A stretch of 64,000 bases of DNA from positions 62,001-126,000 of the forward strand of contig NZ_PZJX01000005.1 in the NCBI RefSeq assembly GCF_003034915.1. The letters run 5' to 3'. The stretch comes from Mesorhizobium helmanticense. Lineage in GTDB: Bacteria; Pseudomonadota; Alphaproteobacteria; Rhizobiales; Rhizobiaceae. Position numbers and translations under genes: made by a program. A model generated the notes under the pieces. That model did not search any database and was not told the DNA's origin. It was given only the letters and a program-made list of their open reading frames with translations. Of the stretch, positions 1-64,000 are shown one piece after another; the stretch's first letter is position 1, and the number at the start of each line of letters is the position of its first letter.

Positions 1-76
1 GCTCGATGTCGGCGGGGGAAAGATCGCGGATGCCCAGAAGATGGCGGTGAGGGTAGGGGGACGAAGCGTCGGTCAT
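1..76 (-). CDS. pyrB: aspartate carbamoyltransferase catalytic subunit, N-terminal fragment
   Basis: The gene reads out of the window on the minus strand, so only about 25 codons are present. The start is the ATG at 74-76 and the peptide begins MTDASSPYPHRHLLGIRDLS. A short N-terminal arm ending in HLLGI-x-DLS is what I recall of the start of aspartate carbamoyltransferase, which condenses carbamoyl phosphate with aspartate in de novo pyrimidine synthesis. No active-site residue is visible. The call rests on N-terminal resemblance only; the rest of the gene lies left of base 1. Confidence 0.65.
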   Translation of the reverse strand, partial: MTDASSPYPHRHLLGIRDLSPADIE

Positions 77-206
77 CTCAAGGCGCTGCTATAGGGCTCA
101 GATTTTGCAGCCGCAAGCACCAGCTTTGGATTGCGGCCTTTCTCCCCGGTTTTTCGTCGCGCGCGCGGCAACGCTTGGGCTATAACCGCCAGCGGGTTCG
201 GATTCG

Positions 207-240
207 TAGCCTTCAGATAACTTCTTAGCCTTCAGACAAC
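207..240. repeat. two-copy tandem repeat ahead of aidB
   Basis: The words TAGCCTTCAGATAAC (207-221) and TAGCCTTCAGACAAC (226-240) lie side by side with a 19-base period and one mismatch. They sit just upstream of the GTG start of the acyl-CoA dehydrogenase at 252. Function unknown; it could be chance or a small slippage duplication. The rest of the 77-251 gap holds nothing I recognise. Confidence 0.4.
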
Positions 241-251
241 AGGGACAGTTC

Positions 252-1880
252 GTGACCGACGACGTGATCAACCAGCCGCCGCCGCTGACGGGCGGCAATG
301 CGTGGCGAGGCGATCCGTTGCTGATCCAGCTTGCCGAGCGCTTTTCCGATCCGGTGCGCAAGGATCTCGACGGGCTTGGCCGTTTCGTGCTGACGCAGGA
401 GGCGCAGGAACTGGCCCGTCTTGCCAATGTCGAGACTCCGAAGCTCAAGACCCATGACCGGCAGGGCCGGCGTATCGATCAGGTCGAGTTCCACCCGGCC
501 TATCATGCGCTGATGCGTCGGTCGGTGGCCAACGGCCTGCATTCCTCGGTCTGGGAAAATGGCGATGCCGAAGTCGGGCGCCGCCATCAGGTGCGCGCTG
601 CCCGTTTCTACCTGACGGCCGAGCTCGAAACCGGGCATCTCTGTCCCATCACCATGACCAGCGCATCGCTGGCGGCGCTGATGGCCAGCCCGAAGCTGTT
701 TCGCGAATGGGCGCCCAGGGTGACGACGCGCAAATACGACCAGAGCCAGAAGCCGCCGGTCGAAAAGACCGGGCTGACGCTCGGCATGGGCATGACCGAG
801 AAGCAGGGCGGTACGGATGTGCGCGCCAACACCACCAGGGCCGAGCGCGCCGGCAGCGGTTTCTATCGGCTCACCGGCCACAAATGGTTCATGTCGGCGC
901 CGATGTCTGATGCTTTCCTGGCGCTCGGCCAGGCGCCGGAGGGGCTTTCGTGCTTTCTCGTGCCGCGCATTCTCGGGGACGGGTCGGGCAACGGCTTTCG
1001 CTTCCAGCGGCTGAAGGACAAGCTCGGCAACCGATCCAACGCCTCGTCCGAAGTGGAATTCGTCAACGCCATCGGCGAAATGGTCGGCGAACCCGGCGCG
1101 GGCGTAAAGACGATCATGGACATGGTGACACTGACCAGGCTCGACTGCGCCGTCGCCTCCTCGGCGATCATGCGGGCAGGGCTGGCCGAGGCCGTCCACC
1201 ACACACGTCACCGCCAGGTGTTCGGCGCCAATTTGATCGAGCAGCAGCTGATGCAGCGCGTGCTGGCCGATATGGCGCTTGACGTCGCCGCCGCTACCGC
1301 GCTGTCGTTTCGGCTGGCGCGTTCCTTCGACGAGGCGGCCAGCGACCGCGGCGAAGCGGCTTTCGCCCGCGCCATGACCCCGGTCGTCAAATACTGGGTC
1401 TGCAAAATAGCGCCGCCGCTGCTTTACGAGGCGATGGAATGCCTTGGCGGCAATGGCTATGTCGAGGAAGCGCCGCTTGCCCGTTACTACCGCGAAGCGC
1501 CGGTCAACGCGATCTGGGAGGGTTCCGGCAACGTGATGGCGCTCGACGTGCTGCGTGTGCTCGGCCGGGCGCCCGGCCTGTTCGACGAGGTGCTGAGCGG
1601 CATCGACCGCGATCTCGGCGCCGGCGGGCGTGGCACCATCGGCGTACTCAAGGCGGCGATGCAGGTGGCGGCAACCGACGAGGGCTCGGCGCGGCTGCTG
1701 ACGGAGCAACTGGCACTGTCGGCGGCGGCGGCGGAGCTGCGCCGGCTGGGGGCAGGGCGGATCGCCGATGCTTTCGTCGAAACGCGGCTGGCCGGCCAGT
1801 GGCGCAACACCTATGGCATGCTTGATTCGCGCCACGATGCCCGCATGATCATCGACACGCTCTATCCGCCGGTCAACTGA
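252..1880 (+). CDS. aidB: AidB-type acyl-CoA dehydrogenase (flavoprotein)
   Basis: The 542-residue protein has almost the same length as E. coli AidB and shares its landmarks. These are an N-terminal NQPPPL segment, CPITMT near residue 130, the flavin-contact stretch MGMTEKQGGTDVRANTTRAE near 177-196, LKDKLGNRSNAS near 256, and WEGSGNVMALDVLR near 422, which contains the usual acyl-CoA dehydrogenase catalytic-base region. AidB is an FAD protein induced by alkylation damage in E. coli; its true substrate is unsettled. The GTG start at 252 follows a weak purine tract (AGGGA at 241-245). No Ada-type regulator is nearby. A short-chain acyl-CoA dehydrogenase role is the alternative. Confidence 0.88.
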   Translation: MTDDVINQPPPLTGGNAWRGDPLLIQLAERFSDPVRKDLDGLGRFVLTQEAQELARLANVETPKLKTHDRQGRRIDQVEFHPAYHALMRRSVANGLHSSVWENGDAEVGRRHQVRAARFYLTAELETGHLCPITMTSASLAALMASPKLFREWAPRVTTRKYDQSQKPPVEKTGLTLGMGMTEKQGGTDVRANTTRAERAGSGFYRLTGHKWFMSAPMSDAFLALGQAPEGLSCFLVPRILGDGSGNGFRFQRLKDKLGNRSNASSEVEFVNAIGEMVGEPGAGVKTIMDMVTLTRLDCAVASSAIMRAGLAEAVHHTRHRQVFGANLIEQQLMQRVLADMALDVAAATALSFRLARSFDEAASDRGEAAFARAMTPVVKYWVCKIAPPLLYEAMECLGGNGYVEEAPLARYYREAPVNAIWEGSGNVMALDVLRVLGRAPGLFDEVLSGIDRDLGAGGRGTIGVLKAAMQVAATDEGSARLLTEQLALSAAAAELRRLGAGRIADAFVETRLAGQWRNTYGMLDSRHDARMIIDTLYPPVN

Positions 1881-2006
1881 GAGGTTTTGACAGGGAAAAT
1901 CATCCGATGTCGCATCCCTGTGGATGACCGTTAACCTTAACAAATGGTTTCCATTGCGGCGGCAGGCCGCAAAGCCCACTGTCCTGTTTACCAAAGCAGG
2001 AATGCC

Positions 2007-2567
2007 ATGCGGTATATATTGACCTCCTTTCTGGCCTTGCACTGGGCAGTGGCTTTCGCCCTGCTGGCGTTCATCTGCATTGACGGAAATCGCGGCGTTG
2101 CGGCGGCGCTCGGCGTGTTGGGCGTCGCCATTCAGAATGCCCATTTCGTCGATCTCGAAAACGCCGTCGTCGTGGCGCCGCTCGCCGTTGCACTGCTCGT
2201 TGTTGCGATGCTGTTCTGCTGGGCCTTCGTCGAGACCCTGATCAGCGGCGCGCCAGATCCGCAAGCCGTCGACAGCGTCGTGCGCACCGCCTTCATCTCA
2301 GCTTCCGCGGTGTTGTCGTTCGTTCTGGTCGGCGGCGCCGCGCAAGGCATCAACGGGTTGTTCATGGCCGTCGCGGTGCAACTGGCCGCACTTCTGGCTT
2401 CCTACGTCGCCATGCTTGCGGAGCGGCGCTCGGCCTTCGCCGCGGCGGTTCCGGCCAGAACCGATATCCGGGCCGCCGCGCATCTGATGGCGAAGGACGC
2501 GGCGCACAGTTCCTTGCTCTCGCGCATCTCCGGTCGATCGGACACCAAACCGAGGAATGGCCGCTGA
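2007..2567 (+). CDS. hypothetical membrane protein
   Basis: I do not recognise a named family. The protein (about 186 residues from the ATG at 2007, with AGCAGGA just upstream) has hydrophobic segments near residues 5-22, 52-72, 90-110 and 115-135, so it is probably a four-helix inner-membrane protein. A charged C-terminal tail of about 45 residues follows. An upstream in-frame start at 1944 exists, but that stretch contains a perfect 7-bp hairpin (1954-1972) and looks like leader. The stop overlaps the next start by one base (TGATG at 2565-2569), so the two genes are almost certainly cotranscribed and translationally coupled. Confidence 0.7.
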   Translation: MRYILTSFLALHWAVAFALLAFICIDGNRGVAAALGVLGVAIQNAHFVDLENAVVVAPLAVALLVVAMLFCWAFVETLISGAPDPQAVDSVVRTAFISASAVLSFVLVGGAAQGINGLFMAVAVQLAALLASYVAMLAERRSAFAAAVPARTDIRAAAHLMAKDAAHSSLLSRISGRSDTKPRNGR

Positions 2568-2878
2568 TGCGCTATTTGTTCGCACTCTGGGTTGCTCCGC
2601 TCGCTCTATTCTGGGGCTGGTTCTTCCTGTCGCTCAACGACATCAATTTCGGCTATGTGATGCTCAGCCGGCAATTGCATGATCTCGTCTTCCAGCTTTA
2701 CGGGCAGATGCTGGGCGTCGATCCGGCCGTCATTCCCGGCATGGTTGCGAAGGCCTGCGTCTTCGACGGGCTGCTCTTGATGGCGTTTTGGGCGTTTCGC
2801 CGACGCCGGGCGATTGGCGGATGGATCCGGACAATGCGCGAGCGCTATTTCGACCAGGCATCGACGCCGAGCGTCTGA
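2567..2878 (+). CDS. small membrane protein, probable DUF6105 family
   Basis: This 103-residue protein has an N-terminal hydrophobic helix with a [23 protein letters not shown] motif and a second hydrophobic segment near residues 68-80, followed by a basic RRRR stretch. The motif resembles the rhizobial family DUF6105 as I remember it; function is unknown. Its start overlaps the stop of the upstream membrane gene by one base. Its 3' end overlaps the convergent ruvX by 34 bp. High confidence that it is real, moderate confidence in the family name. Confidence 0.7.
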
Positions 2879-3330
2879 AGCCGGTCGAGAACGCCCTGCA
2901 GGATAAAGGCCGCAGCGGCCGAATCGATCTTGCCGGCGCGTTTGCGGCGCGAAAAATCCATCTCGATCAATGTTCGCTCGGCCGCCACCGTCGACAGCCG
3001 CTCGTCCCAGAAAACGAAGGGCAGGTCGGTCAGGCCAGCCATGTTGCGGACGAAGGCGCGGGATTTCTGGGCACGGGGTCCTTCCGACCCGTCCATGTTG
3101 ACCGGCAGGCCAAGCACCACCGCCCCGGCATTCTCCTTCTGCAGCAAGGCGAGGAGAGCGGCGGCATCGAGCGAGAATTTCCGGCGCATGATAACTGGGC
3201 GCGGATGAGCGAAGGAAAAACCCCGGTCGGAAACCGCCACGCCGATCGTCTTGTCGCCGAGATCGAGCCCGGCCAGCGTCTTGCCGCCGCCGAGCCGCGC
3301 CGGCAATTCCTCGATCGTGATGACGCTCAA
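2845..3330 (-). CDS. ruvX: Holliday junction resolvase-like protein RuvX/YqgF
   Basis: The 161-residue protein carries the RNase H-fold signatures of the YqgF family: [15 protein letters not shown] near residues 21-35 (acidic D23), [12 protein letters not shown] near 71-82, VFWDERLST near 106-114 (E110) and [12 protein letters not shown] near 134-145 (D136). These acidic residues form the predicted metal site. The family is implicated in 16S rRNA 5'-end processing as well as, historically, junction resolution. It is convergent with the DUF6105 gene and overlaps it by 34 bp. Family assignment is secure; the precise role is known only from homologues. Confidence 0.92.
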
Positions 3331-3447
3331 CCGCTTTCCTTTTGACCATGGCGCGGTGCGTCCTGTACGCGCAGGGGACGCAGCGGCACTTTAACTTTGC
3401 CGTCGGCGTTCTATCCTCTACCGAAGCAAAAATCGAGGAAAGCATTG

Positions 3448-4155
3448 ATGAAACTGACCTGGTACGGCCATTCGGCATTCCGCATCGAGACCGCGGACGC
3501 GAAAATCCTCATCGATCCCTATCTGATCGGCAATCCGTCCTGGACCGGTGGTTGGGAAGGGCCAGCGGAAGGGATCACGCATGTATTGTTGACGCACGGC
3601 CACAGCGATCACGTCAGCGGGGCGCTGGAAGTGCTCGGGAAAAGTGGCGCCATGCTGGTCGCCAATTTCGAAATCTGCATGTACCTGGTCGGCAAGGGCG
3701 CCAGCGACAAGAAGATCAACCCCGGCAATATCGGCGGCACTGTCGATTGCGGCGGTTTCACCACCACCTTCGTCCAGGCACTGCATTCCTCGTCGTTCCC
3801 GGGCGACAATGGCCAGAACACCTATCTCGGCAATCCGGGCGGGCTTGTGCTGCATTTTCCGGAGGACAAGACGCTCTACCACATGGGCGATACCGACATT
3901 TTCTCCGACATGGCGCTGATCAACGAATTGCACGAGCCAAAGATCGGCATCGTGCCGGTCGGCGACCGCTTCACCATGGGCGGTGCGGTGGCGGCCCTTG
4001 CCTGCCGGCGCTTCTTCGATTTCGATACGGTCATCCCCAGTCACTTCGGCACGTTTCCAATCATCGACCAGACCGCCGAAAAGTTCGTGGCCGGAATGGA
4101 CGGGTCGGATGTGAAAGTGGCATTGCCGAAGATCGGCGAGACGATTACCTTGTAG
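3448..4155 (+). CDS. UPF0173 metal-dependent hydrolase (metallo-beta-lactamase fold)
   Basis: The 235-residue protein begins [13 protein letters not shown] and has the zinc motif THGHSDH (H50, H52, D54, H55), then [15 protein letters not shown] near residue 142 and PSHFGTFP near 195, all typical of UPF0173 hydrolases. The ATG at 3448 is preceded by GAGGA (3435-3439). The longer in-frame start at 3397 lies in sequence that looks like leader. Substrate is unknown; the family is conserved as a housekeeping hydrolase. It is divergent from ruvX. Confidence 0.9.
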
Positions 4156-4193
4156 AAGATATTGGGTAGAAGACACCAAAACGGAATGAAAAC

Positions 4194-4610
4194 ATGGCTT
4201 TGAGGAGCTCTCTTTGCATTTCGATGCTGGTCGCGGCGTCGCCGGCGCCTGCCGCGGAGGATTTCATCGAGGGTGTCTATCTCCAATCCGAGGAGCTTTG
4301 TGCCCAAGCCAGGAAGGATACGCTGCAAACGGTGATCGAGGCCGGCAACATCGTGCTGTCGTCCCGCGGCCTGGAAAGCATCGAATACAATTGCGAATTC
4401 CTTGAGATCACCAAGGCGACTCGTTCACCGAGCTGGGCGGTGACCGCCATATGCCAGGAGCCGGGCTATCTCTTTCCGGACGTTTTGTCGGTCACGCAAA
4501 TGAATCCGAAACAGATCGACCTGGTTTCCGTCCGGCCCGTCGACGATGAGAGCGAGGCAAGCGGCAACAGCGGCAGCTATTTCCTCTGCGACGGCGTGGC
4601 GCTGCCATAG
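4194..4610 (+). CDS. small secreted protein of unknown function
   Basis: The 138-residue product starts MALRSSLCISMLVAASPAPAA, a probable Sec signal peptide with cleavage after A-A near residue 21. The mature part has four cysteines (in EELCAQ, YNCEF, AICQE and FLCDG), compatible with two disulfides in the periplasm. I do not recognise a family. It lies 38 bp after the UPF0173 gene and before the gatC promoter. The signal peptide and paired cysteines make a real gene likely. Confidence 0.65.
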   Translation: MALRSSLCISMLVAASPAPAAEDFIEGVYLQSEELCAQARKDTLQTVIEAGNIVLSSRGLESIEYNCEFLEITKATRSPSWAVTAICQEPGYLFPDVLSVTQMNPKQIDLVSVRPVDDESEASGNSGSYFLCDGVALP

Positions 4611-4643
4611 GCGCTTCCGGCCGCGTTGCCGGCATGATGCATG

Positions 4644-4672
4644 TTGCGCGGCACGCGCCACGCCGCTATAGC
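4644..4672 (+). promoter_or_regulatory. predicted sigma-70 promoter of gatC
   Basis: TTGCGC (4644-4649) and TATAGC (4667-4672) are separated by 17 bases, which would place the transcription start about 20 bases before the gatC ATG. Pattern match only. Confidence 0.5.
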
Positions 4673-4700
4673 GCGACCTGGTTTTCCCGAGGCGACAAAT

Positions 4701-4988
4701 ATGTCCGTTGATATCAAGACTGTGAAGCGCGTCGCGCGTCTCGCCCGCATTGCGGTGAGCGAGGAGGATGCCGAGCGCATGACCGGCGAGTTGAACGCCA
4801 TCCTCGGTTTTGTCGAGCAGTTGAACGAAGTCGACGTTTCCGGCGTCGAGCCGATGACCTCGGTCATCCCGATGGAGATGAAGAAGCGTAGGGATGTCGT
4901 CACCGACGGCAACAAGGCGGCCGACATCGTTGCCAATGCGCCGGCGACCGAAGAGAATTTCTTCCTCGTTCCGAAGGTCGTGGAGTAG
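4701..4988 (+). CDS. gatC: Asp-tRNA(Asn)/Glu-tRNA(Gln) amidotransferase subunit C
   Basis: The 95-residue product ([20 protein letters not shown], then [19 protein letters not shown]) is a standard GatC, the small subunit that clamps GatA and GatB together. The complex amidates Glu-tRNA(Gln) and/or Asp-tRNA(Asn) in bacteria lacking the matching synthetase. The ATG at 4701 is chosen because homologues start at MSVD. The in-frame start at 4641 lies over the predicted promoter. gatA follows after one intervening acetyltransferase gene; gatB is not in the window. Confidence 0.95.
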
Positions 4989-4994
4989 CGGCCG

Positions 4995-5456
4995 ATGGCA
5001 ATCGAGATCGCCATCGAGACGCCATTGCAGGACGATGTCCGGGGGCTGATCGACGAGCTCAACACCACGCTGCTCGAACTGACGCCGCCGGAGCATTGCT
5101 ACCACATGAGCGTCGAGCAGATGGCCGACAAGAATACGACCGTCTTCATCGCCCGCGACAACGGCTTGGCAATAGGGTGCGGCGCGCTCAAACGCCACGA
5201 TGGCGTCATTGGCGAAGTCAAGCGCATGTATACGCGTCCCTCGCATCGCGGCCGGAAGATCGGCGCGAAAATCGTCGAGCGGGTCGAGGCGCTGGCGCGC
5301 AGCGAAGGGCTGAAGCGCCTGGTGCTGGAGACAGGCGACCGCCATCCGGCCGCCTGGACTGTCTACGAACGCGCCGGTTTCTCGCGCTGCGGCCCGGTTC
5401 TGGATTATCCTGATACCGAGTGGTCGGTGTTTTACGAAAAGAGCCTTGCCCGATGA
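4995..5456 (+). CDS. GNAT family N-acetyltransferase
   Basis: The 153-residue protein has the GNAT acetyl-CoA-binding region ([20 protein letters not shown], residues about 74-93, with R/Q-x-x-G-x-G/A-like RGRKIGA) and a C-terminal [20 protein letters not shown] segment typical of motif B. The acceptor substrate is unknown. It is embedded between gatC (6 bp upstream) and gatA (4-bp ATGA overlap at 5453-5456), so it must be cotranscribed with the amidotransferase genes. Confidence 0.85.
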
Positions 5457-7018
5457 GCGACCTGACGCAACTCACGATTTCGCAGGCCCGCGCCAAGCTG
5501 CGCGCCAAGGAAATCACCGCAACCGAGATCACCGACGCCTATCTCTCGGCGATCGAGCGGGCCAATCCGGCGCTTAACGCCTATGTCGCCATCACCGACG
5601 ACAAGGCGCGCGGCATGGCCAAGATCTCGGACGCGAAACTGGCCAAGGGCGAGGGCGGTTCGCTCGAAGGCATACCGCTCGGGATCAAGGACCTGTTCGG
5701 CACCGAGGGCATTCATACCCAGGCCTGCAGCCACGTGCTGGACGGGTTCAAGCCGCGCTACGAATCGACCGTCACCGCCAATCTGTGGTCCGACGGCGCC
5801 GTCATGCTGGGCAAGCTCAACATGGACGAGTTCGCCATGGGCTCATCCAACGAGACGTCCTACTATGGTCCGGTCGTCAATCCGTGGCGGCGTTCGCGCC
5901 TCGACACGGTGGTGATGCCGACCACGCATCAGGGCGATGGCGGTTTCGTCTCGGCCGGCGGCACCAGGACCGCGCGCACGCTGGACAATGCCCAGCTCGT
6001 GCCGGGCGGTTCGTCCGGCGGTTCGGCCTCGGCCGTCTCGGCGTTCCTGTGCGCGGGCGCCACCGCCACCGACACCGGCGGCTCGATCCGCCAGCCCGCC
6101 GCCTTCACCGGCACGGTCGGCATCAAGCCGACCTATGGCCGCTGCTCGCGCTGGGGCATCGCCGCGTTCGCGTCGTCGCTCGACCAGGCCGGGCCGATCG
6201 CCCGCGACGTGCGCGATGCCGCGATCCTGCTCAAATCCATGGCCTCGGTCGATCCGAAGGACACCACATCGGTCGACAGGCCGGTGCCGGACTACGAGGC
6301 GGCGATCGGCCGTCCGGTCAAAGGCATGAAGGTCGGCATCCCCCGGGAATATCGTGTCGACGGCATGCCCGAAGAGATCGAGGCGCTGTGGCAGAAGGGC
6401 ATTGCCTGGCTTAGGGATGCCGGCGCCGAGATCGTCGACATTTCCTTGCCGCACACGAAATATGCCTTGCCGGCCTATTATATCGTGGCGCCTGCTGAAG
6501 CCTCGTCGAACCTCGCCCGCTATGACGGTGTCCGTTATGGCCTGCGCGTGCCCGGCAAGGACATTGTCGACATGTATGAGAAGACCCGGGCCGCCGGCTT
6601 CGGCCGCGAGGTCAAGCGCCGCATCATGATCGGCACCTATGTGTTGTCGGCAGGCTACTACGATGCCTACTACCTGCAGGCGCAGAAGGTGAGAAACCTC
6701 ATCAAGCGGGATTTCGAGACCGTGTTCGCGGCTGGCGTCGACGTCATCCTGACACCGGCGACGCCATCAGCGGCTTTTGGCATCGCCGACGAGGACATGG
6801 CCGCCGACCCGGTCAAGATGTACCTCAACGACATCTTCACCGTGACGGTGAACATGGCCGGGCTGCCGGGCATCGCCGTGCCGGCCGGCCTCGACGCCAA
6901 GGGTCTGCCGCTCGGCCTGCAGCTCATCGGCCGTCCTTTCGACGAGGAAGCCTTGTTCCAGACCGCCCATGTCATCGAACAGGCGGCCGGCACGTTTCAG
7001 CCGGAAAAGTGGTGGTAG
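5453..7018 (+). CDS. gatA: Glu-tRNA(Gln)/Asp-tRNA(Asn) amidotransferase subunit A, with an insertion
   Basis: The 521-residue amidase-signature protein releases ammonia from glutamine for tRNA-dependent amidation. The catalytic triad is visible as K79 (IKDLF), S187 ([10 protein letters not shown]) and S211 ([13 protein letters not shown]). In the S. aureus enzyme the triad is K79/S154/S178, so both serines are displaced by 33 residues. The extra segment is about residues 148-178 ([13 protein letters not shown] through TARTLD, bases about 5894-5986), between NPWRR and NAQLVPGG. The frame is intact and all conserved blocks follow, so the protein should be functional. The ATG overlaps the GNAT stop. 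Confidence 0.95.
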
Positions 7019-7112
7019 TCCTTTAGGCATCGCGTTTGAATGATGCGGTGCGCTTTAGCCCCGGTTTATGCAGGTCGTTGCCCCAGAACCGCTACGCGCT
7101 TTTGGGCGGCAT

Positions 7113-7214
7113 GCATTGGAGCGATCATCTGGACGCACAAAATACGCTCTAACACGTTTGGTCTACGCACCGGGCTTTCCGAAAATCGATACCGATTTTC
7201 GGGCCGATGCGGTG
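7113..7214 (+). repeat. RIME-like palindromic intergenic element, copy A
   Basis: A degenerate first palindrome (GGACGCACAAAATACGCTCT at 7131-7150) is followed by ACGTTTGGTCTACGCA. A second palindrome has perfect arms CCGAAAATCG (7179-7188) and CGATTTTCGG (7193-7202). The same two-palindrome layout occurs inverted at 23620-23720. Two large palindromes in about 100 bp fit the rhizobial RIME/ABC class of intergenic mosaic elements. It fills the gatA-ydcF gap. Confidence 0.7.
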
Positions 7215-7224
7215 GGGGTGAAGG

Positions 7225-8028
7225 ATGTTCTTCTATCTTTCCAAATTTCTCTGGTTCTTTGTCCAACCGTTGAATTTTGCGATCTTCCTGCTGCTGGCGG
7301 GGCTGGTGGCGGCGATGTTCGGCCGGCGACGGTTGGCGACCGCCGGCAGCGTCCTTGCCGTTCTCGTTCTTGCGCTTTCGACATGGACGGAACTCGGCGC
7401 GACAATGATCAGTCCGCTGGAGGACCGCTTCCCCAGGCCACCGCTGCCAGAAAGGGTCGACGGTATCATCGTGCTGGGCGGCGGTTTGGAGAGTGCCATC
7501 AATGCCGTGCGTGGCGGCTATGAAATTAACGGCGCCGGCGACCGGATCGTCGAGGCAGCCGTATTGGCGCGGCGTTTTCCGACAGCGAAAATCGCCATCT
7601 CCGGTGGCACCGTTGAAATGGTAATCAAAGGTGAGGGCGACGCAGACTCTGGGCCGCGCCTGCTCACGGCGCTTGGCGTGACAGCCGATCGCCTGATCCT
7701 CGAGAACAAATCCCGCAACACCTATGAGAATGCGGTCTTTACCAGGCAACTTGTCGCACCGAAACCCGGCGAGACCTGGCTGCTGGTGACTTCGGCCTTC
7801 CATATGCCGCGCGCCACGGCGCTCTTCGACAAGGCCGGCTTTCCAACCGTTCCGTGGCCGGTTGACTACATGACCTCCGGCACGGAAAGCATCCGCTCAT
7901 TTCCCCCCTACAACGGGCTGGAGGTCACCACCACCGCGGTCCGTGAATGGATCGGGCTGATGGCTTATTGGCTGTCGGGCCGGATCGATCGGCTTTTCCC
8001 CGGACCGGCTGACGGGCCAGGCGGCTGA
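7225..8028 (+). CDS. YdcF/ElyC family protein (DUF218)
   Basis: The 267-residue protein has two N-terminal hydrophobic helices (about residues 4-32 and 38-57). A DUF218 domain follows, with DGIIVLGGG near 79-87, AKIAISGG near 128, LILENKSRNTYENA near 156-169 and LLVTSAFHMPRA near 187-198. These are the core motifs of the ElyC/YdcF/SanA family, linked in E. coli to envelope and polyprenyl-carrier functions. The acidic/Arg pattern ENKSRNTYENA is the family hallmark. The 3' end overlaps the convergent DUF599 gene by 64 bp. Confidence 0.88.
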   Translation: MFFYLSKFLWFFVQPLNFAIFLLLAGLVAAMFGRRRLATAGSVLAVLVLALSTWTELGATMISPLEDRFPRPPLPERVDGIIVLGGGLESAINAVRGGYEINGAGDRIVEAAVLARRFPTAKIAISGGTVEMVIKGEGDADSGPRLLTALGVTADRLILENKSRNTYENAVFTRQLVAPKPGETWLLVTSAFHMPRATALFDKAGFPTVPWPVDYMTSGTESIRSFPPYNGLEVTTTAVREWIGLMAYWLSGRIDRLFPGPADGPGG

Positions 8029-8720
8029 CCGATCACCGCCTGCCGCGCGGCGGAAAAGAACTGGCGGCGGACCAGCACCGCCAGAAGCAGCAGCGTCGAC
8101 AGCACGAACACCGTCGGGTCGACGAACCAGCCGAGATAGCCGATCGAGAAGAACACACCGCGCAGACCGGAATTGAAGTGCTTTCCGGCCAGCATGTTCA
8201 TGCGCGCCGCCCGCCAGACCGCCGTTTCGGTCACCGGGTTGCGTGAGGCTTCGCCATACGGGATCGGCACGGCGCCAATCAGGATCGAGCAATAGTTGAA
8301 CAGCCGGTAGGCCCAGCCGAATTTGAAGAAGGCAAAGGCCAGGATCAGCACCAGCCCGAATACCTTTATCTGGAAGGCCGCGCGCGACGGTGCGTCGCCC
8401 AGCGGCAAGTCGCTCAGCACCGAAACGACCTGGTCGGAGGCGCCAAGCAAGGCAAAACAACCACCCAGCGCAATCAGCGAGCTTGAGGCGAAAAAGGCGG
8501 TTCCCTGTTGCAGCCCGCTCATGATGGCGGTGTCGACGATGCGGATCTCGCGCTCGGCCATGGTCCGCATCCAGGCTTCGCGCTGGGCGTTCATCGCTGT
8601 CGTCAGCGACACGCGGCGGATCAGTCTTCCGTCGGAGGCGAGCGTGTGCAGCACCCATACGATGAGGAAGAAGGCCAGTGCGGCGAAATCGGCCGTCGAT
8701 AAATGGAAAGAATCGCCCAT
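7965..8720 (-). CDS. DUF599 family membrane protein
   Basis: The product is about 251 residues from the ATG at 8720 (MGDSFHLSTADFAALAFFLI). It has four hydrophobic segments (about residues 12-30, 71-100, 115-140 and 198-222). The motif R-E-AWMRTMAEREIRIVDTAIMSGLQQGTAFFASSSLIALGG matches DUF599 as I recall it. Function unknown. A longer in-frame start at 8774 is less likely because the added stretch is polar and unlike homologues. The last 64 bp overlap the 3' end of the ydcF-like gene on the other strand. Confidence 0.85.
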   Translation of the reverse strand: MGDSFHLSTADFAALAFFLIVWVLHTLASDGRLIRRVSLTTAMNAQREAWMRTMAEREIRIVDTAIMSGLQQGTAFFASSSLIALGGCFALLGASDQVVSVLSDLPLGDAPSRAAFQIKVFGLVLILAFAFFKFGWAYRLFNYCSILIGAVPIPYGEASRNPVTETAVWRAARMNMLAGKHFNSGLRGVFFSIGYLGWFVDPTVFVLSTLLLLAVLVRRQFFSAARQAVIGQPPGPSAGPGKSRSIRPDSQ

Positions 8721-8882
8721 GCACTGCCTTTTACCACAGCCGGAGGGGTCGCTTCGATGGCAGAACGCAGTCATGTCGCTGGCGGAGCAAACAAGGTCGG
8801 CAGGCGCTGCGCCGCGATTTTCAAAAGAGCGGAAACATCATGAGAATTCCTATATGTGGAATGATCACGGAGACAGTGCCGC

Positions 8883-10286
<1,404 letters not shown>

Positions 10287-10360
10287 GCCAAAAACCTGGC
10301 ACTGTGGAGAAAGTCGACCAGGCCGTTGACGGCTTCGCGTGCCGGACTAAACCTTAATCC

Positions 10361-10798
10361 ATGTCTCTCAATCTCGTAAAGCTCTGTGTCGGCTGCGACA
10401 GCGTCGAGGATCTCGAAGAGTGGATCGCGTTTCGCCTTGAGGAAAAACGGCGCGCCGGCGAACCTGCCGAGCACTACCACACCACCCGCATGGTGCCGAC
10501 GCGCGGCGCCGAAATCACCGATGGTGGGTCGCTTTATTGGGTGGTCAAAGGCAATGTCCAGTGCCGTCAGTTGATCACTGAAATCCGGCCCTTCACCGAC
10601 GACGAGGGTATTGGCCGTTGTCATCTCATGCTCGACCCGGAAGTTGTGCGCACCGACTGGCAGCCGCGCCGCGCCTTTCAGGGCTGGCGTTACCTGAAAC
10701 CGGCCGATGCACCGGCCGATCTCGGCAAGGGCATGGCCGGGCTCTTCGAGATACCGCCGAAACTTAGGCGCGAGCTTGCCGACCTCGGCCTGCTCTGA
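10361..10798 (+). CDS. DUF1489 family protein
   Basis: The 145-residue protein (KLCVGCDSVEDLEEW, HYHTTRMVPTR, GSLYWVVKGNVQCRQ and RPRRAFQGWRYL-like segments) matches the alphaproteobacterial family DUF1489, whose function is unknown. Two cysteines in LCVGCD and one in VQCRQ are conserved-looking. It has no signal peptide or membrane segment. It is followed in the same direction, about 100 bp later, by the VWA/J-domain pair. Confidence 0.85.
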   Translation: MSLNLVKLCVGCDSVEDLEEWIAFRLEEKRRAGEPAEHYHTTRMVPTRGAEITDGGSLYWVVKGNVQCRQLITEIRPFTDDEGIGRCHLMLDPEVVRTDWQPRRAFQGWRYLKPADAPADLGKGMAGLFEIPPKLRRELADLGLL

Positions 10799-10900
10799 GC
10801 GAAGGCGCCAAGTCCGAGGCCGATTGTCTTGATTGCTGGCCCTCCAAGTCTCATCATGTTGGACTTGCAAGCGGCGCGGCAACGCCACATCTTGAATCGC

Positions 10901-11632
10901 ATGAGCGACAAGAAGCAGCCCGTGCCCGCGAGGGTCGATCCTGGGCCGGTCAAGTCTCAATCGAGCACCGGCGAAATCGACGCCTTTGTCCGCCAAGCGA
11001 GGACGCTTGCCGCGTCCGCGACTGGTTCGGGCAGGTTGATCCTTTCGCTCGACGCCACAATGAGCCGCCAGCCCACCTGGGATCTCGCCTGTGCGCTGCA
11101 GGGCGAGATGTTCGACGCTGTCGGCAAGGCCGGGGCGCTCAAGGTTCAACTGGTCTATTTTCGCGGTCTGGGCGAGTGTCGTTCATCCGCATTCGTGACC
11201 AATACGGACGCGCTGAAGCAACTGATGACGCGGATAGAATGCCGTGCCGGCCATACCCAGATCGGCAAGGTGCTTGCCCATGCGCTGAAACAGACGGCTG
11301 CCTCAAAAGTCAATGCGCTGGTCTATATCGGCGACGCCATGGAAGAAAATGTCGACGACCTTGCCGCCAAAGCCGGCAGCCTCGGCCTGCATGGCGTTCC
11401 CGTCTTCGTCTTTCAGGAGGGTCATGATTCCGGCGCGGAAAAGGCCTTCAAGGAGATCGCGCGGCTGTCCAAAGGGGCATGGTTCCGATTTGATCGGCGG
11501 GCCGCCGCGACCTTGGCCAGCCTGCTTTCGGCGGTCGCCGTGTTTGCGACCGGAGGGCTGACGGCACTGGAAGCCAGGGGCAGGCCGGAAGACCGGCTGA
11601 TGATCGAGCATCTGCGGGGCGGCAGGAAATAA
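10901..11632 (+). CDS. VWA-like domain protein of unknown function
   Basis: The product is about 243 residues. It has a Rossmann-like von Willebrand A fold: the strand-plus-MIDAS segment LILSLDATMSRQPTWD (D51-A-T53-M-S55, a DxTxS variant of DxSxS), QLVYFRGLGECRSS near 87, then GHTQIGKVLAHALKQ and NALVYIGDAMEEN. The C-terminus has a hydrophobic stretch near 207-225. The ATG at 10901 is chosen over a TTG at 10829 and an ATG at 10856, but no site has a strong ribosome-binding sequence. The stop overlaps the start of the J-domain gene (TAATG), so the two are coupled. Function unknown. Confidence 0.72.
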   Translation: MSDKKQPVPARVDPGPVKSQSSTGEIDAFVRQARTLAASATGSGRLILSLDATMSRQPTWDLACALQGEMFDAVGKAGALKVQLVYFRGLGECRSSAFVTNTDALKQLMTRIECRAGHTQIGKVLAHALKQTAASKVNALVYIGDAMEENVDDLAAKAGSLGLHGVPVFVFQEGHDSGAEKAFKEIARLSKGAWFRFDRRAAATLASLLSAVAVFATGGLTALEARGRPEDRLMIEHLRGGRK

Positions 11633-12330
11633 TGGGCGCGATTATCGCATTGGTAGCATTGCTTTTGGTGCTTCTCGGCGCGGCTATGATCTTCCTGCGC
11701 GCCGACCCGGCGAAACTCGCAAGCGGGATGAGGACGGTTGGGCCCATCCTGCTGGCGCTGGTCGGGGTTGCCGTGCTTCTGGTCGGACGTCAAGGCATTG
11801 GCGGTTTGATCCTGTCGGCGGCGCTCGCCTGGTACGGATCCATGCGGATGAAACGGCCGCCAACGAAGTTGTCGCCGGGCAAGCACTCGACAGTGCGCAC
11901 CGCTGCACTCGAAATGGAACTCGACCACGATACCGGCAGCCTGGAAGGCCTCGTTTTGGCCGGCCGCCATGAAGGCAAGATGCTCGGCGCCATGGCGCTT
12001 GCCGAATTGCAGCAGCTTTACCGCGAACTTCCCGGCGACCCGGAGAGCCGCCAATTGCTAGAGACGTATCTTGACAGCAGATTTCCCGTCTGGCGCAAAG
12101 ACGCTGAGGCGAATGGTGGCGACGGGCTGGGTGTTGCGCCAGGTGCGGGCGCCATGACTAAGGAGGAGGCCTACAAGATCCTTGGTCTTGAAGCGGGGGC
12201 CGCCGCGGCGGATGTCCGCAAGGCGCACCGCCGCCTGATGCAGCGCCTGCACCCCGATATCGGTGGCACGTCTTTCCTTGCGGCGCGGATCAACGAAGCC
12301 AAGGATGTCTTGCTCTCCAATCACAACTAG
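11632..12330 (+). CDS. membrane-anchored J-domain protein
   Basis: The 232-residue protein has two N-terminal transmembrane helices (about 3-22 and 36-66), a linker, and a C-terminal J domain (about 172-232). The J domain contains the diagnostic HPD tripeptide in RLMQRLHPDIGG. The layout resembles TIM14/Pam18-type J proteins, which stimulate an Hsp70 at a membrane. The partner DnaK is not in the window. It overlaps the VWA gene by one base and is convergent with the carboxypeptidase gene. The J domain is certain; the client is unknown. Confidence 0.85.
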   Translation: MGAIIALVALLLVLLGAAMIFLRADPAKLASGMRTVGPILLALVGVAVLLVGRQGIGGLILSAALAWYGSMRMKRPPTKLSPGKHSTVRTAALEMELDHDTGSLEGLVLAGRHEGKMLGAMALAELQQLYRELPGDPESRQLLETYLDSRFPVWRKDAEANGGDGLGVAPGAGAMTKEEAYKILGLEAGAAAADVRKAHRRLMQRLHPDIGGTSFLAARINEAKDVLLSNHN

Positions 12331-12375
12331 TCTCCTTCGACGCAGAATTTCCCGGGAGGCGTTTTTCCACACCGC

Positions 12376-13761
12376 CTATTGCTGGACGGCGTAGCACTCG
12401 ATCTTCTTTTTCTTCAGGGCGCTGCAGGCTTTCCAGGCGGCGTTCTTCGAACCGAAGCCGCCAAACCTGGCGCGGTAGTAGGTGACGCCATCCTTGTCGA
12501 AAGCGACGGTGAAACCGGACGCGTCGGCGAGGACCGAGGGGGCCTGCTTCGTCGTCTTGTCGAGGAAAGCCTGGGCTTCGGACCGTTTTGGCGAAGAAGC
12601 GACCTGTATTGCCCAGCCCGAGGGCACCGATGCGGTATTGACGGGATCGACCGCCTCCGCGTCGCCATAGGCCGCGGCAACCCGGGCCGTCGCCACATCG
12701 TCCGCTGTGGCCACGGCCACGGTCTTGACCTTTCTGGTCTGGACGACGGGAGTGGTCTCCTCGACGACGGGCGCGTTTTCCTCAACGAGAGCGGCAACCG
12801 CATCATTGTCCGGCTTTTCGTCCGGCGTCGGCGCGTCGTGCTTGGGCAAAAACACCTTGGCCAGTGCCGTGATCGGATTGCCGCCGCCAGCCTTGGCGAT
12901 CAGCACGCCGCTGCCGCGCGACGACGCCTTCGGCATGTAGGCGTTGATCAAACCGGCCATCTGGTTGTCACGGCTGCCGCCCGATTTCCCGCCCATGACC
13001 ACCGCCACGATGCGGCGATCGCCATCGGAGACCGAGGAGACAAGATTGAAACCGGAGGCCCGCGTGTAACCCGTCTTGATACCGTCGACGCCCTTGATGC
13101 GGCCGAGCAGCCGGTTATGGCCGTTGATGCGCTTGCGGCCATACAGGAAAGAGCGCTGCGAGAAATAGCCGTAATACTGGGGAAAATGCTCTCTTAGCGC
13201 GATGCCGAGCATCGCCATGTCGCGCGCGGTCGTGAACTGACCGGGGTCCGGCAAACCGTTGGCATTGCGGAAAACGGTCGACTTCATGCCCAGCGCCCGG
13301 GCCTTGGCCGTCATCATACGGGCGAAATTGGCTTCATTGCCGCCGAGGAGCTCGCCGAGCGCCGTTGCCGAGTCGTTTGCCGACTTGGTCACCATCGACA
13401 GGATCGCGGTCTCGACCGTGACCACCCCGCCGGGCCGGACGCCGAGTTTCGTCGGCGGTTCGGCCGCGGCACGTGCCGAGAAAACGACTCGAGAATTCTT
13501 GGCGATCTTGCCCTTCGCCATCGCCTCGAAGGTCAGGTAAAGCGTCATCATCTTGGTGAGCGAGGCAGGATAGCGCCGGCCGTCGGCATCCGAGGAATAA
13601 AGCACCTTGCCGGTCTTGGCGTCGATGACGATGGCGGCCGACCTGGCTGCCTGCGACGAAGCGGCCTCGGCAACGACCAGTGTCATCGCCAAAGCGAGGA
13701 TCACGATCGTTTTCAAAGAGGACGCGGATTTGGAAAGAATGCCCGACAACGCCTGACGCAC
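12376..13761 (-). CDS. D-alanyl-D-alanine carboxypeptidase with C-terminal SPOR domain
   Basis: Starting at the GTG at 13761 (AAAGGA lies upstream on that strand) the protein is 461 residues. It has a signal peptide (about 1-38), an SxxK motif SLTK (S67, K70), an SxN motif SAN (S127, N129) and a KTG motif (K229), the complete class A low-molecular-weight penicillin-binding-protein active site. A linker rich in Val/Thr/Glu leads to a SPOR domain (about 382-461), which binds denuded glycan and would target the enzyme to the septum. It trims pentapeptides in periplasmic peptidoglycan. The frame stays open to 13944, but that extension lacks a plausible secretion start. Confidence 0.92.
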   Translation of the reverse strand: MRQALSGILSKSASSLKTIVILALAMTLVVAEAASSQAARSAAIVIDAKTGKVLYSSDADGRRYPASLTKMMTLYLTFEAMAKGKIAKNSRVVFSARAAAEPPTKLGVRPGGVVTVETAILSMVTKSANDSATALGELLGGNEANFARMMTAKARALGMKSTVFRNANGLPDPGQFTTARDMAMLGIALREHFPQYYGYFSQRSFLYGRKRINGHNRLLGRIKGVDGIKTGYTRASGFNLVSSVSDGDRRIVAVVMGGKSGGSRDNQMAGLINAYMPKASSRGSGVLIAKAGGGNPITALAKVFLPKHDAPTPDEKPDNDAVAALVEENAPVVEETTPVVQTRKVKTVAVATADDVATARVAAAYGDAEAVDPVNTASVPSGWAIQVASSPKRSEAQAFLDKTTKQAPSVLADASGFTVAFDKDGVTYYRARFGGFGSKNAAWKACSALKKKKIECYAVQQ

Positions 13762-14070
13762 CGATAATTCCTTTGAATTTTTTGTTGCCCTGGAGGCGGC
13801 AAAGGGTCCCTGCCTCACTTCCAGCCACGCTAACGCGGTCAGCGTTACCAATCCGTTTATGGTAACCGCCGCGTTCACCATTTTCTTCGGGATTGAGCTT
13901 CTCTTTATTCGAATGTTAGCCACTGCCGGCGTGGCGGGGGTCACCGATTTAGGCTAAACCTTGACTTTTGTGCAGCGCACAATATATTGACGTGCATTGC
14001 ACAACGTGGCCGGATAGGCGCCCAGTTCGGGACGGCGCGTCAAAGGCCGTCATCAAAGGGAAAGCGTGAA
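13762..14070. other. divergent control region between the carboxypeptidase and phasin genes
   Basis: This 309-bp gap holds the phasin promoter and palindromic operators (13961-14004). Its left part, next to the carboxypeptidase gene, is AT-richer than the surroundings and has no feature I can name beyond the AAAGGA ribosome-binding site of that gene. Confidence 0.6.
13961..14004 (+). promoter_or_regulatory. phasin promoter overlapped by two palindromes (candidate PhaR operators)
   Basis: TTGACT (13961-13966) and TATATT (13983-13988), spaced by 16 bases, form a good sigma-70 promoter. The perfect palindrome TTGTGC-AGC-GCACAA (13968-13982) fills the spacer, and GTGCA-T-TGCAC (13992-14002) lies just downstream of the -10 box. 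TGC-N-GCA palindromes at phasin genes are the known style of binding site for the polyhydroxyalkanoate repressor PhaR/AniA. That this protein binds here is inference. Confidence 0.6.
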
Positions 14071-14400
14071 ATGGCCCAGACCTATGAAGATTTCAGCAAA
14101 TATGGCAAAGAGTTTGCCGACACCGGCTTGAAGAGCTTTGCGTCCCTTTCCAAGGGCGCGCAGGCCATTGCCACTGAAGCGGGCGAATATACCAAGAAGA
14201 GCTTCGAAGCCGGCAGCGCCGCGGTCGAGAAAATCTTTTCGGCCAAGTCGCTGGAGAAGGCGATCGAAATCCAGTCCGACTACGCCAAGCAGTCCTACGA
14301 ATCCTTCGTCACCGAGGCGACAAAGATCGGCGATCTCTACGCCGAACTCGCCAAGGAAGCCTACAAGCCGTTCGAATCGATCGTCGCAAAGGCGAAGTAA
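14071..14400 (+). CDS. phasin family protein
   Basis: The 109-residue product (MAQTYEDFSKYGKEFADTGL) is predicted to be almost entirely amphipathic helix. It has the phasin repeat pattern KSFASLSKGAQAIATEAGEYTKKSFEAGSAAVEKIFSAKSLEKA and no signal peptide. Phasins coat intracellular polyhydroxyalkanoate granules. The ATG at 14071 follows GGGAAAG (14058-14064). A promoter with palindromic operators precedes it and a strong terminator follows, so it is a single-gene unit. Confidence 0.88.
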   Translation: MAQTYEDFSKYGKEFADTGLKSFASLSKGAQAIATEAGEYTKKSFEAGSAAVEKIFSAKSLEKAIEIQSDYAKQSYESFVTEATKIGDLYAELAKEAYKPFESIVAKAK

Positions 14401-14444
14401 TTTGTCTGTATGATGTGAAGACGGCCCCGAGCCTGTAAGACAGA

Positions 14445-14474
14445 CCCGGTCGCGGAAGCGCGGCCGGGTTTTTT
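14445..14474 (+). terminator. rho-independent terminator of the phasin gene
   Basis: The stem CCCGGTCGC (14445-14453) pairs with GCGGCCGGG (14460-14468), with one G-T pair, and is followed by TTTTTT (14469-14474). Confidence 0.85.
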
Positions 14475-14635
14475 CATGGCAATTTCAAATCAGGGGCTCC
14501 GCCGGCTTCACGATTGCGAAAATCCGTCAAGTTTGGCCACCTAGCCATATTGTCAGCTAAACAGAAGGGCTTAAAATCGTCCATCGAACACCTACATGTC
14601 GAACTCGCATGGGGATTCGAAAAAGGCAGGACTAC

Positions 14636-15001
14636 GTGACGATCGGTTTGACTGCCACGAGAGACGTGGCGCGCATGCAAAACGGCAGCGGCGGCAATGA
14701 GGCCGGTCGCGGCACCGCCGTCATCACGCGCACCAAAACCAAGACCAAGAAGCCCAGCCTTTACCGGGTCCTCATCCTCAACGACGACTACACACCCATG
14801 GAATTCGTGGTTCACGTGCTGGAGCGTTTTTTCCAGAAGGACCGTGAAGCCGCCACACGCATCATGCTTCATGTTCACAATCATGGAGTGGGCGAGTGCG
14901 GGGTCTATACATTCGAGGTGGCCGAGACCAAAGTGTCTCAGGTCATGGATTTCGCCCGACAGAATCAGCATCCGCTGCAATGCGTGATGGAGAAGAAGTG
15001 A
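14636..15001 (+). CDS. clpS: ATP-dependent Clp protease adaptor ClpS
   Basis: The product has the ClpS core [24 protein letters not shown] followed by [27 protein letters not shown], the fold that binds N-degron substrates (the NDD-Y-TPM loop) and docks on the ClpA N-domain. The GTG at 14636 (121 residues, GGCAGG upstream at 14625-14630) is my best start. ATGs at 14609 and 14675 are alternatives, since the N-terminal arm is variable in the family. It lies 6 bp upstream of clpA and is clearly cotranscribed with it. Confidence 0.93.
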
Positions 15002-15007
15002 GGTAAC

Positions 15008-17476
15008 ATGCCGGCTTTCTCCCAAGGCCTGGAAAAGGCGCTTCACCAAGCGCTGACGCTCGCCAATGAGCGGCACCATGAATACGCAACCCTTGAACAT
15101 TTGCTGCTCGCGCTCATCGACGACACCGAGGCGGCCGCCGTCATGCGTGCCTGCAATGTCGATCTCGACGATCTGAAGCATACGGTGCTGACCTATATCG
15201 ACACCGAGCTCGACAATCTCGTTACGGGTTACGACGAGGACTCCAAGCCGACCGCCGGTTTCCAGCGCGTCATCCAGCGTGCAGTGATCCATGTGCAGTC
15301 GTCCGGCCGCGAGGAAGTGTCGGGCGCCAATGTGCTCGTTGCCATCTTCGCCGAGCGCGAGAGCCATGCCGCCTATTTCCTGCAGGAACAGCAGATGACC
15401 CGCTACGACGCGGTCAACTACATCTCGCACGGCATCGCCAAGCGCCCCGGCGCTTCGGAAGCGCGGACGCCGCGCGGCGCCGACGACGAGCAGGGTGGCC
15501 AGAACGGCGCCGAGCCGCAGGAAGAAAACGGCAAGAAGAAGCAGCAGCAGGACGCGCTGACCGCCTATTGCGTCAACCTCAACAACAAGGCCAAGGCCGG
15601 CAAGATCGATCCGCTGATCGGCCGCGAGAGCGAGATCAACCGCACCATCCAGGTGCTGTGCCGCCGTTCCAAGAACAACCCGCTCTATGTCGGCGACCCC
15701 GGCGTCGGCAAGACGGCGATCGCGGAAGGCCTTGCCAAGCGCATCGTCGAGGGCGATGTGCCGGAAGTGCTGCTCAACGCCACCATCTTTGCGCTCGACA
15801 TGGGCACGTTGCTGGCCGGCACCCGCTACCGCGGCGATTTCGAGGAGCGGCTGAAGCAGGTCGTCAAGGAGCTCGAGGACTATCCCGGCGCGGTGCTGTT
15901 TATCGACGAAATCCACACCGTGATCGGGGCAGGGGCCACATCGGGCGGCGCCATGGACGCGTCGAACCTGTTGAAGCCGGCGCTGTCGTCCGGCGCGATC
16001 CGCTGCATCGGCTCGACCACCTACAAGGAGTTCCGCCAGTTCTTCGAGAAGGACCGCGCTCTGGTGCGGCGCTTCCAGAAGATCGACGTCAACGAGCCGA
16101 CCATCGAGGATGCCATCGAGATCATGAAGGGCCTGAAGCCCTATTTCGAGGAGTTCCACAAGGTCCGCTACACGAGCGAGGCGATCAAGGCTTCGGTTGA
16201 ATTGTCGGCGCGCTACATCAATGACCGCAAGTTGCCGGACAAGGCGATCGACGTGATCGACGAGACCGGCGCCTCGCAGATGCTGGTGCCGGAGGCCAAG
16301 CGCAAGAAGACCATCGGCATCAAGGAGATCGAGGCGACGATCGCGACCATGGCCCGCATTCCGCCCAAGACGGTTTCGGCCGACGACGAGAAGGTGCTGC
16401 AGGGCCTCGACGTCGAGTTGAAGCGTGTCGTCTACGGTCAGGACACCGCGATCACCGCGCTGACCTCCGCGATCAAGCTGGCGCGCGCCGGCCTGCGCGA
16501 ACCGGAAAAGCCGATCGGCTCCTACCTGTTCTCGGGCCCGACCGGCGTCGGCAAGACCGAAGTGGCAAAGCAGCTCGCTGCCTCGCTTGGCGTCGAGCTG
16601 ATCCGTTTCGACATGTCGGAATATATGGAGCGTCACACCGTCTCGCGGCTGATCGGCGCACCTCCCGGCTATGTCGGCTTCGACCAGGGCGGCCTGCTGA
16701 CCGACGGCGTCGACCAGCATCCGCATTGCGTGCTGTTGCTGGACGAGGTCGAGAAAGCGCATCCTGACCTGTTCAACATCCTGTTGCAGGTCATGGACCA
16801 CGGCAAGCTGACCGATCACAACGGCAAGCAGATCGACTTCCGCAATGTCATCCTGATCATGACCACCAACGCCGGTGCGTCGGATGCGCAGCGCGCGGCG
16901 ATCGGCTTTGGCTCGACCAAGCGCGAAGGCGACGATGTCGAGGCGATCAATCGGCTGTTCACGCCGGAATTCCGCAACCGTCTCGATGCGATCATCCCGT
17001 TCGGCTCGTTGCCGGTGCCGGTTATCCATCAGGTGGTGCAGAAGTTCGTCATGCAGCTCGAGGCCCAGCTTTCCGAACGCGGCGTCACCTTCGACCTGTC
17101 GCCGGACGCGATCGCCTGGCTGGCCGACAAGGGCTATGACGAGCGCATGGGCGCAAGGCCGCTCGGCCGCGTCATCCAGGAGCACATCAAGAAGCCGCTG
17201 GCCGACGAGGTGCTGTTCGGCAAGCTCAAGAAGGGCGGCACGGTGCGCGTCACCGTCGAGAAGAAGGAGACCGGCGAGACCGGCCTGAAGCTCGAATCGC
17301 TGGCCGACGAGGCGCCGGTCAAGCCGAAGAAGGAAGATCTGGACGATGCGCCCAAGGCCAAGAAAGCCGTAGCGAAGAAGCCCGCCGCGAAAAAGGCCGT
17401 GGCGCAGAAGCCGGAGGCCAAGGGCAAGGATGGCGGCAAGCGCAGCCTGGTGCCGCAACTGCCCCGCAAGGGCTGA
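15008..17476 (+). CDS. clpA: ATP-dependent Clp protease ATP-binding subunit ClpA
   Basis: The 822-residue AAA+ unfoldase has a double Clp-N domain (1-150) and a first ATPase module with Walker [10 protein letters not shown] (about 230) and Walker [10 protein letters not shown] (about 297). The second module has Walker [10 protein letters not shown] (about 510) and [10 protein letters not shown], plus the ClpP-docking IGF loop ([14 protein letters not shown], about 630). It feeds substrates to ClpP. After the usual end of the family at about residue 770 there is a Lys/Ala-rich tail ([20 protein letters not shown]) of roughly 50 residues, absent from E. coli ClpA (758 residues). It is coupled with clpS. 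Confidence 0.97.
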
Positions 17477-17492
17477 CAAGCTCTGGAGTCAG

Positions 17493-17518
17493 AAAAGCCC
17501 CGGCAACGGGGCTTTTTT
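17493..17518 (+). terminator. rho-independent terminator of clpS-clpA
   Basis: AAAAGCCCC (17493-17501) pairs with GGGGCTTTT (17508-17516) around a 6-base loop, ending in a T tract to 17518. Confidence 0.9.
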
Positions 17519-17535
17519 GTTGGGAGGGAGGCCGC

Positions 17536-18162
17536 GTGCAGATCGGGCAAATCATCATTCTGAACGGTGCGCCGCGATCGGGAAAGTCGAGCATTGTCCA
17601 GGCAATCCAGGAGACGTTCGATGGCGTCTGGATGAACCTTGGCGTCGATACCTTCGCGCAGATCACGCCGCCCAAGTTTCGTCCGGGCATTGGCCTGCGC
17701 CCCGGCGGGGAGCGCCCCGATCTTGAAATGCATGTGCCTCGATTCTATGCCGCGCTCTATGAATCGATTGCCGCCCACAGCCGGTCGAGCCTGAATGTCA
17801 TCGCCGATCTCGGTCATCACGATGCTTATTCGAAGCCGCTCAACATCCTGGCCGATTGCGCCGGTCGGCTCGCCGGCCTGCCGGTTCTTTTCGTAGGCGT
17901 TCGCTGTCCGATCGAGGTGATTCTTGAACGGCGCGCGCGGAGCGCGGCGGACGAGGGCTATGTGACCGGCTCCAGCGACGATCCGATGCCGCGGCCCGTG
18001 CGCCTGTGGCAGGATGAGGTACACCGGCCGGGCATCTACGACCTGGAGGTCGATACGTCGCTGCTAAGCCCGCAGCAGTGCGCCGAGGCGATCAGGCGGC
18101 GGCTTGACCACGGCCCGCGGCCGACCGCTTTTCGAAGCCTGGCACAATCGCAAGTCGGCTGA
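17536..18162 (+). CDS. chloramphenicol phosphotransferase-like P-loop kinase
   Basis: The 208-residue protein has a Walker A motif in IILNGAPRSGKSSIVQAIQ (about residues 6-24), then WMNLGVDTFAQITPPK, VIADLGHHDAYS and LFVGVRCPIEVILERRARS. A C-terminal YDLEVDTSLLSPQQCAEAI motif follows. This is the order seen in chloramphenicol 3-O-phosphotransferase and its many relatives of unknown substrate. Drug resistance should not be assumed; most chromosomal homologues have unknown small-molecule acceptors. The GTG start at 17536 follows GGGAGGGAGG (17523-17532). It lies directly after the clpA terminator and is convergent with the HIT gene. Confidence 0.8.
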   Translation: MQIGQIIILNGAPRSGKSSIVQAIQETFDGVWMNLGVDTFAQITPPKFRPGIGLRPGGERPDLEMHVPRFYAALYESIAAHSRSSLNVIADLGHHDAYSKPLNILADCAGRLAGLPVLFVGVRCPIEVILERRARSAADEGYVTGSSDDPMPRPVRLWQDEVHRPGIYDLEVDTSLLSPQQCAEAIRRRLDHGPRPTAFRSLAQSQVG

Positions 18163-18180
18163 AGCCCGCCTGCGACTGGA

Positions 18181-18612
18181 TCAATTGCTTAGCGCTGCCC
18201 GTATCTTACCGGCGTTTTCAGCCAGGATTTCCGGCTTTTCCATCTGTCCGCTGTGCGGCTTCAGCGGGACACCCTCGAAGCGCGGAATGATATGGACATG
18301 CAAGTGGTAGACGGTCTGGCCCGATGCCGGCTCGTTGAACTGCATGACGGTGACGCCATCGGCGCCGAAGGTTTTTTTGACAGCACGCGCCACTTTCTGG
18401 ACGATCGCAAAAAGCGGGCCGAGTGTTGTCGGATCGGCGTCAAGCAGGTTGCGCGAAGGCGCCTTCGGCACGACGAGCGTATGGCCCGGCCCTTGCGGCA
18501 TCACATCCATGAAGGCCAAGACCGCGTCATCTTCGTAGACGCGGTGCGACGGGATTTCGCCGCGCAGGATTTTTGCGAAGATATTGTTGCTGTCATAGGT
18601 GGCGTCCGCCAT
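18181..18612 (-). CDS. HIT family nucleotide hydrolase
   Basis: The 143-residue protein (MADATYDSNNIFAKILRGEIP) ends its core with the histidine triad HLHVHIIPRF. It also has KILRGEIPSHRVYEDD and HTLVVPK motifs, typical of HINT/HIT phosphoramidases and dinucleotide hydrolases. The ATG at 18612 is chosen over 18672 because homologues start close to NIFAKI. It is the last gene of the minus-strand run that begins with ridA at 21199. Confidence 0.92.
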   Translation of the reverse strand: MADATYDSNNIFAKILRGEIPSHRVYEDDAVLAFMDVMPQGPGHTLVVPKAPSRNLLDADPTTLGPLFAIVQKVARAVKKTFGADGVTVMQFNEPASGQTVYHLHVHIIPRFEGVPLKPHSGQMEKPEILAENAGKIRAALSN

Positions 18613-18744
18613 GGCCTGTGCTCCGGATTGTGCCTCGCTGTCTCGTGTAGCGAAGCCATTCTGGACCGGCAAGACAATCGGGCAAGATCGACCATGCCCG
18701 CTTCGATCAGCGCCGCATCCTTGGTGGAGGACGCTGGGCGGCTG

Positions 18745-19959
18745 CTACTCCTCGAGATCCTTGCGGAACGGGGTATGCTCTTCGAGATAGTCGCCCATCC
18801 GCTCCACTTCGCGCCGCTCGCGCCTGAGATAGTCGGCCACCGCGTTGCGCAGGCCAGGATGGGCGATGTAGTGCGCCGAATGCATGGTCACCGGCCTGTA
18901 GCCGCGTGCCAGCTTGTGTTCGCCTTGCGCGCCCGCCTCGACCACTTTCAGCTTGCGCTCGATGGCGAAGTCGATCGCCTGATGGTAGCAGACCTCGAAA
19001 TGCAGGAAGGGGTGGTCCTCGACACAGCCCCAGTTGCGGCCGTAAAGCGCGTCCGAGCCGATGAAATTGATGGCGCCGGCAATGTAGCGTCCGTTGCGCC
19101 TGGCCATCACCAGCAGGATGTCGTCGGCCATGCGCTCGCCGATCATCGAGAAGAACTCGCGGCTGAGATAGGGCCGTCCCCACTTCCTGCTGCCGGTGTC
19201 CACGTAGAACGCAAAAAAGTCGTCCCAGACTTTTTCAGTCAAATCCTTGCCGGTCAGCCAGTCGATCGAGATGCCGTGAGCGAGCGACTCGCGCCGTTCC
19301 TTCTTCATCGCCTTGCGCTTGCGCGAAGCCAGCGTGGCGAGAAAATCGTCATAGGTCGAAAAGCCTTCATTGAAGAAGTGAAACTGCTGGTCGGTGCGGT
19401 GTAGGAAACCCGCTGCCTCCAGCGTCTCGACGTCTTTCTCCTGGGCGAAGGTGACATGGGCCGAAGACACGCCGAGCTTTTCCGTCACCGCCTTCATGCC
19501 AGCAGCCAGCCCGGCCTTCACGGTGCCGCTGTCCTCACCCTTGCGGACCAGCAGGCGAGGGCCGGTGACGGGCGTAAACGGCACCGCGCATTGCAGCTTG
19601 GGATAATAGCGCCCGCCGGCGCGCTCGAACGCGTCCGACCAGCCATGGTCGAACACATATTCGCCCTGGCTGTGCGATTTCAGATAGCAGGGCACGGCGC
19701 CGAGCAACCTGCCTTGCGCCGTCTCCAGCCTGAGGTGATGACCTTGCCAGCCGGTGCGCCGGACGGCACAACCGGAGTCTTCGAGCGCGCTCAGAAAAGC
19801 GAACGAAACAAGGGGGTTGTAGCCATTTTCTTTATCGCCGCGCGCAGTGCCGCCGAGGCCGTCCCATTCAGCGCGGGTGAAGGCGCCGATACCGGCGGCG
19901 ACGCGGATCGAATACTGTTCATTCGCCGTTTGCCCGTCGCATTCATCACCCTGATCCAT
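18745..19959 (-). CDS. COG3146-type N-acyltransferase (DUF482, GNAT-fold)
   Basis: The 404-residue protein has the COG3146 pattern. NGYNPLVSFAFLSALEDSGC occurs near residue 45, CYLKSHSQGEYVFDHGWSDA near 96, YYPKLQCAVPFTPVTGPRLL near 118, and GRNWGCVEDHPFLHFEVCYHQAIDFAIE near 303. C-terminally there is GAQGEHKLARGYRPVTMHSAHYI. The family is annotated loosely as peptidoglycan-biosynthesis or FemAB-like acyltransferase; substrate unknown. It lies 41 bp after the GDPD gene. Confidence 0.85.
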   Translation of the reverse strand: MDQGDECDGQTANEQYSIRVAAGIGAFTRAEWDGLGGTARGDKENGYNPLVSFAFLSALEDSGCAVRRTGWQGHHLRLETAQGRLLGAVPCYLKSHSQGEYVFDHGWSDAFERAGGRYYPKLQCAVPFTPVTGPRLLVRKGEDSGTVKAGLAAGMKAVTEKLGVSSAHVTFAQEKDVETLEAAGFLHRTDQQFHFFNEGFSTYDDFLATLASRKRKAMKKERRESLAHGISIDWLTGKDLTEKVWDDFFAFYVDTGSRKWGRPYLSREFFSMIGERMADDILLVMARRNGRYIAGAINFIGSDALYGRNWGCVEDHPFLHFEVCYHQAIDFAIERKLKVVEAGAQGEHKLARGYRPVTMHSAHYIAHPGLRNAVADYLRRERREVERMGDYLEEHTPFRKDLEE

Positions 19960-20000
19960 GAGGCTAATTTAAGCGCCAAAGTGGGCCATGCAAGCCCGCT

Positions 20001-20738
20001 TCAGGCCACCTTCACGTGATCGGGCTCGAAGCCTTCGAACGTCATCTGGTCGGCATATCTGAAGGTGAGCTCCACTGCGGGCTGGTCGAGCACGGTCCAG
20101 GTGATGACAGGCATTTTGAGCTTCTCACGCACGAAGGAGACGAACCGGTTCGGCAGGTCGCCGGCGGCATAGGAGGTGAAAGCGAGACCGTGCGCCAGCA
20201 TGGCGAAATGCGCCTCGATCAACTTGACGTCCTTGCCATAAGCGGTCAGCCCGCCTGGGATGCCGGGCGCATGTTTCGAAAAATCGCGGATCAACCAGTG
20301 GTCGAACGACATGATCGCCACCTTGCCCTTGTAGGGCTTGAGCATCTTGCCGACGCTTTCGACCAGGCCTTCATCATGGCCGGGAACGCCTTTGAGCTCG
20401 ACGACCATGGGCACGCGGCCACCGACCAGATCGAGCGCCTGCTGCAACGTCGGCAGATGGTCCGAAGTGCCGCCGACCCTGAGCGCCGTCAGTTCAGCCG
20501 CCGTGCGCTGCCAGACGAAGCCGTCCTGGCCGGTCAGCCGCTTGAGGTCGTCGTCATGGATGATGACGGGAACGCGATCCGACGACAAATGCACATCGCA
20601 TTCGATCGCATAGCCGCGCTCGGCCGCGGCGGCGAAAGCGGAAAGCGTGTTCTCCCAGCGCTTCTTGTTCATGTCGTGAAAGCCGCGATGGGCAACGGGC
20701 CGGGCGGTCAGCCAGGAAATGTCGGTCATCTTATTCAC
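20001..20738 (-). CDS. glycerophosphodiester phosphodiesterase
   Basis: The 245-residue protein has the GDPD active-site signatures VAHRGFHD (about residue 15), WENTLSAF (about 28), IECDVHLSSDRVPVIIHDDDLKRLTG (about 45-70) and VVELKG (about 111). It hydrolyses glycerophosphodiesters to glycerol-3-phosphate and an alcohol. There is no signal peptide, so it is cytoplasmic. The GTG at 20738 overlaps the ridA stop (GTGA). An ATG four codons in (20729) is an alternative start. Confidence 0.92.
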   Translation of the reverse strand: MNKMTDISWLTARPVAHRGFHDMNKKRWENTLSAFAAAAERGYAIECDVHLSSDRVPVIIHDDDLKRLTGQDGFVWQRTAAELTALRVGGTSDHLPTLQQALDLVGGRVPMVVELKGVPGHDEGLVESVGKMLKPYKGKVAIMSFDHWLIRDFSKHAPGIPGGLTAYGKDVKLIEAHFAMLAHGLAFTSYAAGDLPNRFVSFVREKLKMPVITWTVLDQPAVELTFRYADQMTFEGFEPDHVKVA

Positions 20739-21199
20739 TCGACTTCAAAGATCGCTTCGATTTCCACTGCGGCATTGAGCGGCAGGGAAGCGGTGCCGAC
20801 GGCGGAGCGGGCATGTTTGCCGCGATCGCCGAGGACGGCGACCAGAAAATCCGAAGCGCCGTTGGCCACCAAATGCTGTTCGACAAAATCCGGCACTGAG
20901 GCAACGAAGACAGTAATCTTCACCAGCCGGTGGATTTTATCGAGGTCGCCGAGGGCAGCCTTGGCCTGCGCCAATACGTTGATCGCGCAATATTTTGCCG
21001 CTTCCTTGCCGCTTGCGGTGTCGACCTCGCGGCCGAGCAGACCGCTCGCCTGCAGCTTGCCTTCCCTGAGGGGCAACTGCCCGGCGGTGAAGAGCAGATT
21101 GCCTGACCTGCAATAGGGCACATAGTTGGCGGCGGGCGCCGCGGCGACCGGAAGCGTCACGCCGAGATCGTTTAGCCGCTTTTCGATTGTTTCACTCAT
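20735..21199 (-). CDS. RidA family protein (YjgF/YER057c/UK114)
   Basis: The 154-residue protein has LLFTAGQLPLREG near 37 and INVLAQAKAALGDLDKIHRLVKITVFVAS near 73-101, then FLVAVLGDRGKHARSAVGTASLPLNAAVEIEAIFEV. These are the landmarks of the longer COG0251 RidA subgroup. RidA enzymes deaminate reactive enamine/imine intermediates. The conserved Arg that binds substrate carboxylate is probably in HARSAVG. It heads the minus-strand run and is divergent from eipB. Confidence 0.9.
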   Translation of the reverse strand: MSETIEKRLNDLGVTLPVAAAPAANYVPYCRSGNLLFTAGQLPLREGKLQASGLLGREVDTASGKEAAKYCAINVLAQAKAALGDLDKIHRLVKITVFVASVPDFVEQHLVANGASDFLVAVLGDRGKHARSAVGTASLPLNAAVEIEAIFEVE

Positions 21200-21337
21200 G
21201 GTATTTCCCTATTGCTTGATGTCGACGCGCTGGCCGGGCCGAAATTGCTATTTTTGCCTCGCTTCCGCCATGACTTTTTTTAAGCTGGACCATCTTTCCC
21301 TGCGGCCTGCCATTGGCCGCGATGATCGGAGCCCCTC

Positions 21338-22165
21338 ATGCGCGCAACGCGCCTTGCATTCCATGCTGTTCTGCTGGCGGCGCTTTTCGCGGCGGCTCCT
21401 GCTTTGGCCGTCCCGGCGCTGCAGGCGCACCGCGCCGTTTACGACATCACCCTGGACAAGGCGTCGGATCGTTCCGGCATCACCGGCATTTCCGGCCGCA
21501 TGGTCTACGAGTTCAATGGCTCGCCCTGCGAAGGCTACACGGTGAAGTTCCGCATGGTCACCCAGATCGTCACCGGCGACAACACGCGGCTGACAGATCA
21601 GCAGACGACGACCTTCGAGGACGCCGAAGGCAAGACCTTTTCGTTCGTGACGAAATCCTTCGTCGACCAGAACCTCGACAAGGAGGTCAAGGGCACCGCG
21701 ACGAAGGAGACGAAGGGCCTCAAGGTCGATATGGACAAGCCGGAGAAGAACAGCATCGAACTGGCTGCCACCCAATTCCCGACCCAGCACCTGGTCGAAC
21801 TGATCGGCAAGGCCGAAAAGGGCGAGAACTTCTACGAAACCAATCTGTTCGACGGCTCGGAAGACGCCGACAAGGTGATGGCCACCACCGTCGTGGTCGG
21901 CAAGAAAACCGATGCCGACAAGGCCGATCCGGAAGCGCCGGCGCTGGCCAGGCTCGCGACCGACAAATATTGGCCGGTCGACATCGCCTATTTCGACGAC
22001 ACCGACAAGTCGGGCGAGGAAGTGCCGGAATATCGGATCAGCTTCAAGCTGCTCGAGAACGGCATCACGCGCGACATGGTCATGGACTATGGCGAATTCT
22101 CGATGACCGGCAAGCTGGTCAACCTGTCGCTGTTCGATCAGTCGAAGCCTTGCCCGACGAAATAG
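21338..22165 (+). CDS. eipB: cell envelope integrity protein EipB (DUF1849)
   Basis: The 275-residue protein starts with a clear signal peptide (MRATRLAFHAVLLAALFAAAP...ALA, about 1-24) followed by LQAHRAVYDITLDKAS and GRMVYEFNGSPCEGYTV. Only two cysteines are present, C64 and C272. This fits the single conserved disulfide of Brucella EipB, a periplasmic spiral beta-barrel protein needed for envelope integrity. The region KYWPVDIAYFDD...EYRISFKLLENGITRDMVMDYGEFSM is also family-typical. Secure family call. Confidence 0.92.
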   Translation: MRATRLAFHAVLLAALFAAAPALAVPALQAHRAVYDITLDKASDRSGITGISGRMVYEFNGSPCEGYTVKFRMVTQIVTGDNTRLTDQQTTTFEDAEGKTFSFVTKSFVDQNLDKEVKGTATKETKGLKVDMDKPEKNSIELAATQFPTQHLVELIGKAEKGENFYETNLFDGSEDADKVMATTVVVGKKTDADKADPEAPALARLATDKYWPVDIAYFDDTDKSGEEVPEYRISFKLLENGITRDMVMDYGEFSMTGKLVNLSLFDQSKPCPTK

Positions 22166-22265
22166 TGCCTCTGCTTAATCACGACGCGTGCTGCCGCACC
22201 CAATGACTTGAACGCGCCGCAATTGCGTTTCACCCTTTCCCCAGCATCTACCTTGGGGGATCAGG

Positions 22266-23600
22266 TTGAGCAGAATCGATGTGTTCGTGGCGCCGAAGCC
22301 CAGTCCGGCGCTGATCAAGATCATGACTTTCGTCAACCGGATTGTCATGCTGCACGGCATTCCCGGCTTGCGTGACCTGCTGCCCTTCAACCGCCTGGCC
22401 GTGTTGCACGGCGTCGCCAATGTCCGCCACATCGATTTTCCCGATGACGACCGGCGGCGGTTGGAGGACTGCTGCGGCACAGGCAAGGCGACATTCATCA
22501 CACCCAATCATCCGGAGTTCTTCACCGACTGGATGATCGACAAGGAGATCGTCTCGCAGGTCAGCCCGCTCGCGGCATCCTGGGCCACGCATGGCGTCGT
22601 CAACGGCCTCGGCCGGATCATGCAGAAATTCTGGCTGGCCAACAATCTGATCGCCCAGATCCCCGGCAACAGCGGAGCGGCCAAGGAGCATTCGGTCGCC
22701 TGGGCGCTGAAAGGGCATGGCGTGCTCCTGCATCCCGAGGGCGGCGTCGGCTGGCATGCCAATGTCGCCGCCCCCTTGCTGCCCGGGGCCATCGAGATGG
22801 GGTTCGAAGCGCTCAAGCGCGGTCACGCAACCGATGGGGATTTCAAGGCTTGGATCGCGCCGGTCGTCTGGAAGCTGGCTTTCACCGGGAATGTCGAGCC
22901 GGCGTTGGCGCAGGAATGCGGCTATGTCGAGAAAAGCCTGAAAATCGAACGCCATGCCACCGATACGCTGGCGGAACGCGTCCACCATATCTATGCAACG
23001 CTGTTGTCGCGCGATGAGAGCGCCTGCGACATGATGCCTGACGCGCAGGGCTCCTATGCCGCGCGCCAGAAGCGATTGCTGATCGAATTAAGCCGGCGGC
23101 TTGGGAAACTCATTCCAGTCGAGTCCGGCGCTCCGGTCGATTCCGGTGCCCCAATCCAATCCGACACCAATGAGATCGCCGAGCTTTTGCGCCGGTCGCG
23201 CCGCTGGCTTCGGGAAGGGGCAGGCGATCCTGAAGAGCAGAGGCGGGTGCGGGCGCTGGCCGACACCATCCAGCGTATCCAGCGTGTCGGGCCGTGGGCA
23301 TGGTCCAGTCCGCGCATCACGCAGGAGGAGATCGCAGAGCATCTGAAGCGCATCCGCAACGACTATTGCAAAGGCACGCTGCGCGACACGATCAACCGCT
23401 TCGTGCCGCAGCCGGCCGGGCCGCGTCGCGCCCATATCCGCGCGCCGGAGCCGCTGGGATTACATGCCTGGCAGGGCTCGGCCGACGAGGCGCTTGCCGA
23501 ATTGCACCGCCGCATGCAGGACGCTATCACAACAATCGTCGGCCAGGTCGAGGCCGGCGGCGGCTTCATTTTCCATCCGAATCCCTTCTATCATCGCTGA
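22266..23600 (+). CDS. PlsC-like lysophospholipid acyltransferase family protein
   Basis: The 444-residue protein has an acyltransferase-like N-terminal half. TFITPNHPEFFTDWM (about 77-91) occupies the place of the catalytic HX4D motif, and GVLLHPEGGVGWH (about 156) that of the EGxR/PEG motif. Here the spacing is H82-X5-D88 rather than H-X4-D. The C-terminal half (about 250-444) is helical, rich in Arg and Glu, and unlike known partners. Start TTG at 22266 after GGGGATCAGG; a later ATG at 22323 is possible. Substrate unknown. Confidence 0.7.
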   Translation: MSRIDVFVAPKPSPALIKIMTFVNRIVMLHGIPGLRDLLPFNRLAVLHGVANVRHIDFPDDDRRRLEDCCGTGKATFITPNHPEFFTDWMIDKEIVSQVSPLAASWATHGVVNGLGRIMQKFWLANNLIAQIPGNSGAAKEHSVAWALKGHGVLLHPEGGVGWHANVAAPLLPGAIEMGFEALKRGHATDGDFKAWIAPVVWKLAFTGNVEPALAQECGYVEKSLKIERHATDTLAERVHHIYATLLSRDESACDMMPDAQGSYAARQKRLLIELSRRLGKLIPVESGAPVDSGAPIQSDTNEIAELLRRSRRWLREGAGDPEEQRRVRALADTIQRIQRVGPWAWSSPRITQEEIAEHLKRIRNDYCKGTLRDTINRFVPQPAGPRRAHIRAPEPLGLHAWQGSADEALAELHRRMQDAITTIVGQVEAGGGFIFHPNPFYHR

Positions 23601-23619
23601 TGCCGCAACCTTGGCGTGA

Positions 23620-23720
23620 CGCATCGGCCCGAAAATCGGATTCGATTTTCGGAAAGCACGATGCGTAGATTCAAAGTGTTAGAGCGTACTTTGTGCGTCC
23701 AATTGGACGCACGTCGCTCT
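23620..23720 (-). repeat. RIME-like palindromic intergenic element, copy B
   Basis: The first palindrome contains CGCATCG (23620-23626) / CGATGCG (23659-23665) and CCGAAAATCG (23629-23638) / CGATTTTCGG (23643-23652). The second has AGAGCG (23681-23686) / CGCTCT (23715-23720) enclosing the perfect 18-base TGCGTCCAATTGGACGCA (23694-23711). It is the inverted relative of copy A at 7113-7214 and the best preserved of that subtype here. Confidence 0.8.
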
Positions 23721-23764
23721 ACCGACCGGGCATGCGGACGGGGCGAGGGAGTGCGGCAAGCCTG

Positions 23765-24040
23765 ATGGCGGTCTATGTCGATGCGGCAATCTGGAAGTGG
23801 GTCGGTCACCGCTGGTGCCATCTGCTTGCCGACGATACCGACGAGCTGCACCGCTTTGCCGCCCAGCTCGGCATCAAGCGTTCATCCTATCAGGGACCGC
23901 CGAAGACATCGGCGCCGCATTATGACATAACCGGCTTCGAACGCGACCGCGCGGTGCGGCTTGGCGCCATCGAGTGCAGCCGTGAGGAAATCGTCGCGAT
24001 TTTCCGGCGTGTCCGGGTGCCGAAGGGCAAGATACGCTGA
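23765..24040 (+). CDS. DUF4031 domain-containing protein
   Basis: The 91-residue protein (MAVYVDAAIWKWVGHRWCHL) has LADDTDELHRFAAQLGIKRSSYQGPP and HYDITGFERDRAVRLGAIE, a compact domain matching DUF4031 as I remember it. Function unknown. The ATG at 23765 is the natural start. An upstream in-frame ATG at 23693 falls inside the palindromic repeat. The gene sits between that repeat and the rpsB promoter. Confidence 0.8.
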   Translation: MAVYVDAAIWKWVGHRWCHLLADDTDELHRFAAQLGIKRSSYQGPPKTSAPHYDITGFERDRAVRLGAIECSREEIVAIFRRVRVPKGKIR

Positions 24041-24081
24041 TGACCCCGGTGCGCCGATCGCCGCACCCTGAGCGGCAGCGC

Positions 24082-24110
24082 TTGCGTTTACAGCGCTTCC
24101 CCTCTATATG
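24082..24110 (+). promoter_or_regulatory. predicted sigma-70 promoter of rpsB
   Basis: TTGCGT (24082-24087) and TATATG (24105-24110) are separated by 17 bases. Transcription from here would begin near 24117 and give a leader of about 120 nucleotides before the rpsB ATG at 24239. Confidence 0.6.
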
Positions 24111-24140
24111 CGCGCTCATTCCACACACGGACTTTGGTGT

Positions 24141-24217
24141 CTGCCGGGAGAAATCCGGCTGAAACCTCCGGTGGCATTCGAGGACATAAGTCCAAAAATG
24201 CCTGTGTCCGTGGAGGC
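24141..24217 (+). promoter_or_regulatory. structured rpsB leader, candidate S2 autoregulatory element
   Basis: A first hairpin is GCCGG (24143-24147) with CCGGC (24155-24159). A second, longer structure nests CCTCC (24165-24169) with GGAGG (24212-24216) and GGCA (24173-24176) with TGCC (24199-24202). At its top is GGAC (24182-24185) with GTCC (24190-24193) closing an ATAA loop. Ribosomal protein S2 represses its own operon in other bacteria; that this leader does the same is inference from position and pairing. Confidence 0.55.
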
Positions 24218-24238
24218 TAACCGGAAAGGAACTTGAGA

Positions 24239-25048
24239 ATGGCTCTGCCTGATTTCAGCATGCGCCAGCTTTTGGAAGCTGGCATTCACTTCGGCCACCA
24301 GACCCACCGCTGGAACCCGAAGATGGCGCCCTACATCTACGGCGCTCGTAACAACATCCACATCATCGACCTGTCGCAGACGGTGCCTTTGCTGCACCAG
24401 GCGCTGAAGCAGGTGTCCGACACCGTCGCCAAGGGCGGCCGCGTTCTGTTCGTCGGCACCAAGCGCCAGGCGTCCGACATCGTTGCCGATGCAGCCCAGC
24501 GTTCGGCCCAGTATTATGTCAATTCCCGCTGGCTCGGCGGCATGCTGACCAATTGGAAGACGATCTCGAATTCCATCCAGCGCCTGCGCAAGCTTGACGA
24601 GATGCTGGCCGGCGAGGCCCAGGGCTTGACCAAGAAGGAGCGCCTCAACCTCGACCGCGAGCGCGAGAAGCTCGACAAGGCGCTCGGCGGCATCAAGGAC
24701 ATGGGCTCGACGCCGGACCTGATGTTCGTCATCGACACCAACAAGGAAGCGATCGCCATCCTCGAGGCCAAGCGCCTCGGCATTCCGGTCGTGGCCATCA
24801 TCGATTCCAACTGCGATCCGGACAAGATCGACTTTCCGATCCCCGGCAATGACGACGCGGCTCGCGCCATCCAGCTCTATTGTGACCTGATCGCCAAGGC
24901 GGCCATCGACGGCATCGCTCGCCAGCAGGGCGCGCTCGGCGTCGACGTGGGCGCTGCGGTCGAGGCTCCGGTCGAGCCGGCGCTGGATCCGACGCCGGCC
25001 GCTGAGGCACCGGCCGAGACGCCGGCCGCCGAGAGCCCAAAAGCGTAA
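24239..25048 (+). CDS. rpsB: 30S ribosomal protein S2
   Basis: The 269-residue protein ([29 protein letters not shown]) is a textbook S2. It includes [36 protein letters not shown] and a [15 protein letters not shown] motif, plus an alanine/proline/glutamate-rich C-terminal tail (about 240-269) seen in alphaproteobacteria. The ATG at 24239 is preceded by AAAGGA (24225-24230). A strong hairpin separates it from tsf. Confidence 0.99.
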
Positions 25049-25052
25049 CAGC

Positions 25053-25080
25053 GAAGGCCGGTTTCGGCCTTCATCTTTCT
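25053..25080 (+). terminator. hairpin between rpsB and tsf (terminator or attenuator)
   Basis: GAAGGCCG (25053-25060) pairs perfectly with CGGCCTTC (25065-25072) around GTTT, then a T-rich but interrupted tract ATCTTTCT. Because tsf normally shares the rpsB transcript, this may be a partial terminator setting the S2:EF-Ts ratio. Confidence 0.65.
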
Positions 25081-25165
25081 CATATTTTGGCGTGTTAAGC
25101 GCTGGCGCCTGGCGCATCATCGAGGACCGGTGGTGCGTCGGCGCATTTGAAACAAAGAGGCGACA

Positions 25166-26086
25166 ATGAGCATTTCGGCTGCACAGGTCAAAGAACTCCG
25201 CGACTTGACCGGCGCGGGCATGATGGACTGCAAGATGGCGTTGAACGAGACCAACGGCAACATGGAAGAAGCCGTCGACTGGCTGCGCAAGAAGGGCATC
25301 TCCAAGGCCGACAAGAAGGCTGGCCGCACCGCCGCCGAGGGCCTGATCGGCGTTGATTCCGGCGTCCGCGAAGCAGCAGTGGTCGAGGTCAATTCCGAGA
25401 CCGACTTCGTTGCCCGCAACGCTGCCTTCCAGGAGATCGTCGCTAACGTCGCCAAGGTCGCGCTCGCCTACGGCAAGACCGAGGCGGTTGCGGCTGCCAA
25501 GTATCCGGGTTCGGACAAGTCGGTCACCGACGTCATCAAGGATGCCGTCGGCACCATCGGCGAGAATCTGGGCTTCCGCCGCTCGGCCAAGCTCACCGTT
25601 CCGCACGGCGCCGTCGCGACCTATGTGCATAACGCGGTGGCCGATGGCCTGGGCAAGCTCGGCGTGCTGGTCGCCATCGAGACCACCGGCAACGAGCATG
25701 CCGCCAATGCCTTTGCCCGCCAGGTCGCCATGCATGTCGCCGCCACCAACCCCATGGCGCTGACCGCCGAGCAGATCGATCCCGCCGCGGTCGAGCGTGA
25801 GAAGGCGATCTTCTCCGACCAGGCGCGCCAGTCAGGCAAGCCGGAAGCGATCATCGAGAAGATGGTCGAGGGCCGCATGCGCAAGTTCTACGAAGAGGTC
25901 GTGCTCCTGAAGCAGGCCTTCGTGCTCAATCCCGATATCACCGTCGAGAAGGCGCTGAAGGATGCCGAGAAGGAGATCGGCGCTCCGGCCAAGATCACGG
26001 CCTATCTGCGCTTCGCGCTCGGCGAGGGCATCGAGAAGGAAGAGACCGATTTCGCGGCGGAAGTCGCCGCAGCGGTCAAGAAGTAG
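25166..26086 (+). CDS. tsf: elongation factor Ts
   Basis: The 306-residue protein has the N-terminal UBA-like domain ([29 protein letters not shown]) and the core [14 protein letters not shown] motif, then C-terminal [19 protein letters not shown]-Ts is the nucleotide exchange factor for EF-Tu. The ATG at 25166 follows AGAGGCGAC. It ends just before a short hairpin that is shared with the convergent lysR-type gene. Confidence 0.98.
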
Positions 26087-26098
26087 CCCAAAACAAAT

Positions 26099-26117
26099 AA
26101 CCCGGAGACGGGTTTCT
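26099..26117. terminator. short hairpin between convergent tsf and lysR-type gene
   Basis: AACCCG (26099-26104) pairs with CGGGTT (26109-26114) around GAGA. The T tract is weak on the plus strand (TTTCTC) and absent on the minus strand, so it may be only a partial terminator. Confidence 0.55.
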
Positions 26118-26121
26118 CAGC

Positions 26122-27048
26122 TCAGGCAACTCGGCCGGGCGTCCGCGAGGATGTCCGGCCGATCTCTTGTGCGGTGTCGATGAAGGCTCTGAGCTTCGGC
26201 GCCATGGCCGAGCGCCTGGGAAAATAGAGGAACAGGCCTGGCTCCTCGATCGCCGACTGCGGCAGCACCTGGACAAGCCGGCCGGCTTCTATGTCGGCGC
26301 GCACCAATGGCTCGAAAACATAGGCCAGTCCCGTTCCCGATAGCGCCAGATCGATCGCGACAAGGGAATCGGTGACGACAGCCGTGCCGCGCGTCTCCAC
26401 CGCCAAATCCTTGCCGTCTTCCGTTAGATCCCAGCGATAGACCGCGCCGGACCGCACAAGACGGTAGCCGATGCAATTGTGGGCAGCGAGATCGGTCAGG
26501 CCGGTCGGGGCGCCGCGTCGGCCGATATAGGCTGGCGAAGCGACGATGACGACCTGGAACGGTGGCGTCAGCCGGATCGCGACCATGTCCTGCGCGATCA
26601 TCTCGCCAAGCCTGATTCCCGCGTCAAAGCCTTCGCCAACGATATCGACCAGTCCTTCATTGGCAAAGATTTCCACCGTTACATCGGGGTAGCGCTCCGC
26701 CATGACCGTTACGACCGGTGTCACGGCCATCGGGACGGCAACATGCGAGACATTCAGTCTGAGCAACCCGGCCGGACGGCCCTTGATGCCGCGAATACGC
26801 TCCAGACGCTCGGCGATATCCTGCAGCGCAGGTTCCGCCGTCGCGACCAGCGCCAGACCGGCCTCGGTCAGCGAGACGCTGCGTGTGGTGCGGGCAAACA
26901 GCGGCTGGCCGATTCGCTCCTCCACCAGCCGCACCGCATGGCTGACCGCTGATGCGCTCATGCCGAGCTCGGCGGCCGCCAGCGCAAAGCCGCCGCGCCG
27001 GGCTACAGCGACGACGACTGGAAGATGGCTGAGCAGGTCGCGATCCAT
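26122..27048 (-). CDS. LysR family transcriptional regulator
   Basis: The 308-residue protein has an N-terminal winged helix (FALAAAELGMSASAVSHAVRLVEERIGQPLFARTTRSVSLT, about 20-60) and a periplasmic-binding-like effector domain starting near residue 90 (GLLRLNVSHVAVPMAVTPVV). EGFDAGIRLGE near 156 and VIVASPAYIGRRG near 178 place it in the CrgA/DmlR-like branch. It is divergent from a SnoaL-like gene and an aldo/keto reductase, with a 22-bp near-perfect palindrome 15 bp before its start codon, so it most likely controls that pair and itself. Confidence 0.93.
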   Translation of the reverse strand: MDRDLLSHLPVVVAVARRGGFALAAAELGMSASAVSHAVRLVEERIGQPLFARTTRSVSLTEAGLALVATAEPALQDIAERLERIRGIKGRPAGLLRLNVSHVAVPMAVTPVVTVMAERYPDVTVEIFANEGLVDIVGEGFDAGIRLGEMIAQDMVAIRLTPPFQVVIVASPAYIGRRGAPTGLTDLAAHNCIGYRLVRSGAVYRWDLTEDGKDLAVETRGTAVVTDSLVAIDLALSGTGLAYVFEPLVRADIEAGRLVQVLPQSAIEEPGLFLYFPRRSAMAPKLRAFIDTAQEIGRTSSRTPGRVA

Positions 27049-27062
27049 TCATGAACAATATC

Positions 27063-27084
27063 GCATAGTCTGTGCAGACAATGC
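27063..27084. promoter_or_regulatory. 22-bp palindrome, candidate LysR-type operator
   Basis: GCATAGTCTG (27063-27072), TG, CAGACAATGC (27075-27084): the arms match at 9 of 10 positions. It lies in the divergent gap between the lysR-type start (27048) and the SnoaL-like start (27165), the usual position for an autoregulatory LysR site. Confidence 0.55.
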
Positions 27085-27164
27085 AATCTTATCGATGTCG
27101 GAGCACTGCCCCACACTATCGTCGGCACATTGGCGGCGGGCTTATGCGCAAAGGAGATGGAGAC

Positions 27165-27692
27165 ATGAACGCGTTGAAGCACGTCACATTCGCGGCAGGC
27201 CTTGCATTGGCGCCCGTCGATGCCGGCGGAGCAGAACCATCCGACTGGCGAGCGCTCGCCGACGAGCGCGCCGTCATCCGTATCGCCGATGCCATCGATC
27301 GCGCCGTCGATGCACAGGACTGGAAGCGGGCTCGCAGCTATTTCGCCGATCGCGTCACCGTCGACTTCAGCAGCCTCTCCGGACAGCCTCCGGCCACGAT
27401 TGCCGCGGACGACCTTATCGGCACCTGGTCGGCCAACCTCAAGGGCAGCAAGACCAGTCTGCATCTGCGCACCAACCACCAGGTCGTTATCGAGCCCGAC
27501 GCCGCGACGGTCTTCTCCAATGGCTATGCCTGGAACCGGATGGAAGGCAATGGCGACCCGTTGTGGGAAGTCTGGGGCACTTACCAGCACCGCCTGAAGC
27601 GCTCAGGAGACGACTGGAAGGTCGACGGCTTCACATTCCGCATGACGCATGAGCGCGGCAATCCCTGGGTCAAGACCACTCCCGGCCAATAA
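27165..27692 (+). CDS. secreted SnoaL/NTF2-like protein
   Basis: The product is 175 residues. A probable signal peptide (MNALKHVTFAAGLALAPVDA, about 1-23) is followed by an NTF2-like fold: ERAVIRIADAIDRAVDAQDWKRARSYFADRVTVDF, then HLRTNHQVVIEPDAATVFSNGYAW and WEVWGTYQHRLKRSGDDWKVDGFTF. Start chosen at the ATG with AAGGAGA at 27151-27157. The fold is used by isomerases, dehydratases and binding proteins, so the activity cannot be told. It lies 37 bp before the aldo/keto reductase and is probably cotranscribed with it under the divergent LysR-type regulator. Confidence 0.82.
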   Translation: MNALKHVTFAAGLALAPVDAGGAEPSDWRALADERAVIRIADAIDRAVDAQDWKRARSYFADRVTVDFSSLSGQPPATIAADDLIGTWSANLKGSKTSLHLRTNHQVVIEPDAATVFSNGYAWNRMEGNGDPLWEVWGTYQHRLKRSGDDWKVDGFTFRMTHERGNPWVKTTPGQ

Positions 27693-27729
27693 GCCGCGTC
27701 AATCATAATCAGGACCGGAAAAGATAATC

Positions 27730-28836
27730 ATGACCATGTCTTACTACACGCTCGGCAACAGCGGTTTGCGTGTCACGCAGCTTGCGCTCGGCACGATGAC
27801 CTTCGGCACGGAATGGGGCTGGGGCGCCGAGAAGGAAACCGCCAGCGCCCTGGTCGATGCCTATGTCGAGGCCGGCGGCAATTTCTTCGACACGGCCGAC
27901 GCCTACACCGGCGGCACGTCCGAGATCTGGCTCGGCGAATTCATCGCCGAGCGCGGGTTGCGCGACAAGGCCGTGATCAGCACCAAATTCAGCATGAATC
28001 TGGAACAGGGCAACCCGAATGCCGGCGGCAACGGCCGCAAGAACATAATGCGCGCCGTCGAAGGCTCGCTGAAGCGCCTCGGCACCGACTATATCGACCT
28101 CTACATCCTCCACGCCTGGGACAGGCTGACGCCGCCAGAGGAGGTGATGCGGACGCTTGATGATCTGGTCCGGGCCGGCAAGATTCGCCATGTCGGGCTG
28201 TCCGATGTGCCGGCCTGGTATGCAAGCCGGGCGCAGTCGGTCGCCGAGCATCGCGGCTATGAACCGGTTTCGGCGCTTCAGCTCGAATATTCGCTGGCTG
28301 AGCGCAACATCGAGCACGAATTCGTGCCGTTCGGCACACGCTATGGCGCCGGGATCATGGTCTGGAGCCCGTTGGCCAGCGGCGTGCTCAGCGGAAAATA
28401 CCGTTCCGATACAATCGTCAAGGACGGTGGCCGGCTGGAAACAATGCGCGGTTCGACCAATCCCGGGTTTCAGAAATTCACCGACCGCAACTGGCAAATC
28501 GTCGCCGAACTGGAGACGGTTGCCGCCCAGCTCGGCCGCAGCATGGCCCAGGTCGCCCTGAACTGGACGGCAAACAGGCCAGGCATTGCGTCCGTGATCG
28601 TCGGCGCGACCACGCTTGACCAGCTCAAGGACAATCTCGGTGCGCTCAATTTCGACATTCCCGAAGACCTTCGGGCGCGGCTCGATGCGGTGAGCCGACC
28701 GGTCACGCCCTTTCCATATTCGTTCTTCGGCCCGGAAATACAAGGCGGACTGACTGGCGGCCAGGCGGTTGGCGACAAGCCGGCAAGCTATCTGCCGGAC
28801 CTGCTCATGCAGGGCGCTTTTGCCGGCGTGAGTTGA
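27730..28836 (+). CDS. aldo/keto reductase
   Basis: The 368-residue NADPH-dependent (beta/alpha)8 oxidoreductase has the full catalytic tetrad: D54 and Y59 (FDTADAYTGG), K86 (ISTKFS) and H128 (LYILHAWD). The phosphate-binding end of the barrel is seen in ASVIVGATTLDQLKDNLGAL. It resembles the YajO/Tas-like branch. The substrate is unknown; aldehydes or quinones are typical. It is the second gene after the LysR-controlled SnoaL-like protein and upstream of pyrH, from which it is separated by 133 bp. Confidence 0.92.
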   Translation: MTMSYYTLGNSGLRVTQLALGTMTFGTEWGWGAEKETASALVDAYVEAGGNFFDTADAYTGGTSEIWLGEFIAERGLRDKAVISTKFSMNLEQGNPNAGGNGRKNIMRAVEGSLKRLGTDYIDLYILHAWDRLTPPEEVMRTLDDLVRAGKIRHVGLSDVPAWYASRAQSVAEHRGYEPVSALQLEYSLAERNIEHEFVPFGTRYGAGIMVWSPLASGVLSGKYRSDTIVKDGGRLETMRGSTNPGFQKFTDRNWQIVAELETVAAQLGRSMAQVALNWTANRPGIASVIVGATTLDQLKDNLGALNFDIPEDLRARLDAVSRPVTPFPYSFFGPEIQGGLTGGQAVGDKPASYLPDLLMQGAFAGVS

Positions 28837-28969
28837 CGGTTACTCTCAGTCCAAGATCTCAAGTTTCCGGCTCGGGCGCCGCGTGACATCGCGGCGCCCT
28901 TCGTGTATCGGAGCCAGTGTTTCCGGGCGCGGCGCCCGAAGGCGTCACATGCACAATGACGAGGACCAG

Positions 28970-29692
28970 ATGACGGTGAAGCCCCTCTACCGACGTGTCT
29001 TGCTGAAAGCATCGGGCGAAGCGTTGATGGGCGAACAGCATTTCGGCATCGACGTATCGGTGGTCGATCGCATCGCCGCCGACATCGCCGAGGCTCGCGC
29101 GCTCGGCATCGAGGTCGGCGTCGTCATCGGCGGCGGCAATATCTTTCGTGGCGTGGCGGTTGCGTCCAAGGGTGGCGACCGCGTCACCGGCGACCACATG
29201 GGCATGCTTGCCACGGTCATCAACTCGCTGGCGCTGCGCACCTCGCTGAACAAGATCGGCGTCGACGCGGTGGTGCTCTCGGCGATCGCCATGCCCGAGC
29301 TTTGCGAGAGTTTTTCCCAGCGCCAGGCAACGGCTTACATGAACCAGGGCAAGGTGGTCATTTTCGCCGGCGGCACCGGCAATCCCTTCTTCACCACCGA
29401 TTCGGCCGCAGCGCTTCGCGCCGCCGAAATCGGCGCCGATGCGCTGTTCAAGGGCACCCAGGTCGACGGCGTCTACTCGGCCGACCCCAAGAAGGACCCG
29501 AATGCGACGCGCTTCGAGCGCATCAGCCATGCCGAAGTGATCAAACGCGGGCTTTCGATCATGGATACGGCTGCGATTGCACTTGCGCGCGAAAACAACA
29601 TCCCGATAATCGTCTATTCGATACACGAGAAGGGCGGCTTTGGGGATATTCTGAGGGGCGGCGGCCGCTGCACGGTCGTCGCGGACAGCTGA
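28970..29692 (+). CDS. pyrH: uridylate kinase
   Basis: The 240-residue protein ([21 protein letters not shown]) has the amino-acid-kinase-fold motifs [28 protein letters not shown] and [20 protein letters not shown], then [12 protein letters not shown]. It makes UDP from UMP and is the hexameric bacterial type. The ATG at 28970 follows GAGGA (28961-28965). A second ATG at 28949 is possible. It starts the pyrH-frr-uppS-cdsA run. Confidence 0.97.
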
Positions 29693-29811
29693 TCGGGAGC
29701 GAGATCCCGAACGATGAGGTCCGCGTGAACAAAAAGCGGATTTTCGAATTGAGACTCAAATGCGGGGTTTCCCCTGAAACAGTGAACCCAGGCCAACGGG
29801 TCGAGGAGACG

Positions 29812-30369
29812 ATGATGAGTGGCGAATACGATGATCTCAAGCGGCGCATGGACGGGGCGATCGCGGCGTTCAAACACGATCTGGCTTCGCTGCGGACCGG
29901 CCGCGCGTCGAGCAATCTGCTCGACGCCATCCAGGTGCAGGCTTATGGCACCACCATGCCGATCAACCAGGTGGCAAATGTGTCGGTGCCCGAGCCACGC
30001 ATGATTTCGGTTTCGGTCTGGGACAAGTCGATGGTCGGCGCGGTCGACCGCGCCATCCGTGAATCCAATCTCGGCTTCAACCCGATCGTCGACGGCACCA
30101 ATCTTAGAATCCCGCTGCCCGAGCTCAACGAGCAGCGCCGCAAGGAACTGGTCAAGATCTCGCACGGTTATGCCGAGAATGCCCGCGTCGCCGTGCGCCA
30201 TGTGCGCCGCGACGGCATGGATTTTCTCAAGAAGGCGGAAAAAGACGGCGATATCAGCGAGGATGACCAGCGCAAGCGCTCCGATCAGGTCCAGAAGCTC
30301 ACCGACGAGATGATCAGCACGATCGACCATCTGCTTTCCGATAAGGAAGCTGAAATCATGCAGGTTTAA
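29812..30369 (+). CDS. frr: ribosome recycling factor
   Basis: The 185-residue protein has the RRF hallmarks [34 protein letters not shown] and [22 protein letters not shown], ending in [20 protein letters not shown]. It disassembles post-termination ribosomes with EF-G. The ATG pair at 29812/29815 follows GAGGA (29803-29807). The frame is open far upstream into pyrH, but the family length fixes the start here. Confidence 0.98.
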
Positions 30370-30398
30370 GGGTAGGCACCCGACCCGAAAGCGAAACT

Positions 30399-31130
30399 AT
30401 GACAAGCCCCGCGCATGTCGCGATAATCATGGACGGAAATGGACGCTGGGCCAAGGCGCGTGGCATGCCGCGGCTTGCCGGGCATCGGGCCGGCGTCGAA
30501 GCACTGCGCAAGACGGTGCGCGCCGCTCCCGGCCTCGGCATTTCCTTCCTGACGGTCTACGCCTTCTCATCGGAAAACTGGTCGCGGCCGAAGTCTGAAG
30601 TCAGCGACCTGATGGGCCTCTTGAAACTCTTCATCCGTCGCGATCTTGCCGAACTGCATCAGAGCGGCGTGCGGGTCAGGATCATCGGCGACAGGACAGG
30701 GCTGCAGTCCGATATCAGGACCCTGCTTGAAGAGGCCGAAACGCTGACCGCGCGCAACGAGGCGCTGACCCTGATCATCGCCTTCAATTATGGCGGACGC
30801 GACGAGATCGTGCGCACGGCACGCAAGCTGGCCTCCGCCGTGGCGCGCGGCGAACTCGACAGCGAGGCGATCACGGCCGAGTCCTTTGCCGGCGCCCTCG
30901 ACACCGAGGGTATCCCGGACCCGGAACTGGTCATACGCACTAGCGGCGAACTCAGGCTGTCGAATTTCCTGCTGTGGCAGGCTGCCTATAGCGAGCTCGT
31001 CTTCCTGCCTTGCTATTGGCCCGATTTCAGTCGCGAGCATTTGGCCGACGCGTTGCGTGATTTCGCCGGCCGCGAGCGCCGTTTCGGCGGGCTTGGCGCC
31101 CAGGACGTCGCCGTGACGGCCAAGGGATGA
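30399..31130 (+). CDS. uppS: isoprenyl transferase (undecaprenyl diphosphate synthase)
   Basis: The 243-residue cis-prenyltransferase begins [26 protein letters not shown] with catalytic D12. It has [11 protein letters not shown] near residue 50, [10 protein letters not shown] near 129 and the C-terminal [22 protein letters not shown]...[10 protein letters not shown]. It makes the C55 lipid carrier for peptidoglycan and O-antigen. Its last four bases overlap the cdsA start (ATGA), so translation is coupled. Confidence 0.97.
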
Positions 31131-31942
31131 GCAACCTTCAGCTTCGTATCATCTCCTCTCTCGTGCTCGCCGCCGCCACGCTTGGCCTGACCTGGCTTGG
31201 CGGACTGCCGTTCCGCTTGCTGTGCGCCGTCATGGCGGCCGTGATCTTCCACGAATGGACGCGGATGTGCCGCCCGGCCGCCGGCCCGGGTCTTAGCTTT
31301 CTGCCGGAAGCGCTGCTTGTGGTCTTCGTCGGCGCCTTGATCGCCGGCCTGCCGGCCTTCTGGCTGCTGCCTCTGGTCGCCGTGCTGGTCGCGATCGTCG
31401 TGGCCGCGGCCTGGGCGCGCAAGACAGGACAATGGGATGCATCCGGCCTTGCCTATGCGGCCGTTTCGGGCCTGTCGCTTGCTCTTTTGCGCGACGGCGA
31501 CCATCCCGGCCTCATCGCCATTCTGTTCCTGTTCGCGGTGGTTTGGGCGACCGATATCTTTGCCTATTTCGTCGGCCGCAGCGTCGGCGGTCCGAAACTG
31601 GCGCCCTCGATCTCGCCGGGCAAGACGCAGAGCGGCGCACTCGGCGGCGCCGTTGGCGGCGTCATTGCCGGGCTGCTGCTGGCCGCCGTGGCCGGGGCCG
31701 GCAATCTTGCCATGCTTGGCGTCGTTGCGCTGGTGCTCTCGATCGTCTCCCAGGCTGGCGATCTCTTCGAATCCTGGGTGAAGCGCCGCCACGGCCGCAA
31801 GGATTCGGGCGCTCTGATACCTGGCCATGGCGGCGTCATGGACCGGGTCGACGGGCTTGTCGCGGCCGCTTTTGCCCTATACGTCATCGGCTGGATTTCG
31901 GCGAGCGCCGACCATCCGGCACAGGGGCTGTTTCCAGCTTGA
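31127..31942 (+). CDS. cdsA: phosphatidate cytidylyltransferase
   Basis: The 271-residue membrane protein has about seven hydrophobic helices. The CDP-diglyceride synthetase signature [36 protein letters not shown] lies near residues 204-240. It makes CDP-diacylglycerol for phospholipid synthesis in the inner membrane. It overlaps uppS by four bases. In many proteobacteria dxr follows; here a 140-bp gap leads straight to rseP. Confidence 0.96.
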
Positions 31943-32026
31943 ACGACTTTGTTTCTTGGCGTGGCGCGGAATGAGCCATGGATTCGCCTGGATTGATGTC
32001 ACAGTGCGCGGCGCACCCTGTGAGTG

Positions 32027-32057
32027 GCGGAAGAATCTGGATCGCGGAAGAATCTGG
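32027..32057. repeat. two-copy tandem repeat ahead of rseP
   Basis: GCGGAAGAATCTGG occurs at 32027-32040 and again at 32044-32057 (period 17). It lies in the cdsA-rseP gap shortly before the TTG start of rseP. Probably a slippage duplication. Confidence 0.5.
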
Positions 32058-32082
32058 CTGCGGACGAATTTGAGGGCATGAA

Positions 32083-33225
32083 TTGAACGAGATTCTTCAC
32101 GCGGTTTTCAGCACTGAGGGCTTTATCCTCGGCACGCTGGTGCCTTTCCTGTTTGTGCTGACCGTGGTCGTGTTCGTCCACGAAATGGGCCACTACCTCG
32201 TCGGCCGCTGGTGCGGCATCGGCGTGCAGGCCTTTTCGATCGGCTTCGGCCCGGAACTCTTCGGCTTCAAAGACAGTCACGGCACGCGCTGGAAACTCTG
32301 CGCCATACCGCTCGGCGGCTATGTCAAATTCGTCGGCGACATGAACGCGACCTCGAGCCAGCCCAGCTCGGAAGAGCTCGAATCGCTGACCGATGCCGAA
32401 CGCAAGGTCGCTTTCCACACGCAGCCGATCTGGAAGCGCGCGGCGACTGTGGTGGCCGGTCCGCTGTTCAATTTCCTACTGACGATTGCCGTCTTTACCG
32501 TGATGTTTTCCCTCTACGGCCGCCCGGTGATGGAGCCGATGGTGGCTCAAGTTACCGCCGGCAGTCCGGCTGAAAAGGCTGGCATCTTGCCCGGCGACCG
32601 ATTCGTCAGCGTTGACGGCAGCAAGATCGAGACCTTCTCCGATGTCCAGCGCCTGGTCTCTGGCCGCGCCGGCGATACCATTACCTTCGTCATGCTGCGT
32701 GACGGCAAGGAAGTGACCGTCACCGCGACGCCGGAGCTGATGGAGCAGCAGGATGCGCTGGGCAACAAGGTCAAGGTGGCCGTGATCGGCGTCGTCAACA
32801 ACAAGGAAGCAGGCCAGCCCAGGCTGATCACCTACAGCCCGGTCGGAGCGGTAGGGGCGGCGGTCGAGGAGACCGGCCACATCATCCAGCGCACCGGTCA
32901 ATTCCTGCAGCGTTTCGTCGTCGGCCGCGAGGACAAGTGCCAGCTGGGCGGCCCAATCAAGATCGCCAAGATGTCGGGGCAGGCGGCGAAACTGGGCTTC
33001 GATTGGCTCGTCCAACTCGCTGCCCTGTTGTCGGTCGGGATCGGGATCCTCAATCTTTTGCCGATTCCCCCCCTCGACGGCGGCCATCTGTTGTTCTACG
33101 GCGTGGAGGCCGTCATCCGGCGGCCGGTGTCGGAACGGATGATGGAAATGGCCTACAGGAGCGGCCTGCTCCTGGTCTTGGGCTTCATGGGTTTCGTTTT
33201 CTGGAACGATCTGTTTGGATGCTGA
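32083..33225 (+). CDS. rseP: RIP-type site-2 zinc metalloprotease RseP
   Basis: The 380-residue protein has the zinc-binding HEMGH (H33, E34, H37) in the first transmembrane helix, a central PDZ domain (about 125-200, AGILPGDRFVSVDGSKIETFSDVQ) and the third metal ligand in NLLPIPPLDGGHLLFYGVEA near residue 325. Such proteases cleave membrane-embedded anti-sigma factors and leftover signal peptides. The start is TTG at 32083 after GAGGGC; no nearer ATG fits. It sits between cdsA and bamA as in other alphaproteobacteria. Confidence 0.95.
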   Translation: MNEILHAVFSTEGFILGTLVPFLFVLTVVVFVHEMGHYLVGRWCGIGVQAFSIGFGPELFGFKDSHGTRWKLCAIPLGGYVKFVGDMNATSSQPSSEELESLTDAERKVAFHTQPIWKRAATVVAGPLFNFLLTIAVFTVMFSLYGRPVMEPMVAQVTAGSPAEKAGILPGDRFVSVDGSKIETFSDVQRLVSGRAGDTITFVMLRDGKEVTVTATPELMEQQDALGNKVKVAVIGVVNNKEAGQPRLITYSPVGAVGAAVEETGHIIQRTGQFLQRFVVGREDKCQLGGPIKIAKMSGQAAKLGFDWLVQLAALLSVGIGILNLLPIPPLDGGHLLFYGVEAVIRRPVSERMMEMAYRSGLLLVLGFMGFVFWNDLFGC

Positions 33226-33400
33226 AATCATGAAGAAATCCGGCTTCGGCACCACCAATGTTGAGACGCCGTTTACCATGCACGGGGGTTGGCGTGACGC
33301 GAAAGCCACGCCCCAAGGTTAAGTAATTACAAATTAACCAGAAGCCTTGCGTGTAGGGAAAATCCGGTTAATACGGTAGGAGAAATTACCGCACGTCCGG

Positions 33401-33428
33401 TTTTCTCGCCGTGGGGACTACGAGAAAA
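33401..33428 (+). promoter_or_regulatory. hairpin in the bamA 5' untranslated region
   Basis: TTTTCTCG (33401-33408) pairs perfectly with CGAGAAAA (33421-33428) around a 12-base loop. The 3' arm runs into the A/G-rich stretch that probably serves as the bamA ribosome-binding site (GAAAAGG, 33424-33430), so folding could limit translation. Inference from pairing only. Confidence 0.4.
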
Positions 33429-33442
33429 GGTACAAAAGCCCG

Positions 33443-35806
33443 ATGAAGGCAGCATCCAAGTTTCTGAGCGCCGCGTCCGCGGTGGCCTTGTCCGCCGCCC
33501 TGGTCGTGCCAGGTGCGCTCGCAGTGCAGTTCGTTGCCACATCAGCCGCCGAGGCCGCTGTTGTCTCGAGAGTTGAAGTCAGCGGCAATCAGCGTGTCGA
33601 TGCCGACACCATCCGCAACTACGTCTCGATCAAGCCCGGCAAGGCGTTTTCCAGCTCCGACATCGACGATGCCGTGAAGGCGCTGTTCGGCACCGGCCTG
33701 TTCTCCGACGTCCAGATCAACCAGGTCGGTTCGGCGCTGGTCATCAAGGTTTCCGAGTATCAGGTCGTCAACCAGGTGCTTTTCCAGGGCAACAAGAAGC
33801 TCAAGGACAACGCCCTCGCTATGGCGGTCCAGTTGAAGCCGCGCGGAACGTTCTCGCAGGCGACGCTCGATGCCGACGTCGAGGCGGTCAAGGCCGCCTA
33901 TAGGCGCATCGGCCGTGACGACGCCTCCGTGACCACTCAGATCATGGATCTCGGCGACAACCGCGTGAATGTGGTCTTCAACGTCAACGAAGGCGACCGC
34001 ACCCAGATCGCGGCGATCAATTTCGTCGGCAACAGCGCCTATTCGAGCCGCCGGCTGTCGGACGTGATCAACACCAAGCGCTCGACCTGGCTTTCCTTCG
34101 TGCTGCGCGACGACGTCTATGACGAGGATAAGCTGAACGCCGACCAGGAACTGCTGCGCCGCTTCTACTACAATCACGGCTATGCCGACTTCCAGGTCGT
34201 TTCGGCGGTTGGCGAACTCGACAACGCCACCAACAAATACACGGTGACCATCACCGTGCAGGAAGGCGACCGCTACACGTTCGGTGATGTCAGCGTCGAG
34301 AGCACGATTCCCGAGGTCGACACCAAGTCCCTCGAATCCGTGGTCGAAACCCACAAGGGCGACGTCTACAACGCCAAGAATGTCGAAGACACCATCATCG
34401 CGCTGACCGAGAAGGTCGCCGGCTCGGGCTATGCCTTCGCCCAGGTAACGCCGCGCGGCGACCGCAATTTCGAGAACCATACGATTTCGGTCGTCTATAC
34501 GATCGACCAGGGCACCAAGGCCTATGTCGAGCGCATCGAGATCCGTGGCAACGATCGGACACGCGACTACGTCATTCGCCGCGAGTTCGACGTAAGCGAG
34601 GGCGATGCCTTCAATCAGGTTCTCATCCAGCGCGCGAAGAAGCGGCTTGAAGCGCTCGATTATTTTCAGAAAGTCGAAGTTTCCACCGTGCCGGGCTCAC
34701 AGCCCGACCAGGTCGTGCTCGTGGTCGATGTGGTCGAGAAATCGACCGGCGAGTTCTCGGTCGGCGCCGGCTATTCGACAGGCGGCGACACCGCAGGCCC
34801 GTCCGTCGAAGGATCGATTACCGAGCGCAACTTCCTCGGCCGCGGCCAGTTCATCAAGCTGTCGGCCGGCGGCGGCAAGAATTCGCGCGACTACAGCCTC
34901 TCCTTCACCGAGCCGTATTTCCTTGGACGGCGCATCGCAGCCGGTTTCGATATCTACCAGCGGACCAGGGATTACGATAATTACAATAGCGAGACGCTCG
35001 GGGCGACGGTTCGCTTCGGCCTGCCGATCACCGACAACATCTCGACCCAGCTTGCGTATAATATCTCGCAGGAGAAGTATGATCTCGACGACGGCTGCAA
35101 GACCGACGGGATCTACGATCCCGCCAAATGCGATGTCTCCACGGCAATCCTGAATGGCATTGAACAGAGCCCCTGGCTCAAGTCGTCGGTCAGCCTCGGC
35201 CTGCTCTACAATACCATCGACGACATGAAGAACCCGCATGACGGCATCTATGCCAATGTCAGCACGGAATTCGCCGGTCTCGGCGGCGACGCCAAATACG
35301 TCAAGGTCACGGCGCGCGGCAGCTATTATCAGACACTGTCGGAGCAGCTCGATCTGGTCGGCCTGATTTCTGGCGGTGCCGGCCACCTCCAGGGCTATGG
35401 CAGCGAAGACCTGCGCATCTTCGATTACTTCCAGAGCAGCGACCGCATGATCCGCGGCTTCGCCTATGGCGGCATCGGCCCGGTTGCCGAGGGTACCAGC
35501 GGCGACCATCTCGGCGGCGCCACCTATTTCAATGCCTCGGCGGAAGCCCAGTTCCCGCTTCCGGTGATCCCAGAAAGCTTCGGCCTGCGCGGTGCGGTTT
35601 TCGCCGATGCGGCAACGCTTTACGGCAATAAGGTCGATGGTGTGGATCCTTCCACAACCGGCATGGAGTGGCGCGCCTCGGTCGGCGTCGGCCTGATGTG
35701 GGCGTCGCCCTTTGGTCCGATCCGCATCGATTACGCGATCCCGGTCAAGAAGGAATCGACGGACGACGTGCAGGAATTCAACTTCGGCATATCGACCCGC
35801 TTCTGA
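33443..35806 (+). CDS. bamA: outer membrane protein assembly factor BamA
   Basis: The 787-residue precursor has a long signal peptide (about 1-38) and five POTRA repeats starting at VSRVEVSGNQRVDADTIRNYV. A 16-stranded barrel follows, with the VEGSITERNFLGRGQF motif near 452 and MIRGFAYGGIGP near 670; the latter carries a version of the conserved RGF lid-loop motif. It ends in F (FNFGISTRF), as BAM substrates do. It is the essential insertase of outer-membrane beta-barrels. No skp-like gene separates it from lpxD. Confidence 0.98.
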   Translation: MKAASKFLSAASAVALSAALVVPGALAVQFVATSAAEAAVVSRVEVSGNQRVDADTIRNYVSIKPGKAFSSSDIDDAVKALFGTGLFSDVQINQVGSALVIKVSEYQVVNQVLFQGNKKLKDNALAMAVQLKPRGTFSQATLDADVEAVKAAYRRIGRDDASVTTQIMDLGDNRVNVVFNVNEGDRTQIAAINFVGNSAYSSRRLSDVINTKRSTWLSFVLRDDVYDEDKLNADQELLRRFYYNHGYADFQVVSAVGELDNATNKYTVTITVQEGDRYTFGDVSVESTIPEVDTKSLESVVETHKGDVYNAKNVEDTIIALTEKVAGSGYAFAQVTPRGDRNFENHTISVVYTIDQGTKAYVERIEIRGNDRTRDYVIRREFDVSEGDAFNQVLIQRAKKRLEALDYFQKVEVSTVPGSQPDQVVLVVDVVEKSTGEFSVGAGYSTGGDTAGPSVEGSITERNFLGRGQFIKLSAGGGKNSRDYSLSFTEPYFLGRRIAAGFDIYQRTRDYDNYNSETLGATVRFGLPITDNISTQLAYNISQEKYDLDDGCKTDGIYDPAKCDVSTAILNGIEQSPWLKSSVSLGLLYNTIDDMKNPHDGIYANVSTEFAGLGGDAKYVKVTARGSYYQTLSEQLDLVGLISGGAGHLQGYGSEDLRIFDYFQSSDRMIRGFAYGGIGPVAEGTSGDHLGGATYFNASAEAQFPLPVIPESFGLRGAVFADAATLYGNKVDGVDPSTTGMEWRASVGVGLMWASPFGPIRIDYAIPVKKESTDDVQEFNFGISTRF

Positions 35807-35821
35807 TCCGCGGGGACGGTG

Positions 35822-35846
35822 CTTCCGGGCCGTTGGGGCCCGGAAG
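35822..35846 (+). terminator. strong stem-loop after bamA
   Basis: CTTCCGGGCC (35822-35831) and GGCCCGGAAG (35837-35846) form a perfect 10-bp stem around GTTGG. There is no T tract, so it may be a transcript-stabilising 3' structure instead of an intrinsic terminator. Confidence 0.5.
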
Positions 35847-35860
35847 AGAGTGATCCGACA

Positions 35861-35952
35861 CTACAGCGCCGCGCGCGCAAGGGACGCTGTAGCACTTTGA
35901 TTTTGCGCATGATCCTTTCCGACTTTCAATTCCGATTTTCGGGGTCGTGCAC
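35861..35952 (+). repeat. RIME1-like intergenic element
   Basis: CTACAGCG (35861-35868) pairs with CGCTGTAG (35883-35890), followed by CACTTTGATTTTGCGCATGATCC and a second, imperfect palindrome ending at TCGTGCACTA. The words CTACAGCG...CGCTGTAGCACTTTGA are those I associate with rhizobial RIME1 elements. The first hairpin is shortened relative to full copies. Confidence 0.75.
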
Positions 35953-35973
35953 TAGCTGGATATTGCTTCTGGA

Positions 35974-37032
35974 ATGACCGATCCGGTGTTCTTCGCGCCC
36001 TCACGCCGGTATACGGCCGGTGAAGTCGCGAATCTGACCGGCGCGGTGCTTGCCGATTCCAGTCAGTCCCACATATCGATCGCGGCCTTGGCGCCGGCAA
36101 ACGAGGGCGGCGAGCACGCGCTCGTTTTCGTCGACGGCAGGCGCAACTTCGCCCTGATGCAGTCGTTGAAGGCCGCCGCCGTTCTCTGCCCCACCGAATT
36201 CGCCAGCAAGGCGCCGGCGGGCGTTGCGGTTCTGGTTCATCCGCGCCCGCAGCAGGCTTTCGCGATGGTCGGACGCCTGCTTTTCCCGACAGCCGCGACA
36301 CCGGGGCCGATGACGGGCGAAACCGGCATCTCGCCGCACGCCCATGTCGATGCGACCGCTCATATCGAGGCTGGCGCAGTGATCGAGGCCGGCGCGGTGA
36401 TCGGGCCGCGGGTCTCGATCGGCAGCGGAACGGTCATCGCTCCCCATGCCGTCATCGGCTACTCCTGCCAGATCGGCCGCGACGGCTATGTCGGTCCCGG
36501 CGCCAGCGTCCAGTATGCGTTGATCGGCAACCGCGTCATCATCCATGGCGGCGCCCGCATCGGCCAAGACGGTTTCGGCTTTGTGGCGGGCGCCAAGGGG
36601 CCGGAGCGCGTTCCGCAAATCGGCCGCGTCGTCATCCAGGACGACGTCGAGATCGGCTCGAACACCACGGTCGACCGTGGCGCCATGTCCGACACGATCA
36701 TCGGCCAAGGCACCAAGATCGACAATCTGGTGCAGATCGCTCATAACGTCCGCATCGGCCGCAATTGCATAATAGCCGGACTTTCCGGTATTTCCGGTTC
36801 CGTAACGGTGGGCGACAACGTCACCATGGGTGGCGGCGTCGGCCTTGCGGACCACCTGACCATCGGCACAGGAGCCAAGCTTGCTGCAAGAAGTGGGTTC
36901 ATGAGCAACGTCCCGGCGGGCGAGATCTGGGGAGGATACCCGGCACAGCCGATGGCGGAAGCCATGCGGGAGATCGCGGCCCTGCGAAGACTGGCAAGGG
37001 CGCGCAAATCGGGCGATGGGGGAAATAGCTGA
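35974..37032 (+). CDS. lpxD: UDP-3-O-acylglucosamine N-acyltransferase
   Basis: The 352-residue protein has an N-terminal uridine-binding domain ([16 protein letters not shown]...) and a left-handed beta-helix of hexapeptide repeats from about residue 115. The catalytic histidine is probably H257 in [12 protein letters not shown], and the C-terminal helix is [17 protein letters not shown]. It transfers the second 3-hydroxyacyl chain in lipid A synthesis. The TGA ends one base before the fabZ ATG. Confidence 0.97.
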
Positions 37033-37033
37033 G

Positions 37034-37492
37034 ATGGACGCGGCGACGACGCTTGAAGCGGTCGACATATTGGGGCTGATGAAGCTCCTGCCGCATCGCT
37101 ATCCATTCCTGATGATCGATCGCATCATCGACATCGATGGCGACGAATCCGCTATCGGCATCAAGAACGTGACCATAAACGAGCCGCATTTCCAGGGTCA
37201 TTTCCCGGACCAGCCGGTCATGCCTGGCGTGCTGATCGTCGAGGCCATGGCGCAGACAGCCGGCGCCATCTGCATCCGCAGCCTTGCCGCCGAAAAACCG
37301 TCCCTGGTCTATTTCCTGACCATCGACAATGCCAAATTCCGCAAGCCGGTCGTTCCCGGCGACCAGCTCAAGATCCATGTCAAGAAAATCAAGAAACGCG
37401 GCAACCTACTCAAATTCGCCTGCGAGGCTCTGGTCGACGGCGTCAAGGCCGCCGAGGCCGAGATCTCGGCGATGATGGTCACCAGCGATTGA
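37034..37492 (+). CDS. fabZ: 3-hydroxyacyl-ACP dehydratase FabZ
   Basis: The 152-residue hot-dog-fold protein has [14 protein letters not shown] near residues 18-31, then [26 protein letters not shown] with catalytic H56 and E70. It dehydrates 3-hydroxyacyl-ACPs and competes with LpxA/LpxD for them, which explains its place in this operon. The ATG at 37034 is preferred. An ATG at 37016 overlapping lpxD would add six residues. Confidence 0.97.
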
Positions 37493-37499
37493 CGATCGA

Positions 37500-38339
37500 A
37501 TGCTTATGAAAATCCAGACAGTCATCCATCCATCTTCGGTCATCGAGGCGGGCGCCAAAATCGGCGAAGGCGTCCGCATCGGCCCCTTCTGTCATGTCAG
37601 CGCCGACGCGGTGATCGGCGACCGTGTCGAACTGGTCGGCCACGTCTCGGTGCTGGGCGCCACCACGATCGGCGCCTCGACCAAGGTCTATCCGATGGCG
37701 ATACTGGGCGGGCCGCCGCAGAACACCAAGCACAAGGGCGGCCGCACCACGCTGGTCATCGGCGAGAACTGCACGATCCGCGAAGGCGTGACCATGCATC
37801 TCGGCACCGATTCCAGCCGCGGCGAGACCGTCGTCGGCGACAACGGCAATTTCCTGGCTTACGCCCATATCGCCCACGACTGCGTCGTCGGCAAGAACGC
37901 CACCTTCGCCAATCAGGCGACATTGGGAGGCCATTGCGAGGTCGGCGACAACGTCTATATCGGCGGCCTCACCGCCGTCCATCAATTCGTCCGCATCGGC
38001 GACAACGCCTTTCTAGGCGGTTGCTCGGCAATCGTCGGCGACATTATCCCTTACGCCATGGCCGCCGGCAACCGGGCCAGCCTTCGCGGCCTCAACATCA
38101 TCGGCCTGAAACGCGCCGGCCTGCCACGCTCCGAAATTCACACTCTGCGCAAGGTCTACAGGACGATCTTCGATCGCTCCCGAACCGTCGGCGAGAACAT
38201 CGAGTTTGCCAAGGCGGAATTCGCTTCCTCGCCGACGGCCATGAAGATCGTCGATTTCATCGCCAGCCGCAGCAAGCGGCATTACGCCGTCCCCTCGCTT
38301 AAGGCCGGCGACGATGACGGCGGCGATGACGAAGACTAA
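37500..38339 (+). CDS. lpxA: UDP-N-acetylglucosamine O-acyltransferase
   Basis: The 279-residue trimeric hexapeptide-repeat enzyme has the catalytic histidine H126 in NFLAYAHIAHDCVVG, TIREGVTMH near 92-100, and a C-terminal helical domain (RAGLPRSEIHTLRKVYRTIF). It carries out the first step of lipid A synthesis. An acidic DDDGGDDED end is a minor oddity. It starts 7 bp after fabZ. Confidence 0.97.
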   Translation: MLMKIQTVIHPSSVIEAGAKIGEGVRIGPFCHVSADAVIGDRVELVGHVSVLGATTIGASTKVYPMAILGGPPQNTKHKGGRTTLVIGENCTIREGVTMHLGTDSSRGETVVGDNGNFLAYAHIAHDCVVGKNATFANQATLGGHCEVGDNVYIGGLTAVHQFVRIGDNAFLGGCSAIVGDIIPYAMAAGNRASLRGLNIIGLKRAGLPRSEIHTLRKVYRTIFDRSRTVGENIEFAKAEFASSPTAMKIVDFIASRSKRHYAVPSLKAGDDDGGDDED

Positions 38340-38345
38340 GGGCCG

Positions 38346-39248
38346 ATGACGAGGACTGAGGCCTCGCCGTCGGGCCTTGATCTCGCGCCTGGCGCCAGGT
38401 TCGGCATCATCGCCGGTGGCGGCAGTCTCCCGGTCGAGGTGGCCGTCGGCCTGACCGGGCAGGGCTATCCGCCGGTCATCATCCAGATCGAGGGTGAAGT
38501 CGACCGTAAGTCCGACCTCGACGGCTACGAGCATGAGAGTCTCGCACTGGAAGATATCGGTTCGCTGGCTGCGCTGCTGAAGCGGCGACGGATCAGCCAT
38601 CTTGTCCTCGCCGGCGAGATCAGGCGCCGGCCGAGGCTGACTGACATGCGCCCGAGCCTCGGTTTGCTGGCCGTGGTGCCTACAGTGGTCATGGCGCTGG
38701 CCCGCGGCGACGACGGGCTGCTGAAGATCCTGACGCGGGCTCTGGAAGCGCGCGGCGTCAAGGTTGTTGGCGCTCACGAGGTCGTGCCGGATCTGGTTGC
38801 GGCCGAAGGCCCGCTGACCAGGGCGACGCCGCGAAAATCCGACTGGCGCGACATCGAGGCGGCTCGCGCGGCGGCAAAGGCAATCGGCGCGCTTGATATC
38901 GGCCAGGCGGCCGTCGCGGTCGGTGGCCGCGCCATTGCGCTTGAGGGCATCGAAGGCACCAACGGGCTGCTTGAACGGACAAGGGAGTTGCGCGGCCATG
39001 GCAGGCTGGCCGGCAAGGCGCGCGGTGTGCTGGTCAAATGCGCCAAGCCCGGCCAGGAGTTGCGCGCCGATCTGCCCTCCATCGGCCCGCAGACTATCGA
39101 GGCGGCGCATGCAGCCGGCCTTGCCGGCATTGCCGTCGAGGCCGGCCGGTCGCTGGTCCTGGAAGGCCCGGTCGTTGTCGCGCGCGCCGATGCGCTCGGC
39201 CTGTTCGTGATTGGCCTGCCTCCTGCGGAGCTGGCCCATGGTCAATGA
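38346..39248 (+). CDS. lpxI: UDP-2,3-diacylglucosamine pyrophosphatase LpxI (DUF1009)
   Basis: The 300-residue protein has GIIAGGGSLPVEVAVGL near 21, HLVLAGEIRRRPRL near 84-97, and C-terminal GKARGVLVKCAKPGQELRADLPSIGPQTI, typical of the LpxI family. LpxI performs the UDP-diacylglucosamine hydrolysis that LpxH does in gammaproteobacteria. It starts 6 bp after lpxA and overlaps lpxB by 11 bp. Confidence 0.95.
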   Translation: MTRTEASPSGLDLAPGARFGIIAGGGSLPVEVAVGLTGQGYPPVIIQIEGEVDRKSDLDGYEHESLALEDIGSLAALLKRRRISHLVLAGEIRRRPRLTDMRPSLGLLAVVPTVVMALARGDDGLLKILTRALEARGVKVVGAHEVVPDLVAAEGPLTRATPRKSDWRDIEAARAAAKAIGALDIGQAAVAVGGRAIALEGIEGTNGLLERTRELRGHGRLAGKARGVLVKCAKPGQELRADLPSIGPQTIEAAHAAGLAGIAVEAGRSLVLEGPVVVARADALGLFVIGLPPAELAHGQ

Positions 39249-40401
39249 CGGGCCGCTGAAGATTGCCATCGTCGCCGGCGAAGAATCCGGCGACCTGCTC
39301 GGCGCCGATCTCGTCCAGGCGCTCAAGCGCGCGACCGGCCGCGAGATCAGGCTTGTCGGCATTGGCGGACGCCATCTGCAGGCGCTCGGTCTTACGCCGC
39401 TGTTCGAGGGCAGCGAGATCGCACTGATGGGCTTCAGCGCCGTCCTGCGCGACCTGCCGCGCCTGATGCGGCGGATCGGCCAGACCGCCAATGCGATTGC
39501 AGGCGACAAGCCCGACTGCCTGATCACCATCGACAGCCCGGATTTTTCGCTGCGCGTGGCAAGGAGAGTGCGTGCCGCCGATCCGACGATCCCGATCGTC
39601 CACTATGTCTGCCCGAGCGTGTGGGCATGGCGGCCGGGCAGGGCGGTGGCGATGAGGCCGTATGTCGACCACATCCTTTGCATCCTGCCTTTCGAGGCGA
39701 AGGAACTCGCTCGCCTGGGCGGTCCGCCGGGCACCTATGTCGGTCATCGTCTCACGCATGATCCGGGCGTGCTCGCCGCCGCCAAGGCGCAAGGCCTGCC
39801 GCGCGACCTGTCCGGGAATCGCGTGAAAACGCTGCTTGTGCTGCCCGGTTCGCGCAGCGGCGAGGTGCGGCGGCTGGCGGGTCCGTTCGGCAAGACAATC
39901 TCGATCCTGCGCGCGCGGGGGCACCGCTTGCGCGTGCTTTTACCGACGGTGCCGCACGTCGCCGACCTGGTCAGGGCTGCGGTCGCAAGCTGGGACGAGA
40001 AGCCCGAGATCATCCTTGATTCCGAACGCAAATGGCAGGCCTTCGGCAAGGCCGACGCAGCGCTGATCGCCTCGGGAACTGTGTCGCTGGAACTGGCGCT
40101 GTCGGGCGTGCCGATGATCTCGTGCTACCGGCTTGATCCGGTCATGCGGCTGGCCCAGCGCCTGATCACCGTATGGAGTGCCGCCTTGCCCAATCTCATC
40201 GTGGACCAGCCGGTGGTGACCGAGCACTACAATGAATATGTGCGGCCGGCCTATCTGGCGCGGCAACTGGAAGCGCTGTTTTCCGACACGGCCTATCGCG
40301 CCTGGCAGAAGGGCGGTTTTGCCGAGGTGACCAGACGCATGGCCACTGACAGGCCGTCCGGCGATATCGCGGCGGATGTCGTTCTCAATCACATCAAATA
40401 A
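39238..40401 (+). CDS. lpxB: lipid-A-disaccharide synthase
   Basis: The 387-residue GT19 glycosyltransferase has KIAIVAGEESGDLLGADLV at the N-terminus, then SPDFSLRVARRVR, HYVCPSVWAWRPGRA, FEAKELARLGGPPGTYVGHRL and the C-terminal SGTVSLELALSGVPMISCYR motif. It joins two acylated glucosamines. The ATG at 39238 lies within the lpxI 3' end, so translation is coupled. lpxK and waaA are not present downstream, because the operon ends at a bidirectional terminator. Confidence 0.97.
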   Translation: MVNDGPLKIAIVAGEESGDLLGADLVQALKRATGREIRLVGIGGRHLQALGLTPLFEGSEIALMGFSAVLRDLPRLMRRIGQTANAIAGDKPDCLITIDSPDFSLRVARRVRAADPTIPIVHYVCPSVWAWRPGRAVAMRPYVDHILCILPFEAKELARLGGPPGTYVGHRLTHDPGVLAAAKAQGLPRDLSGNRVKTLLVLPGSRSGEVRRLAGPFGKTISILRARGHRLRVLLPTVPHVADLVRAAVASWDEKPEIILDSERKWQAFGKADAALIASGTVSLELALSGVPMISCYRLDPVMRLAQRLITVWSAALPNLIVDQPVVTEHYNEYVRPAYLARQLEALFSDTAYRAWQKGGFAEVTRRMATDRPSGDIAADVVLNHIK

Positions 40402-40426
40402 AAAAGCGCCACAAAGGGCGCTTTTT
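40401..40426. terminator. bidirectional terminator between lpxB and gltA
   Basis: AAAAAGCGCC (40401-40410) and GGCGCTTTTT (40417-40426) form a 10-bp stem with A/T tracts on both sides. It serves the converging lpx and gltA transcripts and begins at the last base of the lpxB stop codon. Confidence 0.92.
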
Positions 40427-40445
40427 CCTAGACCTTCGGCCCTGA

Positions 40446-41774
40446 TCAGCGCTTCGCGATCGGCACGTAGTCGCGTTCCGGCGCACCGGTATAGAGCTGG
40501 CGCGGACGGCCGATCTTCTGGTGCGGGTCCTCGATCATTTCCTTCCACTGCGCAATCCAGCCCACGGTGCGGGCGACCGCGAACAGCACGGTGAACATGG
40601 TGGTGGGGAAGCCCAGTGCCTTCAGCGTGATGCCGGAATAGAAGTCGACGTTCGGATAAAGCTTCTTCTCGATGAAATAGGCATCGGTCAGCGCGATCTT
40701 TTCCAGTTCCATGGCGATGTCGAGCAGCGGATCGTCCTTGATGCCGAGTTCGCCCAGCACCTCATGCGCCGTCTTCTGCATGATCTTGGCGCGCGGATCG
40801 TAGTTCTTGTAGACGCGGTGACCGAAGCCCATCAGCCGGAAGGGATCGTTCTTGTCCTTGGCGCGGGCGATGAATTCCGGGATGTGGTCGACATGGCCGA
40901 TTTCGCCCAGCATGTTCAGAGCGGCCTCGTTGGCACCGCCATGCGCCGGGCCCCACAGGCAAGCAATGCCGGCAGCGATGCAGGCAAACGGGTTGGCGCC
41001 TGAAGAGCCGGCGAGGCGCACGGTCGACGTCGAGGCATTCTGCTCGTGATCGGCATGCAGGATGAAGATGCGCTCCATGGCGCGCGCCAGTACCGGATTG
41101 ATCTTGTATTCCTCGCAAGGCACGGCAAAGCACATATGCAGGAAGTTGGCCGCGAAATTCAGCTCGTTCTTCGGGTAAATGAAGGGCTGGCCGATGTGGT
41201 ACTTGTAGGCCATCGCCGCGATCGTCGGCATCTTGGCAATCAGCCGCATCGAGGCGACCATGCGCTGGTACGGGTCCGAGATGTCGGTGGAGTCGTGATA
41301 GAATGCCGACAGCGCGCCGACCACGCCGCACATCACCGCCATCGGGTGCGCGTCGCGGCGAAAGCCGGTGAAGAAGCGCGACATCTGCTCATGCACCATG
41401 GTGTGGCGCGTCACCCGGTAGTCGAAATCGTCCTTCTGCGCCTTGGTCGGCAATTCGCCGTAGAGCAGGAGGTAGCAGACTTCGAGGAAGTCGCCATGTT
41501 CGGCCAGCTGGTCGATCGGGTAACCGCGATGCAACAGGATGCCGGCATCGCCATCGATGAAGGTGATTTCCGACTCGCAGCTTGCCGTCGAGGTGAAGCC
41601 GGGATCGTAGGTGAAGGCGCCGGTGGTGCTGTAAAGCGCGCCGATGTCGATAACGTCGGGCCCTACCGAACCGCTTCGCACCTTGAACTCATGAGTCTTG
41701 CCGCCGAGCTCCAGCTTCGCCGTCGACGGGTGGTCTCTGCCACCGAATTCCAGTTTTGTCGCAGCTTCGGTCAT
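40446..41774 (-). CDS. gltA: citrate synthase
   Basis: The 442-residue protein is of the hexameric type. It has [20 protein letters not shown] near 76, [16 protein letters not shown] near 270 and [19 protein letters not shown] near 315-333. It condenses oxaloacetate and acetyl-CoA. The ATG at 41774 has AAAAGGAG immediately upstream on its strand. The gene runs opposite to lpxB and shares a terminator with it. Confidence 0.98.
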
Positions 41775-41959
41775 TGCAAACTCCTTTTTGTTTCCTCATG
41801 CCGGCAAAGGCAAAATTCTGCAAAGCGACACGTCGAAATCACCGGAAATGCGCGTATTCGCCACCGCATTGTGGAGGGATGCGTGCCAGATTGGGCCAAG
41901 TCTAATGTTGCACTGCGAAACGCGCCTTTCAATGCCAATCTTCTTGGGCCAGTTTGCTC

Positions 41960-43384
41960 CTAATCGATTTGATCCGCTATACGCGCCAGGCTCTCCTCGC
42001 GGCCGAGAACGGCAAGTACGTCGAACACGCCGGGCGAGGTGCTTTTACCGGTAAGCGCTGCCCGCAAGGGTTGAGCCACAGTGCCCAGTTTATAGCCGCC
42101 GGCCAGCGCATAGTCGCGGATCGCCGCTTCGGCCGCTGCGGCGGTCCAGCCGGCTGAAATCGCCTTCAGCGCGTCGCGGGCGCCGCGCAAGACCTCGCGC
42201 GCCTCGCCAGCGAGCAATGCCGCGGCCTTCTCGTCGATCGGCAGCGGCCGCTCGGTGAACAGGAAGCCAGCACCGTCGACAAGTTCCACCAGGGTCTTGG
42301 CACGCTCCTTCAGGCCCGGCAAGGCGGCAAGCAACTGCGCCTTGCGCCGGTCGTCGAGACGCTCGGCGATCGCCGGACCACCTTCGAGATAGGGCAGCGT
42401 GGCGATGAAGATGTCGAACAGGTCGGCGTCGCTCATGCGGCGCATGTGCACGCCGTTCAAAGCCTCGAGCTTGGCGAAGTCGAAACGCGCCGCACCCTTG
42501 TTGACGTCACCGATATCGAACCAGGCGATCATGTCCTTGATAGACATCACCTCGTCGTCGCCATGGCTCCAGCCCAGCCGCGCCAGATAGTTGAGCAGCG
42601 CCTCGGGCAGATAGCCCATGGCGCGATAGGCCTCGACGCCGAGCGCACCGTGCCGCTTCGACAGCTTGGCGCCGTCAGCGCCATGGATCAGCGGGATATG
42701 CGACATCGACGGCACGTCCCAGCCCATGGCGCGGTAGATCACCGTCTGGCGGGCGGCGTTGGTCAGATGATCGTCGCCGCGGATGATGTGGGTGACGCCC
42801 ATGTCATGGTCGTCGACGACGACGGCATGCATATAGGTCGGATTGCCGTCCGAGCGCAGGATGATGAAATCATCGAGATCCTTGTTGGGAAAGCGCACCT
42901 CGCCCTGCACGCGGTCGTGCACCACCGTCTCGCCCTCGGTCGGCGCCTTGATGCGGATGGCGCCTTTGGCGCCGGCCGGCGCCTCCGACGAGTCGCGGTC
43001 GCGCCAGCGGCCGTCATAGCGGGGAGGGAGCCCCTTGGCCCGTGCCGCCTCGCGCATCGCCTCGAGCTCCGCCGGTGTCGCGTAGCAATAGTAGGCTTTG
43101 CCCATGCGCACCAGCTCCTCGGCCACCTCGCGATGGCGCGGCGCGCGCTCGAACTGCGAGACAGGCTCGCCGTCCCAGGTGAGGCCGAGCCACGAAAGGC
43201 CGTCGAGAATGGCCGCTGTCGCCGCATCCGTCGACCGCTCGCGGTCGGTGTCCTCGATACGCAGCAGCATTACACCGCCGGTATGCTTCGAATACAGCCA
43301 GTTGAACAGCGCCGTCCGCGCCCCGCCAATGTGCAGGTAGCCGGTGGGCGAGGGCGCAAAACGGGTGACGACTTTGTCGGGCAT
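41960..43384 (-). CDS. gltX: glutamate-tRNA ligase
   Basis: The 474-residue class I synthetase has the HIGH-type motif [13 protein letters not shown] near residues 18-30 and the KMSKS-type motif AKLSKRHG near 237, then [17 protein letters not shown]. With GatCAB encoded nearby it is probably non-discriminating, also charging tRNA(Gln), but that is inference. The start lies 17 bp from a 144-bp segment that is duplicated next to comEC. Confidence 0.97.
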
Positions 43385-43401
43385 GGAACTCTCGGGGCGC
43401 G

Positions 43402-43545
43402 GGCGCAGGAGCGGATGTGGTTGCGCGGACTTTCGCGCGTTGCGCGTTCATGTAGCATAGGAGGTCAAGGGCGCAAGGGGCAGACCCGACGGCTGGACGA
43501 AGCCGGGGTACGGACGAGGGCGAGGACGCGGTCAGCGGCGTCAGC
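43402..43545. repeat. left direct repeat flanking the cyclase segment (decayed comEC 5' end)
   Basis: This 144-bp stretch matches 46061-46204 at a constant offset of 2659, with about seven mismatches counted by eye. It contains the gltX upstream region, a GGAGGTCAAGGGCGCAAGGG tract, and what would be the first codons of comEC with the ATG changed to ACG (43489-43491). Similarity stops at 43545. The remaining bases to 43685 hold no gene I can support. Confidence 0.88.
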
Positions 43546-43685
43546 CAATACAATAGAACTCGCTACGCGCTCAGTCCTCGGACAAGCCCGGCCAGAGAAC
43601 TATCCTTCCAGAAGTGACGCGGGGTCAAGGGACGTCGCCTGACCGACGTGACGCGTAGGAGAGGGCGTCTTTGCAAACGCGACGA

Positions 43686-45431
43686 TCACTCCGGCACGCC
43701 GGCAATACCCAGCGCCTCGACGTAGCGCTCGGCGAACACCTTGTCCCGCCACGGGTTGATCTGCCTCTGCAGGCCGAGGGTGTAGGTCGGGAACGCCTCC
43801 ATCAGCCGCCGCGCCGCCGCCTGCGCGTCATCCAGCCGATTGAGTTTGACGAGTGCCATGATCACCACCCGGTGCGAGGAGCCGTAATTCGGCATCTCGC
43901 GCAGCGCTCGTTCTCCCCAAGCCAGCGCTTCCTCGTAGCGTTCGAGCATCAGGTAGCTCATCCCGATGCCGGAGAGCGCAATGCCCTTCTCGGGGTCGAC
44001 CGGGCTCAGCCGCATTGCCCTGTGGAAGTGCTCGATTGCGACGAGGGGGCGGCCGGAATGGGCGTTCACCCAGCCGCTGCCCGTATAGCCCTGCGCCGAA
44101 TTGGGGTTGAGGAGCAGGGACCGTTCGATCGTGTCCAGCGCCGTCTCGTAATCCTTGGCGCTGTAGGCGATCACCTGCGCGGCGAAACGCAAGCTTGTCG
44201 GGTCGTCTCGCGCGTCCGCCAGCACCTCGCGGGCCATGCGCACGGCGACGCGGGTATCGTCGGGCTCGTGCCAGCACTGACTCACGGACAGGCTGCGAAT
44301 ATAGGCGCCGAGTGCCTTCGCCAGGGTGAAGCCCGGGTCGATGCTGAGCGCCTCGTTGGTCAGCCGGCGCACGTCGGCGAAGCCGTCGCGCGTCATACTG
44401 TAGAAGCGCGGTAGCGCACGAAGGTAGAGGTCGTAGGCACCGATGTAGTCGGTCGGCTTCATGCGCGCTTGCTTGATCTCCTCGAGCCTGATGCTCGGCT
44501 CGACCGCACCGACGACGCTCTCGGTCACCTTGTCCTGCAGGTCGAAGATGTCGCTCACGTCGCCCTCGAAGCGGTCGGTCCAGACATGGTGCCCGCTGAT
44601 CGCGTCCACCAGCTGCCCACTGATACGCACCCGCGATCCTGCTCTGCGGATGCTACCTTCGAGCACGTAGCGGACGCCCAACTCGCGCCCGACCTGGCGC
44701 AGGTCCACCGCTCGGCCCTTGTAGGTGAAGGACGAGTTGCGGGCGATCACGAAGAAGGAGTTCACCCGGCTCAATCCCGTGATGATGTCCTCCACCAGTC
44801 CGTCGGCGAAGTATTCCTGGTCGGGGTCGCCGCTCATGTTGGTGAAAGGCAGAACCGCGATCGAGGGTTTCGAGGGCAGGGGAGGCGGTGCAGCCACCGA
44901 GGCGCTGGCGTCGGTCTCGACGCGATAGGCGCGCACAGGCCGCTCGATGTTCTTGAGGCGCAGGTCGCCAAGCGGCGTGAAACCGCCGTCGAGCTTGCCC
45001 TGAAGGTGGTCGTAGGCGGTGCCCGAGACAACCACGGCGCCGGGATCGGCGATGCTTTCGAGGCGGACGGCGATGTTGACACCGTCGCCGTAGAGGTCGC
45101 CGTCCTCCTCGTAGACCACGTCGCCGAGATTGACGCCGATGCGGAAGCGAATCCGCTCTTCCTCGGGCGTCTCCGCCTCGTGTTCTGCCAAGGCCTGCTG
45201 GATCGACATCGCCGAGGTCACCGCGTTGACGACGCTCGCGAACTCGCACAGCATGCCGTCGCCGGTGAGCTTGACGATCCGGCCCTGATGCTCGGAGACC
45301 AGCGGTTCGAGGAGGTCCTTGCGGTATGTCTTGAGCCGCTCGAGCGTGCCGCGCTCGTCGCGCTCCATCAAGCGCGAATAACCGACCACGTCGCAAGCCA
45401 GAATCGCTGCGAGGCGGCGCTGCGCGGTCAT
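43686..45431 (-). CDS. class III adenylate/guanylate cyclase with TolB-like and TPR domains
   Basis: From the ATG at 45431 the protein is 581 residues. The N-terminal cyclase homology domain (1-175) has metal-binding D14 (ILACDVVGYSRLM) and D58 (KLTGDGM) and the transition-state pair N119/R123 (GVNIAVRLE), so it looks active; cAMP is the likely product. Next is a TolB-like segment (about 195-330, SIAVLPFTNMSGDPDQEYFADGL...YVLEGSIRRAGSRVRISGQLVD) and C-terminal TPR repeats (about 350-575). It has no membrane helix. Such multi-copy cyclases are common in Mesorhizobium and Bradyrhizobium. It lies alone between two 144-bp direct repeats, evidence of later insertion. The frame stays open to 45497. 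Confidence 0.93.
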   Translation of the reverse strand: MTAQRRLAAILACDVVGYSRLMERDERGTLERLKTYRKDLLEPLVSEHQGRIVKLTGDGMLCEFASVVNAVTSAMSIQQALAEHEAETPEEERIRFRIGVNLGDVVYEEDGDLYGDGVNIAVRLESIADPGAVVVSGTAYDHLQGKLDGGFTPLGDLRLKNIERPVRAYRVETDASASVAAPPPLPSKPSIAVLPFTNMSGDPDQEYFADGLVEDIITGLSRVNSFFVIARNSSFTYKGRAVDLRQVGRELGVRYVLEGSIRRAGSRVRISGQLVDAISGHHVWTDRFEGDVSDIFDLQDKVTESVVGAVEPSIRLEEIKQARMKPTDYIGAYDLYLRALPRFYSMTRDGFADVRRLTNEALSIDPGFTLAKALGAYIRSLSVSQCWHEPDDTRVAVRMAREVLADARDDPTSLRFAAQVIAYSAKDYETALDTIERSLLLNPNSAQGYTGSGWVNAHSGRPLVAIEHFHRAMRLSPVDPEKGIALSGIGMSYLMLERYEEALAWGERALREMPNYGSSHRVVIMALVKLNRLDDAQAAARRLMEAFPTYTLGLQRQINPWRDKVFAERYVEALGIAGVPE

Positions 45432-46060
45432 TGCACCGCCCGGCCGTCGCGCCCATGTCCCGCTGACTTCCAGACCCCCAACGTGCATGGCATCCATCTC
45501 TCCCAGCCGCCGCCCGTCGCCGATTCAGACGGAGAACGCAGCTTGACCTTGCCTTCACGAGATTTTGCTATCCCGCTTGCGAGGCGTGAAGCGATCCAGT
45601 CGCCGCGCTAACAGCCAACCGGGCGACACGCCCACGCAGCCTCTGGGGACGCTGACACACCACTCCCAGAAGACCGGAGATATTTCCTGCCCTTGGTAAC
45701 CGGGTGACGCCACCGTGGCGGTGCTTTTGTCACCGCGATGTAACAGCGAGATGCCCTACCAACGCGCGCATCGGGCATCACACCAGACGTTCGCGCTTAG
45801 AGGTGATGAGGTCGGAAAGTGGCGCTACTTGCTCGTTCCCATCGACGAGACGAAGCGGATCCCAAGAAAAACGTCGATGCTCGGGTGAATAAGGGAGGCA
45901 GTGTCCATTTTTTCAGTTTCGCTTTGTCCGCGCCGAATCTTATGCGGCACGGCTCTGGTGTCGTTAGATTGAAGCCGGCAGAGGATCGCAAATCGACGCC
46001 GAAATTACGGCGGGTTACCTTGTCGCCGAAAGCCATCGCTGAAGGAAGGGACCCAGGGCA
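45432..46060. other. gene-poor upstream region of the cyclase
   Basis: Apart from the possible cyclase leader there is no supported gene in this stretch of roughly 630 bp. Short open frames on both strands (for example 45819-46079 plus and 45797-46117 minus) lack ribosome-binding sites or recognisable sequence and run into the right repeat. No terminal inverted repeats or transposase remnant could be recognised. It belongs to the presumed inserted segment. Confidence 0.6.
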
Positions 46061-46204
46061 GGCGCAGGTGCGGATGTGATTGCACGGACTTTCGCGCGTT
46101 GCGCGTTCATGTAGCATAGGAGGTCAAGGGCGCAAGGGGCAGACCCGATGGCTGGACGAGGCCGGGGTACGGACGAGGGCGAGGACGCGATCAGCGGCGT
46201 CAGC
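46061..46204. repeat. right direct repeat flanking the cyclase segment (functional comEC 5' end)
   Basis: This is the partner of 43402-43545. The intact comEC ATG lies at 46148, and the repeat continues about 19 codons into the gene before identity ends at 46204. Confidence 0.88.
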
Positions 46205-48613
46205 GAACGGTTGCTGTTTGCCGCCTCTGTTCCCGTCCTGCCGGCGCCAGCTTCGCTGCCGCGCCTCGATATCCCGCCCTTGCCGCAGGATCGCACGCCG
46301 ACGGCGCCGGCACCGACTATCGGCACCGCGACCCGCCTTGGCGGCCAGTTTCGCCGCCTTTCGCCATCCAGCATCCGCAACGCCGTGGTCTCGGCGGCCA
46401 GCCTGGAAATCGACCGGGGCATCGCCTTCCTGCTGGTGCCGGTTTTCCTCGCATCCGGGGTGATCTTCTATTTCTCGCTTGCAGTGGAACCGGACTTTGC
46501 GCAACCCATCGCCGTCGTGGTCCTGATGGCCTTGTGCGCGGCCGTCTCACGGTCATGGCGCAAGACGCATCTGTGCTTCATGGCGGCGCTGTTGTGCGCG
46601 CTCGGCGTGCTCGCCGCCAAGATCGAGACCTGGCGTGTGGCAACGCCAATGCTCGGTTCGGAAATTCCGACGCGGCTGACCGGCCGTGTCGTCAACCTCG
46701 ACCAGATGGCGAATGGCCGCGTCCGGCTGACCATCGATGTGATCTCGACCGCCCGGCCGACGCTGCGCTATGCACCCGAAAGGGTTCGCGTTTCGGCCTC
46801 GAAAATACCGCCTGGCATGACCGCAGGATCCGTGGTGACCGGCTACGCCAGGCTGCTGCCGCCGACCGGCCCGGTGCGGCCGGACAGCTATGATTTCTCC
46901 TTCGACAGCTATTTCGCCGGCATCGGCGCCAGCGGTTTTTTCCTCGGCACGCCGAAACTCGTCCGCGCGGATGCCGCGCCGGCAGATGGTGCGCCGCTTG
47001 CCGCGCGTCTTTCTTCGGTGGTCGAGAACGCGCGCGAGAGCATCGCGGACCATATTCGCCGTCAAGTTGGCGGCGCCGAGGGCGAGATCGCCGCTGCCCT
47101 GATCGTCGGCGTGCGCGCCGGCATCCCGGAAACGATCAATGAGGCGATGCGGCGCACCGGCATCTACCACATTATCTCCATCTCCGGCCTGCATATGGCA
47201 CTGGTCGCCGGCACGGTCATGGCGCTGCTGCGCGGCGCCTTCGCGCTGTTTCCCGATTTTTCCTCGCGCCGACCGATCAAGAAATATGCGGCCGCAGCCG
47301 CACTCTTTTCGATCGCGGCCTACCTCGTCATTTCAGGCGTGGTGGTCGCGGCCGAGCGCAGCTTCATCATGCTGGCGGTGATGCTGATCGCGGTGCTGTT
47401 CGACCGGGCAGCACTCACCATGCGCAATCTGGCGATTTCGGCGATTGCCGTCATCCTGGTGTCGCCGCACGAGGTGGTCGGCCCGAGCTTCCAGATGTCG
47501 TTTGCCGCGACCGCCGCACTCGTCGGCGCCTATGCCGGCTGGTCCGATTACCGTGCGGGCAAGATCACCACGCCACCGCCACGACGATCGCTGCCTGGTT
47601 TCGTCACGCGAAAATTCCTGGCTGCGATGGGTGGCCTCGCCATGACCTCCATCATCGCCGGCGGCGCTACCGCGCTTTTCGCCATATGGCACTTCCAGCG
47701 CGTCTCGCCGCTCAGCCTGTTCGCCAACCTGGCCGTCATGCCGATCGTCTCGTTGGTGGTCATGCCTTTCGCCGTTCTCAGCGCGTTGGCGATGCCGTTC
47801 GGCGCCGATGGCCCTTTCCTCTATGTGATGGGCAAGGGGCTCACGGCGATGATTGCCCTGTCCGGCTGGATATCGCAGCGCTCGCCGATCGATGCGGTCG
47901 GGCTGATTTCGCGCCAGTCCGTCCTGCTGGTGACGATCGCCCTTGTCATCGCGACCATGGCGACGACCCGGCTACGGCTCGCGGCGCTTCCTTTCGCACT
48001 TGCCGGACTGCTGACGATTTCCCACACCCGCACGCCCGACGTCCTGATCTCCGAGGACGGGCATCTGGTGGCGCTGCCGATCGGGAACGGCGAACTTGCC
48101 ATCAACCGGGTGCGTTCGAACGTGTTTACCACCGACAATTGGAAACATGCGCTGGTGTCCGAAACCATCGTCGAGCCGGAGACCTTCGAAAAGGGGGATG
48201 CTCAGTTTGACATAACCGATCCAGCCCAGCTGCCGCCCGGCGCGCCTTTCTACTGCACAGAAGGCCTGTGCATCGCCCGGCATCCGTCGGGCGCTATCGT
48301 CGCGCTCGCTGACGACCGCAAGACCGCCCGGCCAGCCTGCGCCTTCGCCGATCTGATCGTCATCGATGATGCCACCGCCTACGATCCCTGCCGCAATCCG
48401 CTGATCCTTGTCGTCACCAAACGGCAGCTTGCCCGCGCCGGCAGTGCCGCCATCTTCTTCAACCCGCAATCGGCGACCATGCGTGCAGAAATTCGTTTCG
48501 CCGTCGAAGCGCCATATCGGCCCTGGCATACCCAGCGAAAGTTCTCGCGCGAGGCGAGGGGGCTGCCGCCATACCTCAAGCCCGAGAAACCCAGGCAGCC
48601 TGTGGCTCAGTAA
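46148..48613 (+). CDS. comEC: ComEC/Rec2-type membrane channel protein
   Basis: The 821-residue protein has an N-terminal proline/arginine-rich cytoplasmic stretch, hydrophobic helices from about residue 90, and a DUF4131-like soluble region (about 165-270). The competence domain follows, with the signature [17 protein letters not shown] near 339-355 and at least seven further helices to about residue 620. The C-terminal 200 residues lack an HxHxDH zinc motif, so the metallo-beta-lactamase nuclease domain found in many ComEC proteins is absent. Predicted to pass single-stranded DNA through the inner membrane. Its 3' end overlaps lexA by 7 bp. Confidence 0.9.
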
Positions 48614-49359
48614 CGCCGAATCAGACCGACGAGCTTGCCTTGCACCTTGACGCGGTCCGGTCCGAAGATGCGCGTCTCGTAGGCCGGGTTGGCGGCTTCG
48701 AGTGCGATCGAAGCGCCCTTGCGGCGGAACCGCTTCAGCGTCGCTTCCTCCTCGTCGACCAGCGCCACGACGATCTCGCCAGGCTGTGCGGTGTCGGCAT
48801 TGCGGATGATGACCGTGTCGCCGTCGAAAATGCCGGCCTCGATCATCGAATCACCCTTGACCTCGAGCGCGTAGTGCGCGCCGCCTGTAATCATATCCGG
48901 CGGTACCGAGATGGAGTGCGTCTGGTGCTGGATGGCGTCGATCGGCACGCCGGCGGCGATGCGGCCCATCACCGGAATGGACACCGCGGCAACGGCGTCG
49001 TCATTGTTGCCGGCAGAAGGCATTCGCGATAGCGCCGGCTTGATCTGCCGTCCGAGGTTGCCCTGCCCGGAATTGTTTTGGCCAAGGCTGCCCTGAATGA
49101 CGCTTGGCGAGAATTTGCGCGCCGCATTGAGGCCAGGGGCAATCGAGTCGGGAAGACGCAGCACCTCCAGCGCACGAGCGCGATTCGGTAGCCGGCGAAT
49201 GAAGCCGCGTTCCTCCAGCGCCGTGATCAGCCGATGGATTCCGGATTTGGAGGCGAGATCGAGCGCTTCCTTCATCTCGTCGAACGATGGCGGAATGCCG
49301 CTTTCCTTCAGCCTTTCGTGGATGAACATAAGCAGTTCATGTTGCTTGCGTGTCAGCAT
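48607..49359 (-). CDS. lexA: SOS repressor LexA
   Basis: The 250-residue protein ([20 protein letters not shown]) has the N-terminal winged helix (1-65) with the [23 protein letters not shown] recognition region, the A136-G137 cleavage bond in GRIAAGVPI, and the catalytic dyad S171 ([10 protein letters not shown]) and K209 (EATLKRF). Start chosen at the ATG with GGGGGAAGCG upstream. A GTTC-N7-GTTC SOS box sits in its promoter, so it is autoregulated. It is convergent with comEC. Confidence 0.97.
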
Positions 49360-49383
49360 CGCTTCCCCCAAACAGAATCAGAA

Positions 49384-49429
49384 AAACAAACCCAGAACAA
49401 ACACTATCTGTTCCAGTTGTGTTCCGCAA
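49384..49429 (-). promoter_or_regulatory. lexA promoter with SOS boxes
   Basis: Read on the minus strand, TTGCGG (49424-49429) and TAGTGT (49401-49406) are spaced by 17 bases. The spacer holds a perfect alphaproteobacterial SOS box, plus-strand GTTC (49410-49413) N7 GTTC (49421-49424). A second, one-mismatch box (AAAC-N7-GAAC on the plus strand, 49384-49398) lies just downstream. Confidence 0.78.
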
Positions 49430-49464
49430 CCGTTTAAAGTTTAATGAATGTGTTGACGTTTTGT

Positions 49465-50670
49465 TCAGCGTAGCATCAGCACGCTGCAGGCAGCGCCTGC
49501 GGCGGCGGCGGAAGCGAAGGGCTCACGCACGATCAGCGCATTGGCGTCGGCCAGCATTCTGAGCATCGAGGAATCCTGGATGCCGAACGGCGTGGCCGTG
49601 AGTGTGCCGGCTTCTTCCGTCACCACGGCGCGCACATAATCCTGCCTGAGATCGTTCGCCGGCATTGCAGCGCCGAGCCGCGCCTCGCGTATGTCCTGCC
49701 GGTACGAACGCCCGCCGAGCCGCGCCAGGAGCGGCTTCAGGAAGAGCTGCGTGCAGACCAGGCTCGCCACCGGGTTGCCGGGCAGGCCGATGCATCTGAC
49801 ATCACCCAGCCGCCCGAACATCAGCGGCTTGCCGGGGCGCATGGCGATCTTCCAGAAATCGAGCGTCATGCCTTCGCCCGTCAGCACGTCATGGACGAGG
49901 TCGTGATCGCCGACCGAAGCGCCGCCGAGCGTGACGATGACATCCGCGCCGGCCGCGACCGCCTTTTGCACAAGAATGGCGATCGCTTCCTTGCGATCGG
50001 GAGCGATGCCGAGGTCGAGCGCGCGAGCGCCGACCGACTGTGCGGCCGCCGCTACGCCATAGGCATTGGATGAGATGATCTGATCGGGTCCGAGATCGCT
50101 GCCCGGCGGCAGCAATTCGTCGCCGGTGGCGATGATGGCGACCAGCGGCCGTTTCACCACGCTGACACGCGGATGATTGGCCGATGCGGCCAGCGACAAA
50201 GCCGCGGGATCGAGCAGACGGCCTTTCTCCAGCAGGACGTCGCCCTTCGAGAAATCGAGGCCAAGACGTCGGATGTTGCGTCCTTCCACGGTCGGCTCGA
50301 TCACCTCGATGCCGCCGCCGCCGAGATCCCTGACGTTCTCCTGGATGACGATGGTATCGGCGCCAGAGGGAAGCGGCGCTCCGGTAAAAATGCGCACGGC
50401 CTGCGCCGGACCGACAGTGCCTTCGAAGCCACGACCGGCCGGTGCCATGCCGATCACCGAAAGTCTGGCGGGTACGGATGCGAAATCGGCGGCGCGCGCG
50501 GCATAGCCGTCCATGGCCGAAGCATTGAAGGGCGGCTGGGTGCGTAGCGCCACCACGGGCTCGGCCAACACCCGGTCAGCCGCGTCCATTAGCGCAACGC
50601 TTTCGCCTGGCAGCACTGTTGCGCCGTTAAGGAGGCGTTCGAGCGCCTCCGTCACCGGGACCAGCGCCAT
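49465..50670 (-). CDS. moeA: molybdopterin molybdotransferase MoeA
   Basis: The 401-residue protein has PPFNASAMDGYAARAAD near 46-62, FTGAPLPSGADTIVIQEN near 95, RGRNIRRLG-like EGRNIRRLGLDF near 130, and the MoaB/Mog fold block IIATGDELLPPGSDLGPDQIISSN near 179. GGASVGDHDLVHDVL and MRPGKPLMFGRL follow. It inserts molybdate into adenylylated molybdopterin. The start overlaps the moaC stop by one base, so the two are coupled. Confidence 0.96.
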   Translation of the reverse strand: MALVPVTEALERLLNGATVLPGESVALMDAADRVLAEPVVALRTQPPFNASAMDGYAARAADFASVPARLSVIGMAPAGRGFEGTVGPAQAVRIFTGAPLPSGADTIVIQENVRDLGGGGIEVIEPTVEGRNIRRLGLDFSKGDVLLEKGRLLDPAALSLAASANHPRVSVVKRPLVAIIATGDELLPPGSDLGPDQIISSNAYGVAAAAQSVGARALDLGIAPDRKEAIAILVQKAVAAGADVIVTLGGASVGDHDLVHDVLTGEGMTLDFWKIAMRPGKPLMFGRLGDVRCIGLPGNPVASLVCTQLFLKPLLARLGGRSYRQDIREARLGAAMPANDLRQDYVRAVVTEEAGTLTATPFGIQDSSMLRMLADANALIVREPFASAAAAGAACSVLMLR

Positions 50671-51152
50671 TAAGAACCTGCCTTGTAGTCGCCGGACTTG
50701 CCGCCGGTCTTTTCCACCAGCCTGATGCCAGAGATCACCATGGCCCGGTCAACCGCCTTGGCCATGTCGTAGATCGTCAGGCAAGCGACCGAGGCCGCGG
50801 TCAGGGCTTCCATCTCGACGCCGGTCTTGCCGGTGACACGGGCCAGCGCCGTGACCTTGAGGCCTGGCAGCGATTGGTCCGGTTCGATGTCGACGGAGAC
50901 TTTCGTCAGCAGCAGCGGGTGGCAGAGCGGGATCAGTTCATGCGCCTTCTTGGCCGCCATGATGCCGGCGATACGCGCGGTGCCGAGCACGTCGCCCTTC
51001 TTGGCATCGCCCGCCAGGATCATTTCCAGTGTTTCGAGACGCATCGAGACAAAGCCTTCGGCGACCGCCGTGCGCGTCGTCTCCGCCTTGTCACCGACAT
51101 CGACCATATTGGCTTCGCCTTGCGCGCCAAGATGGGTGAGGGCGGCTGTCAT
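50670..51152 (-). CDS. moaC: cyclic pyranopterin monophosphate synthase MoaC
   Basis: The 160-residue protein has [18 protein letters not shown] near 16, [22 protein letters not shown] near 64-85 and [26 protein letters not shown] near 111-136, the MoaC active-site blocks. It converts the MoaA product to cyclic pyranopterin in molybdenum cofactor synthesis. It sits one base after the trpC stop and overlaps moeA by one base. The operon thus joins tryptophan and molybdopterin genes. Confidence 0.97.
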
Positions 51153-51153
51153 C

Positions 51154-51966
51154 TCAGATTGCCTCGGCCGGTGCCTTGCCCGTCAAAAGCAGGCGCGTCG
51201 CAGCGGCCACGTCCTGTTGCCGCATCAGGCTCTCGCCGACAAGGAAAGTGCCGATGCCGCTTTTCTCCAGCCTGCGGCAGTCGTCATGCGAAAAGATACC
51301 GCTCTCGCTGACCAGCAGGCGATCGGCCGGCACCATCGCGGCCAGCCGCTCCGAGGTCTCGATGCTGGTCTCGAACGTCCTGAGGTTGCGGTTGTTGATG
51401 CCGATCAGCCGCGACGACAGTTTCAGGGCGCGTTCCATCTCAGCTTCGTCATGCACCTCGACCAGCACATCCATGCCGAGTTCGAAGGCCGTCGATTCGA
51501 GCTCACTGGCCATGGTGTCATCGACGCTGGCCATGATAATGAGAATGGCATCCGCGCCCCAGGCACGCGCCTCGTAAACCTGGTAGGGATCGAACAGAAA
51601 ATCCTTGCGGAGTGCCGGCAAATCAACGGCTGCGCGCGCCTTGGTGAGAAATTCGGGCGCGCCCTGGAAGGACGGCGTGTCGGTCAACACGGAAAGGCAG
51701 GTGGCGCCGCCTTTCGCATAAGCCTTGGCCAGTGCAGGCGGGTCGAAATCGTCGCGGATCAGGCCCTTTGAGGGGCTCGCCTTCTTGATCTCGGCGATCA
51801 GCGCGAAAGCCCCGGATTTGCGCCTGGCCTCAAGCGCCGCGAGAAAGCCGCGTGGCGCATCGGCGTCCTTCGCCAGCGCCTTGATCTCGACCAGCGGCAT
51901 ACGCGCCTTCGCCGCGGCGATCTCGTCGCGCTTGTAGGCCTCGATCTTGCGCAGGATATCGGCCAT
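51154..51966 (-). CDS. trpC: indole-3-glycerol phosphate synthase
   Basis: The 270-residue (beta/alpha)8 enzyme has [23 protein letters not shown] near 54-76, [56 protein letters not shown] and [12 protein letters not shown]. All catalytic Lys/Glu/Asn positions look intact. The ATG at 51966 is preferred over a GTG two codons earlier. It follows trpD within a few bases. Confidence 0.97.
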
Positions 51967-51971
51967 TTCCA

Positions 51972-52982
51972 CTATCCGTTCGAAATCGCGACCAGCCTGT
52001 CGAGCACCTTCAGCGCCCGGCCGCTATCGATGGCTTGCGCGGCACTCGCCATGCCGTCGGCCAGCGTGGTTGCCTTGCCCGCCACCACCAACCCGGCGCC
52101 GGCATTCATCAGCACCGTGTCGCGATAGGCGCCGGCAGCGCCGCCCAGCATGTCGCGCATGGCCTTGGCGTTGTAGGCGGCGTCGCCGCCGCGCAGTTCG
52201 TCCTTGGTGTGACGCTTCAGCCCGACGGCTTCCGGGGTCAGCGTAAAGCTGCGGATCTCGCCGCCAACCAGCTCGGCCACTTGGGTCTCGCCGGTGGTGG
52301 TGATCTCGTCATAGCCGTCGCCATGGGCGACCCAGGCGTGGTCGGCGCCCAGCGCTTTCAATGTCTCGGCCACCGGCATGATCCATTCGGGCAGGAACAC
52401 GCCGACCATCTGCCTGCTGACGCCGGCCGGGTTGGACAGCGGGCCAAGCAGGTTGAAGATGGTGCGTGTGCCGAGCTCGACCCGGGTCGGGCCGACATGC
52501 TTCATCGCCGGATGATGCGCCGGCGCGAACATGAAGCCGACGCCGGCCTCTTGGATGCAGCGGCCGATCGTTTCCGGCGGAATGTCGATCTTGACGCCCA
52601 GAGCGATCAGCACGTCGGCGGCCCCGGTCTGCGAGGACAGTCCGCGATTGCCGTGCTTGGCAACAGGGACGCCGCAGGCGGCGATGACGAAGGCGGATGC
52701 GGTCGAGATGTTGACCGAGTGCGAATTGTCACCGCCGGTGCCGACGATGTCGATGGCGCCTTCGGGCGCGTCGACGCGCAGCATCTTGGCGCGCATCGTG
52801 GCGACGGCGCCGGAAATCTCGCTCACCGTCTCGCCGCGCACGCGCAGCGCCATCAGGAAGCCGCCGATCTGGCCGGGCGTGGCGTCGCCCGACATGATGA
52901 TGTCGAAAGCCTCGCGCGCTTCCTCGAAGGAAAGCGCGGTTCCCGTGGCGATCTTGGCGATGTGGGTCTTCAGCGCGCTCAT
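51972..52982 (-). CDS. trpD: anthranilate phosphoribosyltransferase
   Basis: The 336-residue protein has the PRPP-binding motif [22 protein letters not shown] near 79-100, [24 protein letters not shown] near 105-128 and [18 protein letters not shown] near 149. It makes phosphoribosyl anthranilate in tryptophan synthesis. Its ATG overlaps the ppiD stop by four bases (ATGA). The trpG/trpE and trpF/B/A genes are not in the window. Confidence 0.97.
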
Positions 52983-54871
52983 CTGGTCAGGGCTTGGGCA
53001 ACGGCGGTCTGGTCGATGCGAACGTCGTATTGCGTCTGCAACTGCGCCACCAACTGGTCGAGTAGGTCGTCGGACATGCCTGACGTGAAGGATTTCCGCA
53101 CATCTTCGGGCAAGGAACTGGCGTCGGCTCCGGCAGGCTCGAAGACCTCGGCGACCTTGTACAGGATCTGTCCGTCACCGGTGGGCGAGGGGATCAGGCC
53201 GGTCCCGCCTTCGCCGACGCCGAACATGGCAGCCGCCCCTTCCTTGCCGAAATCGACGTCGTCGGCCTCGCGCTTGACGCCGCGTTTGGTCTGCTTCTCG
53301 AGCTTGAGCTCGCCGGCAATCGTATCGAGCGTGGTACCGGCCTTGAGACGCTTTTCGAGCTCGTCCGCCTTTGCGGTGAGCCGCTTGGTCGTTTCGGCTG
53401 CCGTCCAGTCGGCCACCACCTTCTGGCGCACTTCCTCCAGCGTGCGGTCGCGGGCAGGCGTGATCGAACCCACCTCGTAGAACACGAAGCCATTGTCGGC
53501 GGTGGTAAGATCGTCATTCTCCGTGCCGGGTTCGGCGCTGAATACCGCTTTGATGAGCTCCGGCGATTGCGGCAGGTCCTTGACGATGCTTCCATCGGGC
53601 CTCTGGCCGGTGCGATCGATCGCGTCGATGGTGACGAGCTTCAACTTCAGCTTGTCGGCGGCTTGCGCAAGCGAACTGCCGGATGCGCGGATATCCTCGT
53701 AATTATCATGCACGTCCAAAAGGATGCGGCTTGCCTCGCCAAGCGCCAGGTCCTTGCGGATCTCGGCGGATACTTCGGCCAGCGGCTTCACCACTTCGGG
53801 CTTGATGTCGGTGACGCGCAGCAGCACCGGGCCGAAGGCGCCTTGCACGACCGGGCTGACTTCGTTGACGTTGAGCGCGAACGCCGCATCCGCCACCGCC
53901 TTGTCGGCGATCTTGTCCCGGGCCAGCGTGCCCAGCAGCGTATCGGCAGGCGTCTTGCCCTCGGCGGCGACGATCTTGTCGAAGGTGGCACCCGTCTGCA
54001 GCGAATCGAGCGCGGCCTTGGCGGCTTCGGGCGTCTTGAAGACGAGCTGTTCGATGGTGCGCAATTCCGGCGTGGTGTAACGCGCCTTGTTCTTGTTGTA
54101 GTCGTCGCTGACCTGCTGGTCGCTCACGGCGCTCAAATCCATGATGTCTTGCGGTTCGAGCCGGACATAGGAGAATTTGCGGTATTCCGGCGCCGCATAG
54201 GTCTTCTTGTTCTCCTCGAAATAGGACGAGAGTGCTGTGTCGGACGGCGCTTCGATCGGCTCGACCAGCGATTTCGGCAGCGTCACATAGTCGATGGTGC
54301 GGTCTTCGCCGCGATAGAGCGCGACCGCCTTGAAGAAGGCATCCGGGGCTTTGAGACCGTCGGAGACCGCCTCGACGATCTGCTGGCGCACCGCCACCTG
54401 GGTGCGGTTCCTAAGATAATCTTCGGGCCGCATGCCCGCCTGTTGCAGCATATAGTCGAAGGTCCGCCTGTCGAACTGGCCCCCGGGGCCTTTGAACGCC
54501 GGGTCATCGCGCGTGAGTTCGGCCAGCCGGTCCTTGGAGAGGCCGAGCCCAAGCTTGCGGGCCTGTTCGTCAAGCACGGCGCCCGAAACGAGCTGCGCCA
54601 GCACCTGGTTGTCGATGCCGAGCGCCTTCGCCTGCTCGTGGGTGATGCGCTGGCCGAACTGCTGCGACATCAGGCTGACCTGACGATCATAGGCGAGGCG
54701 ATATTCGTTGATCGACACTTTGGTGCCTCCAACCGTGACGACGGAGTCGTGGCCAGCGATACCGCCCGCCAGTTCTCCGGAGACGCCCCAGACGAGGAAA
54801 CTCAACACCAGCAGAGACAGCAGCAGTTTCGCGACCCAGGTTCCCGCCGCGCTTCTCAACGTACCAAGCAT
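52979..54871 (-). CDS. ppiD: peptidylprolyl isomerase PpiD-like, SurA N-terminal type
   Basis: The 630-residue protein has one N-terminal transmembrane helix (about 14-35, [18 protein letters not shown]) with the rest in the periplasm. A SurA_N-type chaperone region (about 50-180, [21 protein letters not shown]...) and a divergent parvulin/PpiC region (about 235-350) follow. It helps newly secreted proteins fold beside the Sec translocon. The frame is open far upstream, to 55858, but that part overlaps tpiA; the ATG at 54871 matches the family start. trpD overlaps its end. Confidence 0.92.
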
Positions 54872-55015
54872 GTTTACTTCCGATTTTTGCGCATTTTCGC
54901 ATGCGCCGTTCTTGAAACAAGCGCAATAGCGTCCTTCCGGTCCACTGTCGATTGCTTTGTGGTCTGATTTTGGTAGTGAGAGCATGAGCCAAATATCGCC
55001 CGGAGAAGCAAACCA

Positions 55016-55783
55016 ATGACGCCAGGAATCCGCCCGCTGGTCGCAGGCAACTGGAAAATGAACGGCACCAGCGCCTCGCTCAACGAACTCAGGATGATCG
55101 GCAACGGCTTCATGAGCGGGCTCGATGCGGAGACCGAAGCGCTGGTCTGCGTTCCGGCGACGCTGCTTGCGCATGCCGCGGAGATTCTGTCGCGCACGCC
55201 CGTGCGGGCCGGGGGCGAGGATTGCCACACCAAGGAAAGCGGCGCCTATACCGGCTGCATCTCGGCCGAGATGCTGAAGGATGCCGGCGCCAGCCACGTC
55301 ATTGTCGGCCATTCCGAACGCCGTGAGCAAAGCGGCGAGGACGACGCGACGGTTCAGGCCAAGGCGTCGGCCGCATGGCGCGCCGGGCTCGTGGCTATCA
55401 TCTGCGTCGGCGAGACCAGGGCCGAACGCGAAGCCGGTGCCACGCTCGACGTGCTGTCGCGCCAGGTTGCCGGCTCGGTGCCGCCGGACGCCACGGCGTC
55501 GAACACTGTCATCGCCTACGAGCCAGTATGGGCGATCGGCACGGGGCTGACGCCCACTGCCGCCGATGTCGCCGAAGCGCATGCGCATATCCGTGAAAAA
55601 CTGTCGGAAAGGCTTGGCGGCGCCGCGGCCAAGATGCGCATCCTCTATGGCGGCTCGGTCAAGCCTTCCAACGCGGTCGAACTGCTCGGCATCAGGAATG
55701 TCGATGGCGCACTGGTCGGCGGCGCCAGCCTGAAGGCGGCGGACTTTCTCGGTATCGCCGAAGCCTACCGGAATATCTCGTAA
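55016..55783 (+). CDS. tpiA: triosephosphate isomerase
   Basis: The 255-residue (beta/alpha)8 enzyme has NWKMNG with K14, [10 protein letters not shown] with electrophile H99, the catalytic base E169 in [11 protein letters not shown], and the phosphate-gripping [12 protein letters not shown] loop near 210. It interconverts glyceraldehyde-3-phosphate and dihydroxyacetone phosphate. It is divergent from ppiD and followed by secG. Confidence 0.98.
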
Positions 55784-55960
55784 TATCCGAGCTCCTGCTG
55801 ACCTCGAGCGGGCGGCGCAGCTGCGCGAAATCGTTGCAAAGGGCGCGTTGCTTCCCATATTCCGGCCACGGGCTTGGAAATGCCGTCAAAGCATTGTATT
55901 GAGCCGCCTCCAAATCACCGGTCGTATCCGCGGCCGCGCAAGGCTTTGCCAGGATAAACT

Positions 55961-56449
55961 ATGGAAACCGTACTGATTGTCGTCCACCTCATGGTCGTGC
56001 TCGCTCTTGTCGGCGTGGTGCTCTTGCAGCGCTCCGAAGGCGGCGGCCTCGGCATCGGCGGCGGATCCGGCTTCATGACCGCGCGCGGCGCCGCCAATGC
56101 GCTGACGCGAGCCACGGCGATCCTGGCAGCGGCCTTCTTCGCCACCTCGCTGACGCTGTCGATCGTCGCACGCTACGGCGAGAAGCCGATCGACATTCTC
56201 GACCGCGTGCCGGCAACGGATGGCGCAGGCAAGGGCGTGCTCGACCAGTTGCCCGGCACCACGCCGCCAGCGCCGCCCTCCGGCACCACGGCGCCGTCCT
56301 CCAACAACGTGGCACCGCCTTCCGGCAATGATGCCGCGGCGACGCCCCCGGCAACCGCTCCGGCTTCGCCCCCCGCGGCGGGTTCGACCACACCGCCGGC
56401 CACGAACGGTGTTACCTTGCCGGTCACGCCGCAGGTTCCAAACCAGTAA
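55961..56449 (+). CDS. secG: protein translocase subunit SecG
   Basis: The 162-residue protein has two transmembrane helices (about 3-22 and 46-67) with the SecG signature LLQRSEGGGLGIGGGSGFMTARGAANALTRATAIL between them. A long alanine/proline/threonine-rich tail from about residue 88 is extra relative to short SecG proteins but common in alphaproteobacteria. It forms SecYEG with SecY and SecE. The ATG at 55961 follows CCAGGAT. Confidence 0.95.
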   Translation: METVLIVVHLMVVLALVGVVLLQRSEGGGLGIGGGSGFMTARGAANALTRATAILAAAFFATSLTLSIVARYGEKPIDILDRVPATDGAGKGVLDQLPGTTPPAPPSGTTAPSSNNVAPPSGNDAAATPPATAPASPPAAGSTTPPATNGVTLPVTPQVPNQ

Positions 56450-56660
56450 TTGTTAATGTTTGGTTTCCGCAATCTGTTGTTGTTTGAACACAGTCGCGGC
56501 AAATGCCGCAAGATCACGAAGAATCGACCGGGCGCGGCATCACGGCCCGCTTGAGGCGACTCCGGCTAATCGATTATAGATTGCGCGCGGCACTTTCGGC
56601 GTCCTTGGGGGGCGCCGGGCGACGCCGTGGGCAACAGCATTGAACGATCGGATCTTCGCC

Positions 56661-57791
56661 ATGCAGCTTCGCAGCTTCATTTTAGCCGGCCTTTGTGCCG
56701 TGCTCGGCCTGAGTGCGCCCGCTTACGCGGCCATGCCGGCGGGCAGTTCGGCTCCCAAAGCCGCAGTAACAACCGATGTCATCAACGCCGCGGCAAAAAG
56801 CGACGCGGCGCAACTGAGGCTTCTCAAGAAGAAAAAAAATCCGACCTCGGACGACCTTGCCCAGATCAGCAAGATCGAAGCCAAGATCGTGGCCGACAGG
56901 GAAGCCGCCAAGGCCAAGGCGCTCGAGGCGAGAAAGTTGGCGATGCGCGCGGCGGCCAAAGCCAAGGCGGATGCGGATCGAGAGGCGTTCCTTGCCAAGA
57001 AAGCCCTTGGCAAGAAGGGGCAGCCAGCCGCAGATACCAAGGTGGCGGACGCCAAGCCGGCCAAGAAGAGGAAGCTCATCGAACCGGTTCAGCCGATCGA
57101 GCCGATCCAATCGGCCGAACCACTTCCGGCCGAGGCGATGAACATCGCGCTGACCGGCAACAACGGCGAATTGCGCAGCGAGGCGGTAGGGCAGAAACCG
57201 AAGAGCGTCGGGCTTTTCGCCGGCCTGTTCGGCGGCGCGTCCTCGTCCTCCATGTCGCTGCTCCCCGAGACGCGCGCCCTCGACGCCGCACTCGAAAGGA
57301 AGGAAGCCAAGCGGCAGTTCAAGGTGAAGCCGGAATTCGTGCCTCAGGAAGTCGAATTCTCCGGCTACAATCCGGGCACCATCGTCATCGACACCAGCGC
57401 GCGCCGTCTCTATCTCGTCGAATCCTCGTCGACTGCCCGCCGCTACGCGATCGCGGTCGGCCGTGAAGGTTTGCAGTTCAAGGGCACGGTTGCCGTTGGC
57501 GACAAGCAGGAATGGCCGCGCTGGATCCCGACGCTCGACATGCAGAAGCGCGAGCCCAAGCACTACGGTCAGTACAAGGACGGCATGCCCGGCGGCGGCG
57601 AAAATCCGCTCGGCGCGCGCGCCATCTATCTCTACGAGGGCAAGAAGGACACCCATCTGCGCATTCACGGCACCATCGCGCCGCAGTCGATCGGAACCAG
57701 CGCCTCCAATGGCTGCTTCCGCATGATCAACGAGCACGTCATGGACCTTTACCGCCGGGTGAAAGTCGGTACCAAGGTCGTCATCATCTGA
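56661..57791 (+). CDS. L,D-transpeptidase (YkuD domain)
   Basis: The 376-residue precursor (ATG at 56661; a TTG at 56640 is in frame) has a signal peptide (about 1-24). A very charged Lys/Ala/Glu-rich helical region follows (about 50-150, possible coiled coil). The C-terminal YkuD domain has RIHGT and SNGCFRMINEHVMDLY, the HxxT...S-x-GC-x-R active site with catalytic cysteine. It makes 3-3 peptidoglycan crosslinks or anchors lipoproteins in the periplasm. A strong terminator follows. Confidence 0.92.
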   Translation: MQLRSFILAGLCAVLGLSAPAYAAMPAGSSAPKAAVTTDVINAAAKSDAAQLRLLKKKKNPTSDDLAQISKIEAKIVADREAAKAKALEARKLAMRAAAKAKADADREAFLAKKALGKKGQPAADTKVADAKPAKKRKLIEPVQPIEPIQSAEPLPAEAMNIALTGNNGELRSEAVGQKPKSVGLFAGLFGGASSSSMSLLPETRALDAALERKEAKRQFKVKPEFVPQEVEFSGYNPGTIVIDTSARRLYLVESSSTARRYAIAVGREGLQFKGTVAVGDKQEWPRWIPTLDMQKREPKHYGQYKDGMPGGGENPLGARAIYLYEGKKDTHLRIHGTIAPQSIGTSASNGCFRMINEHVMDLYRRVKVGTKVVII

Positions 57792-57810
57792 CGTTTTAAA
57801 CGATACTGCC

Positions 57811-57842
57811 AAAAGGGCCGGCCTCGCCGGCCCTTTTGTTTT
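57811..57842 (+). terminator. rho-independent terminator after the L,D-transpeptidase gene
   Basis: AAAAGGGCCGGC (57811-57822) and GCCGGCCCTTTT (57826-57837) form a perfect 12-bp stem with loop CTC, followed by GTTTT. Confidence 0.93.
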
Positions 57843-57925
57843 GCTCGTCCATTATCCAGGCGCCTTCTTGGGAAAAAGCCTTCGCGGCGGTTTTTTCTCT
57901 GGCGGAATCAATTCGGCCGCGTTAA

Positions 57926-59564
<1,639 letters not shown>

Positions 59565-59566
<2 letters not shown>

Positions 59567-59664
59567 AGCCTGTTCCATCCCGATGGAATCGGGATGGGGC
59601 TCTATCCTTTTGTTTGAGCATGATCTTTCCCGAAAACCGGTTCCCACTTTTCGGGATCATGCTC
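59565..59664 (+). repeat. RIME-like element with two large palindromes
   Basis: Hairpin 1 nests AGAGCC (59565-59570) / GGCTCT (59598-59603) and CCATCCCGA (59575-59583) / TCGGGATGG (59589-59597). Hairpin 2 nests GAGCATGATC (59616-59625) / GATCATGCTC (59655-59664) and CCCGAAAA (59629-59636) / TTTTCGGG (59648-59655). It begins at the pyrG stop codon and may also end that transcript. Confidence 0.85.
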
Positions 59665-59684
59665 TAGCGTCCGGGAGATCGCTC

Positions 59685-60224
59685 ATGCGGACCTATGTCG
59701 CGCTGCTCTACAGCATCATCCTGGGCGAGGGGCGGCGGGTCGTCATGGCCGACCTCAAGGCGATGGCGGAAGGTCTTGGGCTGAACAACCCGCGCACGCT
59801 GGTGGCGACCGGCAATCTGGTCTTCGAAACGAAGGAGACGGAAATTGCAGCGCTGGAAAGCCGGCTGGAGACGGCGTTCGCAAAAACCTTCGGCCGCCAT
59901 GTCGATATCATCGTAAGGAGCGCGGATGACTGGCTGAGGCTTGCGGCCGGCAATCCGTTTCCAGCCGAGTCGGCCGCTGCCGCCGACCAGGTGGCGGTGC
60001 GCGTGATGCGGGCGCCTGTTTCCCCTGACGCGGTCCCTGCGCTGCGAGCCCGTGTTGGCAAGGACGAAAAGCTGCAGGCGGTTGGCGGCGATCTCTGGAT
60101 CGTCTTTTCGCGCGAAACGCCGAGTTCGCGGTTGCTAGCGGCGGTGAGCCACAAACGTCTCGGCACCGGCACCTCGCGTAACTGGAACACGGTGCGCAGA
60201 TTGGCCGAGATGGTCGCCAAATAG
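59685..60224 (+). CDS. DUF1697 domain-containing protein
   Basis: The 179-residue protein (MRTYVALLYSIILGEGRRVVM) has LKAMAEGLGLNNPRTLVATGNLVFETKE and the C-terminal LAAVSHKRLGTGTSRNWNTVRRLAEM, matching DUF1697 as I recall it. Function unknown. The ATG at 59685 is the family start; the in-frame upstream ATG at 59583 lies inside the palindromic repeat. It is convergent with the transporter gene. Confidence 0.88.
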   Translation: MRTYVALLYSIILGEGRRVVMADLKAMAEGLGLNNPRTLVATGNLVFETKETEIAALESRLETAFAKTFGRHVDIIVRSADDWLRLAAGNPFPAESAAAADQVAVRVMRAPVSPDAVPALRARVGKDEKLQAVGGDLWIVFSRETPSSRLLAAVSHKRLGTGTSRNWNTVRRLAEMVAK

Positions 60225-60260
60225 GATGGGACGGCATTTGCGCCGCCCCATTTGTTTCCG

Positions 60261-61718
60261 TCAAGCCTTCGCCATCCGTGCTCCGGCGCCCAGCGCCATC
60301 GTGCGCAGGACGTAGTAGATGGCGCCGGCGATAGCGACGCCGAAGAACCAGCCATAGACGCCCCACCAGGACGGCAGCCAGTTGGTGAAGTTCGGCAGGA
60401 TCGAGGAGAAGATCGCTCCGATGCCGGCGGCGATGAAAGCATTGACGTGCCAGCCACTCTGGAAGCGGAACTCGCCGTCCTCCCTGTAGAGCGCCTCGAC
60501 GTCGACCTCACCCTTCCGGATCAGGTAGTAGTCGACCATCATCACGCCGAAGATCGGCCCCATCGTCGCGCCGATGATGTTGACGAATGAGGCGGCACTG
60601 CCTTCCCATGGCGCGAAGGGATAGAGCACCAGGGCGATCACCGCCGCGATATAGCCGCCCTTCTTGAAGTCGATCTGCCGGGGAAAGACATTGGAGAAGT
60701 CGAAAGCCGGCGAGACGAAGTTCGCCACGACATTGATGCCGAGCGTCGCCACGGCGAAGGTCAGGGCCGCGAGAGCCGCCAGGAACCAGCTGTCGAACTT
60801 GGCCGAGATCTGGTCGGGATGCAGCAGCACCTCGCCATAGACATCGAAAGCGGCAATGGTGGTGACGCCGGCGACCAGCGAGAACAGGATGAGGTTGACC
60901 GGCAGGCCCCAGATGTTGCCCTTGCGCAGCGATGCCTTGTCCGGCGCATAGCGGGCGAAATCGCAGAAATTGAGATAGAGCGCCGAGAAATAGGTCACCC
61001 AGATCGCCGCCACCGCAAACAGCGAGGTCCACGAACCCGGCGTGCCGGGCACGCCCGCATCCTTGGTCTTGTCGAGCAGTACATCCATCGGGATGTCACT
61101 GGTGAAGGCAAATCTTCCCGATTTGACGCAGAGATAGATGGCCAGGATCAGCATCATCACCCATACCGCCGGTCCGGCCCAATCCTGGAAGCGGCGCACC
61201 GTGTCCATGCCATTCTGGATGATCAGCAGTTGCAGCGCCCAGATGACCACGAAGCAGATTACCTCCAGCCCGGTATGACCGAGGAAATGCGTGTTGGCGT
61301 TGAAGTCGGCGAACCATTGCGAGCGGATCAGCAGCGCCACGATCGCGCCGGAGGCAGCCGCCGTTTGCGCGCCGTACCAGAAGCAGGCGACGATGGCGCG
61401 TACCAGCGCCGGTATGTTGGCGCCCCAGATGCCGAAGGAAGCGCGGGCAAGCACGGGGTAGGGCACGCCGGTTTTCACGCCGGCATAGCCGACCATGTTC
61501 ATCAATGCGTAGATGATCAGCGAGCCGATGCCGATGGCGATGATGAAATTGACGAAGCCACCGCAAAACAGGAACAGGCTGGCCGCCAGATAGTAGCCCC
61601 AGAGGCTGTGAACGTCCGACGTCCAGACGTTGAAGATCGAGAATGGCCCCCAGTTTCGGACCTTCGCCGGAGCAAGATCCTCATTGTATAGATCAGGTGA
61701 TGCGCCTTGTATTGTCAT
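60261..61718 (-). CDS. NCS1 family nucleobase:cation symporter
   Basis: The 485-residue membrane protein has about 12 hydrophobic helices and begins YNEDLAPAKVRNWGPFSIFNVWTSDVHSLWGYYLA. It has GVPYPVLARASFGIWGANIPALVRAIVACFWYG near 84-116, the Mhp1-like substrate region. Members carry purines, pyrimidines, allantoin, hydantoins or thiamine; which one cannot be told. The ATG at 61718 follows AAGGGGAC on its strand. Nothing nearby suggests a catabolic partner. Confidence 0.92.
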   Translation of the reverse strand: MTIQGASPDLYNEDLAPAKVRNWGPFSIFNVWTSDVHSLWGYYLAASLFLFCGGFVNFIIAIGIGSLIIYALMNMVGYAGVKTGVPYPVLARASFGIWGANIPALVRAIVACFWYGAQTAAASGAIVALLIRSQWFADFNANTHFLGHTGLEVICFVVIWALQLLIIQNGMDTVRRFQDWAGPAVWVMMLILAIYLCVKSGRFAFTSDIPMDVLLDKTKDAGVPGTPGSWTSLFAVAAIWVTYFSALYLNFCDFARYAPDKASLRKGNIWGLPVNLILFSLVAGVTTIAAFDVYGEVLLHPDQISAKFDSWFLAALAALTFAVATLGINVVANFVSPAFDFSNVFPRQIDFKKGGYIAAVIALVLYPFAPWEGSAASFVNIIGATMGPIFGVMMVDYYLIRKGEVDVEALYREDGEFRFQSGWHVNAFIAAGIGAIFSSILPNFTNWLPSWWGVYGWFFGVAIAGAIYYVLRTMALGAGARMAKA

Positions 61719-61932
61719 TGCGATGTCCCCTTGTTTGCCGCACGCGCCCTCACGCGTTGGCTGTGCAGGTTAAGCCTGCCGCAAGGGAACCGGCAACCGA
61801 TTGATTTGCCGGCTTTGGCCTTAAAGATATTCAATGAGAATCGCGCTTATCGATCGGACAATGGACGCGGTCCGAAGTTGAGTTGCGATCCGATTCGGCT
61901 TCATGCTGTCCAAGGCCAACCGAAGATCGCGA

Positions 61933-62694
61933 TCAAGACACGCGCGACACTTCGAAATTGGCCTCAAGCCAGGCTATCGCCTCGGCCACATCATCGAGTG
62001 CGTAGGTTGCAGCCGTCCGCCCTTTTGGCTTGACGCGGATGGAGATGCCCTTGGCTTCGTTTATCGCCTCGAAGCCGTTTTCGTCAGACGTGTCGTCTCC
62101 AAGAAACACGGGCCGCCGGCCGGCAAAAGGCGGAGTTTCCATGAAACGCCGGATGGCGCCGCCCTTGACCGCCTCCAGCGGCATGAGCTCAACGCCGGCA
62201 TTTCCCGGGATTACGCGGTAGCCCTGCGGAAGCTGTGCCACTGCCCGTTCGACAAGTTCGGTTGCACGGGCAAGCAGATGCGGTGCCGCACGGGTATGGA
62301 TGGCGAGGATCGGACCCTTGCGCTCGATGTAAACCTGGCCATCATCCAGTTCGGCTTCGATGGCGTCGGCGAGGGCGGCGATGTCGGCCGGCGTGTCCGC
62401 AGCGCCGACCGGGCCGTTGGGCGTCAGCCGGTGCTCCAATCCGTAGAGTCCCGCAGCGCGCAGCTTCAGTGGGTGAAACAGGCTGTCAGCGGCGGAGACT
62501 GAGCGTCCGGTGATGAAGGCGAGGGCGCCGCCCAGCCGTTGCTCGATATTGTCAAGAAGCCCACGCAGTTCCTCAGTGACGAAAACAGCATCGGGATGGG
62601 ATGCGTGTTCGAGCAAGGTGCCGTCGATGTCGAGGAAGAGCGCCCATTGCCCTGCCGGCAGATCGAGCGCCGGCGGCTTTTGAACGCCGCTCAC
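61933..62694 (-). CDS. otsB: trehalose-6-phosphate phosphatase
   Basis: The 253-residue HAD phosphatase has the nucleophile motif FLDIDGTLLEH (D22, D24), FITGRS near 60, KGGAIRRFME near 177 and the metal-binding LGDDTSDENGFEAIN near 197. It removes the phosphate of trehalose-6-phosphate. The GTG at 62694 overlaps the otsA stop by GTGA, so translation is coupled. Trehalose made this way is a stress protectant. Confidence 0.95.
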   Translation of the reverse strand: MSGVQKPPALDLPAGQWALFLDIDGTLLEHASHPDAVFVTEELRGLLDNIEQRLGGALAFITGRSVSAADSLFHPLKLRAAGLYGLEHRLTPNGPVGAADTPADIAALADAIEAELDDGQVYIERKGPILAIHTRAAPHLLARATELVERAVAQLPQGYRVIPGNAGVELMPLEAVKGGAIRRFMETPPFAGRRPVFLGDDTSDENGFEAINEAKGISIRVKPKGRTAATYALDDVAEAIAWLEANFEVSRVS

Positions 62695-64000
62695 GATGCA
62701 GCCTTCCGCATCCGCTCGAACATTGAGATGACGTTGTTGGCATTTGAGGGCGGCCGCTCGCCGGTACCCGTCACCCGGTCGAGGTCGCCGCGCTTGCGCA
62801 GACGCGCCGCGTCCAGAAGCATGCTGCCGGCCCAGCGATAGACATTGTTGTTGCGGACCATCTCGCGCATGGGCCGCATGCGCTCGCGCTGCTCTTCCGG
62901 CGTCATGGTCAGCGCCTGCTGCAGCGCTTCGCTCATCATGGCCGCATCGTAGGGATTGACGATCAGCGCCTCCAGCAGTTCGCGTGAAGCGCCGGCGAAG
63001 GTGCTGAGCAGAAGCACGCCCTGTTCGTCATCGCGCGCGGCAACGAATTCCTTGGCGACCAGATTCATGCCGTCATGCAAGCTGGTGACCATGCCGATAT
63101 CGGCAGCGCGATAAATCTCGTAGACCTGCTCCTGCGAATGATGTTCGGCAACCATGATGACCGGCTTGTAGCTCTCGCTGCCGAAGCGCTGGTTGAGGTC
63201 TTCCGCGTAGCGATGGCATTCATCGTGCAGTTGCTTGTACGCCGGGAGCGTGCCGCGGCTTGGCGCCGCGATCTGCAGGAACACCAGTTTTCCAACCCAT
63301 TCGGGATGTTTCGTGAACAATTCTTCCAGCGCCTGGAAACGGTCGAGAATACCCTTTGTGTAGTCGAGCCGCTCGACCCCGACACAGAGTTTGACATCCG
63401 CTTTCAGTCCGAACCTTTCGCGCAGACGAGCACGGCATTCGTCGACATCCGGCAGTTTTGCCAGGAGTTCGGCCGGCCACTCGATGGAGATAGGATAGGC
63501 ATGGACCAGCGTTGTCTGCCCACCATAGGAGATTGCCGCATCGGCCCGCTCTATGCGGCTTTCCAGGAACCGATCAACGCTTTCAGTGAAATTGTTGGCA
63601 TGGAACTGGGTATGGAAGCCGATGATCGAACTGCCCAGCAGCCCCTCCAGGATCCGCTCACGCCACGGGCAGATGCTGTAAACTTCGGAGTTGGGCCATG
63701 GGATATGCCAGAAGGTGATGACGATCGCCTCGGGCAGGCGCTCACGGATCATGCGCGGCAAGAGCGCGAAATGGTAATCCTGAACCAGCACGATCGGTCG
63801 CTCGTTGCGCGCTTCGGCGACCACGGTGTCGGCGAATTTCCGGTTGACCGCTTCATAGGCTTCCCAGTCCGAGGCGCGAAAAACCGGCCGGGTAAAGGCG
63901 ATATGGCAAAGTGGCCAAAGACCCTCATTGGCGAAACCCAGATAGTAGCCCTGATGCTCCTCCTCCGTCAGCCAGACCCGGCGCAGCGTGTAGGAGGGAT
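62691..64000 (-). CDS. otsA: trehalose-6-phosphate synthase (GT20), 5' end outside the window
   Basis: The frame is open from the right edge to the stop at 62691 (about 436 codons visible). Motifs include [17 protein letters not shown] near the right edge, [58 protein letters not shown] and the nucleotide-binding [17 protein letters not shown]. This is glycosyltransferase family 20, joining UDP-glucose and glucose-6-phosphate. About 30-50 N-terminal residues are probably missing. It is cotranscribed with otsB. Confidence 0.95.

Follow-up and report, generated by a model that had tools for sequence, protein, structure and literature searches.

An insert between duplicated gltX-comEC junctions in Mesorhizobium helmanticense and its possible origin from a Mu-like prophage

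The window, that is, the whole stretch of 64,000 nucleotides of Mesorhizobium helmanticense DNA analyzed here (genome G000), contains a 474-aa open reading frame at 41960-43384 and an 821-aa open reading frame at 46148-48613, which we take to be gltX and comEC, respectively. Between them lie two copies of the gltX-comEC junction with a cyclase gene in the middle. The features of the locus are the following.

41960-43384, minus strand: gltX (glutamyl-tRNA synthetase), ORF of 474 aa; left neighbour, reading away from the insert
43399-43548, no strand assigned: junction copy 1, the gltX leader and upstream region with the dead first 20 codons of comEC
43563-45852, minus strand: cargo segment, a cyclase unit with its own flanks, with matches of 87-96% elsewhere in the genus
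43686-45497, minus strand: protein with an adenylate/guanylate cyclase domain and TPR, 603 aa (assigned with Pfam)
45947-46036, minus strand: remnant of a phage D12-class N6-adenine DNA methylase gene (dam), 30 aa, 70%, E 7e-8, adjoining copy 2
46058-46207, no strand assigned: junction copy 2, the comEC upstream region with the intact first comEC codons
46148-48613, plus strand: comEC, intact, 821 aa (median of 819 aa in 136 loci)

The two junction copies form a direct repeat of 150 nt at an offset of 2659 and are ~95% identical (94.7%), with differences at 8 of the 150 bases; the runner-up among the direct repeats of the 7-kb region measures 36 nt at 72%. The first-pass annotation, made from the sequence alone, had described direct repeats of ~144 bp at this offset, and these were recovered in slightly longer form. 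It had also described ~630 bp beside the cyclase gene as free of genes. The distance from this gene to copy 2 is 560 bp, and to the ATG of comEC 650 bp, but the stretch contains the dam remnant. The cyclase gene matched the Pfam families Guanylate_cyc (E 1.1e-12) and TPR_2 (E 5.6e-15). In copy 1 the position of the comEC start codon is occupied by ACG. An assembly error is unlikely as the source of the repeats, because of these 8 differences and because genome G049 has a like layout, with 91% identical repeats and shared cargo.

A search of G000 with the junction (E ≤ 0.001) returned the two window copies and no third match. When 297 evenly drawn genomes of the family were searched, 36 matched, and G000 alone matched twice. 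A dispersed repeat was considered and rejected: nine genomes with an apparent second match gave elsewhere only 23-49 bases. With two matches in G000 and no dispersed copies across the genus, the junction does not behave as the dispersed word that the first-pass annotation had named as a counter-explanation.

The genus search covered 146 genomes including G000, and the junction was found in 145 of them. One locus from each of 139 other genomes and the window gave 140 loci, in which gltX and comEC were located by tblastn to obtain the gap between them; of the six genomes outside this set, five had weak junction matches and one had none. gltX was found in all 140 loci and both genes could be measured in 138, comEC being interrupted in G040 and G129. 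The gap between the two genes was 91-124 bp in 132 of the 138 loci and 807-3324 bp in the other six, and all six loci with an insert (gap >700 bp) have a duplicated junction. A single junction without insert is the rule in the genus. This agrees with the ancestral order proposed earlier, gltX and comEC adjacent across one junction, and the comparison of loci likewise bears out that the segment is an addition with the 5′ end of comEC rebuilt on its far side. An old fixed arrangement, the other counter-explanation, is contradicted by the presence of insert and duplication in only 6 of 138 loci.

The repeats measure 150 bp in the window, 157 bp in G136, 170 bp in G049, 88 bp in G087, 98 bp in G050, and 118 bp in G076, and their edges vary between genomes by about 70 bp. 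The cargo varies as well. The cyclase gene is present in the window and in G049 (93% between the two), and other genes are found in the remaining four inserts. G136 carries a 284-aa ORF without family and a 620-aa AAA ATPase (AAA_15, E 7e-19). In the case of G050 the cargo is Arr, a rifampin ADP-ribosyltransferase (Pfam E 8e-44), with relatives at 68-71% in ten other genomes. The insert of G087 includes a piece of DUF2806 (E 7e-11) among its ORFs, and that of G076 a protein without family that resembles a membrane protein; the cargos of these two genomes have no long match elsewhere in the genus. The G136 ATPase also matched many profiles of defence ATPases (PtuA, AbiLi, GajA, Old; best E 6e-24), a pattern that implies no single defence system.

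In both genomes with interrupted comEC the interruption is a prophage. The prophage of G040 lies after comEC base 50, with 43.6 kb between its ends and the target duplication ATTGG, and that of G129 lies after base 85, with 17.8 kb and the duplication CGTGG. Genes were read only in the G040 prophage, and there at its edges alone; in it PHROGs recognized a repressor, a MuA-type transposase (phrog_310, E 8e-105), and a MuB-type protein (phrog_296, E 4e-42). The transposase shares 36.5% identity over 97% of its length with its counterparts in Rhodobacter phage RC1 and Rhodovulum phage RS1. In the G129 island the right end (R-end) word TGTAGCGCGCAAAATC.. forms the edge that faces gltX, and the counterpart end TGTAACGCGCAAGATCGG.. 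the opposite edge; in the G040 island it is this counterpart that faces gltX. Transposition of Mu-like phages into comEC, in either orientation, is thereby shown for these relatives.

The two end words, with ≤2 mismatches, gave 43 matches in 27 of the 146 genomes, and a reversed control gave none. Six of the phage ends lie against the first 85 bases of comEC, and these come from 4 of the 27 genomes. What look like full prophages, bounded by paired ends at a distance of 42.9-46.6 kb, occur in G040, G043, G057, G060, G134, and G139. Two further sites were struck by the phage in more than one genome; comEC is therefore one of several preferred or tolerated sites. In IMG/VR the R-end word occurred in five stretches of four contigs, none of them at comEC, and the junction word had no match. 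G000 itself had no match to the ends (TGT..ACA type, ≤2 mismatches), and neither a DDE transposase nor a MuB-type ATPase was found among the ORFs of the window insert, whose sole large gene is that for the cyclase.

Traces of the same phages are present in inserts of relatives. In G136 and G049 copy 1 is followed without a gap by the word TGTAGCGCGCAAAATC.., after comEC base 65 in the former and base 85 in the latter, and in G050 a degenerate R-end follows comEC base 63, ~40 bp beyond the aligned part of copy 1. The different comEC positions in G136 and G049 mean that a common origin of their inserts is not simple. G136 also has a homologous dam scrap against copy 2, which ends within ~7 codons of the end of the window remnant. 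A phage copy of dam (L158:11178-11981) was recognized as MethyltransfD12 and phrog_56. The distance from the R-end is 1.8 kb for an intact dam gene in G129, ~1.2 kb for a dam match in G126, and ~2.3 kb, with other genes between, for a match to the end of dam in the viral contig L222. G126, G129, G136, and L222 share the order R-end, other genes, and then dam or its end within 1.2-2.9 kb. Contrary to a fixed layout, dam lies in mid-phage in G057, 22.8 kb from the R-end; further dam matches were found in G058, G062, G120, and G141, genomes without a listed phage end. Within the clade of the window, G049 has an R-end without dam, G136 has both, and the window has dam only. From this comparison of sequences, the three inserts can be read as R-end arms with variable accessory genes. 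No phage trace was found in the inserts of G087 and G076, and for this reason the phage route may not apply to all six.

Our favoured explanation, which we hold to be somewhat more probable than its negation, is that the insert is the decayed right-end arm of a Mu-like prophage that once lay in the first codons of comEC, joined later by the cyclase, between duplicated junctions. As is seen in relatives, phages would first have transposed to positions after comEC bases 50-85, in either orientation and with 5-bp target duplications. The R-end, variable accessory genes, and the dam scrap would then have stayed behind, as can partly be seen in relatives and is presumed for the window. What counts against the favoured view is that the window itself has no phage end and is linked to the phage by the 30-aa dam scrap and the sister genomes.

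The first-pass annotation had regarded the mechanism as open since no integrase was present. The absence stands; the mechanism is not wholly open in view of the phage traces in relatives. If the insert derives from Mu-like phages, a missing integrase is expected, as these use a DDE transposase. The insert is not an integrase-bearing island, and a circle is not needed to form it. Even a relic of an integrase-dependent island, with attL and attR left without the integrase and the junction as attachment site, appears highly improbable. Direct repeats at both ends, the renewed 5′ end of comEC, and the lack of an integrase would suit such a relic, as would the tyrosine recombinase gene that adjoins the cyclase unit at another place, in G031. 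However, with lengths of 88-170 bp, against 5 bp for the phage duplication, and edges that differ by about 70 bp between genomes, the repeat is not a fixed att core, and the complete element observed there is a phage with a transposase. No tyrosine or serine recombinase was found in the larger insert ORFs with Pfam, PHROGs, and PADLOC, not every ORF having been run against every library; the ORFs were the window cyclase, those of 284 and 620 aa in G136, of 294, 172, and 176 aa in G087, of 144 aa in G050, and of 177 aa in G076. A transposon with a constant short target duplication was likewise rejected, as the duplications measure 88-170 bp and vary, and none of the 10 inverted repeats listed pairs the inner edges of the two copies at this locus.

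Transposable phages multiply by replicative transposition (PMC5977238). The phage could in this way have passed from comEC to a site just upstream on the sister chromosome, so that the intervening stretch was doubled, with most of the phage deleted afterwards. This agrees with a region struck repeatedly by these phages, yet it predicts a phage left end at copy 2, whereas no left end was found at any of the six inserts (≤2 mismatches), and an intact sister comEC must be assumed. We regard this route as quite improbable.

The position of the repeats relative to the conserved part of the junction may indicate why duplications persisted. A conservation profile was drawn from 103 of the 132 single-junction loci, after removal of 7 distant loci (L141-L150 range) and of 22 whose comEC match started past codon 1. 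In these 103 loci a block from ~-66 to +10 around the comEC start is nearly invariant, except for positions -50 to -46 and a few single positions, and conservation of the comEC coding region reaches ~+20, past the edge of copy 1 in G087 (+13). On this scale the six repeats run from between -73 and -90 to between +13 and +85. Judged by its conservation, the block probably holds both the upstream signals of gltX and those of comEC; a promoter scan found no sigma-70 consensus in it. An insertion within the block would part one of the genes from its signals and one within comEC would kill comEC, while a duplication would spare both.

A further 8 rows without the anchor word were omitted for a count of changes, and in the remaining 95 single-copy rows 56 positions were conserved in ≥95%. 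At these positions the first copies of the six inserts together have 2 changes and the second copies 6, compared to a mean of 0.32 per single-copy row. The single change in copy 1 of the window is the lost comEC start, and copy 2 of G049 has a change at -13. This fits a division of labour between the copies, although the numbers are small. comEC has full length (818-821 aa) in five of the six insert genomes and stops at 649 aa in G076. Of the 136 loci for which a simple script located a stop, 11 besides G076 also have comEC of <700 aa; either the gene can be lost or some assemblies misread it.

With respect to the favoured prophage-arm origin, the locus would at this stage have become partly diploid, with the phage-arm allele placed beside an intact one, so that gltX would be served by the promoter in copy 1, and comEC by the promoter and start in copy 2. 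Because the divergent promoters probably overlap in ~80 conserved bases, only inserts that duplicate these bases would leave both genes working and survive. A possible route is import, in which phage DNA bearing host DNA past its R-end recombines into the locus. At one edge the crossover would be homologous and fall in gltX or the junction; at the other, an end-joining accident would occur just upstream of the recipient comEC promoter. The DNA of Mu and its kin is described as carrying host DNA beyond the R-end (PMC5977238). Such an import would explain why the R-end points toward gltX in G136, G049, and G050, why left ends are lacking, and why comEC is intact. A comparison of sequence windows with the respective kin gave weak signs of import in two of four genomes: in G050 the 5′ part of gltX is nearer to non-kin, and in G076 the 5′ part of comEC is far from that of its sister. 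For the window and G087 nothing of the kind was seen.

For G087 and G076, which have neither a phage end nor a long genus match for their cargo, a staggered break at the junction could be considered, filled in and end-joined with captured DNA, which would give a target duplication of variable length around any cargo. End joining by Ku and LigD is present in rhizobia, and the variable lengths of the repeats would suit this origin. Phage R-ends where copy 1 stops, exactly there in two of the six inserts and close by in a third, are not expected from it, and as a general explanation we consider it unlikely.

A tree of gltA, gltX, lexA, and comEC was calculated with FastTree (140 rows, 138 loci scored for insert state). 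The insert state requires at least five changes, most simply four gains and one loss. G087, G050, and G076 are placed among single-copy kin, and the window, G049, G136, and G032 fall together in one clade (support of 100). G032, nested within this clade (97), is single-copy, and its empty site may be due to loss through recombination between the repeats, or the other members of the clade may have gained their inserts separately. The 89-column core of the junction is too short for a comparison of copies to decide. Within each of the six genomes the two copies are 4-9 bases apart in this core, and for all 12 copies there is a single-copy relative closer than the partner copy; the distances fit either import or an old duplication followed by independent change.

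The first-pass annotation had proposed single-crossover integration of a circular segment. As a transfer route this would involve a circle that arises in another strain when its repeats recombine and that takes along the cargo with a single copy of the junction. Direct repeats of 88-170 bp allow such a release, and the single-copy state of G032, which is nested with the window, G049, and G136 in one clade, is in line with it. The circle accounts for spread but not for how the differing cargos first gained a junction, the phage ends and the dam scrap require another origin, and no circle or donor was seen. As Mu-like phages strike the same place in sister loci, the circle is unnecessary, and we consider this route rather unlikely. 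Within the prophage-arm explanation, recombination of repeat with repeat could serve as a last step that restores the empty site, as G032 suggests.

Among known systems, Mu-like phages (saltoviruses, with RC1 and RS1 as nearest isolates) resemble the G040 prophage in the transposase, the MuB-type protein, ends starting with TGT, the 5-bp target duplication, and variable genes beside the R-end. The window differs from them in having only a dam scrap, neither transposase nor ends, and repeats of 150 bp that are not a target duplication. The Mesorhizobium phages differ in that they use a few sites repeatedly; insertion hot spots of one transposable phage are known (PMC5977238). Integrase islands and cis-mobilisable relics have cargo flanked by attL and attR direct repeats and a renewed gene end. 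The window shares these features and differs in the absence of a fixed core, in its variable edges, and in the lack of a recombinase in our searches.

Merodiploids and homology-facilitated illegitimate recombination are similar in that a disrupted and an intact allele are adjacent, with one homologous and one illegitimate joint (PMC3784515, PMC3240628). The duplications in the former source span ~100-900 kb, compared to the 88-170 bp inherited here. Recurrent insertion into a DNA-uptake gene is a further likeness: PMC12637031 and PMC12955456 report pneumococcal prophages in comYC, transposons in comEC, and transposable elements in comEC of Piscirickettsia. In contrast to those disruptions, six genomes here keep an insert together with a comEC that has its own start and a second control region (five at full length). 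Among the papers listed on Mesorhizobium Mu-like prophages and on comEC with prophages or curing, none names the gltX-comEC locus in its title or in the abstract part shown.

One may speculate, though we find it doubtful, that the junction is a battlefield over DNA uptake, in which phages favour the first comEC codons and would thereby block their cure by transformation, and hosts regain comEC by doubling the common promoter and the start behind the decaying phage, whose accessory genes they keep as swappable cargo. If this were true, the flanking repeats could also empty the cargo slot. The loci form a natural series at one competence gene of one genus, from the empty site through full prophage, broken prophage, and relic with cargo to a possible return, by which the fight between phage and host over transformation becomes testable outside pneumococcus. 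The series also suggests that an overlapping divergent promoter may dictate which insertions survive, namely those that bring a second copy.

The cyclase unit has a distribution of its own. Segment 43563-45852 matches other chromosomal places at 87-96% in 55 genomes of the genus besides G000 and G049, G136 among them, which answers the earlier call for a search of homologues; in G000 a probe from the left end of the unit found no second copy. Eleven of these other loci were read with their flanks, and their neighbours fall into at least five contexts. The BLAST matches of 8 of the 11 stop at the same left edge, 43563, and the window and G049 have ~30 bp in common past the shared right end of the segment. 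Junction duplication as a property of the unit was rejected, as no flanking copies >43 bp stood among the four best matches listed for each of the 11 loci, which covered 1.5 kb to either side (for L212, 120 bp on one of them). The unit apparently entered an insert that already existed. In G031, at a different place, a tyrosine recombinase gene (Phage_integrase, E 5e-20) is its immediate neighbour.

The cyclase/TPR segment of the window (43563-45852, ~2.3 kb), which carries one gene for a TPR protein with an adenylate/guanylate cyclase domain, recurs with like ends elsewhere on chromosomes of the genus, in no fewer than five contexts (loci L210-L220). This segment has the appearance of a mobile unit that consists of one gene and lacks a transposase. 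In one of the other contexts, in genome G031, a tyrosine recombinase gene (L218:3790-4524; Phage_integrase, E = 5e-20) directly adjoins the unit.

Besides G076, an insert genome whose comEC stops at 649 aa, 11 of 136 loci showed a comEC reading frame shorter than 700 aa when analyzed with a simple script, and all of them carry a single gltX-comEC junction.

Loci with a comEC frame below 700 aa: L057, L098, L168, L154, L051, L085, L170, L167, L077, L163, and L083

Part of these short frames may be due to assembly errors or to a wrongly placed start. At the neighboring gene, the start of gltX was found to be tandemly repeated on a small scale (TTGGACATGGCAATTTTG) in three loci (L071, L115, and L053) of the kin of G050, the insert genome with Arr cargo.

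The ends of the Mu-like transposable prophages, which also strike the first codons of comEC, were searched for with up to two mismatches. In four genomes (G028, G034, G035, and G102) the distance between the two phage ends was just 0.7 to 3.2 kb; a complete phage might act in trans to mobilize such short two-ended remnants. The accessory genes beside the phage R-end vary; on the viral contig L222, a DNA ligase-like ORF (7991-9079), presumably of the LigD type, is located near this end.

Mu-like ends were also observed at a second, repeatedly used site in G035, G057, G087, and G115 (L185, L191, L194, and L198), where they are at most ~40 bp apart. A btaA-like gene lies downstream of this site, and the adjoining repeated CTGTCAT words resemble Pho boxes. 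A third recurrent site, present in G034 and G139, lies near an acyltransferase-like gene.
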